Assembly (NCBI RefSeq): GCF_900176605.1 | Contig: NZ_FXLP01000005.1 | Coordinates: 1 to 64,000 of the forward strand | Direction: 5' to 3' | Origin: Peptoniphilus vaginalis | GTDB lineage: Bacteria > Bacillota > Clostridia > Tissierellales > Peptoniphilaceae | Length of the DNA: 64,000 bases | Shown here: piece after piece, positions 1 to 64,000 of the stretch | Layout: the number at the start of each line of letters is the position of its first letter | How positions within the stretch are numbered: the stretch's first letter is position 1 | Position numbers and translations under genes: made by a program | The notes under the pieces: model-generated | What the model saw: the letters and a program-made list of their open reading frames with translations, nothing else | Databases searched by the model: none | Told to the model about the DNA's origin: nothing

Positions 1-1
1 A

Positions 2-76
2 GGCCCTGTGGTCAAGCGGTTAAGACACCACCCTTTCACGGTGGTATCCCGGGTTCGATTCCCGGCAGGGTCACCA
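2..76 (+). tRNA. tRNA-Glu (anticodon TTC)
   Basis: A complete cloverleaf can be drawn. The acceptor GGCCCTG pairs with CAGGGTC, the anticodon arm is CCACC-CTTTCAC-GGTGG with TTC at its centre, the T arm carries GGTTCGATTCC, and CCA is encoded. It is the first of eight tRNA genes in a row on the plus strand, and the cluster probably continues upstream of the window. Confidence 0.97.
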
Positions 77-79
77 GAT

Positions 80-155
80 GGACGCATAGCTCAGTTGGGA
101 GAGCATCTGCCTTACAAGCAGGGGGTCATAGGTTCGAGCCCTATTGTGTCCACCA
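80..155 (+). tRNA. tRNA-Val (anticodon TAC)
   Basis: The acceptor GGACGCA pairs with TGTGTCC (one G-T pair). The anticodon arm CTGC-CTTACAA-GCAG gives TAC, and CCA is encoded. Only three bases separate it from tRNA-Glu, so the two are co-transcribed. Confidence 0.97.
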
Positions 156-161
156 AAATTG

Positions 162-238
162 GGCCTGGTAGTTCAGTTGGTTAGAATGCCAGCCTGTCAC
201 GCTGGAGGTCGTCGGTTCGAGCCCGATCCAGGTCGCCA
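162..238 (+). tRNA. tRNA-Asp (anticodon GTC)
   Basis: The acceptor GGCCTGG pairs with CCAGGTC, and the discriminator base is G, usual for tRNA-Asp. The anticodon arm CAGC-CTGTCAC-GCTG gives GTC, and CCA is encoded. Confidence 0.97.
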
Positions 239-292
239 ATTAAATTTATATAGCAAATTTGTTTCAAATATGTTATTATTAATAAGTGAGAT

Positions 293-368
<76 letters not shown>

Positions 369-395
369 AAAAATCTTATTAGGGACTTACAACAT

Positions 396-481
396 GGAGG
401 AGTTCCCGAGTTGGCCAAAGGGGACGGACTGTAAATCCGTTAGTTTTACTTTCAGTGGTTCAAATCCACTCTCCTCCACCA
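396..481 (+). tRNA. tRNA-Tyr (anticodon GTA)
   Basis: This is an 86-nt class II tRNA with a long variable arm. The acceptor GGAGGAG pairs with CTCCTCC. The anticodon arm CGGA-CTGTAAA-TCCG gives GTA, and CCA is encoded. Confidence 0.97.
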
Positions 482-505
482 AAACTTTATATAATTTTTA
501 TTTAT

Positions 506-580
506 GCGGATGTGGCTCAGTGGTAGAGCATCGCCTTGCCAAGGCGAGGGTCGCGAGTTCGAATCTCGTCATCCGCTCCA
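506..580 (+). tRNA. tRNA-Gly (anticodon GCC)
   Basis: The acceptor GCGGATG pairs with CATCCGC. The anticodon arm CGCC-TTGCCAA-GGCG gives GCC. The discriminator is T and CCA is encoded. Confidence 0.97.
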
Positions 581-589
581 TTTTTTTAT

Positions 590-666
590 GTATCCTTAGC
601 TCAGCTGGATAGAGCGTCTGGCTACGGACCAGAAGGCCGGGGGTTCGAATCCTCTAGGATACGCCA
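590..666 (+). tRNA. tRNA-Arg (anticodon ACG)
   Basis: The acceptor GTATCCT pairs with AGGATAC. The anticodon arm TCTGG-CTACGGA-CCAGA gives ACG; A34 would be deaminated to inosine by TadA. CCA is encoded and an intrinsic terminator follows directly. Confidence 0.97.
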
Positions 667-670
667 CAAA

Positions 671-701
671 AACTTGTAATTTTTATTACAAGCTTTTTTT
701 T
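671..701 (+). terminator. Terminator after tRNA-Arg
   Basis: CTTGTAAT (673-680) and ATTACAAG (685-692) form an 8-bp stem with a TTTT loop, followed by C and eight Ts. It lies between tRNA-Arg and tRNA-Leu, so tRNA-Leu needs readthrough or its own promoter. Confidence 0.8.
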
Positions 702-707
702 GCCCGT

Positions 708-794
708 GCAGGAGTGCTGGAATCGGCAGACAGGCATGTTTGAGGGGCATGTGCGAGAAATCGCGTGAGGGTTCAAGTCCCTCTTTCTGCACCA
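708..794 (+). tRNA. tRNA-Leu (anticodon GAG)
   Basis: This is an 87-nt class II tRNA. The acceptor GCAGGAG pairs with TTTCTGC (two G-T pairs). The anticodon loop TTGAGGG gives GAG, the variable arm is long, and CCA is encoded. It is flanked by terminators on both sides. Confidence 0.95.
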
Positions 795-796
795 GT

Positions 797-828
797 AAGA
801 CTACTTATTGATTTAAGTAGTCTTTTTT
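797..828 (+). terminator. Terminator closing the tRNA cluster
   Basis: AAGACTACTT (797-806) pairs perfectly with AAGTAGTCTT (815-824), with an 8-nt loop and a T run. The following 244 bases up to 1072 hold no gene that I can see, only AT-rich sequence and a weak hairpin for the opposite strand. Confidence 0.85.
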
Positions 829-923
829 AATATTTTTTTATTATTCTGAAATAATTAAAGTCAAATATTTTAGAAGTGCTATTTAATATATTCCTATTAG
901 TGGCTTAAATAATAAATTCCAAA

Positions 924-949
924 CAAAAAAACTTGGATTATACCAAGCT
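924..949 (-). terminator. Possible terminator of the RNase H-like gene
   Basis: Read on the minus strand, CTTGG-TATAAT-CCAAG is followed by TTTTTTTG. The stem is only 5 bp and lies about 120 nt past the stop of the minus-strand gene, so this is a weak call. Confidence 0.35.
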
Positions 950-1072
950 TTTAATATGTTTATGATTTAGACCAGTAACTTTTAAATGTTTTGAATTCAG
1001 AAGTATTAACAGATAATGCTTATTTTGTTCTTAGCATTCTAGCTTAAAAAAATTTTTGAAATCAATTTATTA

Positions 1073-2035
1073 TTAGTTTTTTAATTCTACTTCTAATATC
1101 TTTTTACATAATTCCTTTTCGTTTTCGAAGACATGATCCAAGTAATACAAAATTATAATTTTTGAAGGACTTTTAAGCTTGCTTTTATTTTCTAAGCTAA
1201 GCGAAAAGTCCTTTTTTAATATGAAGTAGCACTTATTTTTCTCATCGTATAGGCCGTCTTCTGTGTTTATTTTTATTACAAAGGATTTGTTATATTCTTT
1301 TAAATTTAAAAATGAAAGCTTTTCTTCAAGCTTATTAAAGACTTCAAGGCTGTATAGTCCTCTTGATGCAAAGTAGTCTTCTTGATAGTTAGTCTTTCCT
1401 TGCAAGATTATGGTATTGCCCAGTAATTTAAAATCCTCTAAAACAAAGTCGAAACATAATTCTTTAAAGCTAAGTTCTTTTTTTAAATTTTCACTAATAG
1501 ACCCATCTAGTAAAATTAAATTCTTTAGACTTTCTAAAGAGTAGTCCAAGATCCTATCCATAGATGACTTGTCGCCTTCTATAAACTTTTTAAAAAGTGA
1601 TTTTATTTTTATTCCCTGGTAGTCTTTTTCTTTTGATAAGTTAGAAGTGTCTAAAAAATTATCTAAAAGAACTTTGTTAGAGTGTGATGGGAGTTTAAAG
1701 ATAAAGTTGTAGGCTTTTGTAACTTCTTGTAGGTCTATAAAGTTAAAGGAAAAATCTTTTGAGAAATACATTTGACACTTTGCCTTAAAAAAACCCAAGT
1801 CAAAGGACTTACCTGCATAAGTTATAAAGACTTTTCCAACAATTAGTGGAAGGACTTCTTCCAGCAAATGTCTCTCGTCTTTAAAACTTTCTACATAATA
1901 AATTTTTATCTTATCAGAGTCTTTCTCTGCGATACCAATGGATATAATTGAGTCCAAGTCTCTTGAGAGTCCTGATGTTTCTATTTTTAAATAATTTCTC
2001 TTTGGTGGAGAAATTTCTCTTTCTAAAACCTTCAC
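1073..2035 (-). CDS. RNase H-like (YprB-type) protein with an altered active site
   Basis: 320 aa. The N-terminal half looks like the ribonuclease H-like exonuclease fold of YprB proteins. An ExoI-like segment runs YLKIETSGLSRD (residues 15-26), an ExoII-like segment ITYAGKSFDLGF lies near residue 72, and a YSLESLKNL segment near 165 sits where ExoIII is expected. The family's first metal ligand is normally the Asp of a FFDIET motif; here it is Lys17, so catalysis is doubtful, although Glu19 and the Asp of SFDLGF remain. The C-terminal 130 residues are unassigned. The gene stands alone on the minus strand between the tRNA cluster and a divergent cysteine desulfurase. Function is unproven; a degenerate nuclease or nucleic-acid-binding role is inferred. 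Confidence 0.7.
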   Translation of the reverse strand: MKVLEREISPPKRNYLKIETSGLSRDLDSIISIGIAEKDSDKIKIYYVESFKDERHLLEEVLPLIVGKVFITYAGKSFDLGFFKAKCQMYFSKDFSFNFIDLQEVTKAYNFIFKLPSHSNKVLLDNFLDTSNLSKEKDYQGIKIKSLFKKFIEGDKSSMDRILDYSLESLKNLILLDGSISENLKKELSFKELCFDFVLEDFKLLGNTIILQGKTNYQEDYFASRGLYSLEVFNKLEEKLSFLNLKEYNKSFVIKINTEDGLYDEKNKCYFILKKDFSLSLENKSKLKSPSKIIILYYLDHVFENEKELCKKILEVELKN

Positions 2036-2180
2036 ATTATCACCATCTTAAGTATAACATTAAAAACTTTTTATTCTTATAAAAATTCTCATTAAATAGG
2101 CACAAGGTTAGAAATCAAGAAGCAAGTCGTGTTATAATATGAAATTAGTAGAAAGTTAAGAATAGATAGAAGGATGTTAT

Positions 2181-3326
2181 ATGATATATTTAGATAATTG
2201 TGCAACTACAAAACCAGATAAAGAAGTTGTTGAAGTAATGATGAAGGCTCTTACTGATGACTTTGCCAACCCATCATCACTTCACAGCTTTGGTCACAGG
2301 GTTGAAAAGGAAATAGATGTGGCAAGGAAGAATGCAGCTAGCCTTATTGGAGCTCAGGCTGAAGAAATTTATTTCACTTCTGGAGGTACTGAAAGCAACA
2401 ACATCGCCGTACATGGTGCAATAGAAAAGAACAAGAGGAGGGGCAAGAAGATAATAACTTCTGCCATTGAACATGCATCTATTGATGACCAATTTAAACA
2501 CTACAAAGAAAAGGGCTATGATGTTGTCTATCTCGATGTAGATGAAACAGGTGCTGCTGACATAGAAAAGTTTAAGGAAGTCATGGATGAGGACACAATT
2601 TTAGTTTCCCTCATCTATGTTCACAACGAGCTGGGGACTGTCAATAGGGTCAAGGAAATTTTTGAAATAGCCAAATCTGTTAACAAGGATGTCTTTTGTC
2701 ACGTTGATGGAGTTCAAGCTGTTGGGAAAATTCCTGTCAATGTTAAGGACCTAGGCTGTCATACTTTTTCTTTCTCATCTCACAAAATTTATGGACCAAA
2801 GGGGATGGGAGCTCTTTATAAGAGAAAAGATGTAAAGATAAATAGCCTTGTGATTGGTGGAGGCCAAGAAAAGGGTCTTAGGTCAGGAACTGAAAATGTG
2901 CCAGGGATACTTGGATTTGGCAAGGCCTGTGAACTTACAAAGAGAGATTTAGACAAGCGACTTGCTCACGCAAGGGAAATTAAAGAATATTTACTTAAGA
3001 AGCTAGAGGGAAATCTGGAAGACTATAAGATCAACACTCCAGAAGACTCCACAGACTTTATTGTTTCTCTATCTATATTAGATATTAGGGCAGAAGTTCT
3101 TCTCCATTATCTCGAAGGAGAGGAAATTTATATTTCAACTGCATCAGCTTGTACCTCTAATGGGACTCACAAGTCCACAACTCTTGAGAAAATTGGACTT
3201 TCTGATAAGTATGCTGAGGGAACTATAAGAATTTGTACATCTAAGGACACAACAAAAGAAGATATAGATATTTTTGTAGAAAAAATAATAAAATATGTTG
3301 ATGAAATAAGAAAAATAATGAGATAG
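2181..3326 (+). CDS. Cysteine desulfurase (NifS/IscS family)
   Basis: 381 aa, full length. It is a PLP enzyme that moves sulfur from cysteine to an active-site cysteine as a persulfide. Visible motifs are the N-terminal YLDNCATTKP, the HVDGVQAVGKIP segment, the PLP lysine in SSHKIYGPKG (Lys202), RSGTENV, and the catalytic Cys324 in STASACTSNG. Only 8 bases separate it from thiI, so it is probably the dedicated sulfur donor for ThiI, as NifZ is in Bacillus. A TATAAT at 2133-2138 is the likely -10, with no good -35. The start ATG has an AGAAGGATG ribosome site. Confidence 0.93.
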   Translation: MIYLDNCATTKPDKEVVEVMMKALTDDFANPSSLHSFGHRVEKEIDVARKNAASLIGAQAEEIYFTSGGTESNNIAVHGAIEKNKRRGKKIITSAIEHASIDDQFKHYKEKGYDVVYLDVDETGAADIEKFKEVMDEDTILVSLIYVHNELGTVNRVKEIFEIAKSVNKDVFCHVDGVQAVGKIPVNVKDLGCHTFSFSSHKIYGPKGMGALYKRKDVKINSLVIGGGQEKGLRSGTENVPGILGFGKACELTKRDLDKRLAHAREIKEYLLKKLEGNLEDYKINTPEDSTDFIVSLSILDIRAEVLLHYLEGEEIYISTASACTSNGTHKSTTLEKIGLSDKYAEGTIRICTSKDTTKEDIDIFVEKIIKYVDEIRKIMR

Positions 3327-3334
3327 GTGATTGA

Positions 3335-4516
3335 ATGAAAAAAGTTATGGCCCTTTCACTTGGGGAAGTCATTCTCAAGGGAAAAAACAGACACAGGTTT
3401 ATAGAGAAGCTAATTAAATCTGTTAGGAGAAATCTTAGAAATCTTGACCACGGAAAAATTTACCACAATATGGGTAAAATCTACGTTGAAGTAAGTGGCG
3501 ACAACGATGAAAAATTAATAAATAGGTTAAAGCACGTTTTTGGAATTGTCTATATTGCACCGACTTGTGAGGTTGAAACTAAGTGGGAGACAATTGAAGA
3601 AGCGGTTGTAAAAATTGTAGGTGAAACTTTAAAAGACCATCCAGAATACAAAACTTTTAAGGTTAAGACAAATAGGGGGGATAAAAAGTTCCCACTTAAT
3701 TCTATGGAAATTTCTGCAAAAATTGGTGGAATGGTCTTAAAAAACTTTGACATCAAGGTTGACGTTCATGACCCGGACTTTTTTGTTTACTGCGATTTGA
3801 AAAAGGATACCTATATTTATGTAGATAAGATTAAAGCCCATGGCGGACTTCCAACAGGTACAAATGGTAGGGGACTTCTTCTCCTATCAGGTGGGATCGA
3901 CTCTCCAGTTGCAGGATTTTTGATGGCAAAAAGAGGAGTACTTGTGGATTGCCTTCACTTCCATTCCTATCCCTTCACATCTGAAAGAGCAGAAGAAAAG
4001 GTTAAGAAACTTGCAGAAGATATTTCAAACTTCTCAGGAGATTTGACATTTTATTCAGTAAACCTTTTGGATATTCAAAAGGAAATAAATATAAACTGTC
4101 CTGAAGACGAAATGACTATTATATCTAGAAGGTTTATGATGAGGATTGCAGATAAAATTGCAAGAGACAATGGATACGACTGCATAATCACAGGTGAAAA
4201 CTTGGGACAAGTTGCATCACAAACTATTGACGGATTAAAGGTAACTGACGCTATCACAGATAAGATTGTCTTTAGACCACTAATTGGGATGGATAAGGTA
4301 AATATAATTGATATAGCCAAAGACATTGATACTTATGAGACATCAATCCTACCTTACGAAGATTGCTGTACAGTATTCTTGCCAAAACATCCACTTTTGA
4401 CCCCAAGCATTGAGGGCATAGAAAAGTCTGAAGAGCCACTTGACTGTGACAAGCTAGTGGAAGAAACTATAGGTAAAATGAAAATTGAAAAAATAGGAGG
4501 AAGCGATGAAGAGTAA
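3335..4516 (+). CDS. thiI: tRNA 4-thiouridine synthase ThiI
   Basis: 393 aa. ThiI adenylates U8 of tRNA and transfers sulfur to give s4U. A ferredoxin-like/THUMP region fills about residues 1-165. A PP-loop SGGIDS (185-190) and the downstream IITGENLGQVASQT and LPYEDCCTVFLPKHP segments follow. There is no C-terminal rhodanese domain, as is usual in Firmicutes, which fits direct sulfur transfer from the upstream desulfurase. The 3' end overlaps the lemA start by 11 bases, so translation of the two is likely coupled. Confidence 0.95.
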   Translation: MKKVMALSLGEVILKGKNRHRFIEKLIKSVRRNLRNLDHGKIYHNMGKIYVEVSGDNDEKLINRLKHVFGIVYIAPTCEVETKWETIEEAVVKIVGETLKDHPEYKTFKVKTNRGDKKFPLNSMEISAKIGGMVLKNFDIKVDVHDPDFFVYCDLKKDTYIYVDKIKAHGGLPTGTNGRGLLLLSGGIDSPVAGFLMAKRGVLVDCLHFHSYPFTSERAEEKVKKLAEDISNFSGDLTFYSVNLLDIQKEININCPEDEMTIISRRFMMRIADKIARDNGYDCIITGENLGQVASQTIDGLKVTDAITDKIVFRPLIGMDKVNIIDIAKDIDTYETSILPYEDCCTVFLPKHPLLTPSIEGIEKSEEPLDCDKLVEETIGKMKIEKIGGSDEE

Positions 4517-5078
4517 AAACAGAGGCGGAGCTGGAATTATTGCTATTATAGCTGTAGTTGTTGTAATTGCAATTTTCTTCGGAGGCCAATGGAACAAGCT
4601 AGTCAAGCTAGATGAAGATGTTAATGGTGCTTGGGCACAAGTCCAAAACCAAGTAAAAAGACGTGCTGACTTAATTCCAAATATTGTAGAAACTGTTAAG
4701 GGATACGCAGGTCACGAAAAGGAAACTTTCACAGAAATAACTAAGGCTCGTGCAGGTGTTACTGAAGCAAATACACCTAAGAAACTTGCTGAAGCCAATG
4801 ACAACTTAACTCAAGCCATTAGTAGACTTAATCTTGTTGTGGAAAATTATCCTGAATTAAAGGCAAACCAAAACTTCTTAGATCTACAAGCTCAACTTGA
4901 AGGGACTGAAAATAGGATTGCCACAGAAAGAATGAGATACAACGAAACAGTTAAGGCTTACAACCAAAAGGTCAGAAGGTTCCCAACAAATATAATTGCA
5001 AAAATATTAGGTTTTGGACCAAGAGATTATTTTGAAGTTTCAGAAAAGGACAATCAAGTACCAGAAGTTAAATTTTAG
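4506..5078 (+). CDS. lemA: LemA family membrane protein
   Basis: 190 aa. One N-terminal membrane segment (about residues 10-27, IIAIIAVVVVIAIFF) is followed by the LemA helical core, with the conserved LDEDVNGAWAQVQNQVKRRADLIPN stretch (about 34-58). The AGGAGG site lies inside thiI. LemA proteins are commonly paired with TPM-domain proteins, as here with the next gene 9 bases away. The molecular role is unknown; an envelope function is likely. Confidence 0.93.
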   Translation: MKSKNRGGAGIIAIIAVVVVIAIFFGGQWNKLVKLDEDVNGAWAQVQNQVKRRADLIPNIVETVKGYAGHEKETFTEITKARAGVTEANTPKKLAEANDNLTQAISRLNLVVENYPELKANQNFLDLQAQLEGTENRIATERMRYNETVKAYNQKVRRFPTNIIAKILGFGPRDYFEVSEKDNQVPEVKF

Positions 5079-5087
5079 GAGATAGCT

Positions 5088-5936
5088 ATGAAAAAATTGT
5101 TAGCTACAATATTATGTGCATTAATCCTTGTCCTTAATGTCTATGCCTTTGACAAGGACAAAATGTCCTATAATGTTTACGATGAGACAAATACTTTGAG
5201 CCAGGAGACTATAGACTATCTCAACAAAACCACTTATGACTTGAAAAAGAAAACTGGTGGGGAGATAGGAGTTGTCATTGTAAAAAGTTTGGAAGGCTAT
5301 AGTCTTGAAGAATATGCCACAAAGATTTTCAATGACATAAAAATTGGTGACAAAGACAAAGACAATGGAGTCCTAATCCTTCTTGCTCTACTTGATAAGG
5401 ACAATAGGCAGGTAAAAATCGAGACAGGATATGGGGCAGAGGGTTTTGTCCCTGACGCCTATGCATCGAGAATTATAAGGGAAATGGGAAGGGTTGTTGC
5501 TGAAAATGAAAATGACAGACCCTTTGAGAAGGCAGTCCTAGAAGGATATGCCCAAATAATAAAATTATATGAAGGAGAATATGGCGTTAACATCGCAGCA
5601 AGAGAGCCACAAGAGGAAATTGATTATTCTGATGATAATTACAAGGATGGAGATCCCTTCTTGGCAATTTTTAAATTAATTTTTATCATTGCTGTAATTT
5701 CTATGATTTTTAGAAATAGAAATAATGGAGGACCTGGTGGCGGAAGTGGACCAGGAAGCAGGAGAAGGAGACAAGGACCAGTAATCTTCTGGGGACCAGG
5801 TTCCTTTGGCGGCTTTGGTGACTTCGGAGGATCAGGTGGTTTCGGTGGATCATCTGGTGGCTTTGGCGGCGGAGGCTTTGGTGGCTTCGGCGGAGGAGGT
5901 TCCTCTGGTGGCGGAGGTGCCAGCGGAAGCATTTAA
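5088..5936 (+). CDS. TPM-domain secreted/membrane protein (YgcG-like)
   Basis: 282 aa. A signal peptide (about residues 1-20, ending VYA) leads into a TPM domain (about 25-155) with the typical VYDETNTLS, GGEIGVVIV and IETGYGAEGFVPDAYA stretches. A membrane helix follows near 195-210. The tail of about 60 residues is almost entirely Gly, Ser and Phe and ends in a GGGGASGSI run. It pairs with LemA. Its stop codon abuts the stop of the opposing gene with no gap, and its terminator lies inside that gene at 6008-6051. Confidence 0.9.
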   Translation: MKKLLATILCALILVLNVYAFDKDKMSYNVYDETNTLSQETIDYLNKTTYDLKKKTGGEIGVVIVKSLEGYSLEEYATKIFNDIKIGDKDKDNGVLILLALLDKDNRQVKIETGYGAEGFVPDAYASRIIREMGRVVAENENDRPFEKAVLEGYAQIIKLYEGEYGVNIAAREPQEEIDYSDDNYKDGDPFLAIFKLIFIIAVISMIFRNRNNGGPGGGSGPGSRRRRQGPVIFWGPGSFGGFGDFGGSGGFGGSSGGFGGGGFGGFGGGGSSGGGGASGSI

Positions 5937-6644
5937 TCAAAAGCCAAAGATAAGAGAAAAAATTCCAATCAAAATTATTTGATGGAGAAAATAAATTAAA
6001 AGAGAGTGCCTCCCCATGATATTGATAATATTGTGGGAGGCTTCTTTTTTTGTAAATTTTACTAAGTCAAAGAGGAAGTAGCCCATGTAAAATAAAAATA
6101 TCCAGGGGATAATAGGGAAGTAGTCGCCTGATGAAAAGTTGTCGCCTGGTAGACCAAGAATAAATAAGTTTAAATCATAGAGGGACTTTGGTGGAGTGAT
6201 CTTACCAAAGAAAATACTTCCGTAGTAAATCCTCTTTAGAGAGACAAATAAAATCGTACTTAAAATAAGTCCAAGCCTTGGATTTATTTTTTTTATGTAG
6301 TTTTTTATCAGGATGTGGATCAAAGTCGCAAGAGCAAAGAAGTGAATGATTCCAAAATAAATTGCATCTTCCCTGGAGTAGACGTAGGACCCAAGAGTGA
6401 TTAAGAGAGAAAGTCCAGTTAAGATTAAAAACTTCTTCTTAAAGCTATTGGAAAAGTGAGTTGAGTAACCTGAAATCAAAATAAAGGAAATGCAAATATA
6501 TTGTTGGTAGTAATAAAAGTTGTGGTTGAAATTAAAACCGTAGAAATTTTCAAGGTCAAAGAGACCGTGATAAATTATCATATTTATAATTGTGAAGCCA
6601 CGCAAAAAATCTATGGCGTTGTATCTTTTTTTAATTGTATCCAT
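5937..6644 (-). CDS. DUF1624 / heparan-alpha-glucosaminide N-acetyltransferase-like membrane protein
   Basis: 235 aa with about seven membrane segments. The N-terminal RYNAIDFLRGFTIINMIIYH and the C-terminal GRHSLLIYFLHQ motif are typical of the DUF1624 acyltransferase-like family, which is thought to move acyl groups across the membrane to sugars. A minus-strand -10 (TATAAT, complement of 6661-6666) lies 17 bases before the start. It stands alone and converges on the TPM gene. The substrate is unknown. Confidence 0.85.
   Translation of the reverse strand: MDTIKKRYNAIDFLRGFTIINMIIYHGLFDLENFYGFNFNHNFYYYQQYICISFILISGYSTHFSNSFKKKFLILTGLSLLITLGSYVYSREDAIYFGIIHFFALATLIHILIKNYIKKINPRLGLILSTILFVSLKRIYYGSIFFGKITPPKSLYDLNLFILGLPGDNFSSGDYFPIIPWIFLFYMGYFLFDLVKFTKKEASHNIINIMGRHSLLIYFLHQIILIGIFSLIFGF
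6008..6051 (+). terminator. Intrinsic terminator inside the opposing coding region
   Basis: GCCTCCC (6008-6014) pairs with GGGAGGC (6035-6041), with partial pairing in the intervening 20 bases, and is followed by TTCTTTTTTT. It is oriented for the lemA-TPM transcript but lies about 70 bases inside the minus-strand DUF1624 gene, next to its conserved GRHS codons. Confidence 0.8.
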
Positions 6645-6700
6645 GTAACACCTCAGAAAAATTATAACACAAATAAGAGTGAGGTAAGGGGGCTTAGCTT

Positions 6701-6845
6701 GTTGACTTAGTAAAAAATTGTGAGTTTATAAAAATTTATGAAGTTATAAAAGATTATGAGTTTGTAAAAAGATTATGAAGTTGTAAAAATTTATGAAGTT
6801 GTGAAAGTTTATTAACTTATAAAATAATATGAGTTTGTAGTTTCT
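6701..6845. repeat. 18-bp-period intergenic array, locus 1 (eight units)
   Basis: Eight head-to-tail degenerate units start at 6701, 6719, 6737, 6755, 6774, 6792, 6810 and 6828. Seven are exactly 18 bp and one is 19 bp. The consensus is TATGAAGTTGTAAAAATT. There are no spacers, so this is not a CRISPR array. The rest of the 6645-7035 gap is plain AT-rich sequence. Confidence 0.85.
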
Positions 6846-7035
6846 TACTTATTAATTAAAATTTTAAACTTCATAAATATCAAAAAGCAATATTATAAAA
6901 TGTTTAAAAGGGAAAACTTACTAAATTAAACTTGCTAAAGACAAGACAAAAATAAGAAAAAGCTAAAAGTTATGCGATCAATTTTTGGTAAATTATATTT
7001 TACAAAAAATTTAATAAAATAAATTGATTAAGCTA

Positions 7036-7064
7036 TTGACTTTAAATATTTTAACATTTATACT
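7036..7064 (+). promoter_or_regulatory. Promoter of the XRE-potABCD operon
   Basis: TTGACT (7036-7041), a 17-base spacer and TATACT (7059-7064) lie 50 bases before the regulator start. Confidence 0.7.
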
Positions 7065-7114
7065 CTAATGAGTTTAATAATTTAAGTAATTTGTTTAATA
7101 TTATAGGTGATGCA

Positions 7115-7654
7115 ATGAATATTGGAAATAAAATAAGAGAAATGAGAATTGAAAAAGGACTTACCCAAGAGGAGCTGGCAGATAGGTCAGAACTTACTAA
7201 GGGTTTCATTTCTCAAATCGAAAGAGATTTGACATCGCCATCTGTCGACTCTCTTTTAGATATACTTGAGGCCCTTGGTACTGACCCCGGGCTTTTTTTT
7301 AAGAGGGAAGAAAATGAAAAAATAATTTTCGCTGAAGAGGACTTTTTCGAAAGTGAAAATGTAGAGCTTGGCTATGTCCTTGACTGGGTTATTCCCAATG
7401 CACAAAAAAACCAAATGGAGCCTATGAGGATTTTAATTAAACCCGGTGGAACTTCTAAGGAGATCCAGCCCTATGAGGGCGAGGAGTTTGGCTTTGTCCT
7501 AAGGGGATCGGTCAAACTCTACTATGGAAGTGAAGAGTACAAGGTGAAGAAGGGCGAGTGCTTTTATTTCAAGGCGACTAAGTCCCATTACTTAAAAAAT
7601 GAAGGAAAGTGCGATACTGAGATTTTGTGGATATCATCTCCACCAAATTTTTAG
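7115..7654 (+). CDS. XRE-cupin transcriptional regulator (PuuR-like)
   Basis: 179 aa. An N-terminal HTH_3 domain (about residues 1-57, with LTQEELADRSELTKGFISQIERD) is followed by a cupin sensor domain (about 105-178, LIKPGGTSKE and a GECFYFKATKSHYLKN core). The ATG at 7115 is chosen over the in-frame TTG at 7091 because AGGTGA (7105-7110) lies just before it and would be inside the coding region otherwise. It heads the polyamine uptake operon, 10 bases before potA, a common arrangement in Firmicutes, and is inferred to control the operon in response to polyamines. Confidence 0.9.
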   Translation: MNIGNKIREMRIEKGLTQEELADRSELTKGFISQIERDLTSPSVDSLLDILEALGTDPGLFFKREENEKIIFAEEDFFESENVELGYVLDWVIPNAQKNQMEPMRILIKPGGTSKEIQPYEGEEFGFVLRGSVKLYYGSEEYKVKKGECFYFKATKSHYLKNEGKCDTEILWISSPPNF

Positions 7655-7664
7655 GCGGTGAAAT

Positions 7665-8699
7665 ATGGAAAATTATGTAATTGAATTAAAAAATATTAGC
7701 AAGAGCTTTGGCGACAATGTAATTTTAGAAAATTTTGACTTTAAGGTAAAGAAGGATGAGTTCCTTACAATTCTTGGACCGTCAGGTTGTGGCAAGACTA
7801 CAATTTTGAGATTAATTGGAGGCTTTGAGGAGCCAGATGAGGGGCAAATCCTTTTTAATGGAGAAGACATAACAAACAAGGAAGCCTATGAGAGAAGAAT
7901 CAACACAGTTTTCCAAAAGTATGCTCTTTTTCCTCATATGAATGTCTTCGACAATATTGCCTTTGGCCTAAAGATTAAGAAGATGGATAAGAAAGTCATC
8001 AAGGAAAAGGTAAAGGAAGTTTTAAAGCTTGTTAACCTTGTGGGTTTTGAAAATAGAGAGATAGAGTCCCTATCAGGTGGGCAACAACAAAGGATAGCCA
8101 TTGCAAGAGCCCTTGTAAATGAGCCAGATGTTTTGTTGCTTGACGAACCCCTTGGTGCCCTTGACTTGAAATTAAGACAGGCCATGCAGATAGAGCTTAA
8201 GAGGATACAAAAAAGTGTTGGCATAACTTTCATTTACGTTACCCATGACCAAGAAGAAGCTCTTTCCATGAGCGACACTGTTGTGGTTTTAAACAATGGC
8301 GAGATTCAACAAATGGATAGCCCAATAAATATATACAACGAGCCAAAGAATGCCTTTGTTGCAGACTTTATTGGCGAGTCCAACATTATCAAGGGAAGGA
8401 TGCTTGAGGACTTTAAGGTAAGATTTTTAGATTTTGATTTTCCTTGCGTTGACAAGGGCTTCAAGGTTAATGAAGATGTAGAAGTAGTAGTAAGACCTGA
8501 AGATGTGATTTTAGTTGATGAAAACTACCAAGTTGAAGGCGTAGTAACAAGTCTTGTCTTTAAGGGAGTTCACTATGAAATGACAGTGGATATTGGCGGT
8601 TACTCCTTGCTTGTTCAATCAACAGAAAAAAGAGAAGTGGGAGAAAAGACAGGCATAATCATCAAACCAGACCTAATTCACGTTATGAGGCTAGGTTAA
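7665..8699 (+). CDS. potA: Spermidine/putrescine ABC transporter ATPase PotA
   Basis: 344 aa. The nucleotide-binding domain shows Walker [10 protein letters not shown] (about 38-46), the signature LSGGQQQR, Walker B VLLLDEP and the switch THDQEEA. A C-terminal TOBE-type domain follows (about 260-344, with VVVRPEDV). It energises polyamine import together with PotB, PotC and PotD. One base separates its stop from the potB start. Confidence 0.95.
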
Positions 8700-8700
8700 T

Positions 8701-9531
8701 ATGAAGAAATTTTCATTAATTTATTTATTTTGGGGCCTAGTATTTATTGTCTTCCCACTATTTTTAATACTTGCCCACTCTTTGAGCTCAAACACAGATT
8801 TGGGAGATTTTGCCTTTACCCTAGACAATTTCTCAAGGTTCTTTGAGCCACTTTATGTAAAAATTTTACTTACATCTCTTGTATTGGCAGGACTTTCAAC
8901 TATATTGTGCCTAATCATTGGCTACCCAGTGGCATATATAATTTCGCAAATGAGCGAAAAAGTTCGAAACAATATGATTTTAATTTTTATAATCCCAATG
9001 TGGATGAACTTCCTTTTGAGGACTTATGCTTGGCTTACACTTCTTGGCAATAAGGGCCTAATCAATAAATTTATTGGACTTTTTGGCTGGGGACCCTGGA
9101 ACCTTATGTACAATTCCAAGGCAATAATGATTGGTATGGTTTATAACTTCTTGCCTTTTATGGTTTTGCCAATTTATACAGTCCTATTAAAAATGGATAA
9201 GAAACTAATTGAAGCAGCAAAGGACCTTGGAGCCAACGACTTCAAAGTTTTTATAAAGGTTATACTTCCACTTTCTTTGCCAGGAATTTACACTGGTATC
9301 ACCATGGTATTTATACCGGCAATTTCAACTTTCGTTGTGCCAAACTTGTTAGGTGGAAACAACTTCTACTTAATTGGCAACTTAATTGAAAAGCAATTTA
9401 CCTTCACAGGAGATTGGGGCTTTGGATCTGCAATTTCTATGATCTTGATTGTAATAATGCTTTTGATATTGATTATTCCAAAGATATTTAACGGGAAAAT
9501 TAAAACTAGCGAAATAGGAGGTGGCCTATAA
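8701..9531 (+). CDS. potB: Spermidine/putrescine permease PotB
   Basis: 276 aa with six predicted membrane segments. The ABC permease EAA loop reads EAAKDLGANDFKVFIKVILP near residues 180-199, which docks on PotA. Its stop overlaps the potC start by one base. Confidence 0.94.
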   Translation: MKKFSLIYLFWGLVFIVFPLFLILAHSLSSNTDLGDFAFTLDNFSRFFEPLYVKILLTSLVLAGLSTILCLIIGYPVAYIISQMSEKVRNNMILIFIIPMWMNFLLRTYAWLTLLGNKGLINKFIGLFGWGPWNLMYNSKAIMIGMVYNFLPFMVLPIYTVLLKMDKKLIEAAKDLGANDFKVFIKVILPLSLPGIYTGITMVFIPAISTFVVPNLLGGNNFYLIGNLIEKQFTFTGDWGFGSAISMILIVIMLLILIIPKIFNGKIKTSEIGGGL

Positions 9532-10313
9532 TGAAAAAAATAATAGATAGGATTTACTTGTTTTTAATATTTTTATTCTTGTATGCACCAATTATCATCC
9601 TAGTTGTCTTTAGTTTTAACAACTCCAAGCTAAGGGGGTCTTGGGCAGGTTTCACCCTAAAGTGGTACAAAAATTTATTTACTGATCCAGCAATTTTATC
9701 CTCACTTTGGACAACTCTTATAGTAGCAGTGGTGGCTACTGTTATTTCAACTATTGTTGGAACAATTTCTGCCATTGCCATAAATGAACTAAGGGGAGTC
9801 AAAAGGGATACCATCCTAAATATAAATTATTTGCCAGTAATCAACCCAGACATTGTAACAGCAGTTGCCCTTATGGGACTCTTTGGACTCTTTAACATAA
9901 GAATGGGATACACTACAATGATAATTTCACACATTGTCTTTTGCATTCCCTATGTTATACTTTCAATCCTGCCAAAGTTAAATCAACTGCAAAAGAATAC
10001 ACTTGAGGCAGCCCTAGACCTGGGAGCAACTCCAACATATGCTATATTAAATGTGGTGATTCCACAAATTAAACCTGCAATATTAACTGGGGCACTAATG
10101 TCCTTTACGCTTTCCATTGATGACTTTGTTATTTCCTTCTTCAACACAGGCCAAGGAGTATCAAACCTTTCAATAACAATTTATTCTATGGCTAGAAAGG
10201 GAATCAATCCATCAATAAATGCAGTATCAACATTAATGCTAGTAGCACTTTTAATCCTTCTTGTGATAATCAACAAGAGAAGTGAAAAAATGAAAAAAAT
10301 CGAGGTAATTTAA
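9531..10313 (+). CDS. potC: Spermidine/putrescine permease PotC
   Basis: 260 aa with six predicted membrane segments. The EAA loop is EAALDLGATPTYAILNVVIP near residues 160-180. The N-terminus YAPIIILVVFSFNNSK is typical of PotC. Its stop overlaps the potD start by one base. Confidence 0.94.
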   Translation: MKKIIDRIYLFLIFLFLYAPIIILVVFSFNNSKLRGSWAGFTLKWYKNLFTDPAILSSLWTTLIVAVVATVISTIVGTISAIAINELRGVKRDTILNINYLPVINPDIVTAVALMGLFGLFNIRMGYTTMIISHIVFCIPYVILSILPKLNQLQKNTLEAALDLGATPTYAILNVVIPQIKPAILTGALMSFTLSIDDFVISFFNTGQGVSNLSITIYSMARKGINPSINAVSTLMLVALLILLVIINKRSEKMKKIEVI

Positions 10314-11368
10314 TGAAACAGATGAAAAAAATTATTTTTGCTTTTGCTATCTTAATGGTATTGTCCCTAACAGGATGTGGTAAAGGGAAAACACCAAAAG
10401 AAGAAATCTATGTTTACAACTGGGGAGAGTATATTGACCCACAAATCCTAAAGGACTTCCAAAAGGGAACAGGTATCAAGGTAAACTACGACACTTATGC
10501 ATCAAACGAAGACCTTTATATCAAAATGACTCAATCACAAGACAAGTATGATGTAGTTGTGCCTAGTGATTATATGATTGAAAGACTAATCAAAGAAGGA
10601 CTTGTAAGAGAAATTGACTTCAGTAAGATTCCAAACTTTGCAAATGTAGAAGACATCTTAAAAAATCCAAGCTTCGATCCAGAAAACAAATACTCTGTAC
10701 CATACTTCTGGGGCACTGTTGGAATTATCTACAACAAGGCAGAAGTTAAGGACAAGGTTGACTCATGGAATATCCTTTGGAATGAAAAATATAAGAACCA
10801 AATAATTATGTACAATTCACAAAGGGATACTCTTGGAGTTGCCCTTAAAAGATTGGGATATTCTTTAAACTCAACAAATGAAAAGGAATTGCAAGAAGCT
10901 AAGAAGTCGCTAATAGAACAAAAACCTCTAGTATATGCTTACCTTGATGATGATGGACGTGATGTTGTAGTCCAAGGAGATGCAAACCTATCAGTAATGT
11001 ACTCAGGAGATGCCCTTCTTATGATGCAACAAAACGAAGACCTTGACTATGTGGTGCCAAAGGAAGGCTCAAACATCTGGTACGACTCTATGGTTATTCC
11101 AAAGAATGCACAAAATGTTGAAGGAGCAGAAAAATTTATTAATTATATGCTAGAAAAAGAAGTTCAAGCAAAAAATGTTAAGCACTGCGTAGGTTACACT
11201 TCACCAGTTAAGGGAGTGAAGGAACTCTTACCAGATGAAATTAAAAACTCAAAGGTTGCTTATCCAGATATGGACAAACTTCCACCACTAGAATCCTTTA
11301 AGGACCTAGGAGATTTTATAAAAGTTTACGATAGAATCTGGACAGAAATAAATGCTTCTAATCTTTAA
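10313..11368 (+). CDS. potD: Spermidine/putrescine-binding lipoprotein PotD
   Basis: 351 aa. A lipoprotein signal ends at LTGC (Cys about 22). The mature part begins with the family-typical EIYVYNWGEYIDPQILKDF, and YDVVVPSDYMIERL and the C-terminal VYDRIWTEI fit the PotD fold. It captures polyamine outside the membrane for PotBC. It is the last gene of the operon; no strong terminator is visible before 11451. Confidence 0.95.
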   Translation: MKQMKKIIFAFAILMVLSLTGCGKGKTPKEEIYVYNWGEYIDPQILKDFQKGTGIKVNYDTYASNEDLYIKMTQSQDKYDVVVPSDYMIERLIKEGLVREIDFSKIPNFANVEDILKNPSFDPENKYSVPYFWGTVGIIYNKAEVKDKVDSWNILWNEKYKNQIIMYNSQRDTLGVALKRLGYSLNSTNEKELQEAKKSLIEQKPLVYAYLDDDGRDVVVQGDANLSVMYSGDALLMMQQNEDLDYVVPKEGSNIWYDSMVIPKNAQNVEGAEKFINYMLEKEVQAKNVKHCVGYTSPVKGVKELLPDEIKNSKVAYPDMDKLPPLESFKDLGDFIKVYDRIWTEINASNL

Positions 11369-11451
11369 TATGCTAATAAATTTGTTTATTTTAAGACCTC
11401 TATGTGATATTATGTATATTAAGCGAAATGTTTTCATAATGGAGGTTTAAA

Positions 11452-12480
11452 ATGAACGAGAGAATAAAAAAGCTTGTGGTTTTTGCAATTTTCATACTAG
11501 TACTTATGTTAGCTTCTCTAACTGCTTTTTTCAGTAAGTCTCTTATGTGGCCAAACGCTGACGTAGATAGGGAGTTCGACGGAATTCTTTTTAACAATGC
11601 TGATGGAGTAGAAAATCTACAAGTTACAAGATCCATGGCAAGAGAAGGCCAAGAAAATCTAATAAAATACGACATAAAATTTGATTACAAAGGCGAAGAT
11701 TCAACAGCAAGAATCTTAGGTAGGCCTAATAGACAAATTTTCTTTGGAGAAGGAATTACTTATGGCAAGTCAAAGGTCAACCTAAAGGGAGACTTCGATA
11801 AAATTAACAAATCTCTTTTCGAAGAAAAATTAAAATTAAAGGTAAAAGATTTTTATAACAAGACAGACAACAAGGACTTCAAGGCAGTGAGTGAAGTTAA
11901 ACTTGACCTAAAGGAAAAAGTTGGCGAATATGAATTCACAGTTTACTACCCAGCAAACCCACTATATTTTTCAGGTGGACAAAAGGTTGAAGATGCTTCA
12001 ATATTTGTGACAAATGCAAAGGTAGAAAATTGGACTGAATCAATTAAGTCAAACAACAGTGTCAAGGAAGCTTACACAAACTCAGGTTATTATGTAAATA
12101 AGATCGAATTAATTAACCAAGGACTAATAAATAAAATTTCTCTTATCAACACAGCAAGCACAGTTATCTTCTTAGTATTAACAGTGGGAATGATTGCTCT
12201 AATTTGGCTTGATAGGGGTAACTTTAAAATTTATCTTGGCGCCCTCTTCATAATGATCCCTGCTTTCTATAGGTTTATGGACAAGGGAACAAGCAACCTT
12301 GGTGTCCTAATAGTCTATCCAATCTTAGGATTTATTGCCTCAATCGCAGCAAGGCTACTTGCATCCGATGGCGACTTTAAAATAAATAGCAAGGAAATAA
12401 AACAATCAACTGCATTTTTATTAATGTACTTTGTTTTCTCACTAATTTTCTTTGTGATACCAAGAGTATTCATAGGATAA
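11452..12480 (+). CDS. Membrane protein of unknown function
   Basis: 342 aa; I do not recognise the family. One N-terminal membrane helix (about 9-29) is followed by a polar extracytoplasmic region of about 200 residues and then four membrane helices (about 238-258, 264-282, 286-306 and 318-340). The start has a GGAGG site. It follows potD by 83 bases and precedes the surface protein; a link to either is not shown. Confidence 0.75.
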   Translation: MNERIKKLVVFAIFILVLMLASLTAFFSKSLMWPNADVDREFDGILFNNADGVENLQVTRSMAREGQENLIKYDIKFDYKGEDSTARILGRPNRQIFFGEGITYGKSKVNLKGDFDKINKSLFEEKLKLKVKDFYNKTDNKDFKAVSEVKLDLKEKVGEYEFTVYYPANPLYFSGGQKVEDASIFVTNAKVENWTESIKSNNSVKEAYTNSGYYVNKIELINQGLINKISLINTASTVIFLVLTVGMIALIWLDRGNFKIYLGALFIMIPAFYRFMDKGTSNLGVLIVYPILGFIASIAARLLASDGDFKINSKEIKQSTAFLLMYFVFSLIFFVIPRVFIG

Positions 12481-12732
12481 GTAAAGATTTAAGATTAAAA
12501 CCAATTTATAAATACAAATATATGATATGACAATTAAATGAACAAAGGGATAAAGAATACTTGCAATATAGAAGATTATAGACTAATATAATTGTATAGT
12601 AATGATACAGAGGAATTGATGAAATCCAAAACTCTTTTATAGGATTAAACAGTAAAAGACCTCAGTATTTAGATTTTGTCCCTTTGTTTTTGTATTATTC
12701 TAAATTTTCTAAAACCAAGGAGGGTTTCAGTT

Positions 12733-15700
12733 ATGAGAAGGAAATTTCAAGAACCTATAATTAAAAGAATAAGGAAAACGATGTTAGGTAAAAATAAATT
12801 TCGTCTTTTGACGGCAACACTTGCCTTTACAATGCTAACATCCTCTTTCTATTATCCTTTAAAAATGGATGTAGTAGCAGCTAGTGGCAACCCACAAGTG
12901 GGGGGGGGGTTTTAGAGGTGCAGATGAAGATACATCTGCAAATCAAACCTTTGATAACTCCAAAATCAAAGATGCTAACTCTAAAACTCTTTCAGACATA
13001 CTAAAATCATTACCGGAAAAGGTTGAAAACAACAGTAAAGTCAAAGATAAAATGACTGAGCTGGGGGATAAGACACAGGTAAAAGCCGGCGAGATAAAGG
13101 AAATCAAGGAATTTGGTGGCTGGACTGCAATTAAAGGTGGTGAGTCCGAAAATGAAGAAGGCAAATTTGCCATTGCCAAGAAAACTCAGTATGGATTCTT
13201 TCCTATAGGAACAATAAATGTCACAAGAGCTCAAGGAAAAGAGGGAGGAAAAGAAGAGGCTTTCGTACAAGAAAGTGTCCTTGACACAAAAAATAATGAC
13301 TATACTCTTCTATTAGGCAAAACTGTAACAGGAGCTAATAGAGATGAACCAGCTCATGATGGTACTCCATATAAACATACAGGTGAAGGCGGTGATATTG
13401 CAAGAAATGTAAAGGGATTTAATGGTATAGAAAAAACCTTTAAAGCCTATTCTCCAGAAACAGGTTCAAATGTTAAAGTTGGGTTCAAAATAGGTTATAC
13501 AGGAGATATTAATGGTAAAAAAGCCAAATATAAAGTAGTAGTTCTTGCTCATACTAAAGATGGACAATGGGAAAGTAAATATTTAAAAGTATTAGATCCA
13601 ACAAAAAACACTTCAGAAGTGAAAGCAGCAAAAGATGGAACTGTTAGTCAATTGGACGTCACAGGATTGACCAAAGAACAAGCGGAAGCAAAAATAAATA
13701 ATGATAAAAAAGTACCTAACGGAACAGTTGGCACATTTCTTAGTGAAGACATCCAACTACCTGTAGGAGCAACAGAATATAAGGTAAAAATTTCTATAGG
13801 AGATCAAGATAGGTTGGGTATGAGCTACCAATCCAAGTATCAATTATACGCACTTCCTATAAGTGGAGCTGATTTTAATATAACTCAAGATACGAGACAA
13901 TTGGCGAAATCGCTTTTCACTCAAATTTACAATAAGCTGCTCGAAGAAAAAGCTGAAGATATAAAAAACAAGACACCGGAAAGTATCGCGGCTTATGAGG
14001 CTGAGTTGGAAAAAATGAAAGCCTTAGTTGACTCGACGGAGCTAAATAGCAAGGCTGATTATGTAACAGCACTAGAGAAAGTTGAGCAAACACATAAGAA
14101 CTTAGTAAGCCCGATCCTCGATCTTGTTGCTCCGGCGACGAAAGTGCCTGTAAAGAACCCGGCCCAATTAACGGAACAAGAAAAACAAGCCGTGAAAGAC
14201 GCGGTGAAAGACGCGAACAAAGGCTTGAACTTGGACGACAAGGACATCACTGTCGATAACGATGGAAAAGTCACTGTCAAGAAGGGCGATAAAACCGGCA
14301 CCATCGAAGCAGGCAATGTCGTGGAAGAAAGCAAAGTGCTCGATCTTGTTGCTCCGGCGACGAAAGTGCCTGTAAAGAACCCGGCCCAATTAACGGAACA
14401 AGAAAAACAAGCCGTGAAAGACGCGGTAAAAGACGCGAACAAAGGCTTGAACTTGGACGACAAGGACATCACTGTCGATAAGGACGGAAAAGTCACTGTC
14501 AAGAAGGGCGATAAAACCGGCACCATCGAAGCAGGCAATGTCGTGGAAGAAAGCAAAGCTCTCGATCTTGTTGCTCCGACGAAGAAAGTAGCCGTAAAGA
14601 ACTCGGCCCAATTAACAGAACAAGAAAAACAAGCCGTGAAAGACGCAGTAAAAGACGCAAACAAAGGCTTGAACTTGGAAGACAAGGACATCACTGTCGA
14701 TAACGATGGAAAAGTCACTGTCAAGAAGGGCGATAAAATCGGCACCATCGAAGCAGGCAATGTCGTGGAAGAAAGCAAAGCTCTCGATCTTGTTGCTCCG
14801 ACGAAGAAAGTAGCCGTAAAGAACCCGGCCCAATTAACAGAACAAGAAAAACAAGCCGTGAAAGACGCAGTAAAAGACGCAAACAAAGGCTTGAACTTGG
14901 AAGACAAGGACATCACTGTCGATAACGATGGAAAAGTCACTGTCAAGAAGGGCGATAAAATCGGCACCATCGAAGCAGGCAATGTCGTGGAAGAAAGCAA
15001 AGCGCTCGATCTTGTTGCTCCGACGACGAAAGTAGCCGTAAAGAACCCGGCTCAATTAACGGAACAAGAAAAACAAGCCGTGAAAGACGCGGTAAAAGAC
15101 GCGAACAAAGGCTTGAACTTGGAAGACAAGGACATCACTGTCGATAACGACGGAAAAGTCACTGTCAAGAAGGGCGATAAAACCGGCACCATCGAAGGCG
15201 CCAGCGTCGTGGAAGAAAGCAAAGTGCTCGATCTTGTTGCTCCGACGACGAAAGTAGCCGTAAAGAACCCGGCTCAATTAACGGAACAAGAAAAACAAGC
15301 GGTTAAGGATGCAATAAAAGAAGCAAATCCAACTTTAAAATTAGAAGATGCAAATATTGATGTAAAAGACAACGGAGAAGCAGTAGTAACAAAAGATGGA
15401 AAAAAAGCAACAGTACCAGCAAATCAAGCTGTAAGTCAAGACAACGAAAGTCAAGATAGTTATATACCAGGTTATGGGGATTATTTCCCAGGTGGAATTA
15501 AAATTAAAGAATACTCCACTCCAACACATCCAGTAATAGTATCTATTCCTAAGAAATCAGAAGAACTTGTTAAGGGAAAAGGAGAAAGTCTATGGTACGT
15601 ATTCCATATAGATAAACTTGAGTATGATGTTGTTATAAATGGTGTTACAACTAAAAGAACAATGGATATCACGCCTATAATTAGTAAAGGTAGAACTATG

Positions 15701-16012
15701 GTACCACTTAGATATGTTGCAGAGGTTATTGGAGCTGAAGTTAAGTGGGATGCAGAAACTAGAACAGCATCTTTTACTAAGAATGGATTAACTGCAAGTA
15801 TTCAAATTGATGGAGATGAAATAGTCCTTTCTAATGGCAAGACTATTAAAATGGATTCAAAACCACTTATTGTCAAAGATAGGATGTTAGTTTCTGTTGT
15901 TAATCTAGCCAATGTGTTTGGTCTTACTAATGGAAATGAACAAGATAAAAAAGATCAAGATATTGAATGGAATCAAGAAGTCAGAACAGTTACAGTTTAT
16001 GTTAAGAGATAA
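12733..16012 (+). CDS. Large repeat-rich surface protein, frame broken at a G10 tract (candidate phase-variable adhesin)
   Basis: The ATG at 12733 (AAGGAGGG site) opens a signal peptide ending near VVAASG. The frame then meets ten Gs (12900-12909) and stops at TAG 12913-12915. The remaining 1,040 residues are open in another frame from 12884 to 16012. With nine or twelve Gs the two join as NPQVGGGFRGADED and give 1,092 aa. Order: signal peptide; a beta-rich region of unknown type; a FIVAR-like helical stretch (13900-14110); five complete 74-residue repeats plus a partial sixth; a linker; and a C-terminal copper-amine-oxidase-N-like stalk domain (from about 15590, with GRTMVPLRYVAEVIGAEVKW). 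No LPXTG or SLH motif is seen. A sequencing error in the homopolymer is the main alternative to a true OFF state. Confidence 0.8.
12900..12909 (+). repeat. G10 homopolymer
   Basis: Ten consecutive Gs occur in a genome that is otherwise AT-rich, 24 bases after the predicted signal-peptide cleavage region. The present length puts the downstream frame out of phase with the signal peptide. Confidence 0.9.
14117..15298 (+). repeat. 222-bp in-frame tandem repeats (five full, one partial)
   Basis: Units start at 14117, 14339, 14561, 14783, 15005 and 15227. Each full unit encodes 74 residues beginning LDLVAP and containing NPAQLTEQEKQAVKDAVKDAN and DITVDNDGKVTVKKGDK. Units are nearly identical at the DNA level and visibly richer in G+C than the gene around them. 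The sixth unit keeps this style only to about 15298 and then continues in AT-rich codons. Confidence 0.92.
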
Positions 16013-16035
16013 TTTTAAATAATTTAAAATTTGCA

Positions 16036-16085
16036 AGGGGAGTAATAATGAATATACAAATATATTCGTTATTACTCCTTTTTTA
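16036..16085 (+). terminator. Terminator of the surface-protein gene
   Basis: GGAGTAATAA (16039-16048) pairs with TTATTACTCC (16069-16078), and the inner GAATATA/TATATTC arms extend the stem. Six Ts follow. Confidence 0.88.
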
Positions 16086-16110
16086 AGTTCAATCTTATTG
16101 GACTTTTTTT
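16085..16110 (+). terminator. Second, back-up terminator
   Basis: AAGTTCAAT (16085-16093) pairs with ATTGGACTT (16097-16105), with one G-T pair and a 3-base loop, and runs into seven Ts. Confidence 0.6.
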
Positions 16111-16182
16111 GTTTTAAATTTTTAATAAAAGTTTAGACCTTGGTGAAAATTAAAAAATAAATTTCTCTTATTTAGTGATGAA

Positions 16183-16236
16183 TCATAAACTTATAAATTT
16201 TCATAAACTTATAAATTTTCATAAACTTATAAAGTC
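16183..16236. repeat. 18-bp-period intergenic array, locus 2
   Basis: Two identical units of TCATAAACTTATAAATTT (16183-16200 and 16201-16218) are followed by a third that matches for 15 bases. More degenerate units continue to about 16290. This is the reverse-complement orientation of the locus 1 family. Confidence 0.8.
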
Positions 16237-16324
16237 GTATAAAGAATTCAACTCTTATGACTTAATAAATATTTACAAAGTAAATAAAAATTGTAAAAAA
16301 ATAGGAAAACTATTTTTTTTGAAA

Positions 16325-16353
16325 TTGAAATAAGAGGGGATTTAATATATAAT
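16325..16353 (+). promoter_or_regulatory. Promoter of the BMP lipoprotein gene
   Basis: TTGAAA (16325-16330), a 17-base spacer and TATAAT (16348-16353) lie 30 bases before the start codon. Confidence 0.75.
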
Positions 16354-16382
16354 TTACTTAAATAATTATAGGAGGATTATAA

Positions 16383-17465
16383 ATGAAGAAGAAACTTACA
16401 TTACTTTCAGTGTTATTGATTGCAATGACACTTGTTGCTTGTGGTGGAGGCAACAAAAAAGAAGCAGATGGAAACGCTACTAAAAAAACAGCTGAAGCTA
16501 AGTCAGATATTGACGTTGGTTTTGTAACTGATGAAGGTGGAGTTAATGACCAATCCTTTAACCAAGGAGTTTGGGAAGGACTTCAAAAGGCACAAAAAGA
16601 ACTTGGAATCAAGGCTGACTATGTTGAATCTAAGGACACTAAGGACTACTCTCCTAACCTAGAAACTTTTGCTGACAAAAACAAAAACCTTATTGTTGGT
16701 GCTGGTTTCAAAATGGGTGGAGCAGTAACTGAAGCTGCTAAAATGTACCCAGAAACTAATTATGCAATAGTTGACGTTGACGTTACAGTTGACAAAGATG
16801 GTAATAAGGTTGAAGCTCCTTCAAATCTACTTGGAATTATGTTTAGGGCACAAGAACCTTCTTTCCTAGTTGGTTATATTGCTGGTATGACTACTGAAAC
16901 TAACAAGGTTGGTTTCGTTGGTGGTCAAGAAGGTAACATTATTTGGGGATTCGAATATGGTTACAAGGCTGGTGTTGATTACGCAGCTAAGGAAAGAGGC
17001 GTTAACATCGAAGTTCTTAGCCAATATGTTGGTAACTTCTCTGATGCACAAAAGGGTAAATCAATCACTGCTACTATGTACCAAAACGGTGCTGACGTAG
17101 TATTCCACGCAGCTGGTGGAGCAGGCGAAGGTGTTATCGAAGCTGCTAAAGAAGCTGGCAAGTGGGTAATTGGTGTTGATAGAGACCAAAGCGACAGAGC
17201 TCCTGAAAATGTATTAACTTCTGCAATGAAGAATGGCGATGTTGCTGTTTACCAAGTTGTAAAAGATATGCAAGAAGGTAAGTTCCAAGGTGGAAAAACT
17301 GTTGAACTTGGTCTAGCTGATGATGGAGCAGTAGGTATTGCACCAACTTCTGACAAGAATGTTAAGCCTGAAGTTTTAAAGAAAGTTGACGAAATAACTA
17401 AGAAAATTATTTCTGGCGAAATCAAAGTTCCTTACAACGAAGAAACTTACAACCAATACAAATAA
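16383..17465 (+). CDS. BMP/PnrA-family nucleoside-binding lipoprotein
   Basis: 360 aa. A lipoprotein signal ends at LVAC (Cys20) and is followed by a charged linker. The BMP domain begins DVGFVTDEGGVNDQSFNQGVWEG (about 41-63) and includes VGFVGGQEGNIIWGFEYGYKAG and VIGVDRDQSD. PnrA-type proteins bind purine nucleosides for an ABC importer. The matching ATPase and permeases follow, but a terminator (17471-17512) and a new promoter (17524-17552) separate them, so the binding protein can be made in excess. Confidence 0.92.
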   Translation: MKKKLTLLSVLLIAMTLVACGGGNKKEADGNATKKTAEAKSDIDVGFVTDEGGVNDQSFNQGVWEGLQKAQKELGIKADYVESKDTKDYSPNLETFADKNKNLIVGAGFKMGGAVTEAAKMYPETNYAIVDVDVTVDKDGNKVEAPSNLLGIMFRAQEPSFLVGYIAGMTTETNKVGFVGGQEGNIIWGFEYGYKAGVDYAAKERGVNIEVLSQYVGNFSDAQKGKSITATMYQNGADVVFHAAGGAGEGVIEAAKEAGKWVIGVDRDQSDRAPENVLTSAMKNGDVAVYQVVKDMQEGKFQGGKTVELGLADDGAVGIAPTSDKNVKPEVLKKVDEITKKIISGEIKVPYNEETYNQYK

Positions 17466-17470
17466 GTTTA

Positions 17471-17512
17471 AAAAGTCATCTCTTAGGAGTCATCTTTGAG
17501 ATGACTTTTTTA
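17471..17512 (+). terminator. Terminator after the BMP lipoprotein gene
   Basis: AAAAGTCATCTC (17472-17483) pairs perfectly with GAGATGACTTTT (17499-17510), followed by more Ts. Confidence 0.85.
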
Positions 17513-17523
17513 TTGCAAATTAT

Positions 17524-17552
17524 TTCAAAATTGCCCAATTCTTTGGTATAAT
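17524..17552 (+). promoter_or_regulatory. Promoter of the nucleoside ABC transporter genes
   Basis: TTCAAA (17524-17529), a 17-base spacer and TATAAT (17547-17552) with an extended TGG before it. Confidence 0.65.
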
Positions 17553-17582
17553 TTATTTAACATAACAAAGGAGCGTTTGTAT

Positions 17583-19115
17583 TTGGAAACTAATAACAAA
17601 GACTTAGTCGTAAGGATGGAGAAGATTACCAAAATGTTTGGTGACTTCGTGGCGAACGACGAAATTGATCTTGATATTAGGAGGGGAGAAATCCATTCTC
17701 TTCTTGGAGAAAACGGTGCCGGAAAGACTACTCTTATGAACATGCTTTACGGCTTAAGTTCTCCTACATCAGGTGAGATTTATATAAATGATGAAAAAAA
17801 AGAATTTAAGGATCCTAATGATGCCATAAAGGCAGGACTAGGTATGGTTCACCAGCACTTTATGCTTATTGAACCCTTCACTGTTGTTGAAAATATTATT
17901 CTTGGCATGGAGCCCATGAAGGGAATCAAGGTGGACATAAAGAAGGCAAGGGAAGATGTAGTTGCCCTTTCTGAAAAATATGGTTTTAAAATTGATCCCG
18001 ATGCAAGGATCCAAGACATAACTGTTGGGACTCAACAAAAGGTGGAAATACTTAAGGTTTTGTATAGGGGTGCCGATATATTGATTTTTGATGAGCCAAC
18101 TGCTGTTTTGACTCCTCAAGAAATCACTGAATTAATCGAAATAATAAAAAATCTTGCCAAGGAAGGCAAGTCTATAATTATTATCACCCACAAGCTAAAG
18201 GAAATTAAACAGGTTGCTAATAGGTGTACAATTATTAGACGTGGTAAAAAGATTGATACAGTTAATGTTGCTGATGTAAGTGAATCTGAACTTGCTGATA
18301 TGATGGTGGGAAGAGCTGTTCACCTAGATGTTAATAAGGCAGATGCTAGTTCTGGTGACACAATTCTTGATATCAAGGGGTTAACTGCAAGAGATATTAG
18401 GAAGGTCAAAAAGTTAGATGACTTAAATCTCGACATCAAGGCTGGAGAAATTCATGGTATTGCAGGTGTTGATGGAAATGGTCAATCTGAACTAATTGAA
18501 ACTCTCACTGGTCTTAAAAAGGCAGAAGCTGGTTCTGTAATCTTTAAGGGAGAAGAAATTTTAAATCATACTCCAAGGGATATTATTGAAAGAGGCTTAA
18601 ACTCAATTCCAGAAGATAGGCAACTTCGAGGACTTGTCCTAGATTTTTCTGTTGCAGAAAATATTATCTTAAAGGAATACTACAAGGACAAGTTTTCTAA
18701 AAAGGGAATCTTGGACTTTCCTAATATTGAAAAAAATGCAGTCGACCTTTCAGAGGACTACGATATAAGACCAAGAAACATTAAACAATTTGCAGGCGCC
18801 CTTTCTGGTGGTAACCAACAAAAGGTTATTATTGCAAGGGAGATTTCTGGAGATCCAGATCTTCTTATTGCAGCCCAACCAACTAGGGGGCTAGATGTTG
18901 GTGCCATTGAATACATTAGGAATTTCTTGATAAAGCAAAGGGACAAGGGGAAGGCAGTCCTTCTCATCTCCTTTGAACTTGATGAAATTCTTGCCCTATC
19001 TGATAGGATTTCTGTTATTTATAATGGAAAAATCCTAAAGACTTTTGATGCGAAGGAAACTAATGAAAGAGAGCTAGGGCTATATATGGCAGGAGGTAAA
19101 AATGAAGAGAAATAG
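17583..19115 (+). CDS. Nucleoside ABC transporter, duplicated ATPase (NupO-like)
   Basis: About 510 aa with two fused nucleotide-binding domains, the sugar/nucleoside-importer layout. The first has Walker A LLGENGAGKTT; its signature is altered to ITVGTQQK, and Walker B is ILIFDEPTA. The second has the degenerate GVDGNGQSE in place of Walker A but a canonical LSGGNQQK. TTG 17583 is preferred over TTG 17577 because the AAAGGAG site (17567-17573) is only 3 bases from the latter. It overlaps the first permease by 14 bases. Confidence 0.92.
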   Translation: METNNKDLVVRMEKITKMFGDFVANDEIDLDIRRGEIHSLLGENGAGKTTLMNMLYGLSSPTSGEIYINDEKKEFKDPNDAIKAGLGMVHQHFMLIEPFTVVENIILGMEPMKGIKVDIKKAREDVVALSEKYGFKIDPDARIQDITVGTQQKVEILKVLYRGADILIFDEPTAVLTPQEITELIEIIKNLAKEGKSIIIITHKLKEIKQVANRCTIIRRGKKIDTVNVADVSESELADMMVGRAVHLDVNKADASSGDTILDIKGLTARDIRKVKKLDDLNLDIKAGEIHGIAGVDGNGQSELIETLTGLKKAEAGSVIFKGEEILNHTPRDIIERGLNSIPEDRQLRGLVLDFSVAENIILKEYYKDKFSKKGILDFPNIEKNAVDLSEDYDIRPRNIKQFAGALSGGNQQKVIIAREISGDPDLLIAAQPTRGLDVGAIEYIRNFLIKQRDKGKAVLLISFELDEILALSDRISVIYNGKILKTFDAKETNERELGLYMAGGKNEEK

Positions 19116-20229
19116 GTTTATATACACAATTCTTGCCATTGTACTTGGGATAATAATTGGTTCAATTATACTTTTAATTAGTGGAACAAATCCAGTTGAG
19201 GCCTATAAGGTAATCTTCTTGGGTGCCTTTGGAAAGCCTAAGTATATTTCCTGGACAATAGTAAAGGCTGTGCCTTTAATTTTAACAGGACTTTCAGTTG
19301 CCTTTGCCTTCAACACAGGCCTATTTAATATTGGTGCCGAAGGTCAATACATAGTTGGTTCCATTGGAGCCCTTGTCGTTGGACTTTTGTTGGACCTTCC
19401 TCCAGTAATTCACGGACTTGTAGCTCTATTAGTTGGAGCTCTTTGTGGTTATCTTTGGGGAGCTATAGTTGGAATATTAAAGGCAAAATTTCAAGTTAAT
19501 GAAGTTATATCGTCTATTATGATGAACTGGATTGGCTTTTATTTAAGCAATTATCTTTTGAGTTTTCCAATCTTAAGGTCAATTGAATCAGATAACTCTT
19601 ATCCAATTAAGGACTCTGCCAGCATAAAAATTGCTGGTGCTTGGAAGATGAGTGAATCTGGTAGAGCTTTTCTTGCTCAACACAAATTTTTAAAGGATAT
19701 TTTAAATCCACCTCTAAACTTTGGTATAGTAATTGCCATTGTTGCAGCCCTAGTAGTTTGGTATATCCTAAAGAAAACTACACTTGGTTATGAACTTCGT
19801 GCTGTTGGTTTCAATGAAAAGGCAGCTGAATACGGTGGAATTGACATCAATAAATCTATTGTAAAATCCATGGGTATTGCAGGAATCTTGGCAGGACTTG
19901 CTGGTGCGATAACTGTTCTTGGTGTCTCTGGCGACATTGGAATTATGGCAGCCCAAGAAGGCTACGGCTTTGATGGAATGGCAGTTGCCCTTATAGCAGG
20001 CAACAACCCACTAGGCACAATCCCAGCAGCCCTTCTTTATGCAGGCTTAACTTATGGTGGAGGAAAGCTTACTACAATAGGAACTTATTCAGAAGTCGTA
20101 AAAATTATTATTGGTATTATGATTCTATTTATTGCAATGCCAAAACTTTTGGATATTATAAAATTCTTCTTTACTAAGTGGTCAAAGAAGGATGGAAAAA
20201 AATTAGAAAAAGGAGGAGCAAATGAATAG
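19102..20229 (+). CDS. Nucleoside ABC transporter permease 1 (NupP-like)
   Basis: 375 aa with about nine membrane segments. The family-typical NTGLFNIGAEGQYIVGSIGA lies near 72-91 and LRAVGFNEKAAEYGGI near 232. It forms the channel with the next gene, overlaps it by 8 bases, and ends in a Lys-rich cytoplasmic tail. Confidence 0.92.
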   Translation: MKRNRFIYTILAIVLGIIIGSIILLISGTNPVEAYKVIFLGAFGKPKYISWTIVKAVPLILTGLSVAFAFNTGLFNIGAEGQYIVGSIGALVVGLLLDLPPVIHGLVALLVGALCGYLWGAIVGILKAKFQVNEVISSIMMNWIGFYLSNYLLSFPILRSIESDNSYPIKDSASIKIAGAWKMSESGRAFLAQHKFLKDILNPPLNFGIVIAIVAALVVWYILKKTTLGYELRAVGFNEKAAEYGGIDINKSIVKSMGIAGILAGLAGAITVLGVSGDIGIMAAQEGYGFDGMAVALIAGNNPLGTIPAALLYAGLTYGGGKLTTIGTYSEVVKIIIGIMILFIAMPKLLDIIKFFFTKWSKKDGKKLEKGGANE

Positions 20230-21178
20230 TTCACTTTTAAGCTTAGCAAGTATTTTATCAATAACACTTTTATATTCAGCTCCCCTTATTTATACAGCCC
20301 TTGGAGGCGTCTTATCTGAAAACTCTGGTGTTGTAAACATAGGACTTGAAGGAATGATGTCCATAGGAGCAGTTGTTGGTTCCATTGTTGGTTACTACCT
20401 AGGCAATCCTTGGTTGGCATTCTTGTGTGGAGGACTTGGTGGAATGTTAGTAGCCCTTCTTCACGCCATAGCCACAGTTAACTTTGCGGCAGACCACGTT
20501 GTAAGTGGTATTGCTATTAACTTAATTGGACCGGGACTTTCACTTTTCCTTTGTAGGCTCTTCTTTGATGGAGCAGCTATGTCAAAGTCCATACCTTATG
20601 AAAACAAACTTCCAATCTTATTTGGAAAAGTTTTTAAGTCTGGTGGTGGAAAGGGCATAAGCAAATTTTTTGATATTGTATTCTCACAATATGCATCAGT
20701 TTACCTTGCCTTCGTTCTTGTCTTTGTAGTTTATTTTATACTTTACAAGACTAGACTTGGTCTAAGGATAAGAGCAGTTGGAGAATACCCTAAGGCGGCA
20801 GAAACTCTTGGAGTAGATGCTTACAAAATCAAATACATTTGCGTACTAGCATCTGGATTTTTAGCAGGACTTGGTGGAGCTTCAATGTCCCTTGCAGTTG
20901 TATCCAACTACAGGGAAACACTTATCTCTGGTCAAGGCTTTATTGCCCTTGCTGCAGTAATCTTTGGCGGATGGAAACCACAAGGAGCTATGCTTGCTTG
21001 CCTACTCTTTGGTTTTGCTCAAGGACTTTCAGTTTTCCTTGGCTCCATTGGAATAAAAATCGATACAAACCTACTTTCTATGATTCCTTATGCAATAACA
21101 CTTCTTGTATTAATAATTTTTGTAAAGGGATCAAGAGCACCATCAGCAGATGGTATTCCTTACGAAAGAAACAATTAA
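20222..21178 (+). CDS. Nucleoside ABC transporter permease 2 (NupQ-like)
   Basis: 318 aa with about eight membrane segments. It shows LSENSGVVNIGLEGMMSIGA (about 30-49) and the RAVGEYPKAAETLGVD loop near 195. It is the partner of the preceding permease and the last gene before a strong terminator. Confidence 0.92.
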   Translation: MNSSLLSLASILSITLLYSAPLIYTALGGVLSENSGVVNIGLEGMMSIGAVVGSIVGYYLGNPWLAFLCGGLGGMLVALLHAIATVNFAADHVVSGIAINLIGPGLSLFLCRLFFDGAAMSKSIPYENKLPILFGKVFKSGGGKGISKFFDIVFSQYASVYLAFVLVFVVYFILYKTRLGLRIRAVGEYPKAAETLGVDAYKIKYICVLASGFLAGLGGASMSLAVVSNYRETLISGQGFIALAAVIFGGWKPQGAMLACLLFGFAQGLSVFLGSIGIKIDTNLLSMIPYAITLLVLIIFVKGSRAPSADGIPYERNN

Positions 21179-21190
21179 AAATAAAATTTT

Positions 21191-21217
21191 GTCTCAGCTT
21201 CGGCTGGGACTTTTTTT
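21191..21217 (+). terminator. Terminator of the nucleoside transporter operon
   Basis: GTCTCAGC-TTCG-GCTGGGAC (21191-21210) is an 8-bp stem with a stable UUCG-type tetraloop, followed by seven Ts. Confidence 0.9.
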
Positions 21218-21284
21218 ATGTCCTAATTTATCTTATTAAATTATAAAATTTATCTGATATAATTTCTTTAAGAGGAGGATGTTT

Positions 21285-22313
21285 ATGACTTTTGAAATTT
21301 TTAAGGATAGCAGGAAGGGACGACTTAATAAAATATCTGACGTTAAGGGAGTTAAGGTTGGTCACTCAACTATTAGGGATGGAAAAATAAAAACTGGAGT
21401 GACATGTATCATGCCCCATGATGGTGATGTCTTTAATGAAAAACTCTTAGCAAGCTCTTACATAATTAACGGCTATGGAAAAAGTCTTGGTCTTGTTCAA
21501 CTTGAAGAGTTGGGGACTCTTGAGTCACCAATTTTTATGACTAACACTATGAGCCTTGGAAGAGTGCTTGACTCTTCGATGAAGTGGATGATAGATAAGT
21601 ATGAAAATGTGGGCGACAAGGCTGGAGCACCAAACATTATTGTCACAGAATGCAACGATGGAGTTATAAATGACATGAGGGGCCTTCATGTAAAAGAAGA
21701 AAATGTCCTAGAGGCTCTTAAAAATATAAAAGAAGATTTTGAAGAAGGGTCAGTTGGAGCGGGAACTGGAATGATTTCCTTTAACCTCAAAAGTGGAATT
21801 GGATCATCATCAAGAATTATTGAAATAGAGGGAGAGGACTACACCCTAGGCAGTCTTGTCTTGTCAAATTTTGGCAGGATAAAAGACCTAAAGATAGAAG
21901 GAAGACCCATAGGACGTGAAATGTATTTAAGGTCCAAGGAAAAGAGGGATGATAAGGACAAGGGTTCAATTATTATAGTCCTTGCAACAGACTTGCCCCT
22001 TAGTTCAAGACAATTAAAGAGACTATCAAAGAGGGCGACAATTGGTCTTGGAAATGTAGGATCATACTTGGGTCATGGATCAGGAGACATTGTACTTGCC
22101 TTTTCAACTGCCAATAAGATTAGAGAGAATAATTTTGAAGAAATTAAAATTATAAAAGAAGACTTATTAGATGATGCCTTTAGGGCTTGTGCAGAGTCAG
22201 TTGAAGAATCTGTAATTAAGTCTTTACTTTATTCAAAGTCAGAAATTACAAAAGATGGCAAAAAGATTTTTTCTCTTGAAGATAACTTAAAAAATTTAGG
22301 AATTGATTTTTGA
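21285..22313 (+). CDS. P1 family peptidase (DmpA/ornithine acetyltransferase fold)
   Basis: 342 aa. It resembles D-aminopeptidase DmpA, an N-terminal-nucleophile enzyme that cleaves itself before a serine. The matching site here is KDKGSIIIVLATDLPLS, with the Gly-Ser bond near residue 227. The conserved GSVGAGTGM, SNFGRI and NVGSYLGHGSGDIVLAFSTAN stretches are present. The ATG at 21285 is chosen because the ATG at 21279 overlaps the GAGGAGG site. A TATAAT (21258-21263) lies upstream. It is a single-gene unit; the substrate is unknown. Confidence 0.9.
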   Translation: MTFEIFKDSRKGRLNKISDVKGVKVGHSTIRDGKIKTGVTCIMPHDGDVFNEKLLASSYIINGYGKSLGLVQLEELGTLESPIFMTNTMSLGRVLDSSMKWMIDKYENVGDKAGAPNIIVTECNDGVINDMRGLHVKEENVLEALKNIKEDFEEGSVGAGTGMISFNLKSGIGSSSRIIEIEGEDYTLGSLVLSNFGRIKDLKIEGRPIGREMYLRSKEKRDDKDKGSIIIVLATDLPLSSRQLKRLSKRATIGLGNVGSYLGHGSGDIVLAFSTANKIRENNFEEIKIIKEDLLDDAFRACAESVEESVIKSLLYSKSEITKDGKKIFSLEDNLKNLGIDF

Positions 22314-22327
22314 TTTTTATTAACTTT

Positions 22328-22356
22328 TTTACAATTTATGAGTGGGGTTCTATAAT
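22328..22356 (+). promoter_or_regulatory. Promoter of the tandem membrane-protein genes
   Basis: TTTACA (22328-22333), a 17-base spacer and TATAAT (22351-22356) lie about 50 bases before the first gene. Confidence 0.75.
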
Positions 22357-22407
22357 AAATTAAGAAGGAAAAGTTTTATATTAACAAAACATTTTTGAGG
22401 TGGATTA

Positions 22408-23052
22408 ATGAGCGAATTTTCAAGATATGTTTTAGTGGCAATTTTTACATCAGCCTTAGTCACTTTTATTTACATAAGAGAAGATAAGAAAGAAGAAAAA
22501 GACTCTAAGAATGATATAATATATTCCTTTCTAATGAGCAATTTTTTAATCTTACAATTTTACTTTAAAATTTATCAAAATATTGGGCTTGCGATTATGG
22601 TTAGCATATTTGTTTATTTTGTGATTTGGGCTATTTATAAACTTTACACAGATAGCAAAAGGGGAAGCAAGTTATTGGAAAATAAAAATGAGCCTAAGTG
22701 GAGGGTTTTATTTATTTCAATATCTTTTATATTATTAGCAAGTCTTAGTTTTTTAGAATTAGAAGATGGAGCTACTGTTTATTCATACAACAAAAGTGAC
22801 TTTCGAAAAATTTTAATAATTTCAATTTTTTTTGTTAGCTACATTAGAATTATTTTAGACTTGAAAGTTTTAAAAAGAATTTTATTTGAAAAAGATATTT
22901 GGAGAAGAGCTTTTATTATTTCAGAAATTATTTTGATTTTGGTATTAGCTTTAGGAAGTGCCTATAATATAAAAAATGTCGACCGCTTTGATTTTTATGT
23001 AGAAAGTGAAGATTATCAAGAAACATCAGGAGAGGAATTATGGGAAATTTAA
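22408..23052 (+). CDS. Membrane protein, tandem family copy 1
   Basis: 214 aa; family not recognised. Predicted membrane segments lie near 7-23, 43-58, 63-80, 100-115, 131-148 and 168-187. The signature shared with the two genes after it is LELEDGATVYSYNKSDF (about 119-135) followed by LKVLKRILFEKDIWRRAF and a C-terminal AYNIKNVDRFDFY. It overlaps copy 2 by 13 bases. Confidence 0.75.
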   Translation: MSEFSRYVLVAIFTSALVTFIYIREDKKEEKDSKNDIIYSFLMSNFLILQFYFKIYQNIGLAIMVSIFVYFVIWAIYKLYTDSKRGSKLLENKNEPKWRVLFISISFILLASLSFLELEDGATVYSYNKSDFRKILIISIFFVSYIRIILDLKVLKRILFEKDIWRRAFIISEIILILVLALGSAYNIKNVDRFDFYVESEDYQETSGEELWEI

Positions 23053-23642
23053 TTATATTTTTTATAGGAACGATTATTTTTTGTTCAATTATTCCAATTG
23101 CAGACAAGTACAAGAAGAACAAGGGAATAGAAATTGACAATAGCGATGTAATGAGGACCTATACTTATGCTTTTACAGTTATTGAAATGTGGCTTTCAAT
23201 GATTTTTTGCCAAAATAAACTATATTTTTATCTAGTAGTGTTTGGTCTTGTAGCGTATTTTGTATATAAAACTTTGACAGAAGATATTTTGAAAAACAAG
23301 TACAAGGATGATCCTAGACTTTATAAAATAACGACAATTATTGTTCAAGTTGTACTTATAATTTATTAACTAATATTTTCTATAACCCTTGAAGATGGCC
23401 ATAGGATTGACTCCTTTGCAAAAAATGAGTTTTCAATTATTTTGCCATGCTTTGTTTTAGCTATTTTGTGGCTTAGCTATTATTTTTCAAAAAAATCACT
23501 GACTATATTATTTAATGATAAGGATACTTACAGGAAGCTTTTTATCACTTTACAAATTTTATTTATAATAATTTTTGTAGCCTTTACAATCTATAATTTC
23601 ATTAATATTAAAAGGTTTGATTTTTATCTCGATAGGATGTAA
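23040..23642 (+). pseudogene. Membrane protein, tandem family copy 2, broken by an in-frame TAA
   Basis: The frame from ATG 23040 runs to a TAA at 23367-23369 (109 aa) and then continues in the same frame, without any indel, to a stop at 23640-23642. The second half carries the family signature: SITLEDGHRIDSFAKNEF, then FNDKDTYRKLF and YNFINIKRFDFY. Without the TAA the protein would be 200 aa, matching its neighbours at 214 and 196 aa. A single base change therefore explains the break. Either half could still be translated, but neither is the full protein. Confidence 0.8.
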
Positions 23643-23668
23643 AACTTTGGGAGTTAAAGGAGAAAGAA

Positions 23669-24259
23669 ATGACAGAAGGAATGAGGAATGCTCTTATTGG
23701 AACTTTTCTAGCCTTAATATTTTTTATAATTTTTGAAAAATTATCAAATAAAAGATTTTTTAATAAAAAACTTAGCAGGGGAGAAAAACTTTTAGATTAC
23801 TATAATGCCAGTACAATACTGCTTCTTTTTTGGATTAATTCCATTTATTCAAGAAACAAGTTGATTCTATACTGTATAGGAGGCTACATATTTATAAATA
23901 TTTTTCTTAAATTATTTAAGTCTGACTTTGAAACTTATGAAAAGGAAAAGTATTTAAAAGTTATTACTATTTCGATTTGCATAATTTTTACAATTTATCA
24001 AATTATATTTTTCCTAACTTTAAAAGATGGGACTGTAATAGAAAACTTCAACAGGTCAGCTTATATTAGTACTATGATTTATTTGTTAATAGGATTTTTT
24101 ATTGTTAATATATATTTTTTAATAAAGAATCTTAGGACAATTTTTATAAAGAAAGACAATTACAGAAAAGTTTTTACTATTATAGATGGAATATTTATCC
24201 TATCTCAAGCTTTCTTTATAATTTATAATCTTGTAAATGCAGATAGGTTTGTTTTTTAA
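23669..24259 (+). CDS. Membrane protein, tandem family copy 3
   Basis: 196 aa with about five membrane segments. It shares the family signature: FFLTLKDGTVIENFNRSAY (about 111-129), LKNLRTIFIKKDNYRKVF and a C-terminal IYNLVNADRFVF. It has its own AAGGAG site 27 bases after copy 2. A hairpin with a T run follows at 24303-24342. Confidence 0.75.
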   Translation: MTEGMRNALIGTFLALIFFIIFEKLSNKRFFNKKLSRGEKLLDYYNASTILLLFWINSIYSRNKLILYCIGGYIFINIFLKLFKSDFETYEKEKYLKVITISICIIFTIYQIIFFLTLKDGTVIENFNRSAYISTMIYLLIGFFIVNIYFLIKNLRTIFIKKDNYRKVFTIIDGIFILSQAFFIIYNLVNADRFVF

Positions 24260-24302
24260 CTGGATAAATTTATGTAAATTTAAAATAAAATCATTAATTC
24301 TC

Positions 24303-24342
24303 AAAAAATATGGAAATTTCGCCAATTTCTCATATTTTTTTG
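24303..24342 (+). terminator. Terminator after the membrane-protein family
   Basis: AAAAATATG and CATATTTTT arms with inner AAATT/AATTT pairing form a hairpin ending in seven Ts. It lies directly before the str promoter. Confidence 0.65.
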
Positions 24343-24371
24343 TTGACTTAGTGATTATCTAATGATAAAAT
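24343..24371 (+). promoter_or_regulatory. Promoter of the str operon
   Basis: TTGACT (24343-24348), a 17-base spacer and TAAAAT (24366-24371), about 88 bases before rpsL. Confidence 0.75.
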
Positions 24372-24390
24372 TGATGAGTATTTGAGACGG

Positions 24391-24418
24391 AAAGACTACC
24401 TAAATGCAGGTAGTCTTT
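24391..24418 (+). promoter_or_regulatory. Perfect hairpin in the rpsL leader
   Basis: AAAGACTACCT (24391-24401) pairs over all 11 bases with AGGTAGTCTTT (24408-24418), with a 6-base loop. No T run follows, so it is not a standard terminator. It begins roughly 12 bases after the predicted transcription start and may protect the 5' end or take part in regulation. Confidence 0.6.
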
Positions 24419-24458
24419 GAAATGTCCAATACTATTAATAAAACAGGAGGTGCAATTA

Positions 24459-24872
24459 ATGCCTACAATTAACCAATTAGTAAGAAATGGTAGAAAGAAA
24501 ATTCACAGTAAATCTAAATCACCAGCTCTTGATGTAAACTATGACACACTTAAAAAAGTTGAAACTGAAGTTAATTCTCCACAAAAAAGAGGAGTTTGTG
24601 TTGCAGTAAGAACAGTAACACCTAAGAAACCGAATTCAGCTCTTAGAAAAGTTGCCAGAGTTCGTTTAACAAATGGATACGAAGTTATGGCTTACATTCC
24701 AGGAATCGGACACAACCTACAAGAACACAGTGTTGTTTTAATCCGTGGTGGAAGAGTAAAGGATTTACCAGGTGTTAGATACCATATCGTAAGAGGTACT
24801 CTTGATACAGCTGGAGTTACAGACAGAAAGCAATCTAGATCTAAATATGGTACTAAGAAACCTAAAAATTGA
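24459..24872 (+). CDS. rpsL: 30S ribosomal protein S12
   Basis: 137 aa, normal length. [14 protein letters not shown] opens the protein, and the decoding-centre segments [20 protein letters not shown] and the [10 protein letters not shown] stretch are intact. ATG 24459 with AGGAGG (24445-24450) is used rather than the earlier in-frame ATG at 24417+, which would add 14 unrelated residues. It is the first gene of the str operon. Confidence 0.98.
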
Positions 24873-24901
24873 TAGAATTTTACATGAGATTTTATAGATT
24901 T

Positions 24902-24930
24902 TTGGCTTACGGGCTCAACCTGAGTACCAA
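24902..24930 (+). promoter_or_regulatory. Structured element in the rpsL-rpsG spacer
   Basis: TTGG (24902-24905) pairs with CCAA (24927-24930), and CTCA (24914-24917) pairs with TGAG (24921-24924), enclosing GGGCTCAACC. Its position between S12 and S7 is where S7 binds for feedback control in Escherichia coli, so an autoregulatory site is inferred. Confidence 0.4.
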
Positions 24931-24964
24931 TGAATCGACTGAAAAATAGTTAAGGAGGGAAGTT

Positions 24965-25435
24965 ATGCCAAGAAAAGGACATATCCAAAAACGTGAAGTT
25001 ATGGCTGATCCAGTATATGCTGATGTGGTTATCACTAAGCTTATAAACAATGTTATGCTTGACGGTAAAAAAGGTACTGCTCAAAAAATTGTATACGGAG
25101 CACTTGAAACAATTGCAGAACAAACTGGAGAAGACGCACTTGAAGTATTTTACAAGGCACTTAACAATGTAATGCCTGTACTTGAAGTAAAGGGAAGAAG
25201 AATAGGCGGTGCTACTTACCAAGTACCAATGGAAGTAAGACCGGAAAGACGCCAAACTCTAGGCCTTAGATGGTTAGTTAAATATGCAAGAGTAAGAGGC
25301 GAAAAGACAATGCACGAAAGACTTGCAAAAGAAATTTTAGACGCATCTAACGGTTTAGGCGGAAGTGTTAAGAGAAAAGATGAAATGCATAGAACAGCAG
25401 AAGCTAACAAGGCATTTGCTCACTATAGATGGTAA
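24965..25435 (+). CDS. rpsG: 30S ribosomal protein S7
   Basis: 156 aa, normal length. It begins [20 protein letters not shown] and contains [20 protein letters not shown] and the C-terminal [15 protein letters not shown]. It nucleates assembly of the 30S head. The start has an AAGGAGGG site. Confidence 0.98.
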
Positions 25436-25450
25436 TAAGGGGAGGAATTT

Positions 25451-27526
25451 ATGGCTCGCGAAATACCATTAAGTAAATATAGAAATATCGGTATTATGGC
25501 CCATATTGATGCTGGAAAGACTACTACTACAGAACGTATTCTTTTCTACGCTGGTAAGATTCACAAAATCGGTGAAACTCACGACGGTGGAGCACAAATG
25601 GACTGGATGGAACAAGAACAAGAAAGAGGTATCACAATTACTTCTGCAGCTACTACATGTCACTGGAAGGGCTACAGACTTAATATCATTGATACTCCGG
25701 GACACGTTGACTTCACAGTTGAAGTTGAAAGATCTCTAAGAGTACTTGATGGTGCTGTTGCACTTTTTGATGCAAAAAGTGGTGTAGAACCTCAATCTGA
25801 AACTGTTTGGAGACAAGCAGACAAATACCATGTTCCAAGAATCGCACACATCAACAAGATGGACGTTACAGGTGCAGACTTCTTTAGATCTGTTGATACT
25901 ATTGACAAGAAGCTAAAGGGTAACCCTGTTCCAATTCAAATTCCAATGGGAGCAGAAGATACTTTCATAGGAATGATTGACCTTGTTGAAATGAAAGCAG
26001 AAATTTACAAGGATGAACTTGGTAAGGAAATCGAAATTACAGATGTTCCTGAAGAGTACATGGAAGTTGCAACAAAATATAGAGAAAACTTAATTGAAGT
26101 TGCATCTGAATTTGATGAAGATCTAATGATGGCTTATCTTGAAGGTGAAGAAATCGACAAAGAACTTCTTAAGAAAGCTATAAGAAAGGGTACTCTTGCT
26201 GTTAAGATTACTCCAGTATCTTGTGGTTCTTCTTACAAGAACAAGGGTGTACAACTTCTATTAGATGCAATTATTGATTACCTCCCATCTCCTATTGATG
26301 TACCTGCAATTATTGGTACTGATGCTGATGGAAATGAAGTTGATAGACACGCATCTGATGATGAACCATTCTCAGCTCTTGCATTCAAAATCGTAACTGA
26401 CCCATACGTTGGTAAGCTTGCTTACTTTAGAGTTTACTCTGGAGTTCTTAAAGCAGGTTCTTATGTTATGAACTCTGCAAAGGGTAAGAGAGAAAGAATC
26501 GGAAGAATTCTTCAAATGCACGCTAACAAGAGAGAAGAAATCGAAGAAATCCACGCAGGAGAAATCGCAGCAGCTGTTGGTCTTAAAGACACAAGTACTG
26601 GTGATACTCTTTGTGATGAAAAGAATCAAGTTATTCTTGAAAATATGGAATTCCCAGACCCAGTTATCTCTGTAGCAATTGAACCAAAGACTAAAGCTTC
26701 TCAAGATAAGATGGCTCTTGCTCTTGCAAAACTTGCAGAAGAAGACCCAACTTTCAAAACATACACTGATGAAGAAACTGGTCAAACTATTATCGCTGGT
26801 ATGGGTGAACTTCACCTTGATATCATCGTTGATAGACTACTAAGAGAATTTAAGGTAGAGGCTAATATTGGTAATCCACAAGTATCTTATAGAGAAGGTA
26901 TTAGAAAAGCTGCTGAAGGTGAAGCTAAATACGCTCGTCAATCAGGTGGTCGTGGACAATATGGTCACGCTAAGATTAGAATCGAACCAAACGAACCAGG
27001 CGCTGGATTTGTATTCGAAAATGCCATCGTTGGTGGTGCAATTCCTAAGGAATTTATTGGACCAACTCAACAAGGTATCGAAGAAGCACTTCAATCTGGT
27101 ATCATTGGGGGATACGAAGTTCTTGATGTTAAGGTAACTCTTTATGATGGTTCTTACCATGAAGTCGACTCTTCAGAAATGGCATTTAAGATTGCCGGAT
27201 CTATGGCAGTAAGAGATGCTCTTGCAAAAGCTGATCCAGTACTTCTTGAACCAACAATGAAGGTTGAAGTTACAACTCCAGAAGAATACATGGGAGATGT
27301 AATCGGTGATATTAACTCAAGACGTGGTAGAATGGAAGGTATGGAACTTGTAGCTGGAGCTCAAATCGTTACAGCTTATGTACCACTAGCAGAAATGTTT
27401 GGTTACGCAACAAGCCTTCGTTCAAATACACAAGGAAGAGCAAACTACTCAATGATATTTGATCACTACGAAGAAGTACCTGCATCAATTGCTGAAGAAG
27501 TAGTTGGAGATAAAAAGAAAAAATAA
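25451..27526 (+). CDS. fusA: Elongation factor G
   Basis: 691 aa, full length. The GTPase motifs are [15 protein letters not shown] (G1), the ITITSAAT region (G2), DTPGHVDF (G3) and NKMD (G4), followed by domains II-V ending near [18 protein letters not shown]. It drives translocation. It lies 15 bases after rpsG and 18 bases before tuf. Confidence 0.98.
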
Positions 27527-27544
27527 TAAATAGGAGGATTAATA

Positions 27545-28738
27545 ATGGCAAAAGCAAAATTTGAAAGAAATAAACCACACGTAAACATTGGAACAATTGG
27601 TCACGTTGACCACGGTAAGACAACACTAACAGCTGCAATCACACTTGTAATGAACAAGAGATACGGCGGAGGAGAATTCGTAGACTACGCACACATAGAC
27701 AAGGCACCAGAAGAAAGAGAAAGAGGAATCACAATCTCAACATCACACGTAGAATACGAAACACCAAACAGACACTACGCACACGTAGACTGCCCAGGAC
27801 ACGCTGACTATGTAAAGAACATGATCACAGGAGCAGCACAAATGGACGGAGCAATCCTAGTAGTATCAGCAGCAGATGGACCAATGCCACAAACAAGAGA
27901 ACACATCCTACTAGCTCGTCAAGTTGGTGTACCAAAGATAGTAGTATTCCTAAACAAAGAAGACCAAGTAGACGATCCAGAACTAATTGAATTAGTAGAA
28001 ATGGAAGTAAGAGACCTACTAAGTGAATACGACTTTGATGGAGACAACACACCAATCGTAGTAGGATCAGCATTAAAAGCCCTAGAAGATCCAGAGGGAG
28101 AATGGGGAGACAAAATCGTAAAACTAATGGAAGAAGTAGACGAATACATTCCAACACCAGTAAGAGATACAGAACACCCATTCCTAATGCCAATCGAAGA
28201 CGTATTCTCAATCACAGGAAGAGGAACAGTAGCAACAGGAAGAGTAGAACAAGGTGTAGTAAAAGTAGGAGACACAGTAGAACTAGTAGGCTTAACAGAC
28301 GAAAGCAGACAAGTAGTAGTAACAGGTGTAGAAATGTTTAGAAAACAACTAGACCTAGCAGAAGCAGGAGACAACATAGGAGCCCTACTAAGAGGAGTAC
28401 AAAGAGAAGAAATCCAAAGAGGACAAGTCCTAGCAGCACCAGGAACAATCAAACCACACACAAAATTTGAAGCAGAAGTATACGTACTAACAAAAGAAGA
28501 AGGTGGAAGACACACACCATTCTTTAACGGATACAGACCACAATTCTACTTCAGAACAACAGACGTAACAGGAGACATCCAACTAGCAGACGGAGTAGAA
28601 ATGGTAATGCCAGGAGACAACTCAACATTTACAGTAACACTAATCACACCAATCGCAATGGACGAAGGACTAAGATTCGCAATTCGTGAAGGTGGAAGAA
28701 CAGTAGCATCAGGAGTAGTATCAAAGATTCTTGACTAA
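27545..28738 (+). CDS. tuf: Elongation factor Tu
   Basis: 397 aa, full length. The motifs are [10 protein letters not shown] (G1), [11 protein letters not shown] (G3) and NKEDQVDD (G4), with domains II and III intact to VVSKILD. Its codon choice differs sharply from fusA beside it: gta, aca, cta, cca and aga dominate, whereas fusA uses many gtt, act and ctt codons. It ends the str operon at a strong terminator. Confidence 0.98.
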
Positions 28739-28764
28739 TCCTTGGCTAACAAAATAAAAAAATT

Positions 28765-28791
28765 AGAGGGAGTTAAGACTCCCTCTTTTTT
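28765..28791 (+). terminator. Terminator of the str operon
   Basis: AGAGGGAGT (28765-28773), loop TAAG, ACTCCCTCT (28778-28786) and then a T run. The 120 bases beyond hold only a weak CTTCTGTAA/TTACAGGAG hairpin. Confidence 0.92.
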
Positions 28792-28912
28792 GTGCAAACT
28801 TTTAAACAAAGATCACCTTACATAGGTGGTTAAAGAATAAAATACAAGAGCTTCTGTAAAATTAATTACAGGAGTTCTTGTTACATAATAAATAAAAATT
28901 AATCAGAAAAAA

Positions 28913-29452
28913 TTATATTAATTCAGAAATTTTTTCATCAACAAAATTCATCTTTGCAGTTAGTTCAAATCTCTCAACTACATTGCCATCTCTATCAACT
29001 AAGAACTTTGTAAAGTTCCATTTTATATCTGGGTTGTTCTTGTAGTCCTTGTCCCTAGTCTTTAAAAGAGTAGCCATGGCAAGTGCCTTTGGACTATGAC
29101 CAAAGCCTTCAAAGCCCTTTTGAGATTTTAAAAATTTGTAGAGTTCAAGTTCATTTTCTCCATTAACTTCAGCTTTTTTCATTTGTGGAAACTCAATATT
29201 AAAATTCAATTGGCAGAATTTTGTTATTTCCTCATCACTTTCTGGAGCTTGTTCCTTAAATTGGTTGCAAGGTATGTCAATTATTTCAAGTCCCTTGTCG
29301 TGGTATTTTTCATAAAGGTCTTGCAAGTCATTGTATTGTGGTGTAAAGCCACATCTTGTTGCAGTATTAACTATTAGGATAACTTTACCCTTTAAATCTT
29401 TTAAATCTAAAAAAGAACCATCTTGTTTTTCTACTTTATAATCATAAATCAT
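28913..29452 (-). CDS. Glutathione peroxidase-family thiol peroxidase
   Basis: 179 aa. The peroxidatic cysteine is Cys34 in NTATRCGFTPQY, encoded by a Cys codon, not TGA. The CNQFKEQ and KWNFTKFLVDRDG motifs supply the rest of the active site. It is about 20 residues longer than most bacterial members because of an insertion near 118-147 (FGHSPKALAMATLLKTR). Cys-type members usually use thioredoxin. An AGGAGG site precedes the ATG. Confidence 0.92.
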   Translation of the reverse strand: MIYDYKVEKQDGSFLDLKDLKGKVILIVNTATRCGFTPQYNDLQDLYEKYHDKGLEIIDIPCNQFKEQAPESDEEITKFCQLNFNIEFPQMKKAEVNGENELELYKFLKSQKGFEGFGHSPKALAMATLLKTRDKDYKNNPDIKWNFTKFLVDRDGNVVERFELTAKMNFVDEKISELI

Positions 29453-29561
29453 ATTTAATCCTCCTATCTCTTATTAAATACCCATTAGCGAAAGATTAAC
29501 AACATATTAAGACTTTAATAAAATTAATAAGGACCACTGATTAAGAGTCAGTTGATAAAAC

Positions 29562-29587
29562 AAAAAAGAGATGGTTTCCCATCTCTT
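29562..29587 (-). terminator. Terminator of the TlpA-like gene
   Basis: Read on the minus strand, AAGAGATGG and CCATCTCTT form a 9-bp stem with a 4-base loop followed by a T run (complement of 29562-29567). It lies 113 bases past the stop, so the 18-bp array between them would be transcribed. Confidence 0.85.
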
Positions 29588-29590
29588 AAT

Positions 29591-29697
29591 AAATTTTTAC
29601 AAGCTAGTAATTTCTTATGACTTTGTAAATTTTTACAAGCTAATGATTTTTTTGACTTAGTAATTTTTTATAAGTTTGTAAATTATTATGAGCAAAA
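29591..29697. repeat. 18-bp-period intergenic array, locus 3 (six units)
   Basis: Units start at 29591, 29609, 29627, 29645, 29662 and 29680; five are 18 bp and one is 17 bp. They resemble AAATTTTTACAAGCTAGT. The array sits between the TlpA-like gene stop and its terminator. Confidence 0.75.
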
Positions 29698-29699
29698 AA

Positions 29700-30290
29700 T
29701 TACTTATTTTCTTCTAATAATTTGTCAATTGTAGCTGCAATTGAGTCTTTGTCTTTTTTACCTACGAAGCCACCTAGGACCATTCCTTCAGAATTTACAA
29801 AAAATGTAGTTGGCATTGCAGTTATATTAACAAGGCTATCTTCTGTTGTTGGATTTGGCATAATATTTGTGTAAGTAACACCAGCCTTCTTGATAATTTC
29901 GTGAGCTTCTTCAACATTTGTATCCATACTTGCATTAGTATCGACAACTACCCCAAGAAAATTGATCTTGTCCTTGTATTCTTCGTGAAGTGCAGCAAGG
30001 TCTGGCATCTCTTCTTTGCAAGGTCCACAGAAAGTACCCCAAACATTTACAAGTGTAAGAGGTTTTTCCTTATAAAAATCTTCAGACTTTATAATGTCTC
30101 CCTTTTCAATTTCAAGAGTTTGGAAGTCAAACTTTTCAATTGGCATGTCCTTTAAGTTAATTGCTGATGCAGTTTTTCCTGTAGCTTCTTTAGAATTTGC
30201 ATCCTTTGAATTGTTTTCGGTTTTTTTATTGCAGGCGAAAAGGCTTAGTGCCACTGCAAATAGAATTAGGATTTTAAATAGTTTTTTCAT
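29700..30290 (-). CDS. TlpA/ResA-like thioredoxin-fold lipoprotein
   Basis: 196 aa. A lipoprotein signal ends at LFAC (Cys20), followed by a Lys/Asn-rich linker and a thioredoxin fold with the redox pair Cys88/Cys91 in WGTFCGPCKEEMP. The cis-Pro region is AMPTTFFVN. It is tethered outside the membrane and is inferred to reduce thiols there. It is transcribed divergently from the nucleoside hydrolase, with the two promoters sharing one -35 region. Confidence 0.9.
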   Translation of the reverse strand: MKKLFKILILFAVALSLFACNKKTENNSKDANSKEATGKTASAINLKDMPIEKFDFQTLEIEKGDIIKSEDFYKEKPLTLVNVWGTFCGPCKEEMPDLAALHEEYKDKINFLGVVVDTNASMDTNVEEAHEIIKKAGVTYTNIMPNPTTEDSLVNITAMPTTFFVNSEGMVLGGFVGKKDKDSIAATIDKLLEENK

Positions 30291-30332
30291 TTAATCACTC
30301 CAGTGTAAAATTTTTTAATTTTGCCTAAGTCA

Positions 30333-30361
30333 ATTATACTTTATAGACAAAAGCTTGTCTA
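30333..30361 (-). promoter_or_regulatory. Promoter of the TlpA-like gene
   Basis: On the minus strand TAGACA (30361-30356), a 17-base spacer and TATAAT (30338-30333). Its -35 occupies the same bases as the -35 of the opposite promoter. Confidence 0.75.
30344..30361. promoter_or_regulatory. Palindrome TAGACAA-N4-TTGTCTA over two divergent -35 elements
   Basis: TAGACAA (30344-30350), AAGC, TTGTCTA (30355-30361) is a perfect inverted repeat covering both -35 hexamers. The core GACAA-N4-TTGTC recurs at 49562-49575. It is a candidate operator for an unknown regulator. Confidence 0.5.
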
Positions 30362-30383
30362 TTTAATAAAAATAAGGTATAAT
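30355..30383 (+). promoter_or_regulatory. Promoter of the nucleoside hydrolase gene
   Basis: TTGTCT (30355-30360), a 17-base spacer and TATAAT (30378-30383), about 68 bases before the start codon. Confidence 0.7.
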
Positions 30384-30450
30384 TTATCTCACTTGTTCGG
30401 GAACTCCAAGTATAAAAAACTAATTGTTCTCCAAAGAAATGGAGGTTATT

Positions 30451-31398
30451 ATGAAGAAAATTATTATTGACGCAGATCCCGGGATTGATGATTCCATTGC
30501 TCTTATGCTAGCCAGCATGGTAAAGGAATATAAAATTCTCGGGATTTCTTTAGTTTCAGGAAATGTTCATATTGAAAAGGGAAGAAAAAATGTCCTAAGG
30601 CTTATGAAGTTTTTAAAGAAAGATTTTAAAATCTACATGGGCTCAGAAGGTCCCCTTTGCAAGGAATTTATTAATGCAGAGGACACCCATGGTCAAGATG
30701 GACTTGGTGAAACTTATTTAGACTATGATGAGAAAGAAGTTGATGGAGATGCCATTGACTTTTTAATTGAGGAAGCAAGGAAGGGCGACTTGACAATTTT
30801 TGCTCTGGGACCCCTAACTAACCTTGCAAGGGCACTTGAAAAAGATAGGGAGGCCTTTAAGGACACTAGGATAATTGTAATGGGTGGAAACTTCAAGAGC
30901 TTTGGCAATATGAGTCCTGTGGCAGAGTTTAACTTTTATGTTGATCCAGAGGCAGCAGACTATGTAATTAAAAATGCACTGATAAAAATTGAAATTGTAC
31001 CTCTTGATGTCACAAGGGAATTTGTATTAACACCAAGCATACTTGCTTACATTAAGAGATTAAATTTTGAAGTTGGAAACTTTTTAGAAAAAATTACAAA
31101 CTTCTACATGGATTTCCACTGGAAGTACGAAAAAATTATTGGGTCTGTGATAAATGATCCCCTCACAATTCTTTTAGAGAGAAATCCAGATTTATTTTTG
31201 GGAAGGACCTATCATGCAGACTGCATTTGTGATGGACCTGCAAGAGGTATGCTTATGGTGGATGCCATGGACTTTATGAAAAAAGAAAAAAATGTAATTA
31301 TATATGAAGGGATAGAAGTCTTTGAAGTCTGGAGAGATTTCATAGAGCTAATAACTGGCGAAGAAGTAGACATTGATGTCTTAGGTGATTTACTATGA
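30451..31398 (+). CDS. Nucleoside hydrolase (IunH/RihB family)
   Basis: 315 aa. It cleaves ribonucleosides to base and ribose. The Ca2+-binding motif DADPGIDDS lies at residues 7-15, and the conserved ALGPLTNLA, VMGG and AEFNFYVDPEAA stretches and the late NDPLT are present. ATG 30451 has GGAGG (30441-30445); the upstream in-frame TTG would put this site inside the gene. It overlaps the ECF S component by 4 bases, so uptake and cleavage of a nucleoside or related compound are probably linked. Confidence 0.93.
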   Translation: MKKIIIDADPGIDDSIALMLASMVKEYKILGISLVSGNVHIEKGRKNVLRLMKFLKKDFKIYMGSEGPLCKEFINAEDTHGQDGLGETYLDYDEKEVDGDAIDFLIEEARKGDLTIFALGPLTNLARALEKDREAFKDTRIIVMGGNFKSFGNMSPVAEFNFYVDPEAADYVIKNALIKIEIVPLDVTREFVLTPSILAYIKRLNFEVGNFLEKITNFYMDFHWKYEKIIGSVINDPLTILLERNPDLFLGRTYHADCICDGPARGMLMVDAMDFMKKEKNVIIYEGIEVFEVWRDFIELITGEEVDIDVLGDLL

Positions 31399-31940
31399 AG
31401 TTTTCAACAAAAAAAATCACCCTCTTGGCACTTTGTATAGCTATCAATATGGTGGGGTCTTGGATTGGAGTAGCTGTTAAGCTTCCAATTTATCTTGACT
31501 CCATTGGAACTATTATGGCAGGCTTTGCCTTTGGACCAATCTTTGGTGTTTTAGCAGGACTTGTAACAGCCTTTGCAAATACAATAGGTGATCCAATTGC
31601 CCTATACTTTATGCCAACTCAATTAATCGTTGGCTTCACTGCAGGTTATTTTGAATTTTTAAAGCGAGATGACTATATGTCCAAATTCTATCTCACTCCT
31701 TTTATGTCAATTCCTGCTGCAATTTCATCAGCACTAATTGCAACCTATCTCTTTGGTACTGTTACAACTGCTGGTTCATCCTATATAGTACAAGCCCTTC
31801 GTGCTGTGATGGACTTGCCAGACTTTTTAATAGTATTTATAATTCAAATTATTACAGACTATGCAGACAAACTAATTTCAATTTTATTAGTTTCAAAAAT
31901 CTACAACATGACAGCCTTTCAAAACATTCTAAAAAATTAA
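31395..31940 (+). CDS. ECF transporter S component (substrate unknown, nucleoside-related by context)
   Basis: 181 aa with about six membrane segments. Features typical of ECF S components are the N-terminal ALCIAINMVG helix, LDSIGTIMAGFAFGPIFGVLAGL and an Asn/Asp-containing FANTIGDPIAL loop. S components bind the substrate and use shared EcfA, EcfA' and EcfT, which are not in this window. The 4-base overlap with the nucleoside hydrolase suggests a nucleoside or base substrate; this is inference. Confidence 0.85.
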   Translation: MKFSTKKITLLALCIAINMVGSWIGVAVKLPIYLDSIGTIMAGFAFGPIFGVLAGLVTAFANTIGDPIALYFMPTQLIVGFTAGYFEFLKRDDYMSKFYLTPFMSIPAAISSALIATYLFGTVTTAGSSYIVQALRAVMDLPDFLIVFIIQIITDYADKLISILLVSKIYNMTAFQNILKN

Positions 31941-31951
31941 ATTTATTAGCT

Positions 31952-31977
31952 AACCACTTCGCGAGAGGTGGTTTTTT
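31952..31977 (+). terminator. Terminator after the ECF S component
   Basis: AACCACTTC and GAGGTGGTT flank GC and form a 9-bp stem with one T-G pair, followed by TTTTTT. The remaining 160 bases up to the V-ATPase promoter are AT-rich without visible features. Confidence 0.88.
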
Positions 31978-32141
31978 ATTTAGGAAAAAATCTTTTTATT
32001 TTGTTATATTATTTTTATAAATCCAGTTACTTTTATTCACAAAATTGAATTTAATATTTACTTTTTTACTAAATTTTAAATAAATAATCATAAGTAGGGT
32101 AACAGTAAGCTATATACAATTTAAAGATTAAAAATATTTAG

Positions 32142-32170
32142 TTAAATATAGTTTTAACAAGTGATATAAT
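32142..32170 (+). promoter_or_regulatory. Probable promoter of the V-ATPase operon
   Basis: TATAAT (32165-32170) is preceded by TGA and, 17 bases upstream, by a poor -35 TTAAAT (32142-32147). The -10 is convincing and the -35 is weak. Confidence 0.45.
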
Positions 32171-32205
32171 TAATTTGTGAAAGATTTTACACTGGAGGTG
32201 ATTTA

Positions 32206-32529
32206 GTGTCAGATGATGCAGTAAAAAAAGTTAAAGACACTGAAGCTGAGGCAAAAAAAATAATTGGCGATGCTGAAGTTAAAGCCAAGGAAATTATGAA
32301 AAAGGCAAAAGAGAAAGCCGAAGAAGCCTATCAAAAAATAGTTGATGAAGCTGGCAGTAGAAAGGATGCCTATCTTGAAAAGGCAAGACTTGAAGCTGAG
32401 GAAGCTATTAAACCAATAGGTGAAGAGGCAGATAAAAAAATTGCTGAAATTTCAAAAAATTCTAAAGGCAAAGAAGCTGAAATTGTAAAGTCAGTGGTAG
32501 AGAGGATTGTGAATAATGGCAATAGTTAA
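32206..32529 (+). CDS. ntpF: V-type ATPase peripheral stalk subunit (G/H type)
   Basis: 107 aa, almost entirely an Ala/Glu/Lys coiled coil (AEAKKIIGDAEVKAKEIMKKA and following). This fits the stalk subunit that pairs with subunit E. It starts with GTG behind a TGGAGGTGAT site. It overlaps the next gene by 14 bases and heads the nine-gene ATPase operon. Confidence 0.85.
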   Translation: MSDDAVKKVKDTEAEAKKIIGDAEVKAKEIMKKAKEKAEEAYQKIVDEAGSRKDAYLEKARLEAEEAIKPIGEEADKKIAEISKNSKGKEAEIVKSVVERIVNNGNS

Positions 32530-34465
32530 GATGAAAAAATTCAAACTCTTTATCTTTGATGAGAACAGGGAAAATTTGATAAATAAATTTCAAAAGTTTA
32601 ACTATGTTCACATTGACGAGTCTGATTTTGATGAGGACAAGTTTTCAGAAGATGATTTCACAAGACCTAGGTCATCAGAAGATTTAATTGAAATTGATGA
32701 CAAAATCAAGAGATCCAAGGAAGATATTGATTTATTATTTAAGTTTAAGGACAAGGAAAACCCGATAAAGGCCATGAAGGATGGGGTTAGTAATATAAGC
32801 CTTGAAGAACTTACGGCAAGAGCCATGACTTTCCCCTTTGAAAAAATTGATGGAGAGATAAGGACCCTTGTAGATAAAAAAGATAAAAACAAGAGCAAGA
32901 TTCAAAATATTGATTCAAAAATTGCAGAGTTAAAACCTTGGGAGGACCTATCATCTTCCTTAAAAGATTTAAGTAAGCTGGGTTATGTAAACATTTACAC
33001 AGGAACAGTATCATCAAATCATGCAGAAAACTTTGAGGGAGATGTTATAAAAAATGACTTGGTCTACCTTGAAAGAGTTTCTAAGGACAAAAACTTTAAC
33101 TATTATTTGATGATAGTTGAAAAATCCATAGATGATGAAATTAAGACTCTCATGACAAGTTATGGATTCACTCCTATAAATATCAAGTCAGATGGAAAAG
33201 TAAAGGAGACAATAGGATCCTATGAGAAAGATAAAGATTTACTTTTTGAAAAGAACAATAAAATCGAAGATGAATTAAGGACTTATTTAAAATACCTAGA
33301 AGACTTTAAGTACTCTTATGAACATTACAGGAATGAAAAGATAAAAATAATGTCTGAGAGGAAGTTTTTGAAAACTACTGAAGTAAACCTAATTGAGGGT
33401 TACGTTCCAGAAGATAAACTAAGTGATTTGGAAAAGGAAATCCAAAAAGTTTGCAAGGACAACTACTATTTAAGGGCTGAAGAACCAGATAGGGATTCAA
33501 AAGAGGTGCCAATATTACTAAAGAATAACGCCTTTGTAAGTCCCTTTGAGATTATGACAGAAATGTACTCCATGCCTAGATATAATGAAATAGACCCAAC
33601 ACCTTTCTTTGCACCTTTTTATTTTATATTTGCAGGGATAATGGTTGGCGACTTTGGTTATGGTTTGCTAGTATTTTTGGCAACATTCTTTACCTTAAAG
33701 AAATTTAATCTAACAGATAAGAAGAGAAGGTTTTTCAAGTTTTTCAACTACCTATCTATTTCCACAATTATATTTGGATTAGTATTCGGGTCCTTCTTTG
33801 GAGGAATTATTGAATTGCCAAGCCTTATTGACCCAGCAGAGGACTCTACTCTCTTGGTAATCATTTCAGTTATCCTAGGCGGAATCCACATATTCTTCGG
33901 TCTTGGTATCAGGGCTTATATGAATATACGTGACGGCAAGCCAAAGGATGCCCTATACGATGTAGGATTTTGGTATATGGCAGTTTTGGGAGCCATTGGA
34001 TTTATACTTGGAAAGGTCCTTCCACAAGTTGCACCTTATGGCAAGTTACTCATGATTATAATGATTATTGGCATGGTTGGAATTGTTGCAACAGGTGGCA
34101 GGGAAGAAAAGTCGAGGGGAGCAAAGATTGGTTGGGGAGTTTATTCTCTTTACGGAATCACATCTTATCTTGGAGACTTTGTATCTTACCTAAGACTTAT
34201 GGCGCTAGTTTTATCAGGTTCCTTCCTGGGACTTGCCATAAATATGATTGCAGGAATGCTTTTTGAATCAAACTTATTGGGCAAATTATTTGCCATAGTA
34301 ATTTTTGTGGTATTCCAATTATTTAATGCCTTTCTTTCTTATTTGTCAGCCTATGTTCATACAGCAAGGCTTACTTATGTAGAAATGTTTAATAAATTCT
34401 ATGAAGGTGGAGGCATACCTTTCAAAAAAATGATAGAAAATTCAGATTACTTTAATATAGACTAG
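32516..34465 (+). CDS. ntpI: V-type ATPase subunit I (a subunit)
   Basis: 649 aa. About 360 N-terminal cytoplasmic residues, rich in helices, are followed by seven or eight membrane segments. The YLRLMALVLSGSFLGLAIN helix (about 555-575) carries the conserved Arg that releases ions from the c ring, and AYVHTARLTYVEMFNKFYEGGG is the typical C-terminus. Confidence 0.93.
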   Translation: MAIVKMKKFKLFIFDENRENLINKFQKFNYVHIDESDFDEDKFSEDDFTRPRSSEDLIEIDDKIKRSKEDIDLLFKFKDKENPIKAMKDGVSNISLEELTARAMTFPFEKIDGEIRTLVDKKDKNKSKIQNIDSKIAELKPWEDLSSSLKDLSKLGYVNIYTGTVSSNHAENFEGDVIKNDLVYLERVSKDKNFNYYLMIVEKSIDDEIKTLMTSYGFTPINIKSDGKVKETIGSYEKDKDLLFEKNNKIEDELRTYLKYLEDFKYSYEHYRNEKIKIMSERKFLKTTEVNLIEGYVPEDKLSDLEKEIQKVCKDNYYLRAEEPDRDSKEVPILLKNNAFVSPFEIMTEMYSMPRYNEIDPTPFFAPFYFIFAGIMVGDFGYGLLVFLATFFTLKKFNLTDKKRRFFKFFNYLSISTIIFGLVFGSFFGGIIELPSLIDPAEDSTLLVIISVILGGIHIFFGLGIRAYMNIRDGKPKDALYDVGFWYMAVLGAIGFILGKVLPQVAPYGKLLMIIMIIGMVGIVATGGREEKSRGAKIGWGVYSLYGITSYLGDFVSYLRLMALVLSGSFLGLAINMIAGMLFESNLLGKLFAIVIFVVFQLFNAFLSYLSAYVHTARLTYVEMFNKFYEGGGIPFKKMIENSDYFNID

Positions 34466-34475
34466 GAGGATTAAT

Positions 34476-34946
34476 ATGTTTAATGGACTAATGGAAGAAT
34501 ATGGCGGATTGATTTTAGGATCAATTGGAATTTTTTTAGCAGTAGCACTTTCTGGTGCAGGATCAGCTAAGGGAGTAGGTATGGCAGGGGAAGCTGCTGC
34601 TGGAGTAGTAATTGACGAACCAGAAAAATTTGGTAAGTCCCTTGTACTTCAATTGCTTCCAGGTACACAAGGTCTTTACGGTTTTGTAATTGGACTATTT
34701 ATTTTATTTAGACTTGCTGTTGATACACCAATTAACACAGGATTTATGTACCTAGCAAGTGGTGCCGTAATTGGTCTTGCAGGACTTGTATCTGCAGTTG
34801 CTCAAGGTAAGGTATCTGTTGCAGGTATCAACATCCTTGCTAAAAACGAAGAACAACAAGCAAAGGGTATTATCTTTGCAGTAATGGTTGAGCTTTACGC
34901 TATTCTTGCCTTTGCAATTTCATTCTTTATCCTATTCAGAGCCTAG
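34476..34946 (+). CDS. ntpK: V-type Na+-ATPase c-ring subunit K
   Basis: 156 aa with four membrane helices from two fused hairpins. The ion-site residues known for Enterococcus hirae NtpK (Leu61, Thr64, Gln65, Gln110, Glu139) all appear here at the same numbers, in LLPGTQGLYGF, AVAQGKV and AVMVELYAIL. This points to Na+ rather than H+ as the coupling ion. A second, non-acidic hairpin site is Gly/Ala-rich, as usual. Confidence 0.95.
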   Translation: MFNGLMEEYGGLILGSIGIFLAVALSGAGSAKGVGMAGEAAAGVVIDEPEKFGKSLVLQLLPGTQGLYGFVIGLFILFRLAVDTPINTGFMYLASGAVIGLAGLVSAVAQGKVSVAGINILAKNEEQQAKGIIFAVMVELYAILAFAISFFILFRA

Positions 34947-34954
34947 GTGATACT

Positions 34955-35503
34955 ATGGCAGGACTTGAAAATATTTTAAACAAAATAATTAAGGATGCAG
35001 AGGAAAAGGCCCAACTCATAATAAAAGAAGCTGAAGAAAAAGAAAAAACTATTATAGAAAATAGAGAAGAAGAAGGCAGATTTCTCGCCAACAAAATAGG
35101 CGAGATTGCTGAAAGAGAAAGAGAAGACATCTTAAAGAGATCTAAGTCATCAGAAGAACTTAAGGCAAGGGATAAAATCTTATCTGAAAAAAACAGGATA
35201 ATAGACGAGGTCCTTGAAAAAGTTGTAAGTGAACTTGAAAATCTGTCTGAAGATGATTTTGTAAAATTCTTAAAAAACAACTTAGGAGATGAAAACCTTA
35301 AGGGTGGTACTATTGATATTCCCCAAAAATATAGGGATGCTGTAGAAAAGGAAGACCTTGGCTTTAAAATATCTGATAAGGATTTAAAGAGTGGCTTTGT
35401 CCTTAACAAGGATAATTTAATTTACAATGGAGATTTTAGGTCTCTTGTAAAATCTGAGAGAGAAGACTTAGAGAAATTTTTAGCTGAAAAACTATTCAGT
35501 TAA
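34955..35503 (+). CDS. ntpE: V-type ATPase subunit E
   Basis: 182 aa. An N-terminal coiled coil (about 1-95, AEEKAQLIIKEAEEKEKTI) leads to a globular C-terminal domain that contacts A3B3. It forms the peripheral stalk with the product of the first gene. Its place between K and C matches the usual order. Confidence 0.9.
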   Translation: MAGLENILNKIIKDAEEKAQLIIKEAEEKEKTIIENREEEGRFLANKIGEIAEREREDILKRSKSSEELKARDKILSEKNRIIDEVLEKVVSELENLSEDDFVKFLKNNLGDENLKGGTIDIPQKYRDAVEKEDLGFKISDKDLKSGFVLNKDNLIYNGDFRSLVKSEREDLEKFLAEKLFS

Positions 35504-35520
35504 GAGGAAAAGGTGATTTA

Positions 35521-36513
35521 ATGGATAGAAATAAATTTATCCAAAGTTCCACAAGGCTAAGAGTTTTGGAAAAGGAACTTTTAAAAAGTGAGAACTTTAT
35601 AAGAATATCTGAACAAGATACTTTGGAAGACGCACTTAGATCTCTATCTGATACAGTTTACAACAAGTTTATAAATAAAATATCTTCTCCCACAGAATAT
35701 GAAGTCATCTTAAAAGAGGAGCTCACGAGGTTCTATAATGAGGTCTATGACATTTCCCCATCAAGAATCCCAGTTGACCTAGTTACTTTAAAATACTTCT
35801 ACCACAATCTAAAGGTCCTAATTAAGGAAAAGATTGGGGGAGAAGACTTAAAGGACCTCTTTATGGCATTTGGCGGCTTTGATATCAAGGAATATAGAGA
35901 TGGAATCTTAAAGGGTAGCAAGAGAAATAAATATTTTGAACTTATAGGAAAAATTGAGGAAGTCTACGAAGAAAAGAAGGACCCTCAAATTATTGATATA
36001 TATCTTGATAATGCCTACTTTAAGGACCTACTTGACCTTGCAGAAGAATCTGAAGTTGACCTATTTATAAATTACGCAAAAAATCTAATTGATTTTACAA
36101 ATATTAGGACCCTTCTCAGGGCAAAAAAACAGGAAAAGGATGTGGAATTTTTAAGAAACATTATCCTTCCTGGAGGTAAGCTAAGAGAAGAAGCCTATCT
36201 TGATTTATTAAATAGGGAAATTTCTTCAGATACTGAAGCCTTCAAGAGGCTTGATATTTATAAGTATATAAAGGATGGTCTTGACGATTTTAAAGAAAAG
36301 GGAAGCCTATCAAACTTTGAGAGGGAGATGGACAATTACTTTATAGACCTTATTAAGGATGTAAAATACATCACCTATGGTCCAGAAGTTATTTTTGCTA
36401 ATGTCTTGGCAAAGGAAATGGAAATTAAAAACCTAAGAATTATTTTGGTTTCTAAATTAAACGGACTTGATGGTGAATTTATAAGAGAAAAGTTGCGTGA
36501 TAGTTATGTATAA
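35521..36513 (+). CDS. ntpC: V-type ATPase subunit C (d subunit)
   Basis: 330 aa, all-helical, with the repeated AC39-like layout ([22 protein letters not shown] near 191-212; [20 protein letters not shown] near 300). It links the central stalk to the c ring. The 3' end overlaps the next gene. Confidence 0.92.
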
Positions 36514-36820
36514 AATTGCAGTTGTTGGAGACAAGGACTCGGTTTTATCTTTTAAGGCAATAGGCATAGAAGTCTTTGTTGCCTATGAAGATAAGGAAGC
36601 GAGAAGTCTGGTAGATAGTCTTGCAAAGGAAGATTATGGTGTAATTTATATCACAGAGGATCTTGCAGCAAAAATACCAAAGACAATCGAAAGATATAAT
36701 GATGAGTTAATACCAGCCATTATAGTTATCCCATCTAACAAGGGAACTCTTGGTATTGGTATGAAGAACTTAAATAAAAACGTGGAAAAGGCAGTTGGAG
36801 CGAATATATTAGGTGACTAG
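36506..36820 (+). CDS. ntpG: V-type ATPase subunit F (NtpG)
   Basis: 104 aa from ATG 36506, beginning [20 protein letters not shown], the family-typical opening. The GTG at 36497 adds three residues and is less likely. It overlaps ntpC by 8 bases. The protein is a Rossmann-like subunit of the central stalk; [11 protein letters not shown] and PAIIVIPS are conserved stretches. Confidence 0.93.
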
Positions 36821-36847
36821 TCACCTTTTTATAAAGGAGGATCTTTA

Positions 36848-38617
36848 TTGAAATCAGGAAAGATAATTAAAGTATCCGGACCACTTGTTGTAGCCAGCGG
36901 CATGGAAGATGCCAATGTCTATGACGTGGTAGAAGTTTCTAAAGACAAATTAATTGGTGAAGTTATTGAAATGAGAGGGGACAAGGCCTCTATACAAGTA
37001 TATGAAGAAACTACAGGCATAGGTCCTGGAGATGAAGTTTATACAACAGGAGCACCCCTATCAGTAGAGCTGGGACCTGGAATGATTGAGCAAATGTTTG
37101 ATGGAATCCAAAGGCCCCTAGTTGGACTTAGAAACGAAGCCGGAGACTTTCTAGAAAGAGGAGTTACAGTAAATCCTTTAAATAGAGATAAAAAATGGGA
37201 ATTTAAAAAAGTTGCCAATGTTGGAGATGAAGTTGAACCAGGAGATGTTCTTGGTACAGTTGAAGAAACTTCAGTGGTAACTCACAAGATTATGGTTCCC
37301 AATGGAATAAGGGGTAAAGTTAAGGACATAAAAGAAGGTTCCTTCACAGTTGCTGATATAATTGCAGTTATTGAAACTGAAGATGGCGACAAGGAACTTA
37401 ATATGATTCAAAAGTGGCCTGTAAGAAAGGGAAGACCTTACAAGAAAAAGATTGATCCTAAGGAACCACTTATAACAGGACAAAGGGTAATTGATACCTT
37501 CTTCCCAATAACTAAGGGTGGTACTGCAGCTATACCAGGACCTTTTGGTTCAGGCAAGACAGTTGTACAACATCAACTTGCCAAGTGGGCAGATGCACAA
37601 ATAGTTGTCTATGTTGGTTGTGGTGAACGTGGAAATGAAATGACAGACGTACTTATGGAATTTCCAGAACTAATGGATCCAGCTACTGGCGAATCCATTA
37701 TGAAGAGGACAGTTCTTATTGCCAACACATCTAATATGCCAGTTGCTGCTCGTGAAGCTTCAATTTATACAGGAATCACAATTTCTGAATACTTTAGGGA
37801 CATGGGATATTCTGTAGCCATGATGGCTGACTCAACATCTCGTTGGGCAGAGGCCCTTCGTGAAATGTCTGGTCGTCTTGAAGAAATGCCTGGTGACGAA
37901 GGTTACCCAGCTTATCTTGCATCAAGAATTGCAGAATTTTATGAAAGAGCAGGACGTGTTCTTGTAAATGGTAAAGAAGAAAGGGAAGGTGCCTTATCAG
38001 TTATAGGTGCAGTTTCTCCTCCAGGTGGAGATATTTCTGAACCAGTTACACAAAACACACTTAGAATTGTAAAAATTTTCTGGAAACTTGACTATGATTT
38101 GTCATATCAAAGGCACTTCCCAGCGATTAACTGGATAGATTCTTACTCTTTGTATCAACCAAAGATAGATGCTTATCTAGATGAAAATATAGACAGAAGA
38201 TTTTCTAAACTTAGAAAGAGATCCATGGCACTTCTACAAGAAGAAACTTCTCTACTTGAAGTAGTAAGACTTGTTGGCCGTGATTCACTTTCTGATGAAG
38301 ATCAAATGAAGTTACACACAAGTAAGTCAATTCGTGAAGACTTCTTACAACAAAATGCCTTTCACGATGTTGATACCTTCTGTCCACTAGAAAAGCAATT
38401 TAAAATGCTTGACACAATTCTTTACTTCTACGATAAGGGACAAGAAGCCTTAGTTAAGGGAGCTTACTTCAGCGAAATCGAAGAGCTTGATGTAAAGGAA
38501 AGTATTGCTAGGATGAAGTACCTTCCAAATGATGAATTGGAAAAACTTGATGAAATAAAGGACAAAATTGATAGTCAACTTAAGAATTTAGTAGGGGTCG
38601 GTGATACAGATGCTTAA
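36848..38617 (+). CDS. ntpA: V-type ATPase catalytic subunit A
   Basis: 589 aa. It starts with TTG behind an AAGGAGGATC site. It has the P-loop [10 protein letters not shown] (Lys237), the catalytic GERGNEM segment, and the roughly 80-residue insertion that marks A against [18 protein letters not shown] and the [13 protein letters not shown] motif are present. It hydrolyses ATP in the A3B3 head. Confidence 0.97.
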
Positions 38618-40034
38618 AGAATATAAATCAGTAACAGAAGTTGTTGGACCTCTTATGACTGTTGAAGGTGTAGAAGGTGCAGCCTATGAAGAATTAGTTG
38701 ACATTGAGCTGCAAAATGGAGAAAAAAGACGTGGTCGTGTTATAGAAATTGATGGCGACAAGGCCATGGTACAAATCTTTGAAGGGTCTAGTGGAATTAA
38801 CCTAAAGGATACAAGTGTTAGGTTCTTAGGCAAGCCTCTTGAACTTGGAGTTTCACCTGATATGATTGGTAGAGTCTTTGATGGACTTGGAGAACCAATT
38901 GATGACGGTCCAAAAATTATTCCAGAAGAAAAAATTGATATAAATGGTACTGCAATCAATCCAGTATCTAGGGACTACCCATCAGAGTTTATTCAAACAG
39001 GAGTATCTGTAATTGACGGACTTAACACTCTTGTTAGGGGACAAAAACTTCCTATCTTCTCTGAAGCAGGACTTCCTCACAACGAGCTTGCAGCTCAAAT
39101 AGCAAGACAAGCTACAGTACTTTCTGGTGGAGACTTTGCCGTTGTCTTTGCAGCTATGGGTATTACCTTTGAAGAAGCCCAATACTTTATTGATGACTTT
39201 ACAAAGACAGGAGCCATTGATAGGGCAGTTCTATTTATGAACCTTGCCAATGACCCTGCTATTGAAAGACTTGCAACACCAAAGATGGCCCTCACTGCAG
39301 CAGAGTACTTGGCCTTTGAACAAGGTAAGCACGTTCTTGTTATCTTAACAGATATGACAAACTATGCAGAAGCCCTAAGAGAAGTTTCTGCAGCAAGAAA
39401 AGAAGTTCCAGGTAGGCGTGGTTACCCAGGTTATTTATACACTGACCTTGCAGGTATCTACGAAAGAGCAGGAAGGATTAAGGGTAGAGAAGGATCTATT
39501 ACACAAATTCCTATCTTAACAATGCCAGAAGGGGACATCACTCACCCAATCCCTGACTTGACAGGTTATATCACAGAGGGACAAATAATCCTATCAACTC
39601 AATTATTTAAGCAAGGTCTTGAACCACCTATTAACGCAATCCCATCCCTATCAAGACTTAAGGACAAGGGTATTGGGGAAGGCAAGACTCGTGAAGACCA
39701 TGCAGATACAATGAACCAAATTTACGCTGCCTATACAGCTGGTAAGGAAGCAAAGGAACTTTCAGCAATCTTAGGGGAAACTGCCCTTACAGAAACTGAC
39801 AAGGCCTTTGCACAATTTGCAGATATGTTTGAAAAACAATATGTATCTCAAGGTTTTGAAACAAATAGACCTATACTTGATACCCTAAATCTAGGTTGGG
39901 AGCTTCTATCAATAATTCCTAAGACAGAGCTTAAGAGAATTGACGACAAATTAATTGAAAAATATTTGGGCGATAAGGAGAATAAAGAGGAGGATTCTAA
40001 GAATCCTAAAAATTTAGAAAATGAGGGATTATAA
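38610..40034 (+). CDS. ntpB: V-type ATPase subunit B
   Basis: 474 aa from ATG 38610, with GGTGAT 5 bases before it; this start overlaps ntpA by 8 bases. It lacks a P-loop, as expected for B. Conserved segments are [40 protein letters not shown] and [19 protein letters not shown]. The last 25 residues are Lys/Glu/Asn-rich and look like a species-specific tail. Confidence 0.96.
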
Positions 40035-40717
40035 TGGCAAGACTAAATATAAACCCCACAAGGATGAACTTATCCATTCTAAAGACTAAACTTGAAACTT
40101 CAAAGAGAGGCCACAAATTATTAAAGGACAAGCAAGATGAACTTATGAGACAGTTCATTACTCTTATCAAAGAAAATAAAAAGCTAAGACTTGAAGTAGA
40201 AGATAAACTACAAAATTCCTTTAAGGCCTTCTTAATGGCATCAGCTGCCATGAGTCCAGAGATGTTAGAAGAGGCTATTGCCCTTCCAACTACAAAGACT
40301 CTTGTTGATATAAGAAAGAAAAACGTAATGTCTGTTGACGTGCCAGAGATGGAATTTTTAACTGAGAAGACATCAGAAGATGCTTCAAGATATCCCTACG
40401 GATATGCTCAGACAACTTCGGACCTTGACTCAGCAATTGATAATCTAACAGAAGTTATGGAAGAGCTACTCACTCTAACTCAAAAGGAAAAGGCATCTCA
40501 ACTCCTCGCCAATGAAATCGAAAAGACAAGGAGAAGGGTGAACGCTCTTGAGTATAAGACTATTCCAGACCTAGAAGAAACGATAAAATATATTCGTTCA
40601 AAACTTGATGAAAGTGAAAGAGCAAATATAACAAGACTTATGAAAGTCAAGGACATCATCTCAAAGGAAGAGATGAAGGAAGAAAAAACAGAAAAAGTAA
40701 ATGCAGAACTTGCATAA
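40034..40717 (+). CDS. ntpD: V-type ATPase subunit D
   Basis: 227 aa. It begins [20 protein letters not shown], the usual start, and consists of two long helices forming the rotor shaft (about 10-70 and 130-205, with [21 protein letters not shown]). Its start shares a base with the ntpB stop. It ends the operon; no HJ-type extra genes follow. Confidence 0.95.
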
Positions 40718-40721
40718 GAAT

Positions 40722-40755
40722 AAAAAAGCTAGAGAAAATTCTCTGGCTTTTTTCT
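40722..40755 (+). terminator. Terminator of the V-ATPase operon
   Basis: AAAAAGCTAGAGA pairs with TCTCTGGCTTTTT, with one G-T pair and a short AAAT loop, followed by TTTTCTTTT. Confidence 0.9.
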
Positions 40756-40919
40756 TTTGCAAGCATAAGTAAACATAAAACTACTTCTTAATAATTTTTT
40801 ATAAATTACTACAGACTCATCCATTAAGTATGGAAGGACACTTTTGTGTAAGTAGATTAACTTTTGGTTATAAATTAATTAAAGAAAAGCAAGACAAGAT
40901 ATAAGAGAGGGAGGAAGAA

Positions 40920-41300
40920 ATGAAATTTTTACACACAATGATTAGGGTAAAGGACCTTGAAAGGTCAGAGAAATTTTACAAAGAAGCACTGGGTTTTGTT
41001 GAGTCAAGACGCAAGGACTTCCCAGAAGATGAATTCACACTTTTGTATTTAAAGTTAGAAGACTCACCCTTTGAATTAGAGTTAACTTATAACTACGACG
41101 GAAGAGATTATACAATTGGTGACGGATACGGTCACATTGCAATTTCTCACCCAGACATAAAATCCTTTAGGGAAGAGTTGAAGAGCAAGGGTTACGATGT
41201 AACAGAATTAAAGTCGCTTTCAGACAAGTCAGATTTCTACTTCTTTGTGAAGGACCCAGATGGATATAAGATTGAAGTAATTGGAGAAAAAAATAAATAA
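40920..41300 (+). CDS. gloA: Lactoylglutathione lyase-like glyoxalase
   Basis: 126 aa, vicinal-oxygen-chelate fold. The metal ligands expected for GloA are visible: His5, Glu54 (FELELTY), His73 (GYGHIAI) and Glu121 (DGYKIEVIG). It converts the methylglyoxal-thiol adduct to a lactoyl thioester. The start has a GGGAGG site. It is a single-gene unit ending in an unusual structured terminator region. Confidence 0.92.
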   Translation: MKFLHTMIRVKDLERSEKFYKEALGFVESRRKDFPEDEFTLLYLKLEDSPFELELTYNYDGRDYTIGDGYGHIAISHPDIKSFREELKSKGYDVTELKSLSDKSDFYFFVKDPDGYKIEVIGEKNK

Positions 41301-41305
41301 AGAAT

Positions 41306-41402
41306 AACCACCTTGTGAAATAAAATTGAAGTGCTATCCTCTAGTTGGTTTTTAAGTCCAACTTTTGGGGTTAGTTCAAATTCATAAGGTGGTTTCTTTT
41401 TT
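41306..41402 (+). terminator. Long structured terminator between gloA and the DUF3021 gene
   Basis: AACCACCTT (41306-41314) pairs with AAGGTGGTT (41386-41394) ahead of TCTTTTTT. Inside are AATTGAA/TTCAAATT and AGTTGG/CCAACT arms plus a partial CTATCC/GGGGTTAG match, making one long imperfect hairpin of about 90 nt. This is far larger than the other terminators in the window. Confidence 0.7.
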
Positions 41403-41853
41403 AAATATTATTTTTTAATTTTGCATTTAATTTTTCTACGTCCCTTTTGAAAATTGTATATTCAATAAACCAAATTGCAAGGTAGATTAAAAAGTAAGTG
41501 GCAAAGAAGATTGCCAAGGCTTGAAGGGATCTTTGAAACCAAAATAACTTATAACCCACAAAGCTTATTGTAAAGGCAGTTAAAAGGAAGTGAATGATTG
41601 TCTTTTTTAAAATAGAAAATTTTTCTTCTTTCCAAACAAGAGATGCAAGGCTAAAAACTATGCCAAGAAGTCCCGTAAGGCAGATGGAAGAAAGGCTTGC
41701 AGAGAATACAGAAGCAGAACTTTCTATTAAGTCAGGGTTAGCTAGTGTGAAACCCCCATCCAAAAAAATGTAGGACATAAAAATTGAAATAACAAGTAAT
41801 ACAAATTCACAAATCAAAATCCCATTTATAATTTGACTAATAATTTTTTTCAT
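41401..41853 (-). CDS. DUF3021 membrane protein
   Basis: 150 aa with four membrane segments (about 6-28, 52-72, 88-104 and 110-132) and the family-typical LVWKEEKFSILKKTIIHFLLTA stretch. It follows a LytTR regulator by 9 bases, the standard DUF3021 arrangement, where the membrane protein is thought to modulate the regulator. Confidence 0.88.
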   Translation of the reverse strand: MKKIISQIINGILICEFVLLVISIFMSYIFLDGGFTLANPDLIESSASVFSASLSSICLTGLLGIVFSLASLVWKEEKFSILKKTIIHFLLTAFTISFVGYKLFWFQRSLQALAIFFATYFLIYLAIWFIEYTIFKRDVEKLNAKLKNNI

Positions 41854-41862
41854 AAAATCACC

Positions 41863-42303
41863 TCATATACCAAGAGTTTCCTTAATTTTTTTCACATATC
41901 TTCGAGAGACAAAGGTTCTGGACTTATTTTTCATAATGACAGAAATAGTTCCCGAATAAGATAAGTCGAAGCTATCGACTAAGTTTAGGTTAATTAGTTC
42001 AGAATTTGAAATCCGCACAAACTTTTTTAGCTTTAAGTCCTCTTCAAGTTGATAAATTCTTTTCTTTATCTGAAATTTTTCATCTATAGACTCAGCAAAA
42101 ACTTTTGAATCCTCTGTATAAATCCTATAAATCTTGCCGGGATTTAAAATTTTAATCTTCTCGCCAAGATAGGCAAGCAAAATATTATCGGAATTTTCTA
42201 AGACAAAGGACTTAAGCCTTAAAACTTCTTCTGTAAGTTTATCAGTATAAACAACAGCCTTGGGCAACTTAAAATTTTCATCTATTTTAATTTCAAAATC
42301 CAT
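41863..42303 (-). CDS. LytTR-type transcriptional regulator
   Basis: 146 aa. A LytTR DNA-binding domain covers about residues 55-146, with FVRISNSELINLNLVDSFDL and TFVSRRYVKKIKETLGI. There is no receiver domain, so this is the stand-alone form that pairs with DUF3021. Autoregulation is common in this pair but no LytTR site was identified. The start has an AAAGGAGG site. Confidence 0.9.
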   Translation of the reverse strand: MDFEIKIDENFKLPKAVVYTDKLTEEVLRLKSFVLENSDNILLAYLGEKIKILNPGKIYRIYTEDSKVFAESIDEKFQIKKRIYQLEEDLKLKKFVRISNSELINLNLVDSFDLSYSGTISVIMKNKSRTFVSRRYVKKIKETLGI

Positions 42304-42489
42304 TTCCGACCTCCTTTACTTATAATATAAATCATTATGAAGAAAAGTAAATAAAACTTATCTAAGTGGTCGAAAATTTAATGTAAGTGGAAAAATAAAA
42401 GAGTTTCTAAATTTATCTCATAAAAATTATAAAGATAATAAAGACAATAAATAAATTAAAATTGGGTAAACTAATACAGAGGTGTTTAA

Positions 42490-43011
42490 ATGAAGAAAAT
42501 TTTATTATATGGGTTAGATATTGAAAAGACAAAAATCACTGAAGAAGTTGCAAGGTACTTTGGAATTGAATTAAATAAGATAAATAAAGAAAACCTAGAA
42601 GAGAAGGTTGGAGAACTTTTTAAAGAAGACTTAAGCAAAAATGAAAGCCTTGAAGCAGAAGAAAAGTTAATGGTTTTTCCAGATATGGATAGGGAAGAAC
42701 TTCGAGACTTTTTGCTTACACTTAAAGACAGGGGAGTCATGGTTGACCATAAGTGCGTCCTCACAAAGACCAATGCAGAGTGGACCTTTGGATTTTTAAT
42801 GGGACACATTGCAGATGAACACAGAGTGGTTACAAAATTTAGGGAACTTGGTGGACTTGTTAAACTTGCCCTTGAAAAACTCGAAAAAGAAATAGACCAA
42901 GACCTAAAGGGCCTTGTGGATAGGGCAATGGAAAATAGGGACAGAGAACTTGACGAAGAAAAAATCGACAAGGACATAAGAGACTTAAAAGAAAAATTAA
43001 ATGTAAAATAA
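42490..43011 (+). CDS. DUF3783 domain protein
   Basis: 173 aa. The region about 65-115 (MDREELRDFLLTLKDRGV and DHKCVLTKTNAEWTFGFLMGHIADEH) matches DUF3783 proteins of anaerobic Firmicutes. The C-terminal 50 residues are a charged helix. The function is unknown. It is divergent from the LytTR gene across 186 bases of AT-rich DNA. Confidence 0.8.
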   Translation: MKKILLYGLDIEKTKITEEVARYFGIELNKINKENLEEKVGELFKEDLSKNESLEAEEKLMVFPDMDREELRDFLLTLKDRGVMVDHKCVLTKTNAEWTFGFLMGHIADEHRVVTKFRELGGLVKLALEKLEKEIDQDLKGLVDRAMENRDRELDEEKIDKDIRDLKEKLNVK

Positions 43012-43070
43012 GATTACACTAAAATAGAATCTAAGGAAAATATATTTTATATTTTTTTATAATCGAAAGT

Positions 43071-43099
43071 TTGTAATAAGAAAAATTCTTTAATATAAT
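43071..43099 (+). promoter_or_regulatory. Promoter of the restriction-modification cassette, inside an inverted repeat
   Basis: TTGTAA (43071-43076), a 17-base spacer and TATAAT (43094-43099). The arms AATAAGAA (43075-43082) and TTCTTATT (43101-43108) flank the spacer and -10. The predicted transcription start lies at about 43106, next to the first possible start codon. Confidence 0.6.
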
Positions 43100-43106
43100 A
43101 TTCTTA

Positions 43107-44114
43107 TTGAAAATGAAAGGAAAAGTTGCCTTGATATCTAAGACGATACTTAATTCAAAAATACAATTTAATAAAAACGACGATTTTTCTTATAAAGTCC
43201 AAAATTTGAATAAAATAATTAGTGATTATAATGTCAAACCATTTTTAAAATGGGCAGGAGGAAAGGGTCAACTTCTTAGAGAAATAGAAAAGCAGTATCC
43301 GTTTCATGATTATAATATAAAAAAATATGTTGAACCATTTGTTGGTGGAGGGGCAGTCTTTTTTGATATTATAAATAAGTATGATTTGGAATTCATTTAT
43401 ATCAGTGATACTAATAACGACTTAATAAATGCCTATAGAACTATAAAATATAATAAGCTAGACTTAATTAAGTTATTAAAAATTATGGAAAAAGAATACT
43501 TGAACAAGGATAAAGAACATAGAAAGAAATATTATTTAGAAAAAAGAGAAAAATATAATGATATAAAAATCAAAGGTAGTAATGAACATAATGTTTTAAA
43601 AGCTTCTTATTTAATATTTTTAAACAAAACATGTTTTAATGGTTTATATCGTGTAAACAGTAAAGGTCTATTTAATGTTCCTATGGGCACATATAAAAAT
43701 CCACAAATTTGTGATGAAAAAAATATTATTGCGATTTCAGATAAATTAAAAAGAGTTAAAATAGAATGTGCTGATTTTAAGGATTCTGAAGATTTTATAG
43801 ATGAAAATACATTTGTATATTTTGACCCGCCATATAGACCAATAACTAAGACTGCTAACTTTACAGCATATACATCTAATGAATTTAATGATAATAATCA
43901 GATAGAACTAGCAAATTTTGTAAAAAAGATTGATAAGAAAGGGGCAAAATTTGTATTAAGTAATTCAGACCCAAAAAACACCGATGACGAGGATGATTTT
44001 TTTGATGATCTATATTCTGAATTTAAAATAAGAAGAGTAGATGCTAAAAGAATGATAAATTCTAATAGCAAAAAAAGAGGAAATGTTAAGGAGTTATTGA
44101 TTTCAAATTTTTGA
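43107..44114 (+). CDS. D12-class adenine-N6 DNA methyltransferase (DpnM-like)
   Basis: 335 aa in the longest frame (TTG 43107). The SAM motif FLKWAGGKGQLL (46-57), EPFVGGGAVFFD and the catalytic DPPY (240-243) are present in the alpha-class order; the nearby DpnII-type nuclease suggests GATC as target. The N-terminus is about 35 residues longer than Dam/DpnM. A predicted transcription start near 43106 would make TTG 43107 and ATG 43113 leaderless; TTG 43131 behind AAAGGA (43116-43121) is a good alternative. The cassette is more AT-rich than its neighbours, which suggests transfer. Confidence 0.92.
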   Translation: MKMKGKVALISKTILNSKIQFNKNDDFSYKVQNLNKIISDYNVKPFLKWAGGKGQLLREIEKQYPFHDYNIKKYVEPFVGGGAVFFDIINKYDLEFIYISDTNNDLINAYRTIKYNKLDLIKLLKIMEKEYLNKDKEHRKKYYLEKREKYNDIKIKGSNEHNVLKASYLIFLNKTCFNGLYRVNSKGLFNVPMGTYKNPQICDEKNIIAISDKLKRVKIECADFKDSEDFIDENTFVYFDPPYRPITKTANFTAYTSNEFNDNNQIELANFVKKIDKKGAKFVLSNSDPKNTDDEDDFFDDLYSEFKIRRVDAKRMINSNSKKRGNVKELLISNF

Positions 44115-44138
44115 AGTAATGAGTTAAAGGAGCTATTA

Positions 44139-45023
44139 ATGGAAAAAAAGAATTTTACGGAATGGCTAAGTAATTTTAGAAATAGTATATCCGACTATAA
44201 ATACTACATCAATTTTGAAAAAATTTATGATAATGTTGATAAAATAAAAGTTGAGCTTAATATTCTAAATTCTCTTATTGGCTCTAAAGATATAGAAAAT
44301 GAGTTTATAAAATTAATAAAGAATTATCCAGAAATCATAAAATGCATTCCAATTCTATTGGCAGTAAGGCTTAATGAAATTTATTGCCAAGACGATAATG
44401 GTGGATTCTTATATAAATTTAATGTACTACAACAGAACGTAGAAGAAAAAACAATGGATTATGATAATTATGTGTATTTTATGAAAGAGACAGGTCTTTT
44501 TGATCTTTTAGAAAATCATATAGTTAATAATTTAATAGATTATGTTACTGGCGTTGAGACAGGGCTTGATTCCAATGGTCGAAAAAATCGCGGTGGGCAT
44601 TTAATGGAAAATTTAGTAGAAAATTACATTAAAAGAGCTGGATTTAGAAAAAATGAGAACTATTTTAAAGAAATGTATATTAGTGAAATATCTTCTAAAT
44701 GGAATATAGATTTATCAAATATTTCTAATAAAGGAAAAATGGAGAAGAGATTTGATTTTGTATTAAAAACTTCAAGTATGATATATGCAATTGAAACAAA
44801 TTTTTATTCTGGAGGTGGAAGTAAACTCAATGAAACAGCCAGAAGCTATAAAACATTGGCAGTTGAATCACAAGATATTGATGGATTTACTTTCGTATGG
44901 ATTACTGATGGAAAAGGTTGGTTTAGCGCAAAAAATAATCTTGAAGAAACTTTTGATATTATGGAAAATATATACAATATAAAGGAACTTGAAGATGGCA
45001 TAATTAATGAGGTATTTAGGTAA
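44139..45023 (+). CDS. DpnII-family restriction endonuclease
   Basis: 294 aa, the length of DpnII/MboI enzymes. Conserved stretches are GVETGLDSNGRKNRGGHLMENLVE (about 146-169) and a PD-(D/E)XK-like core RFDFVLKTSSMIYAIETNFY (about 207-226), then GGSKLNETARSYK. It should cut unmethylated GATC. The start has an AAAGGAG site. Its last base is the first base of the next gene. Confidence 0.92.
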   Translation: MEKKNFTEWLSNFRNSISDYKYYINFEKIYDNVDKIKVELNILNSLIGSKDIENEFIKLIKNYPEIIKCIPILLAVRLNEIYCQDDNGGFLYKFNVLQQNVEEKTMDYDNYVYFMKETGLFDLLENHIVNNLIDYVTGVETGLDSNGRKNRGGHLMENLVENYIKRAGFRKNENYFKEMYISEISSKWNIDLSNISNKGKMEKRFDFVLKTSSMIYAIETNFYSGGGSKLNETARSYKTLAVESQDIDGFTFVWITDGKGWFSAKNNLEETFDIMENIYNIKELEDGIINEVFR

Positions 45024-45775
45024 TGGCAAATAAAATAACAAAATGGGAACCTGAAAATTTTGAACTTGAGATGACAACTCATTGGACTTTTCCTCAACGT
45101 GGAAACTGGGCGACGCATGATGCAAAGTGGCGAGGAAATTGGTCGCCTTACATACCTAGGAATATAATTTTGAGATATTCTAATGAAAAAGATTTAATAT
45201 TGGATCAATTTGCAGGTGGAGGAACAACACTTGTTGAGGCAAAGTTATTAAATAGAAATATAATCGGAGTAGACGTTAACGATGTTGCTCTTAATCGTTG
45301 TAAAGAAAAAGTTGATTTTAAACATATGGGTGCGGATGGAAAAGTTTTTTTGAAAAAAGGCGATGCAAGAAACTTAGACTTTATATCAGATAATAGCATA
45401 GATTTGATTTGCACTCATCCACCATATGCAAATATAATAGAGTACAGTGAAGATATCGAAGAAGACTTATCTCGTTTAAAAATTAAAGACTTTTTGGAAG
45501 AAATGAAAAAAGTTGCATCAGAAAGTTACAGAGTCTTAAAGAAAGATAAATTTTGTGCAGTATTAATTGGAGATACTAGACAAAAAGGGCACATGATACC
45601 ACTTTCATTTTATGTAATGCAAGTTTTTGAAGAAGCAGGATTTAAAATGAAAGAAATGATAATTAAAGAACAACATAATTGTAAAGCTACTGGATTTTGG
45701 AAAACGAACAGTATAAAATACAATTTTTTATTGATTGCTCATGAGCATTTATTCATATTTAGAAAATCAAAATAA
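45023..45775 (+). CDS. Second DNA methyltransferase of the cassette (HPPY type)
   Basis: 250 aa. SAM motif LDQFAGGGTTLVEA (60-73) precedes a catalytic-type THPPY (131-135), in which His replaces the usual Asp or Ser before PPY. IIGVDVNDVALNRC is motif II. The N-terminal segment THWTFPQRGNWATHDAKWRG may help bind the target. It is not the DpnA type of classic DpnII systems, where DPPY comes before the SAM motif. Its stop codon lies in the stem of the shared terminator. Confidence 0.85.
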   Translation: MANKITKWEPENFELEMTTHWTFPQRGNWATHDAKWRGNWSPYIPRNIILRYSNEKDLILDQFAGGGTTLVEAKLLNRNIIGVDVNDVALNRCKEKVDFKHMGADGKVFLKKGDARNLDFISDNSIDLICTHPPYANIIEYSEDIEEDLSRLKIKDFLEEMKKVASESYRVLKKDKFCAVLIGDTRQKGHMIPLSFYVMQVFEEAGFKMKEMIIKEQHNCKATGFWKTNSIKYNFLLIAHEHLFIFRKSK

Positions 45776-45809
45776 CCTCGATGTTTTATTTACACCGAGG
45801 TTATTTTTA
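45771..45809. terminator. Bidirectional terminator between the R-M cassette and carB
   Basis: AATAACCTCG (45771-45780) pairs perfectly with CGAGGTTATT (45796-45805). A T run follows on the plus strand, and the minus strand also reads into Ts. Confidence 0.88.
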
Positions 45810-45829
45810 TGTCTTATAAGGTTTTTATA

Positions 45830-48800
45830 TTATAATTCTGTTATGTTGTAGATGTCCATATTTTCTTCATGGAATTTTTTATTCTTCACAGCTACTCTTG
45901 CTGCTAGGGTGTCAAGGGATGTCACTATGTCGATGCCGTATTCTGTAGCCATTCTTCTAATTTTGAAGCCATCTCTTGTTGAGTCGCCACCCTTTGTTGG
46001 AGTGTTAACTACTAAGTCGATTTCGCCATTTCTTATTACGTCAAGGATATTTGGCCTTGGGTCGTTGATCTTGCCAACTTCTTTTGCATCAATTCCTGCT
46101 TCTCTTAAGAATTTGCAAGTTCCCTTAGTTGCTACAATCTTGTAGCCCATTTCATTCATTGTCTTAGCAATTCCTAAGAATTCTTCCTTGTCGTTGTCAT
46201 TTACTGTTGCAAGCACACGTGATGCCTTGTCTTCTATTGCAGAGCCTCCTGCTAAGAAGCCCTTGAAAAGTGCTTCGTCAATGTCTTTTCCAACTCCAAG
46301 AACTTCTCCAGTTGATTTCATTTCAGGTCCAAGAGAAATTTCTACTCTGTTGAGTTTGGACATAGAGAAGACTGGTACCTTAACAGCCATTAACTTTGGT
46401 TCTTTGTAAATTCCTGTTCCATAACCAAGGTCTTTTAATTTTTCACCAAGCATTGTCTTTGTTGCAAGGTCAACTATTGGCACTCCTGAAACCTTTGAGA
46501 TGTAAGGTACTGTTCTTGATGCACGAGGGTTTACTTCTATGATGTAAAGGTCATTTTTGTATTCGATGAATTGGATGTTAACCATGCCCTTAACGTGAAG
46601 TGCCTTGGCAATTTTCTTTGTGTAGTCAAGTATCTTATCTTTGATTTTACTTGAGATGTTAATACTTGGATAAATTGTTATTGAGTCACCGGAGTGAACT
46701 CCAGCCCTTTCAAGGTGTTCCATGATACCTGGTATTAGGACATCATCGCCGTCGGAGATTGCATCAACTTCAATCTCACGACCTACTAGGTACTTGTCTA
46801 TTAAGACTGGATTAATTGCATCTCTTTCGAAGGCACTCTTTAGGTAAGTCATAAGGCTGTTTTCGTCATAAGTTATTTGCATACCTTGACCGCCAAGTAC
46901 ATAGGATGGTCTAACAAGTAGTGGATAGCCAAGTTCCTTTGCAGTTTCAAGTCCCTCTTTTACAGTGAGGACCCCGTGTCCCTTAGGTCTGTTGATTTTT
47001 AATTCTTCAAGCATTTCGTCAAACTTTTCTCTGTCTTCAGCCCTGTCGATATCTTCGAAGTCTGTTCCAAGTATATTTATCTTTTGTTGGTGAAGATATT
47101 TTGCAAGTTTAATTGCAGTTTGACCACCAAAGGCTAGGATAACTCCCATTGGTTTTTCTGTTTCAATTATTGATTTAACTTCTTCTTCTGTAAGTGGTTC
47201 AAAGTAAAGCTTGTCTGATGTGTCGAAGTCAGTTGAAACAGTTTCTGGATTGTTGTTTATTGTAATTGTTTCGATTCCCATCTTGATTAGGGCCTTGATT
47301 GCGTGAACGCTACAGTAGTCAAATTCGATACCTTGACCAATTCTTATTGGGCCAGATCCAATTACAATTATTTTTTTCTTGTCAGAGATTATATTTTCGT
47401 CTGTCTTTTCATAAGTAGAGTAGTAGTAGGCACCATTTTTTCTAAAAGGAGATGTGTCTACTCTTCTATAGTTTGGAAGGATATTGTTCTTTTTACGAAG
47501 TTCTACTACCTTATCAATGTCTACGCCAAGGGCAGAAGCAATAGTCTTGTCTGAGAAGCCTAGCTTCTTAAGCTTAGATAATTCTTCAGGAGTCATTGTG
47601 TCAAGGCTTAACTTCTTAAGATTTTCTTCTTCGTGAACAATATTTTTGATTTTTTCTAAGAAGTAGAGGTCTATGCCTGTTATGTCGTGAATCATTTCTA
47701 TAGAAAGTCCACGTCTAATGATTTCTGCAACATCAAAGAGTCTTTCATCATCAGGGAATTTTATTCTCTTCTTTAATTCTTCAGTAGTTCTTTCTTCAGA
47801 GAACTTTGATTCAAGAGAGAATTTAGAAATTTCAAGAGATCTTATACCCTTTAAGAGGGCTTCTTCAAAGGATGAGCCAATTGACATAACTTCACCAGTT
47901 GCCATCATCTTTGTGCCAAGCTTTCTATTGGCAAATTTGAACTTGTCGAAAGGCCATTTAGGAATTTTAACAACTACATAGTTACAAGAAGGTTCGTAAG
48001 TTTCTATTGTTTCACCAGTAGTTTCGTTTTGGATTTCATTTAAGTTTAGACCAAGGGCAATCTTTGTTGCGATTCTTGCTATTGGGTAGCCAGTTGCCTT
48101 TGATGCAAGAGCTGATGAACGAGAAACTCTTGGGTTAATTTCTATGACTGCATAGTCAAGAGTTTCAGGGTTAAGAGCAAGTTGGACATTACAAGCACCA
48201 ACAACATTTACATTTTCTACTATATTTAAGGCAGAATTCCTTAACTTTTGTAAAACATCCTTATCAAGACTTTGGCAAGGGGCAACAACTATGGAGTCTC
48301 CTGTGTGAACTCCAACTGGATCCACATTTTCCATATCGCAGACAATAATTTTTTCGCCAGCAGAGTCTCTTATTACTTCGAATTCTATTTCCATCCAACC
48401 ACGAATAGATTTTTCAAGAAGACATTCATTTACTGGGCTAAGGCTAAGACCGTGAGATAAAACTTCAACAAGTTCTTCTTCGTTATAGGCAAAGCCGCCG
48501 CCAGTTCCTCCTAGGGTATAGGCAGGTCTAACAACTAGAGGGTAACCAATTTTCTTTGCAAGTGCCTTACCTTCTTCAAGGCTTGTTGCAATTTCAGATT
48601 CAATGATTGGCTCTCCAATCTCTTGCATTGTCTTTCTAAAAATATCTCTATCTTCGCCCTTCTTTATGGCATCAATATCAGTACCAATAATTTTTATTCC
48701 ATACTTGTCAAGGATTCCACGTTTGTCTAGTTCAAGGGTCATATTAAGACCAGTTTGTCCACCCATACCAGCGATTAGTGAATCAGGTCTTTCCTTTTCT

Positions 48801-49033
48801 ATAATTTTTTCAATAAAGGAAATGGTAATTGGCTCGATATAAATTTTATCGGCAACACCCTTGTCTGTCATAATAGTAGCAGGATTTGAGTTTACAAGAA
48901 CAGTTTCAACTCCATTATTCTTTAGAGTTTCGCAAGCTTGTGTACCTGAGTAGTCAAACTCAGCAGCCTGTCCTATGACAATGGGACCAGATCCTATTAC
49001 TAGCGTCTTCTTAATTGAATTATCTCTTGGCAT
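45830..49033 (-). CDS. carB: Carbamoyl phosphate synthase large subunit
   Basis: 1,067 aa. There are two homologous ATP-grasp halves, each opened by [11 protein letters not shown] or [11 protein letters not shown], with [13 protein letters not shown] and [12 protein letters not shown] loops, and a C-terminal allosteric MGS-like domain (about 930-1067). The start MPRDNSIKK is chosen because AAGGAG lies 7 bases before it; an ATG 33 bases upstream is in frame but precedes the site. carA is not in the window. The leader carries an attenuator-like structure (49114-49162). Confidence 0.97.
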
Positions 49034-49113
49034 TTTTTTCTCCTTTTTTTCCAAATAAAAGATCAAACATTCTTAAAAATGGGCAAAAAAAATTTATGTT
49101 ATTAAATTTGCTC

Positions 49114-49162
49114 AAAAAAAAATCATGCACAAGGACATGATTAACGTCAGTCCTTGGACTGA
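49114..49162 (-). promoter_or_regulatory. carB leader attenuator with mutually exclusive hairpins
   Basis: In minus-strand order: hairpin 1 is TCAGTCC-AA-GGACTGA (49162-49147); hairpin 2 is AATCATG...CATGATT (49142-49121) followed by a T run, a terminator. CAAGGAC (49156-49150) can instead pair with GTCCTTG (49136-49130), which breaks both hairpins. This is an anti-antiterminator, antiterminator and terminator set. No PyrR consensus or T-box was recognised. Confidence 0.7.
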
Positions 49163-49185
49163 TTTTTTATTTTTTTATCTTTAAC

Positions 49186-49214
49186 ATTAAATCACTTTTT
49201 AGATTCAATTGCAA
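49186..49214 (-). promoter_or_regulatory. carB promoter
   Basis: On the minus strand TTGCAA (49214-49209), a 17-base spacer and TTTAAT (49191-49186). Transcription would start about 16 bases before the first leader hairpin. Confidence 0.6.
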
Positions 49215-49374
49215 GAACTTTTTCTAAATAAAAAATAATTTTCATTAACTGGCTTAATTAACAAGTTTGGAGGACATTATAAAAGTTTCTTTGTAAATTT
49301 TTATTAGCTAAATTAAGAAATGTAAGCTTACAAAAACTTATAAAGGAGTGGAAGACCCTAGGGTCATAAAAAGA

Positions 49375-49536
49375 TATGAGTTAACAAATATTTATAGACT
49401 TGTAAAAATTTATGAAGTCGCAAAAATTTATGAAGTCGCAAAATTTTATGAAGTCGTAAAAGATGAAAAAGTTGTAGGACTTTATGAAGTCATAAAAGTT
49501 AAAAAAGTTGAAGGATTTTGTAAAGTCGCATAGGGT
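49375..49536. repeat. 18-bp-period intergenic array, locus 4 (nine units)
   Basis: Nine contiguous units of exactly 18 bp start at 49375, 49393, 49411, 49429, 49447, 49465, 49483, 49501 and 49519. The clearest is TATGAAGTCGCAAAAATT. Degenerate units seem to extend upstream to about 49285. In the 49034-49640 gap this leaves only the carB leader and the downstream promoter as other features. Confidence 0.88.
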
Positions 49537-49559
49537 TAAGAAAGGCTCTAGCCATTAAA

Positions 49560-49588
49560 TTGACAAGCAATTGTCCTATTGATATAAT
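49560..49588 (+). promoter_or_regulatory. Consensus promoter of the polysaccharide operon with overlapping palindrome
   Basis: TTGACA (49560-49565), a 17-base spacer and TATAAT (49583-49588) are a full consensus match. GACAA-GCAA-TTGTC (49562-49575) is a 14-bp palindrome overlapping the -35. Confidence 0.88.
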
Positions 49589-49640
49589 TATTTAGATTTT
49601 ATTCAATGATTAAGTTTTTATCAAATGAAAGATGATGATT

Positions 49641-50717
49641 ATGAAAATTTTGCACCTATTAAATTATGTTGGTAGGGGAGGTAGCGAAAGCTACATCAAA
49701 AATTTAATAAATACTGGGTCAGACTTTGACCACCAGCTTCTTTATAATATTGATGGAGGTGGAGTCAAAGACTTCCAAGACTTGGGAGTAAAAACTATCC
49801 AATGCGATATGAGGTCTCCCTTGGACTTAAAAGCATCAAAATTTTTGAGAAATTATGTGAAGGAAAGTGACATAGATCTTCTTCACACGCACTTTATGAG
49901 AGAAAATGGGATTGTCTTTCTCAGCAAGGTCCTTGGAATGAAGGTCCCTGTGATAAACACAAGGCACATGGTGTCACAAATTTCAAAAAAATCTGCTATC
50001 TTAAATAGAATATTCTTCACAAAGAATGAAAAAATTATTGGAGTTAGCTCTCTGGTAAAGAAGAAGCTATTGGAAGAAGGTGCTAATGAAGAAAAAGTCC
50101 TAGTCCTTCCACCACCAATCCCAGTGATTAATCAAGTTGTGCCTCTTAATAAGGGAAAAGATGAAAAGTGGATTCTTTCTGTTGGGAGATTTTCAGAAGA
50201 AAAGGGAATTCTTTTTTTTATTGATGGAATAAATGAACTTTTTAAGGAAATTGATGAGGCAAGGGCACTGATAATTGGATATGGTGATCTTGAAGACCAG
50301 ATGAAAAAGAAAATTCACGATTATAATCTTGAAGGTAAGGTTGAAATTGTTGGTTATAGGTCGAAACCTTTTGATTATTTGGCAGCGGCTGATTTATACG
50401 TCAACCATTCTAAGGAGGAAGCCTTTGGACTTTCCATAGTTGAGGCGGCATACTCTGGGGCACCTCTACTCATCACAAATAATTGTGGAGCAAGGGACTA
50501 CTTTAATGAAGAGAATGGATCAGCCTTGACTTATGAATATGGAAACATTCAAGAGTTTAAGCTAAAGGCCTTAGAGATATTAACTAAGGATGAACTTAAA
50601 AATAATTTAAAGGACAAGGCCCAAAAGATTTTGAATAAGGACTTAAATCAAAAACAAGTAATTAAAAATATTGAAAGCGTATATGAAGGAGCAATAAGTG
50701 AAAGCAGGAAGAATTAA
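49641..50717 (+). CDS. Glycosyltransferase family 4 protein
   Basis: 358 aa, GT-B fold. The N-terminal MKILHLLNYVGRGGSESYI is typical of GT4 enzymes. The donor-binding half shows WILSVGRFSEEKGILFFI and EAFGLSIVEAAYSGAPLLIT (the E-X7-E motif). ATG 49641 is preferred over the near-adjacent ATG 49632 by family comparison; the ribosome site is weak. It is the first gene of the polysaccharide operon. The sugar is unknown. Confidence 0.9.
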   Translation: MKILHLLNYVGRGGSESYIKNLINTGSDFDHQLLYNIDGGGVKDFQDLGVKTIQCDMRSPLDLKASKFLRNYVKESDIDLLHTHFMRENGIVFLSKVLGMKVPVINTRHMVSQISKKSAILNRIFFTKNEKIIGVSSLVKKKLLEEGANEEKVLVLPPPIPVINQVVPLNKGKDEKWILSVGRFSEEKGILFFIDGINELFKEIDEARALIIGYGDLEDQMKKKIHDYNLEGKVEIVGYRSKPFDYLAAADLYVNHSKEEAFGLSIVEAAYSGAPLLITNNCGARDYFNEENGSALTYEYGNIQEFKLKALEILTKDELKNNLKDKAQKILNKDLNQKQVIKNIESVYEGAISESRKN

Positions 50718-51165
50718 AATTTTAGATATTATTTTTGTAATTTTGTTTGCAGTTTTCTTAGTAATTGTATTCAAGCAAAAATCTTCTAAAGATATAGATG
50801 TGGCTGACACAAGTGTGGTCTTAACACTTGAAGCAGATGAAACTGAATCTTACAATAAGGATGTGCCAAAGGTCGGCGACAAGGTTATTGACAAGAGGAG
50901 GAATAGTGAAATTGGGGTTGTAAAAGAAATCCAAGTTAATGATGCTATTGATAACCCTATGTCTGAATACACAGGAATTGAAAATGGAAGAGAAAAAAAT
51001 TCAGAATTCAATTCTATTAGATTTTTAGTAAGTTCAAAAGCCAAGGTCAAGGATGATGGAATCTATGTAAATGGTTTTAATTATCTCCTAGGTGATGAAC
51101 TCACATTTACTGTTGGTGACTTGCAAATTTTTGCAAAGATTAAGAACCTTGAGGTGAGCAAATGA
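50698..51165 (+). CDS. DUF4330 membrane-anchored protein, copy 1
   Basis: 155 aa. An N-terminal membrane anchor (about 8-26, ILDIIFVILFAVFLVIVF) is followed by an extracytoplasmic beta-rich domain with PKVGDKVIDKRRNSEIGVVKEI. It starts with GTG behind AAGGAG inside the preceding glycosyltransferase, overlapping it by 20 bases. It overlaps copy 2 by 4 bases. Members of this family sit in polysaccharide loci; the role is unknown. Confidence 0.8.
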   Translation: MKAGRIKILDIIFVILFAVFLVIVFKQKSSKDIDVADTSVVLTLEADETESYNKDVPKVGDKVIDKRRNSEIGVVKEIQVNDAIDNPMSEYTGIENGREKNSEFNSIRFLVSSKAKVKDDGIYVNGFNYLLGDELTFTVGDLQIFAKIKNLEVSK

Positions 51166-51638
51166 AATTAAAGTTTAAATTTATAGATTTATTTATAATA
51201 CTTGCTTGCATTGGGGCAGGAATCCTCTTTGTTAGCAGATTAAACCTAGCAGATGGACGAGGTCAAGTCCTACAAAAGGATGAAAAGGCAGAAATCACTA
51301 TGGCTGTTCCTTTTATTGAAAGTGAAATAATTGACCACCTAAAAGTTGGTGACCCTGTAAAAGATGTTATGGCAAATAATCCTATTGGAAAGGTAACAAA
51401 GATTGAAGTAAATAAAATTGATCCTAGGGACTTTACCTTTGAAGGAAAAGTTCTTAAGTTTGATGACAAACTTTATAAGAAAGCCACTGTTACAATTGAA
51501 GCTCAGGGTAAGAAAACTGACAAGGGTATCCTAATAGGACAAACAAATTATTTCACAGGTCAAACTAACACCTTTGGAGCTGGACTTGTAAAACTTTTTA
51601 ACGTAAGGATATCTGGCATAAAGTATCTTGGTGAGTAA
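51162..51638 (+). CDS. DUF4330 membrane-anchored protein, copy 2
   Basis: 158 aa with the same layout as copy 1. An N-terminal helix (about 7-25) is followed by a domain with LKVGDPVKDVMANNPIGKVTKI, the counterpart of the copy 1 VGDKVID segment. The ATGA overlap with copy 1 indicates coupled translation, so the two may act as a heteromer. Confidence 0.8.
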   Translation: MKLKFKFIDLFIILACIGAGILFVSRLNLADGRGQVLQKDEKAEITMAVPFIESEIIDHLKVGDPVKDVMANNPIGKVTKIEVNKIDPRDFTFEGKVLKFDDKLYKKATVTIEAQGKKTDKGILIGQTNYFTGQTNTFGAGLVKLFNVRISGIKYLGE

Positions 51639-51639
51639 A

Positions 51640-53004
51640 ATGACAAAATTTTTTGACTTGCTGAGATTTAATTTAGATTACAATGCCTGGGATGATTCGC
51701 TAATAAGAAATCTTCTATTGAGGATTCGCTTATTTTTTGAAAATATTTTTGCAAAGATTTTAGACTTTTTAAAGGAAAAGAGTTTTTTCTTTGGACTTTT
51801 AGAGAGCCTATCAAGGCACATAAATATAATAATTGCCCTTAGTCTTATATTTATAAGTATAGTTCCCTTTAATTTGTGGTCTAACCTCTACTTATACCTA
51901 ATAGTCTTTATCTTGTGGATCTTAAACTTATATAGGAAAGAGGATAAAAAAAGACTTGCCTTTGATGACTTCTTAGTCTTATTTATATTGACAATAGGTC
52001 TTTCAACAGTCTTTTCAATTTATCCAAGATTAAGTCTTAAGTATGCAGTAAATTACTTCTCAGTATTTTTATTTTATGCAATTTTTATCAACAACATTAG
52101 GACTCGCAAGGATTTATTTCAAATATTGACAGCCCTAACATTAGCAACTTTACTTGTAAGTTTTTATGGACTTCTACAAAAATTTGTAATTGGAGTTTCT
52201 GTTGACCTTTCACAAACAGATATGTCCATAAGCCAAGAACTAAGTGGAAGAATTTATTCAACTATGGGTAATCCAAATGTCTTGGGAGAATACTATCTCT
52301 TGACAGTGTCCCTAATAGTTGCTAACTTTTTAAAAAATGAAAACAAGTATATAAAGATCCTTTCAGCCTTTACAATTTTAATTTCTATGTTTGTGCTTTT
52401 GACAACTGGATCAAGGTCTGCTTGGGCATCCTTTGCCATTTGTGTTTTTGTATTTACTTTGCTTTACAATCCAAGACTACTTCCTATATTTTTTATGCTT
52501 GGCTTGATTTTATTTTTCTTCTTGCCAGGAAATATACAAATAAGGCTTATGTCAATTTTTAACAAGAGTGACTCTTCAATTAACTACAGAAAATATATTT
52601 ACGAAAGTGCAAATATTATGAAAAAGAATTTTTCAAAGTTAGGTGGAGTAGGACTGGGCAATGAAGTCTTCCAGGCTGCCTTTGAAAACTACAAGTCACC
52701 ACAACTAACTAAGGTGGCTCACTGTCATAATCTCTACCTTCAACTTATGATAGAGATTGGAGCCTATGGACTCTTCTTCTTAATAGGACATATAATTAAG
52801 CTTTTTTCAAAAATCTTAATTAGCTTTAAAGAATTTAGGGAAAATGATCCTGCTCTTAGCCTTGTTCAATATGGAGGCATAGCAGCAATATGTGGATTTA
52901 TGGTAATGAGTTTCGCAGACTACACATGGTTCTACCTTAGAATTGTGAGCCTATTCTTTATAGTTCTTGCAATCTTAAGGGCTTCATTAAATATAAAAAA
53001 TTGA
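51640..53004 (+). CDS. O-antigen ligase/polymerase-like membrane protein (Wzy/WaaL family)
   Basis: 454 aa with about 12 membrane segments and a large outer loop. The ligase-like features are STMGNPNVLGEYYLL (near 207-221), TTGSRSAWASFAI and, in the outer loop, AHCHNLYLQLMIEIG with the family His. ATG 51640 follows GGTGAG by 4 bases, just after the DUF4330 stop. It is inferred to polymerise or attach the surface polysaccharide. Confidence 0.88.
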   Translation: MTKFFDLLRFNLDYNAWDDSLIRNLLLRIRLFFENIFAKILDFLKEKSFFFGLLESLSRHINIIIALSLIFISIVPFNLWSNLYLYLIVFILWILNLYRKEDKKRLAFDDFLVLFILTIGLSTVFSIYPRLSLKYAVNYFSVFLFYAIFINNIRTRKDLFQILTALTLATLLVSFYGLLQKFVIGVSVDLSQTDMSISQELSGRIYSTMGNPNVLGEYYLLTVSLIVANFLKNENKYIKILSAFTILISMFVLLTTGSRSAWASFAICVFVFTLLYNPRLLPIFFMLGLILFFFLPGNIQIRLMSIFNKSDSSINYRKYIYESANIMKKNFSKLGGVGLGNEVFQAAFENYKSPQLTKVAHCHNLYLQLMIEIGAYGLFFLIGHIIKLFSKILISFKEFRENDPALSLVQYGGIAAICGFMVMSFADYTWFYLRIVSLFFIVLAILRASLNIKN

Positions 53005-53140
53005 TTTACTTGTAAGGTTAAGTAGTTGGAGACAATTATTTAACCTTATGTCATATTTGAATAAATTGTAGGTATGAAGAAGGGAAACGATTTGAATAAT
53101 AAAAGTAAGATAGAACTCTTTACAAAAAGGGGGATGAACA

Positions 53141-54283
53141 ATGATTAAGGTTCTCCATTTAATTTCTGGAGGAGATAATGGTGGCGCCAAGACCCATATT
53201 TTTAACTTGATGAAGGGGCTTGAGGGCAAGGTAGATGCAAAAATCATCTGCTTTATAAAAAACGAATTTTACGATGAGGCAGTGGAAAGAGGAATTGACA
53301 TAGAAGTCTTTTACCAAGAAAAGAGGTCAGACCTTTCTGTTGTTTCAAAAATAAGGGACTTAATTATAAGTGAAAACTATGATTTAGTTCATGCCCATGG
53401 TGCTCGTGCCAACTTCATTTGTATGTTTTTGAAAAGTAAAATTGACATACCAATGCTAACCACTATCCATTCAGACTACAAGTTGGACTTCAAGGACAGC
53501 TTTTACAAAAATTTAATTTATACAAGCCTTAACAAAATTGCACTAAAGAAGTTTGATTACTACATTTGTGTAAGTGATACCTTTAAGAGGATGCTTATAA
53601 AGAGGGGCTTTAAAAGAAGAAACATTTACGTTCTCTATAACGGGATTGACACTGAAGAAAAGATTGACTACCTTCCAAAGACTAGCTTCTTTGAAAAGTA
53701 CAAGATTAATTACAATGGTGAGTTAGTTGTAGGAATTGTTGCTAGGCTTGATAAGGTCAAAGACCATGAAACTTTTGTAAGAGCTTGCAAGGAAACCCTA
53801 GACAAGAATACAGACATAATCTTTCTAATAGCTGGTGGTGGACCAGAAAAATCTAGGATTGAAGAGCTCTTAAAGGAATATGGAATAGAGGATAAGGTCC
53901 ATTTACTTGGCTTTGTAAAGGACAAGTACAGTCTCTTTAATGCCATGGACGTAAATGTGCTTACAAGTATTTCTGAGTCTTTTCCTTATGTAATCTTAGA
54001 GGCTGCTCTTCTAAAAGTTCCAACACTTGCAACAAGAGTTGGTGGAATACCAAAAATTGTCATAGATGAAAAAACAGGATTTTTATTTGAAGTTGGAGAT
54101 TCAAAAAAATTATCTGAAAGCATTTTAAAAATCTATAATGATAGAAAACTTTTAGAAGATCTTGGCGAAAATATAAATAATTTTGTGAAATCAGATTATT
54201 CACACAATGCCATGGGAGAAAAACAATTTGAAATTTACCAAGATATTTTAAGCGAGAAAAATCTCTTGGTAAATAATAAATAA
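53141..54283 (+). CDS. Glycosyltransferase family 4 protein
   Basis: 380 aa. It begins MIKVLHLISGGDNGGAKTHIFNL, the GT4 acceptor-side opening, and has VVGIVARLDKVKDHETFVRA and SISESFPYVILEAALLKVPTLAT in the donor-binding half. A GGGGG-type ribosome site precedes it. The 136-base gap before it has no clear terminator, so it is probably in the same operon as the polymerase. Confidence 0.9.
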   Translation: MIKVLHLISGGDNGGAKTHIFNLMKGLEGKVDAKIICFIKNEFYDEAVERGIDIEVFYQEKRSDLSVVSKIRDLIISENYDLVHAHGARANFICMFLKSKIDIPMLTTIHSDYKLDFKDSFYKNLIYTSLNKIALKKFDYYICVSDTFKRMLIKRGFKRRNIYVLYNGIDTEEKIDYLPKTSFFEKYKINYNGELVVGIVARLDKVKDHETFVRACKETLDKNTDIIFLIAGGGPEKSRIEELLKEYGIEDKVHLLGFVKDKYSLFNAMDVNVLTSISESFPYVILEAALLKVPTLATRVGGIPKIVIDEKTGFLFEVGDSKKLSESILKIYNDRKLLEDLGENINNFVKSDYSHNAMGEKQFEIYQDILSEKNLLVNNK

Positions 54284-54296
54284 ACAGAGTGATCTT

Positions 54297-55400
54297 ATGA
54301 AAAAAATTGTAGTATCAGGATACTTTGGCTTTGACAATTCTGGCGACGATGCCATCTTAAAGGCCATGGTAGATGATTTTAAAAAACTAAATATTGACTT
54401 AGAGATGACAGCACTCTCAAACAATCCTGAGAAGACAAGACAAGTTTATGGGATAGGGGCAGTAAATAGATTTTCTTTTAATGAAGTTCGCAGAGCCTTA
54501 AAAGATGCAGACCTACTCTTGTCAGGTGGAGGATCACTACTTCAAGACATTACATCAACGAGGTCCATAATTTATTATCTTTCTGTTATTATCTTGGCGA
54601 AATTTTTAAGAAAAAAAGTCTACGTCTATGCCAATGGTATTGGGCCAATAGATAAAAAACTCAATAGATTTTTGACAAGATGGGTACTTAACAAGGCAAA
54701 CTACATTACCTTAAGAGATGACTTGTCCTATAAATTTGTTAGAGACTTGGGAGTAACAAACAAAAATATAGAAGTGACAGCTGATCCAGTCTTCACCTTA
54801 GCAGCAGCAGGAGAAGATAGGGTGAACAAAATCTTGCAAGGTGAAAATATTAAGATTACAGATAAGACTATAGGATTTTGTATAAGAGATCAGAAGAATA
54901 TTGACGAGATAAAGGATAAATTTGCAGCAACTATCGACAAGCTAATAGAAGATGGTTACGACATCCTACTTGTGCCCTTCCACAATCCAAGAGACAACAT
55001 CTATTCAAGTGAAGTTGCTGAAAGATGTCGACATAAGGACAAGGTAATGCTAATTGAAAACACCTACTCAGCAGGAGACTTAATGGGTATTTTTAAAAAA
55101 TTAAAACTTCTTGCAGCAATGAGACTTCATTCACTTGTATATGCAGCAAGTGTTGACCTTCCAATGGTGGGAATAATTTACGACCCAAAGGTAGAAGCCA
55201 TGGTTAAAGAACTTGGCATTGAAGAAGCAGTTGATGTTGAGAACTTCACTCCAGAAGAACTTTTCTATAAGACAAAGTTAGCTCTTGAAAACTTAGAAGA
55301 GAGGAGAAAAGTTTTAAGTCAAAGGACAGAAGAAATGAAGCAAGAGTCAAAGAGAAATATCGAGATAGCTTTGACCTTGTTAGGTGAAAAAAATTTTTAA
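54297..55400 (+). CDS. csaB: Polysaccharide pyruvyl transferase CsaB
   Basis: 367 aa. It opens KKIVVSGYFGFDNSGDDAILKAM and contains LLLSGGGSLLQD, VYANGIGPI and AAMRLHSLVYAASVDLPMVGIIYDPKV, all typical of CsaB. CsaB adds ketal-linked pyruvate to secondary cell-wall polysaccharide, the ligand for SLH-type anchoring in other Firmicutes. It lies 13 bases after the glycosyltransferase and ends the operon. Confidence 0.93.
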   Translation: MKKIVVSGYFGFDNSGDDAILKAMVDDFKKLNIDLEMTALSNNPEKTRQVYGIGAVNRFSFNEVRRALKDADLLLSGGGSLLQDITSTRSIIYYLSVIILAKFLRKKVYVYANGIGPIDKKLNRFLTRWVLNKANYITLRDDLSYKFVRDLGVTNKNIEVTADPVFTLAAAGEDRVNKILQGENIKITDKTIGFCIRDQKNIDEIKDKFAATIDKLIEDGYDILLVPFHNPRDNIYSSEVAERCRHKDKVMLIENTYSAGDLMGIFKKLKLLAAMRLHSLVYAASVDLPMVGIIYDPKVEAMVKELGIEEAVDVENFTPEELFYKTKLALENLEERRKVLSQRTEEMKQESKRNIEIALTLLGEKNF

Positions 55401-55444
55401 GATTATGCTTATAAGTCATAAAGTGTAAATAAAATTTTTGAAAT

Positions 55445-55473
55445 GAGGAGTCAGACAACTGACTTCTTTTTTT
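55445..55473 (+). terminator. Terminator of the polysaccharide operon
   Basis: GGAGTCAG pairs with CTGACTTC (one G-T pair) across an ACAA loop and runs into seven Ts. A TATAAT at 55507-55512 follows and could serve the next gene. Confidence 0.8.
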
Positions 55474-55615
55474 GTTGTGCTTATAGAATGATAAGTTTAA
55501 TTTTGTTATAATAAAGTTGCGAAGAAAACGAATACATTATTTATGAATTTGTAGATTTATAATTTTCAAATTCTTTGTTGAAAGGGCTTATATTTATTTA
55601 GACAGGAGGAACATC

Positions 55616-58321
55616 ATGAATAGAAAAATGTTTTCATTAGTAACTAGTTTGGCAATTTTATCTTCAAGCCTAAGTCCAACTTGGGCAGCAGGCAAAAATT
55701 TTACATATAATAATTTGGAGAAGACTTTAGCTCTTCAAGCACAAGCTTCTGATGTAAAAAATTCTGAGAAGAAAGAAGAACTCCCACTTGTTATAGAAAA
55801 TATGCCAGATGATGGGGTCAAGGACAAGTATGTCAAGATAATTTTTGTTCCAGAAACTAGGAAGGTTAATGGAGTGCAACGTTATGGAAAGCTCTTAGAT
55901 AAGGAAGGGAATGAAGTTTCATTAAGTGATATCTCCTATAATGGAAAAGTTATTAAAGGCAAAGAATATTATGTACTAAAGGGTGCAAGGTGGAGGAGTA
56001 TTTTATATTATAAAAAAAATAATAAACAGGTTCTCTATGTTAGGAAAGCGGATAATAATGAAAGTGATCCAGAAATAAAGAGTGAACATGAATTTTTAGG
56101 ATGGACATCAGGTGATGGGATTACCAATATATTTGCGGATAATTATAGTTTTCCATTAAATATTTATTCAATTGATAAGCCCCGCATCTTTAAGGCGGCC
56201 TTTCAAAATAAGCCATATTTTTACGACATTGATTTTACACCAGAAAGAGATTCCGACGGTTATGAAATTTTGCAAATAAAAGATAATTATAAAAGAGTAG
56301 AATTTATTGCCACTGCGGAAAATGAAAATTGGAAAGGTTCACTTTCATTAAAAGATTCACAAAAAAAGTTCTCCTTGAAAGAAATTCAAAACTCAAAAAA
56401 AATATATTTTTATATAAGGAAAGATTCAGGAATTTATAAGTTTGTAGATTTTAAACCAGATGTAATAAATAGTGAAGGTAAAACTTTTTGGTATTGGTCA
56501 TTAAGCAGTTCTTTACCTAAAGATGATTTTGAAATGGGTTCAAAAAATTTAGATTTTTATGCTGAATTCATTGGTGAATATGCAATAATAAAAAATTATG
56601 CGATTTTAGAAGAAAATCCAATACCAAGAGGTTGTTATAAAGTGGAGTTCCAACCCGAAGATGGATATAAATTTAATGATTCTCATTATTATACAAAATT
56701 TGCAATAAGGAGGGGCGTTGGACTTAAAACTATTAGATATATTGAGTTACTATTAGAAGATTCTCACCTTAAAGACTATGAAGGAAAAGTTGCTTGGTAT
56801 GATGGTGATAAGAAGATTGACAATATCCTTGAACAAGTAATTGATTCTGATAAAGTATTCACATTAAGGAGAGTGAGAGACTTTGAATCAGAAAAATTTA
56901 ATCCATTGGTTAATGAAGTAGAAGTAAATAAGGGTGATAACCCTACTATCGAAAAATTAAAAGGAGGAATAACAAATCTTCCAAACAATCTTGTTAAAGT
57001 TGAAATTAAAACCAAAGCAGACACTTCTCAAACTGGAAAGAGTCTTGCTATATTAAAATTAACTTTCTCTGACACATCAATTAAGGAAGTTGAAGTTCCT
57101 GTCAAGGTAATTGATAAAACACCTGGAAAAATAATTACACCGATTCCAACAATAAAAGCTGAAGATATCATCAAAGAAGAGATTCCTTACAATGGAGTAA
57201 TAAATCTTTCAGATAATATTAAAGACCTTCCAGATGGAGCAAAAGTTGAAGATGTAAGTGGCCCAATCGACACAAAAAGACCAGGGACTTACACTGGAAA
57301 AGTTAAAGTTACTTTCAAGGAAGGCTCATCAAGAATTGTAGAGATTCCTGTTGAAGTTTTACATCCTCTTGCAGACAAATACAAAGTTCAAAAGCCTGAT
57401 AAAACTCCAGTTGAAAAGCTTGAGTCCTTAAGTCCTTCAGAAAAATCTGAAATTGTAGAAAAAGTTAAGAATGCTAATTCTCAAGCAACCACAGTAGAAG
57501 TAAGTGATAAGGGAGAGGTAACTTTAGTCTATGCTGATGGATCAAAAAATGTTATAAGTCCAGAAGATACTATAGTCTTAAAGGAAAAAGAAAGTGACAA
57601 GAAAGATCCTGAAGAGAAACCTGGAAAGGAAGAAGACAAGAAAGATCCTGAAGAAGAACCTGGAAAGGAAGATGACAAGAAAGATCCTGAAGAGGTGCCA
57701 GGAAAGGAAGATGACAAGAAGGATCATGAAGAGAATAAGGAAGAAGATAACCATGAAGTAGATAAGAAGAATGAAGAAAATAAATTAGACTTATGGAATC
57801 AATTCCCAAGATATTATGTGAGAGATCACAAGACGCCAACTTATAAGCCAGATGTAAAAATTGATTCTAAAGAAAGCCATGCAAAAGCAAAAATCAATCC
57901 TAGGAAATTTGTAATTGATATGAAGAGTGGAACTTATACATTAACAGAAGATGGAAAAACTTTAGAAAAGTCCTTGGACGTAAAACCAATAATTGAAAAC
58001 AATAGGACTATGCTACCCCTTAGGGCCTTGGCAGAAATCCTTGACGCAAAAGTTATTTGGAATGAAGCAACAAGGACTGCATCCTTTACAAGAGATGGAC
58101 TTACTGCTCTTATCCAAATCGATGGCAATAAAATAGTTTTGTCTAATGGAAAGACAATAGACCTTGACGCTAAACCACTTAACATCAATGGAAGAATTTA
58201 TCTTCCACTTGTATATGTTGGTCAAGTCTTTGGTCTAACTAGTGGCAAGACAGCGGATGGCAAAGAAGATGACATTGAGTGGAAGGAAGAAAGCAAGACA
58301 GTGACAATTAATATTAAATAA
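55616..58321 (+). CDS. Surface protein with Rib-like modules and a C-terminal stalk domain
   Basis: 901 aa with an AGGAGG site. A signal peptide (about 1-25, ending TWAAG) is followed by about 400 residues of unrecognised sequence with bacterial-repeat-like FKAAFQNK and DFYAEFIGEY segments. Two Rib/alpha-like modules come next (about 430-505 and 515-588), then a single degenerate copy of the LTEQEK-type repeat (LSPSEKSEIVEKVKNANSQ), three 13-residue acidic repeats (661-699), and a copper-amine-oxidase-N-like stalk domain (about 770-901, NRTMLPLRALAEILDAKVIW). No LPXTG is seen. The gene follows csaB, and its stalk domain closely resembles that of the 12.7-16 kb protein. Confidence 0.88.
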   Translation: MNRKMFSLVTSLAILSSSLSPTWAAGKNFTYNNLEKTLALQAQASDVKNSEKKEELPLVIENMPDDGVKDKYVKIIFVPETRKVNGVQRYGKLLDKEGNEVSLSDISYNGKVIKGKEYYVLKGARWRSILYYKKNNKQVLYVRKADNNESDPEIKSEHEFLGWTSGDGITNIFADNYSFPLNIYSIDKPRIFKAAFQNKPYFYDIDFTPERDSDGYEILQIKDNYKRVEFIATAENENWKGSLSLKDSQKKFSLKEIQNSKKIYFYIRKDSGIYKFVDFKPDVINSEGKTFWYWSLSSSLPKDDFEMGSKNLDFYAEFIGEYAIIKNYAILEENPIPRGCYKVEFQPEDGYKFNDSHYYTKFAIRRGVGLKTIRYIELLLEDSHLKDYEGKVAWYDGDKKIDNILEQVIDSDKVFTLRRVRDFESEKFNPLVNEVEVNKGDNPTIEKLKGGITNLPNNLVKVEIKTKADTSQTGKSLAILKLTFSDTSIKEVEVPVKVIDKTPGKIITPIPTIKAEDIIKEEIPYNGVINLSDNIKDLPDGAKVEDVSGPIDTKRPGTYTGKVKVTFKEGSSRIVEIPVEVLHPLADKYKVQKPDKTPVEKLESLSPSEKSEIVEKVKNANSQATTVEVSDKGEVTLVYADGSKNVISPEDTIVLKEKESDKKDPEEKPGKEEDKKDPEEEPGKEDDKKDPEEVPGKEDDKKDHEENKEEDNHEVDKKNEENKLDLWNQFPRYYVRDHKTPTYKPDVKIDSKESHAKAKINPRKFVIDMKSGTYTLTEDGKTLEKSLDVKPIIENNRTMLPLRALAEILDAKVIWNEATRTASFTRDGLTALIQIDGNKIVLSNGKTIDLDAKPLNINGRIYLPLVYVGQVFGLTSGKTADGKEDDIEWKEESKTVTINIK
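57596..57712 (+). repeat. 39-bp in-frame repeats in the acidic linker
   Basis: Three units (57596-57634, 57635-57673 and 57674-57712) encode DKKDPEE(K/E/V)PGKE(E/D). A degenerate fourth follows. Such repeats can change in number by slippage or recombination without breaking the frame. Confidence 0.85.
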
Positions 58322-58333
58322 AAATTTTAAAGG

Positions 58334-58356
58334 GGAAGGGAGACCTTCCTTTTTTC
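58334..58356 (+). terminator. Terminator of the second surface-protein gene
   Basis: GGAAGG-GAGA-CCTTCC (58334-58349) is followed by six Ts. Confidence 0.85.
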
Positions 58357-58434
58357 AATGCAAACATAAGTGAATAAAAATATTAAAGAAGCAAAGAATA
58401 CATATATTTTGTTATAATGACTGAGAGGTGACTT

Positions 58435-59499
58435 ATGGTATATCTTATAATTTTACTTGTTCTTATTATTTTATTGATACCACAAATTTATTACAGAAAG
58501 TCCAATAAACTCATGCAAAATGATGGAGTGGATTTAACTTGTGACTTAGAATTTATTAATGAAGTTGCAAAGAGTGAGGACTTTTTAGACTTAGGCAACG
58601 ACAGAGATTTTTATGAGCTTCCAAACTTTGAGAGAGTTAAAATTAAATCTTATGAGGGATTTCTTCTTGATGGTGGATATTTTCCAGTGGAAGAGCCAAA
58701 GGCTCTAGTGCAAATTATTCACGGAGCTCTTGAGCACAAGGAAAGGTATTATTATTTAATTAAGTATTTAAACGAGAGGGGTTACTCTTGTTTCATATCT
58801 GACAACAGAGGTCACGGTAGGTCCCTTGGAGATAAGTACACAATTGGCTACATTGACGGAGTTGAAAAAGTTGTTGATGACAACCTTGCAATAACAAGAG
58901 AGCTGAAAAAGAAATTCCCAGAAATTGATATTTATTTAATTGGCCATTCACTGGGGACTGTCTTTGGAAGAATTTATCTTGAAGAAGGCGATGACTTAAT
59001 TAAAAAAATAGTCCTATCAGGTCCACCAAATTATGTTCCTGAGGTTGCTTTAGCAATTTTTATTGGAAACTTTATTAACTTTTATTTTGGAGAGCAGAGG
59101 ACAATTTTTATATTAAAGATGCTCTACACTGGCGATAAGAAACATTTTGATTGGTTGTCTTACTCTAAAGAAAACATTAGAGATGCAGAGAAGGACCCTC
59201 ATATGCCTCCGGTTTTCAAAAACAGGGGTTATCTCGCTGTCTTTGAAGGCGTAAGGGAATTAAAAAACACAAAAAATTATAAGTTTAGGAATCCGGACCT
59301 TGATATATTTTTCATAGCTGGAGAGGATGATTTAGTAATTGGTGGCGAAAAGGGATTTAATTCTTCGATTAATCTATTAGGAGATGTGGGCTATAAAAAT
59401 ATAAAATCAAAACTTTACAAGAAGATGAAACATGAAATTTTTAGAGAAGAAGAGAGGGAAGAAGTCTTTAAAGACATAGTGGACTTCTTAGAAAAATAA
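58435..59499 (+). CDS. Membrane-anchored alpha/beta hydrolase (monoacylglycerol lipase-like, S33)
   Basis: 354 aa. One N-terminal membrane helix (about 2-19) anchors a hydrolase domain with the nucleophile Ser172 in GHSLGT, an oxyanion loop IIHGALEH, SDNRGHGRS, a late acidic IAGEDDLVIGG and the catalytic His in KMKHEIFREE. The substrate is not known; lysophospholipid or monoacylglycerol is typical of the family. A TATAAT (58413-58418) precedes it. Confidence 0.88.
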   Translation: MVYLIILLVLIILLIPQIYYRKSNKLMQNDGVDLTCDLEFINEVAKSEDFLDLGNDRDFYELPNFERVKIKSYEGFLLDGGYFPVEEPKALVQIIHGALEHKERYYYLIKYLNERGYSCFISDNRGHGRSLGDKYTIGYIDGVEKVVDDNLAITRELKKKFPEIDIYLIGHSLGTVFGRIYLEEGDDLIKKIVLSGPPNYVPEVALAIFIGNFINFYFGEQRTIFILKMLYTGDKKHFDWLSYSKENIRDAEKDPHMPPVFKNRGYLAVFEGVRELKNTKNYKFRNPDLDIFFIAGEDDLVIGGEKGFNSSINLLGDVGYKNIKSKLYKKMKHEIFREEEREEVFKDIVDFLEK

Positions 59500-59500
59500 A

Positions 59501-59794
59501 ATGAATACTTATTTAATAATTGGAAATTTAAAGAAGGATAAAGAGCCTGATAAAGATTTTGAAAAAATTCTTGAAGAGCATTTAAACTACCAGGAGAATG
59601 AAGTTGACTTGGGAAATTTAATTATTTCTGGTCCCAAAGAAGATGGTGGATGTATTGGAATTTATTTTGGAGATGAAGTAAAAGATTTTTGCCACAATGA
59701 TCCCCTAGTCCTAGAGGGATATCTTGACTACGAAATCATAAAATTTTATCCCAACTCAATAAACAAAAACTTAATAGAATTATTTATCCAATAA
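59501..59794 (+). CDS. Small YCII-like protein
   Basis: 97 aa. The CHNDPLVLEGYLDYEIIKFYP segment resembles the C-terminal part of YCII-related proteins (DP-x-G-x-EI-F). It begins one base after the hydrolase stop, so it is co-transcribed. There is no clear ribosome site apart from GAAAAATAA. The function is unknown. Confidence 0.65.
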   Translation: MNTYLIIGNLKKDKEPDKDFEKILEEHLNYQENEVDLGNLIISGPKEDGGCIGIYFGDEVKDFCHNDPLVLEGYLDYEIIKFYPNSINKNLIELFIQ

Positions 59795-59797
59795 AAG

Positions 59798-59836
59798 AAG
59801 CTGAGGAAGAAAAATTTCTCAGCTTTGATTTTTATT
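59798..59836. terminator. Hairpin between convergent genes
   Basis: AAGCTGAG (59798-59805) pairs with CTCAGCTT (59818-59825), followed by TGATTTTTATTATTT. It serves the plus-strand pair and possibly the minus-strand DUF2007 gene. Confidence 0.65.
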
Positions 59837-59844
59837 ATTTAAGA

Positions 59845-60102
59845 TTAGTCAAAGGATAAGTCGCCGCTTGTGTCATTGTCATTCATAAAGTAAACTAAAA
59901 GTTCGTTGGCAGCATCAAAATCATCTTCTGATACATAGATTCCCTTTTCATAAAGAGAGAAGCCAGAGATAAGTCGCATGTAGTCGCCCTCATCCTTGAC
60001 GAAGTAGGGAATGGAGTTGTCTTCTAAGAAGGCACAAATTTCATCAAAGATAAGTTTATTAGTTGAAGTAACAAGTTTTACATACTCAATGTCTTTTTTC
60101 AT
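59845..60102 (-). CDS. DUF2007-type small protein
   Basis: 85 aa. The layout fits the DUF2007 putative signal-transducing family: a beta-strand VKLVTSTNKLIFDEICAFLEDNSIPYFVKD, then GIYVSEDDFDAANELLVYF. The minus-strand start is preceded by GGTGATA. It stands alone. The function is unknown. Confidence 0.75.
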   Translation of the reverse strand: MKKDIEYVKLVTSTNKLIFDEICAFLEDNSIPYFVKDEGDYMRLISGFSLYEKGIYVSEDDFDAANELLVYFMNDNDTSGDLSFD

Positions 60103-60267
60103 ATTATCACCTAAAAAGATTATACCACGAATAAGTTTTATAATGAATTTAAGAAAGCTTAATAAAATTAAAAAATTTGTTGCTTTAAAGGGGAATATAT
60201 ACTAAATCTATTTAAAAAAAACTATTTTTGTGTTAGTATTTCTAGTATATAAAAAAGGAGAGAGCGT

Positions 60268-61572
60268 ATGTCAAAACAAAATGAAGGATTTTCATCAATC
60301 CTAGGATTTATTATGGTTGCCATTGGCCTTGCCCTTGGGATAGGAACTCTTTGGAGATTCCCCTATGTAGTTGGCAAAAACGGTGGAGCAATTTTTATAT
60401 TTTTATATATTTTAATTATCTTGGTCATAGGAATTCCCCTAATGACTTGTGAAGTTACCATAGGTTATGCAACGGGTAATGCCGCCATAGATGCCTATAA
60501 GACTTTAAAACCAAACACAAAGTGGTACCTAGCAGGTTACTTACACACACTTGCTGCCTTGATAATTGTTGGCTACACTTCAGTTATCTATGCTTGGATA
60601 ATAAAATATATTGCAGGAGCCTTTATGGGTGACTTTGTTGGACTTGATAGCCAAGGAATTCAAACTTACTTTGATGCCTTTAATGCTAACAAGACAACAG
60701 TTTTTATATTTTTCTTAATTAACTTTGCCCTTAACAATGCAGTTATTATACTTGGAGTTCAAAAGGGAATCGAAAGAGTTTCAAAGATTTTAATTCCAGT
60801 TTTATTTGTAATTATGATAGTTATAATTTTCTTTGGACTTAGACTACCTGGTGCAAAAGAAGGTATTACCTTCCTATTTAAACCAGACTTTTCCAAATTT
60901 TCCTTTAACTCAATTATAACTTGTTTGGGACAAGCCTTCTTTGCCTTGGGACTTGCAATGCTTGGCTCAATGGTATTTGGATCTTACATCAAAGAGAAGG
61001 ACGAAAACATCTTTAAGGACTCAACAGTTATTTGCCTTGCCCTTGTCTTTGCAGGAATCTTATCTGGATTTATGATTCTTCCAATAGTTTTTGCAACAGG
61101 ACTAACACCAGGCGAAGGAGTTGGACTTACATTCTTAACTCTTCCACTTGCCTTTAACGTTGTGCCCTTTGGTAGAATTCTTTCAATCCTATTCTACTTC
61201 GGCTTTTACATTGCAGCCTTTACTTCATCAGTTGGAGTTCTAGAAGCAATTGTAGGACAATTTATGGAAAGATTTAAGTTAGAAAGAATAAAGGCCCTTA
61301 TGCTTGCAAGTGCAATAATAGTTGTCATAGCTGCTGTATCAATTTTTTATGATCCAGCCTTTGCCTTCTTAGATAATGTTGAAAGTAATTACATCTTAGT
61401 AATTGGTTGTCTATTAATTGCCCTTTTCTCAGCAAGAGCTTGGAAGATGGAAAATTTACTTGAAGCAGCAAATATTAAAAGTCCTTTTGTTAGGGCTTGG
61501 ATGAATATTAGTATTAAATATATTTCACCAATCGTTATAGTGATTATATTCTTAAGTCAATTTATAAAATAA
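60268..61572 (+). CDS. SNF/NSS-family Na+-dependent amino-acid transporter
   Basis: 434 aa with about 11-12 membrane segments. The first helix has the Na+/substrate-binding signature GLALGIGTLWRFPYVVGKNGG (about 17-37). FYFGFYIAAFTSSVGVLEAIVG forms a later conserved helix. It co-imports an amino acid or amine with Na+. The start has an AAGGAG site. It is a single-gene unit; the Na+ gradient could come from the Na+-type V-ATPase in this window. Confidence 0.93.
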   Translation: MSKQNEGFSSILGFIMVAIGLALGIGTLWRFPYVVGKNGGAIFIFLYILIILVIGIPLMTCEVTIGYATGNAAIDAYKTLKPNTKWYLAGYLHTLAALIIVGYTSVIYAWIIKYIAGAFMGDFVGLDSQGIQTYFDAFNANKTTVFIFFLINFALNNAVIILGVQKGIERVSKILIPVLFVIMIVIIFFGLRLPGAKEGITFLFKPDFSKFSFNSIITCLGQAFFALGLAMLGSMVFGSYIKEKDENIFKDSTVICLALVFAGILSGFMILPIVFATGLTPGEGVGLTFLTLPLAFNVVPFGRILSILFYFGFYIAAFTSSVGVLEAIVGQFMERFKLERIKALMLASAIIVVIAAVSIFYDPAFAFLDNVESNYILVIGCLLIALFSARAWKMENLLEAANIKSPFVRAWMNISIKYISPIVIVIIFLSQFIK

Positions 61573-61603
61573 AAAAGTCGCATGCTGGTCATGCGATTTT
61601 TTT
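61571..61603 (+). terminator. Terminator of the SNF transporter gene
   Basis: TCGCATG (61578-61584), loop CTGGT, CATGCGA (61590-61596), then seven Ts, with an A run on the other side. Confidence 0.9.
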
Positions 61604-61689
61604 ATGAGAAATTTGAAGTTTTATCTTGCTTGTTAAATGCAAAATTTAAAATCTTATTAAGTGAATAGTAATAAAGTAAGCAAAAAATT

Positions 61690-61755
61690 GAAATAAGAAA
61701 GTGGGGACGAAGCTAAACTTTGAAATAAATAAAGTGGTGACGAGCCTTTACTTTT
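61690..61755. repeat. Two tandem imperfect repeats of about 33 bp
   Basis: GAAATAAGAAAGTGGGGACG and the rest of unit 1 (61690-61721) are repeated as GAAATAAATAAAGTGGTGACG and so on (61722-61755). Each unit holds AAAGT...ACTTT arms. They lie between the SNF terminator and the rpsD terminator and are not explained by either. Confidence 0.65.
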
Positions 61756-61762
61756 ACATAAT

Positions 61763-61789
61763 AAAAAAGACCCTGGCAGGGTCTTTTCC
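61763..61789 (-). terminator. Terminator of rpsD
   Basis: AAAAGACCCTG (61765-61775) and CAGGGTCTTTT (61777-61787) form the stem (closing loop TGGCA). On the minus strand it runs into six Ts, 8 bases past the rpsD stop. Confidence 0.85.
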
Positions 61790-61796
61790 ATTTTCA

Positions 61797-62393
61797 TTAC
61801 ATATTCTTTGAATAGAATTCAACGATTAATTGATCTTCAATTTCTATTGGAACATCTTCTCTATTTGGTAGAGAAACTAAAGTTGCTTTAAAGTCTTCGT
61901 CCTTAGAAATGTAAGGATAGTTTACAACGATGTTAGTGTTGTAGTTTTCTTTAAATAGGTCAACTTTTCTTCCTTTAGCAGATAATGCAATAACATCGCC
62001 AGCTTGACATCTGTAAGATGGAATGTTTACTTTCTTTCCATTTACAGTTAGGTGACAGTGGCTAACCATTTGTCTTGCTTGTCTAATTGAAGATGCGAAG
62101 CCCATTCTATAACATAAAGAATCTAATCTAGTTTCTAGGAATGTTATAAGGTTAGGACCAGTTTGGCCTTGAGTTCTTTGAGCTTCTTTGAATAGATTAA
62201 CAAATTGTTTTTCAAGTACACCGTAGTATGCTCTTAATCTTTGTTTTTCTAAAAGTTGCTTACCATATTCAGTAAGTTTTTTATCGCTTCTTGCAGTACC
62301 TCTTGTAGCTCTTTTCATTGCCTTTGGGTGACCGCATACATTTAGTCCAAGTCTTCTTGATTGCTTGAACTTTGGATCCATCATTTTTGCCAT
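61797..62393 (-). CDS. rpsD: 30S ribosomal protein S4
   Basis: 198 aa from ATG 62393, which follows AAGGAG by 10 bases; the longer frame to 62447 would add 18 residues covering the ribosome site and leader hairpin. The S4 N-domain includes SRRLGLNVCGHPKAMKRATRG and the S4 RNA-binding domain RLDSLCYRMGFASSIRQARQMVSHCHLTVNG (about 93-125). It lacks the zinc-binding cysteine set of some S4 proteins. It stands alone, away from the usual rpsM-rpsK-rpoA operon. Confidence 0.96.
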   Translation of the reverse strand: MAKMMDPKFKQSRRLGLNVCGHPKAMKRATRGTARSDKKLTEYGKQLLEKQRLRAYYGVLEKQFVNLFKEAQRTQGQTGPNLITFLETRLDSLCYRMGFASSIRQARQMVSHCHLTVNGKKVNIPSYRCQAGDVIALSAKGRKVDLFKENYNTNIVVNYPYISKDEDFKATLVSLPNREDVPIEIEDQLIVEFYSKNM

Positions 62394-62406
62394 TTTTATC
62401 AAACTC

Positions 62407-62437
62407 CTTATAAATCTTCGCCGCGATAATTTATAAG
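62407..62437 (-). promoter_or_regulatory. rpsD leader hairpin touching the ribosome-binding site
   Basis: On the minus strand CTTATAAAT (62437-62429), a 13-base GC-rich loop TATCGCGGCGAAG and ATTTATAAG (62415-62407) form a perfect 9-bp stem. The last three bases of the stem are the first three of the AAGGAG site. Closing the stem could reduce S4 translation. Confidence 0.6.
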
Positions 62438-62445
62438 CCGATAGC

Positions 62446-62474
62446 ATTATACTAAATGAGGAAGGCTTTGTAAA
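62446..62474 (-). promoter_or_regulatory. rpsD promoter
   Basis: On the minus strand TTTACA (62474-62469), a 17-base spacer and TATAAT (62451-62446). Transcription would begin just before the leader hairpin. Confidence 0.8.
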
Positions 62475-62508
62475 GAGAATACTAAAAGATAATAAAAATT
62501 TTATGAGA

Positions 62509-62527
62509 TGACAAAAATTATTTGTCA
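62509..62527. promoter_or_regulatory. 19-bp palindrome between rpsD and oadA
   Basis: TGACAAA (62509-62515), AATTA, TTTGTCA (62521-62527) is a perfect inverted repeat about 95 bases before the oadA start and 35 bases upstream of the rpsD -35. It resembles an operator; the regulator is unknown. Confidence 0.4.
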
Positions 62528-62621
62528 GAAAACAAGTTATCGTATTAAAAAATTTGAAATATATGTGTTATACTTATGTTAACAAGAATAATCTGAACCT
62601 ATGAAATACCTAGGAGGACTT

Positions 62622-63965
62622 ATGAAAAAAATAGAATTTGTTGATACTATTCTTCGTGATGCCCACCAATCACTTATGGCAACACGAATGACTTACAAGG
62701 ATATGGAACCTGCACTTGATAGACTTGATGAGGTTGGCTACAAGGCAATCGAATGTTGGGGAGGAGCTACTTTTGACTCCTGCATTAGATTCTTAGATGA
62801 AGATCCATGGGAAAGACTTAGAAAGATTAAGTCTCACTTTAAAAATACAAAGACACAAATGCTTCTAAGAGGTCAAAATCTTTTGGGCTACAAAAATTAT
62901 CCCGATGACATTGTAGAAAAATTTGTAGAGCTTTCTGTTAAAAATGGAATTGACGTTATAAGAATTTTTGATGCCCTTAATGATTTAAGAAATATTGAAA
63001 CTTCACTTAAGGCAACAAAGAAGGCTGGAGCTGAAGCTCAAGTTGCAATTTGTTATACGACTTCAGAAGTTCACACTATTGAATACTTTACTGATCTTGC
63101 TGCAAAGACCCAAGAGATGGGAGCAGACTCCATTGCCATCAAGGACATGGCTGGAATTTTAACTCCACCTGTTTCAAGAGATCTAGTTAGGTCAATGAGA
63201 AAGGTAATTGACATTCCAATAGAACTTCACACTCACGAAACTACTGGTTGTGGATCTATGACTTACCTAAAGGGAATTGAAGAAGGAGCAGACATTATTG
63301 ACACAGCAATTTCTCCTTTCTCTGGTGGAACAAGTCAACCACCAACAGAAACACTTGCTATTGTTTTAAAGGAAGCAGGCTATGATGTTGATCTTAACCT
63401 AGACATTCTTAATGAACTTGCACCTTACTTCCAAGAAGTTAAAAATAAATATCTAAACAATGGAACAATGAGAGTTAAAATGCTTACAGTTGATCCTAAG
63501 GGACTAATTTATCAAGTGCCTGGTGGAATGCTTTCAAACTTAAGCTCACAACTTTCTGCAGCTAAGCAAGACCACTTATTCGACAAGGTTCTTGCAGAAG
63601 TTCCAAATGTTAGAAGGGATATGGGATTCCCACCACTTGTTACTCCAATGAGTCAAATGGTTGGTACTCAAGCTTCCTTTAACGTTATGACAGGTAAGAG
63701 ATACAAGATGGTTCCAAATGAAATCAAAGACTACCTAAAGGGACTTTACGGTAAGACTCCAGTTGAAGTTGACGAAGCCTTTAGAGAATCTATAATTGGT
63801 GATGCAGAAGTTATTACTGATAGACCTGCTAACCACTTAGAGCCAGCTTTTGCTAAGTACAAGACAGAAATTGGTGACTTAGCAAGATGTGACGAAGACG
63901 TATTGACTTACGCACTTTTCCCACAAGTTGCTAAGGACTTCTTAACAAAAAAATATTCTAAATAA
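62622..63965 (+). CDS. oadA: Oxaloacetate decarboxylase alpha-type carboxyltransferase subunit
   Basis: 447 aa from ATG 62622 (AGGAGG 62612-62617; the upstream ATG 62601 precedes the site). It has the carboxyltransferase core: VDTILRDAHQSLMATRM with the metal-binding Asp, LLRGQNLLGYKNY, the lysine in IAIKDMAGILTPP, and the metal histidines in ELHTHETTGCGSMTYL. The PYC/OADA C-terminal region is present but there is no biotinyl domain, so a separate biotin carrier is needed, probably downstream outside the window. Pyruvate carboxylase subunit B or methylmalonyl-CoA carboxyltransferase 5S are alternatives. Confidence 0.9.
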   Translation: MKKIEFVDTILRDAHQSLMATRMTYKDMEPALDRLDEVGYKAIECWGGATFDSCIRFLDEDPWERLRKIKSHFKNTKTQMLLRGQNLLGYKNYPDDIVEKFVELSVKNGIDVIRIFDALNDLRNIETSLKATKKAGAEAQVAICYTTSEVHTIEYFTDLAAKTQEMGADSIAIKDMAGILTPPVSRDLVRSMRKVIDIPIELHTHETTGCGSMTYLKGIEEGADIIDTAISPFSGGTSQPPTETLAIVLKEAGYDVDLNLDILNELAPYFQEVKNKYLNNGTMRVKMLTVDPKGLIYQVPGGMLSNLSSQLSAAKQDHLFDKVLAEVPNVRRDMGFPPLVTPMSQMVGTQASFNVMTGKRYKMVPNEIKDYLKGLYGKTPVEVDEAFRESIIGDAEVITDRPANHLEPAFAKYKTEIGDLARCDEDVLTYALFPQVAKDFLTKKYSK

Positions 63966-64000
63966 ATTTGCTATAAAGATGCTACTCAACTTTGATGTGT

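What the first reader, a model, noticed from the sequence alone, without database searches (positions are those of the whole stretch)
12898..12915. G10 tract just after a signal peptide puts a giant surface protein out of frame: candidate phase variation
Seen: ten Gs (12900-12909) in an AT-rich genome, lying directly between a signal peptide in one frame and about 1,030 codons of surface protein in another. Nine or twelve Gs give one protein of 1,092 aa or one more residue. Known: poly-G slippage switches surface genes on and off in several mucosal bacteria. Inference: this copy is in the OFF state and would make only a 60-residue peptide. A homopolymer miscount in the assembly is the main competing explanation.
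Basis: partly seen in the sequence, partly recalled or inferred. Interest (0 to 1): 0.78.

Follow-up and report, generated by a model that had tools for sequence, protein, structure and literature searches.

The report
Poly-G switch after signal peptide
A run of ten Gs sits where a large bacterial surface protein passes from its export signal to its working part and puts it out of frame; similar runs lie at other surface genes in this bacterial family, so it is most likely a random on/off switch of a kind already known from other bacteria.

Summary
Ten Gs (12900-12909) separate a signal peptide in one frame from 1,033 open codons in another. The next longest G run in the window is 6. The genome has five runs of 8 or more, all 9-12 long; extrapolation from 180 kb of it gives 0.11 runs of 9 or more.

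The tract belongs to a set. In the same genome G9 lies inside the signal peptide of an SLH-domain protein (in frame), and G12 lies between TTGACA and TAGAAT before a leucine-rich surface protein. Of 85 G9+ tracts read in the family, 27 abut secreted proteins of 500 aa or more, against about 1% of random sites. Of 84, 12 sit in a good promoter spacer, against 5 of 1,862 short G runs. Nine of 85 interrupt the 5' part of a secreted gene, five out of frame.

Best reading: slipped-strand phase variation, this copy OFF. Length variation at this locus could not be tested; an assembly miscount remains possible. The mechanism is known; its use in this family was not found in the papers searched.

The parts
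12541..12688 (+). 5' leader with a 14-nt inverted repeat (arms 12541-12554 and 12675-12688); role unknown
   Evidence: no Rfam match at gathering score for L001, which holds it
12717..12723 (+). ribosome-binding site AAGGAGG, 9 nt before the ATG
   Evidence: read from the sequence
12733..12915 (+). signal-peptide reading frame, 60 aa, ending in TAG 12913-12915 (the OFF product)
12900..12909 (+). G10 tract, about six residues after a likely signal-peptidase site (VAA|S, judged by eye)
12910..16012 (+). open frame of the mature surface protein, 1,033 codons after the tract, out of frame with the signal peptide
12914..14122 (+). N-terminal domain shared with surface proteins of four Streptococcus genomes (43-47% in three, 32% over a part in the fourth) and two other genomes of the family (46-49%); moderate CBM-like fold prediction
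14117..15439 (+). six atypical Rib (aRib) domains; 222-bp tandem repeats of 96% matches over 14117-15321
15635..15949 (+). C-terminal Cu_amine_oxidN1 domain, related to several other proteins of this genome
16036..16081 (+). terminator-like stem-loop
   Evidence: 4 such sites found in the region, 2.4 expected

Best explanation
The G10 tract is a contingency switch. During replication the polymerase slips on the run and daughter cells gain or lose single Gs, which changes the frame in which the signal peptide runs into the mature protein. In the sequenced copy the frames do not match, so translation ends after 60 residues and the aRib-repeat surface protein is not exported (OFF). In cells whose tract has another length the protein is made and displayed. 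The genome holds other tracts of the same kind, one inside a signal peptide and one between the -35 and -10 boxes of a surface gene, so subpopulations would show different combinations of surface proteins. Shown here: the tract, the frame break, the otherwise intact frame, and the placement of such tracts in the family. Inferred: slippage and switching at this locus, and export and display in the ON state.
For: (1) Rare tract: five G9+ runs in 1.88 Mb against 0.11 expected. (2) Placement: of those five, one is here; one is inside the signal peptide of an SLH/SSSPR-51 protein, in frame; one is TTGACA-21 nt with G12-TAGAAT, 159 bp before a 998-aa LRR/Cu_amine_oxidN1 protein; one is 230 bp before a 1,374-aa secreted protein. 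(3) Family: 27 of 85 G9+ tracts abut a secreted protein of 500 aa or more, against 50 of 5,400 and 58 of 5,055 random sites (Fisher 4e-31 and 5e-29). Promoter with at least 10 of 12 matches and the tract in the spacer: 12 of 84, against 5 of 1,862 G4-6 runs (p 1e-13); with at least 9 of 12: 16 of 84 against 25 of 1,862. Some of the 12 are related copies, so the p-values overstate. (4) Same design elsewhere: signal peptide, G tract, long ORF in 9 of 85. Three (window, L134, L142, in three genera) break the frame soon after the signal peptide; L071 and L073 (one genome) break it at about codon 123; four are in frame. All nine have 700 or more codons downstream; of 15 control G4-6 runs with as many, none is out of frame (p=0.003). 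(5) Length change: L149 and L174 match over 6,942 bp at 99.94% with one gap of two bases; their tracts are G12 and G10. Paralogs L071/L073 (G16, G10) and two of L087 (G11, G9) differ with 91-95% identical flanks. (6) The out-of-frame ORF is undecayed. (7) Six relatives of the N-terminal domain carry signal peptide and domain in one frame, with no G run of 5 or more at that place, so the two halves belong together.
Against: No length variation was seen at this locus: one genome, no reads. The domain is in 1 of 14 genomes of the genus (this one) and in 3 of 130 of the family, the other two without a tract, so no orthologous tract exists to compare. By the automatic rule 47 of 85 tracts do not abut a predicted secreted gene (29 'none', 18 'up_noSP'); these include the window and other out-of-frame cases that the rule cannot see, but also prophage-like and unexplained places. 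Signal peptide followed by a run is not more frequent for G9+ (9 of 85) than for G4-6 runs (145 of 1,636; 109 of 1,180) at 150 or more downstream codons; what differs is the out-of-frame share (5 of 9 against 19 of 109, p=0.017; at 300 or more 7 of 54, at 500 or more 3 of 25, at 700 or more 0 of 15). G9+ runs occur in 45 of 98 genomes across the class (three of them of this family), so their count alone is no hallmark. Some related tracts have equal length (G11/G11 with identical flanks, G9/G9, G10/G10). The signal-peptide call is a home-made heuristic.
Confidence: 0.8

Rival explanations
1. Assembly miscount: the real tract has another length, the gene is simply ON, and the apparent frame break is a homopolymer error.
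For: Homopolymers are the commonest error of several sequencing methods (recalled). The downstream frame is intact over 1,033 codons, as expected if it is expressed. The other coding tract at a large surface gene of this genome is in frame. The length differences seen between related tracts could in part be errors too.
Against: It explains only the length, not why the few long G tracts sit at surface genes and promoter spacers. A miscounted tract could still be a phase-variable one caught ON. Five of nine such tracts, in four genomes, are out of frame, which would need repeated errors.
Confidence: 0.12
2. Fixed frameshift: the tract lengthened once, the gene is dead and has not yet decayed.
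For: No orthologous tract is available that shows switching.
Against: No further stop in 1,033 codons, where a random sequence of this composition would hold about 26; a long tract is unstable by nature (recalled); several unrelated genes of the family share the design. A recent event would also leave the frame intact.
Confidence: 0.05
3. RNA-level rescue: polymerase or ribosome slippage on the G run makes some full-length protein from the out-of-frame gene, so the tract acts as a dimmer and not as a switch.
For: Long homopolymers are known sites of transcriptional slippage (recalled). The intact frame fits.
Against: Does not explain tracts in promoter spacers or different lengths in nearly identical DNA. 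It may act together with slippage of the DNA.
Confidence: 0.05
4. Internal start: translation begins at GTG 12884 or later, in the frame of the mature part, so the tract is irrelevant.
For: An open GTG exists at 12884.
Against: It would lack the signal peptide, and by eye no ribosome-binding site precedes it. Relatives have signal peptide and domain in one frame.
Confidence: 0.02

Closest known systems
pilC1/pilC2 of Neisseria (translational phase variation by poly-G)
   Same: Poly-G run in the 5' part of a surface-protein gene; the frame decides ON or OFF (passages of PMC5320596, which list pilC tracts of G9 to G15 among strains). That the pilC run lies in the signal-peptide region is recalled.
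   Different: Another lineage and an unrelated repeat protein; variation among strains not seen here.
fetA and porA of Neisseria (homopolymer in the promoter)
   Same: Transcriptional switch by the length of the tract between -10 and -35; passages of PMC5320596 describe it for fetA and list porA. The C4 tract of this genome and several in the family have this layout.
   Different: Other lineage and genes; promoter activity not measured. The window tract itself is not of this type.
Campylobacter G/C-tract contingency genes
   Same: G/C tracts within and between genes (start of the abstract of PMC8355987 in a search listing).
   Different: 5 tracts here, and 1 to 10 G8+ tracts in the 11 tract-bearing genomes of the genus.
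Rib/alpha-like repeat surface proteins (aRib, PF18938)
   Same: Six aRib domains in tandem.
   Different: No LPXTG motif; the protein ends in a Cu_amine_oxidN1 domain.

Membership tests
Poly-G translational phase-variable locus (pilC type) | G/C tract of 9 or more (cut-off used in PMC5953494, passage) | tested here: met
   G10
Poly-G translational phase-variable locus (pilC type) | tract in the 5' part of the coding region, where its length sets the frame | tested here: met
   codon 56; out of frame as sequenced
Poly-G translational phase-variable locus (pilC type) | rest of the gene intact | tested here: met
   1,033 open codons
Poly-G translational phase-variable locus (pilC type) | tract length varies between strains or cells at this locus | not testable with these tools
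   one genome per species, no reads; no orthologous tract
Poly-G translational phase-variable locus (pilC type) | reversible change of expression | not tested
   needs culture
Poly-G promoter-spacer locus (fetA/porA type), for the window tract | tract between -35 and -10 | tested here: not met
   the window tract is coding and reaches 7 of 12 promoter matches; the C4 tract of the same genome meets it
LPXTG-anchored Rib/alpha-like protein | Rib-type repeats | tested here: met
   aRib, six stretches, E 3e-105
LPXTG-anchored Rib/alpha-like protein | C-terminal LPXTG sorting signal | tested here: not met
   no LPxTG/A/S motif in the 1,042 aa; tail is the Cu_amine_oxidN1 domain

The most novel reading that the evidence does not exclude
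A whole family of bacteria (by my inference Gram-positive anaerobic cocci that live on people) uses a poly-G phasome: G tracts in promoter spacers and at signal-peptide junctions of large adhesin-like proteins, and also in DNA-modification genes (a DNA methylase in L089, a type I specificity subunit in L169), so single cells differ at random in surface coat and perhaps in methylation.
Probability: 0.6. Interest if true: 0.68.

Novelty: new member of a known kind. Interest (0 to 1): 0.58.

Why it matters
If true, clonal populations of these poorly studied bacteria are mixtures of surface types, as in Neisseria and Campylobacter. That would bear on how they persist on a host, why strains of one species behave differently, and why gene calls split these genes. 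It also gives a concrete set of loci to test in existing reads. In the held papers I found no report of phase variation in Anaerococcus, Peptoniphilus, Finegoldia or Parvimonas (listings; broader listings 28, 29, 50, 51). The four pair searches list 7, 3, 4 and 9 papers, some more than once; I looked at the passages in four of these papers, where the words stand apart, and did not open the others. The genus names are my guess at the organism's relatives.

Tried and rejected

Dropped before counts: of 145 G9+ tracts in the family (my tally; the 115 outside the genus re-added) I read all 30 of the genus and 55 of the other 115. The 55 come from the 14 genomes with 3 or more tracts and at least 90% completeness; G079 (fragmented, 4.5 Mb, 4 tracts) and G097 (87% complete, 3 tracts) were left out, and so were all genomes with 1 or 2 tracts outside the genus. 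This favours tract-rich genomes. One of the 85 drops out of the promoter test for lying too near an end (84). The controls (1,636 runs; 1,180 runs) differ by their margin at the ends of stretches. The 'same loci' random control leaves out the own-genome loci.

Full report
What is there. Ten Gs at 12900-12909 follow a signal peptide read from ATG 12733. That frame ends at TAG 12913-12915, three bases after the tract. The mature protein lies in another frame and is open for 1,033 codons to 16012; the other two frames hold 92 and 79 stops. It consists of a 403-residue N-terminal domain, six aRib domains (222-bp repeats) and a C-terminal Cu_amine_oxidN1 domain, and a terminator-like hairpin follows. 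It has no LPXTG motif. Seven further places in the genome encode relatives of that C-terminal part at E below 1e-12.

Is it chance? In the window the next longest G run is 6. In nine 20-kb stretches of the same genome no G or C run exceeds 6. A genome-wide pattern search finds five runs of 8 or more G, of lengths 10, 9, 9, 10 and 12, where 0.11 of 9 or more were expected.

The set in this genome. C1:361950 is G9 inside the signal peptide of a 777-aa protein with SLH and SSSPR-51 domains, in frame. C4:74479 is G12 in TTGACA-21-TAGAAT, 159 bp before a 998-aa LRR and Cu_amine_oxidN1 protein. C1:710009 is G9, 230 bp before a 1,374-aa secreted protein without Pfam match, with weak promoter hexamers. 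C3:33428 is G10 in an intergenic stretch upstream of a murB-like gene (name recalled) and stays unexplained.

The set in the genus and family. G8+ tracts occur in 11 of 14 genomes of the genus, 39 in all. G9+ tracts occur in 66 of 120 genomes and 29 of 39 genera of the family. I read 85 G9+ tracts (30 of 30 in the genus, 55 of 115 elsewhere, the latter from tract-rich genomes). By an automatic rule, 38 of 85 lie before or in the start of a gene with a signal peptide and 27 next to one of 500 aa or more. Random sites give 301 and 50 of 5,400 in this genome, and 275 and 58 of 5,055 in the other loci. The rule misses out-of-frame cases such as the window. Promoters with at least 10 of 12 matches and a spacer of 15-21 that holds the tract: 12 of 84, against 5 of 1,862 runs of 4-6 G and 19 of 7,175 runs of 3 G; several of the 12 are related copies. 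The pattern TTGACA, 5-12 nt, G5+, TAGAAT is found 5 times in 2 of 14 genomes of the genus, and its reversed control never.

The window's design recurs. A signal peptide, a G tract, then a long ORF: nine of 85. Out of frame: window (G10), L134 (G9), L142 (G11), and L071 and L073 (G16 and G10, paralogs, tract at about codon 123). In frame: L024, L088, and two in L141 (all G9). Among control G4-6 runs the out-of-frame share is 19 of 109, 7 of 54, 3 of 25 and 0 of 15 with at least 150, 300, 500 and 700 codons downstream; all nine tracts have 700 or more. On the other hand, signal peptide plus run is not itself more frequent than for short runs (9 of 85 against 145 of 1,636 at 150 or more codons).

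Does length vary? At this locus I could not test it. Elsewhere, L149 and L174, from genomes of two species of one genus, agree over 6,942 bp at 99.94% with two mismatches and one gap of two bases; the tract is G12 in one and G10 in the other. Paralogous tracts with 91-95% identical flanks differ too (G16/G10; G11/G9). Other related pairs are equal (G11/G11 with identical flanks; G9/G9 twice; G10/G10). Sequencing error could contribute to each difference.

How it most likely works. Slipped-strand mispairing on the G run changes the frame and switches export of the repeat protein on and off. This is the mechanism of pilC in Neisseria, and the promoter-spacer tracts match the mechanism of fetA (passages of PMC5320596). 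Shown: anatomy and placement. Inferred: slippage and switching here.

Novelty. The mechanism is known. Its use by this family was not found in the held library (listings; four listed papers checked by passages). One older survey of homopolymers in prokaryotes was searched by terms and names neither Finegoldia nor Anaerococcus (PMC2831843). I file it as a new member of a known kind.

Noticed in passing
L089:4054-5914 (+): DNA methylase gene (PF01555) behind a G10 tract at about codon 55 of the upstream ORF, in another frame: candidate phase-variable modification gene.
   Followed up: partly
L169:3020-4605 (-): G10 tract at the junction of two ORFs that both match the type I specificity domain Methylase_S: candidate switch of DNA-methylation specificity.
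   Followed up: partly
L067, L072, L076, L083, L090, L094 (bases just upstream of the G tract): By eye, an ATTGTA...TACAAT-like inverted repeat or half of it lies a few bases before the G tract of several surface genes: possible operator.
   Followed up: no
L068, L075, L079, L183, L144: Small genes with G8-G11 runs that look phage-like by eye; of the eight proteins scanned only L144 matched a phage family (major head protein).
   Followed up: partly
G000:C3:33428-33437 (L026:5429-5438): G10 in a GC-richer intergenic stretch of the same genome; no Rfam match at gathering score.
   Followed up: partly
6703-6839, 16183-16233, 29585-29691, 49385-49528: Similar 18-nt tandem repeats (ATAAACTT / TTATGAAGTT type) at four places of the window.
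   Followed up: no
14117-15321: 222-bp repeats at 96% match could also change the protein's length by recombination.
   Followed up: no
12553-12588: A 36-nt part of the 5' leader matches two places in one other genome of the genus at 86% and nothing else in the window (24-nt core); function unknown.
   Followed up: partly
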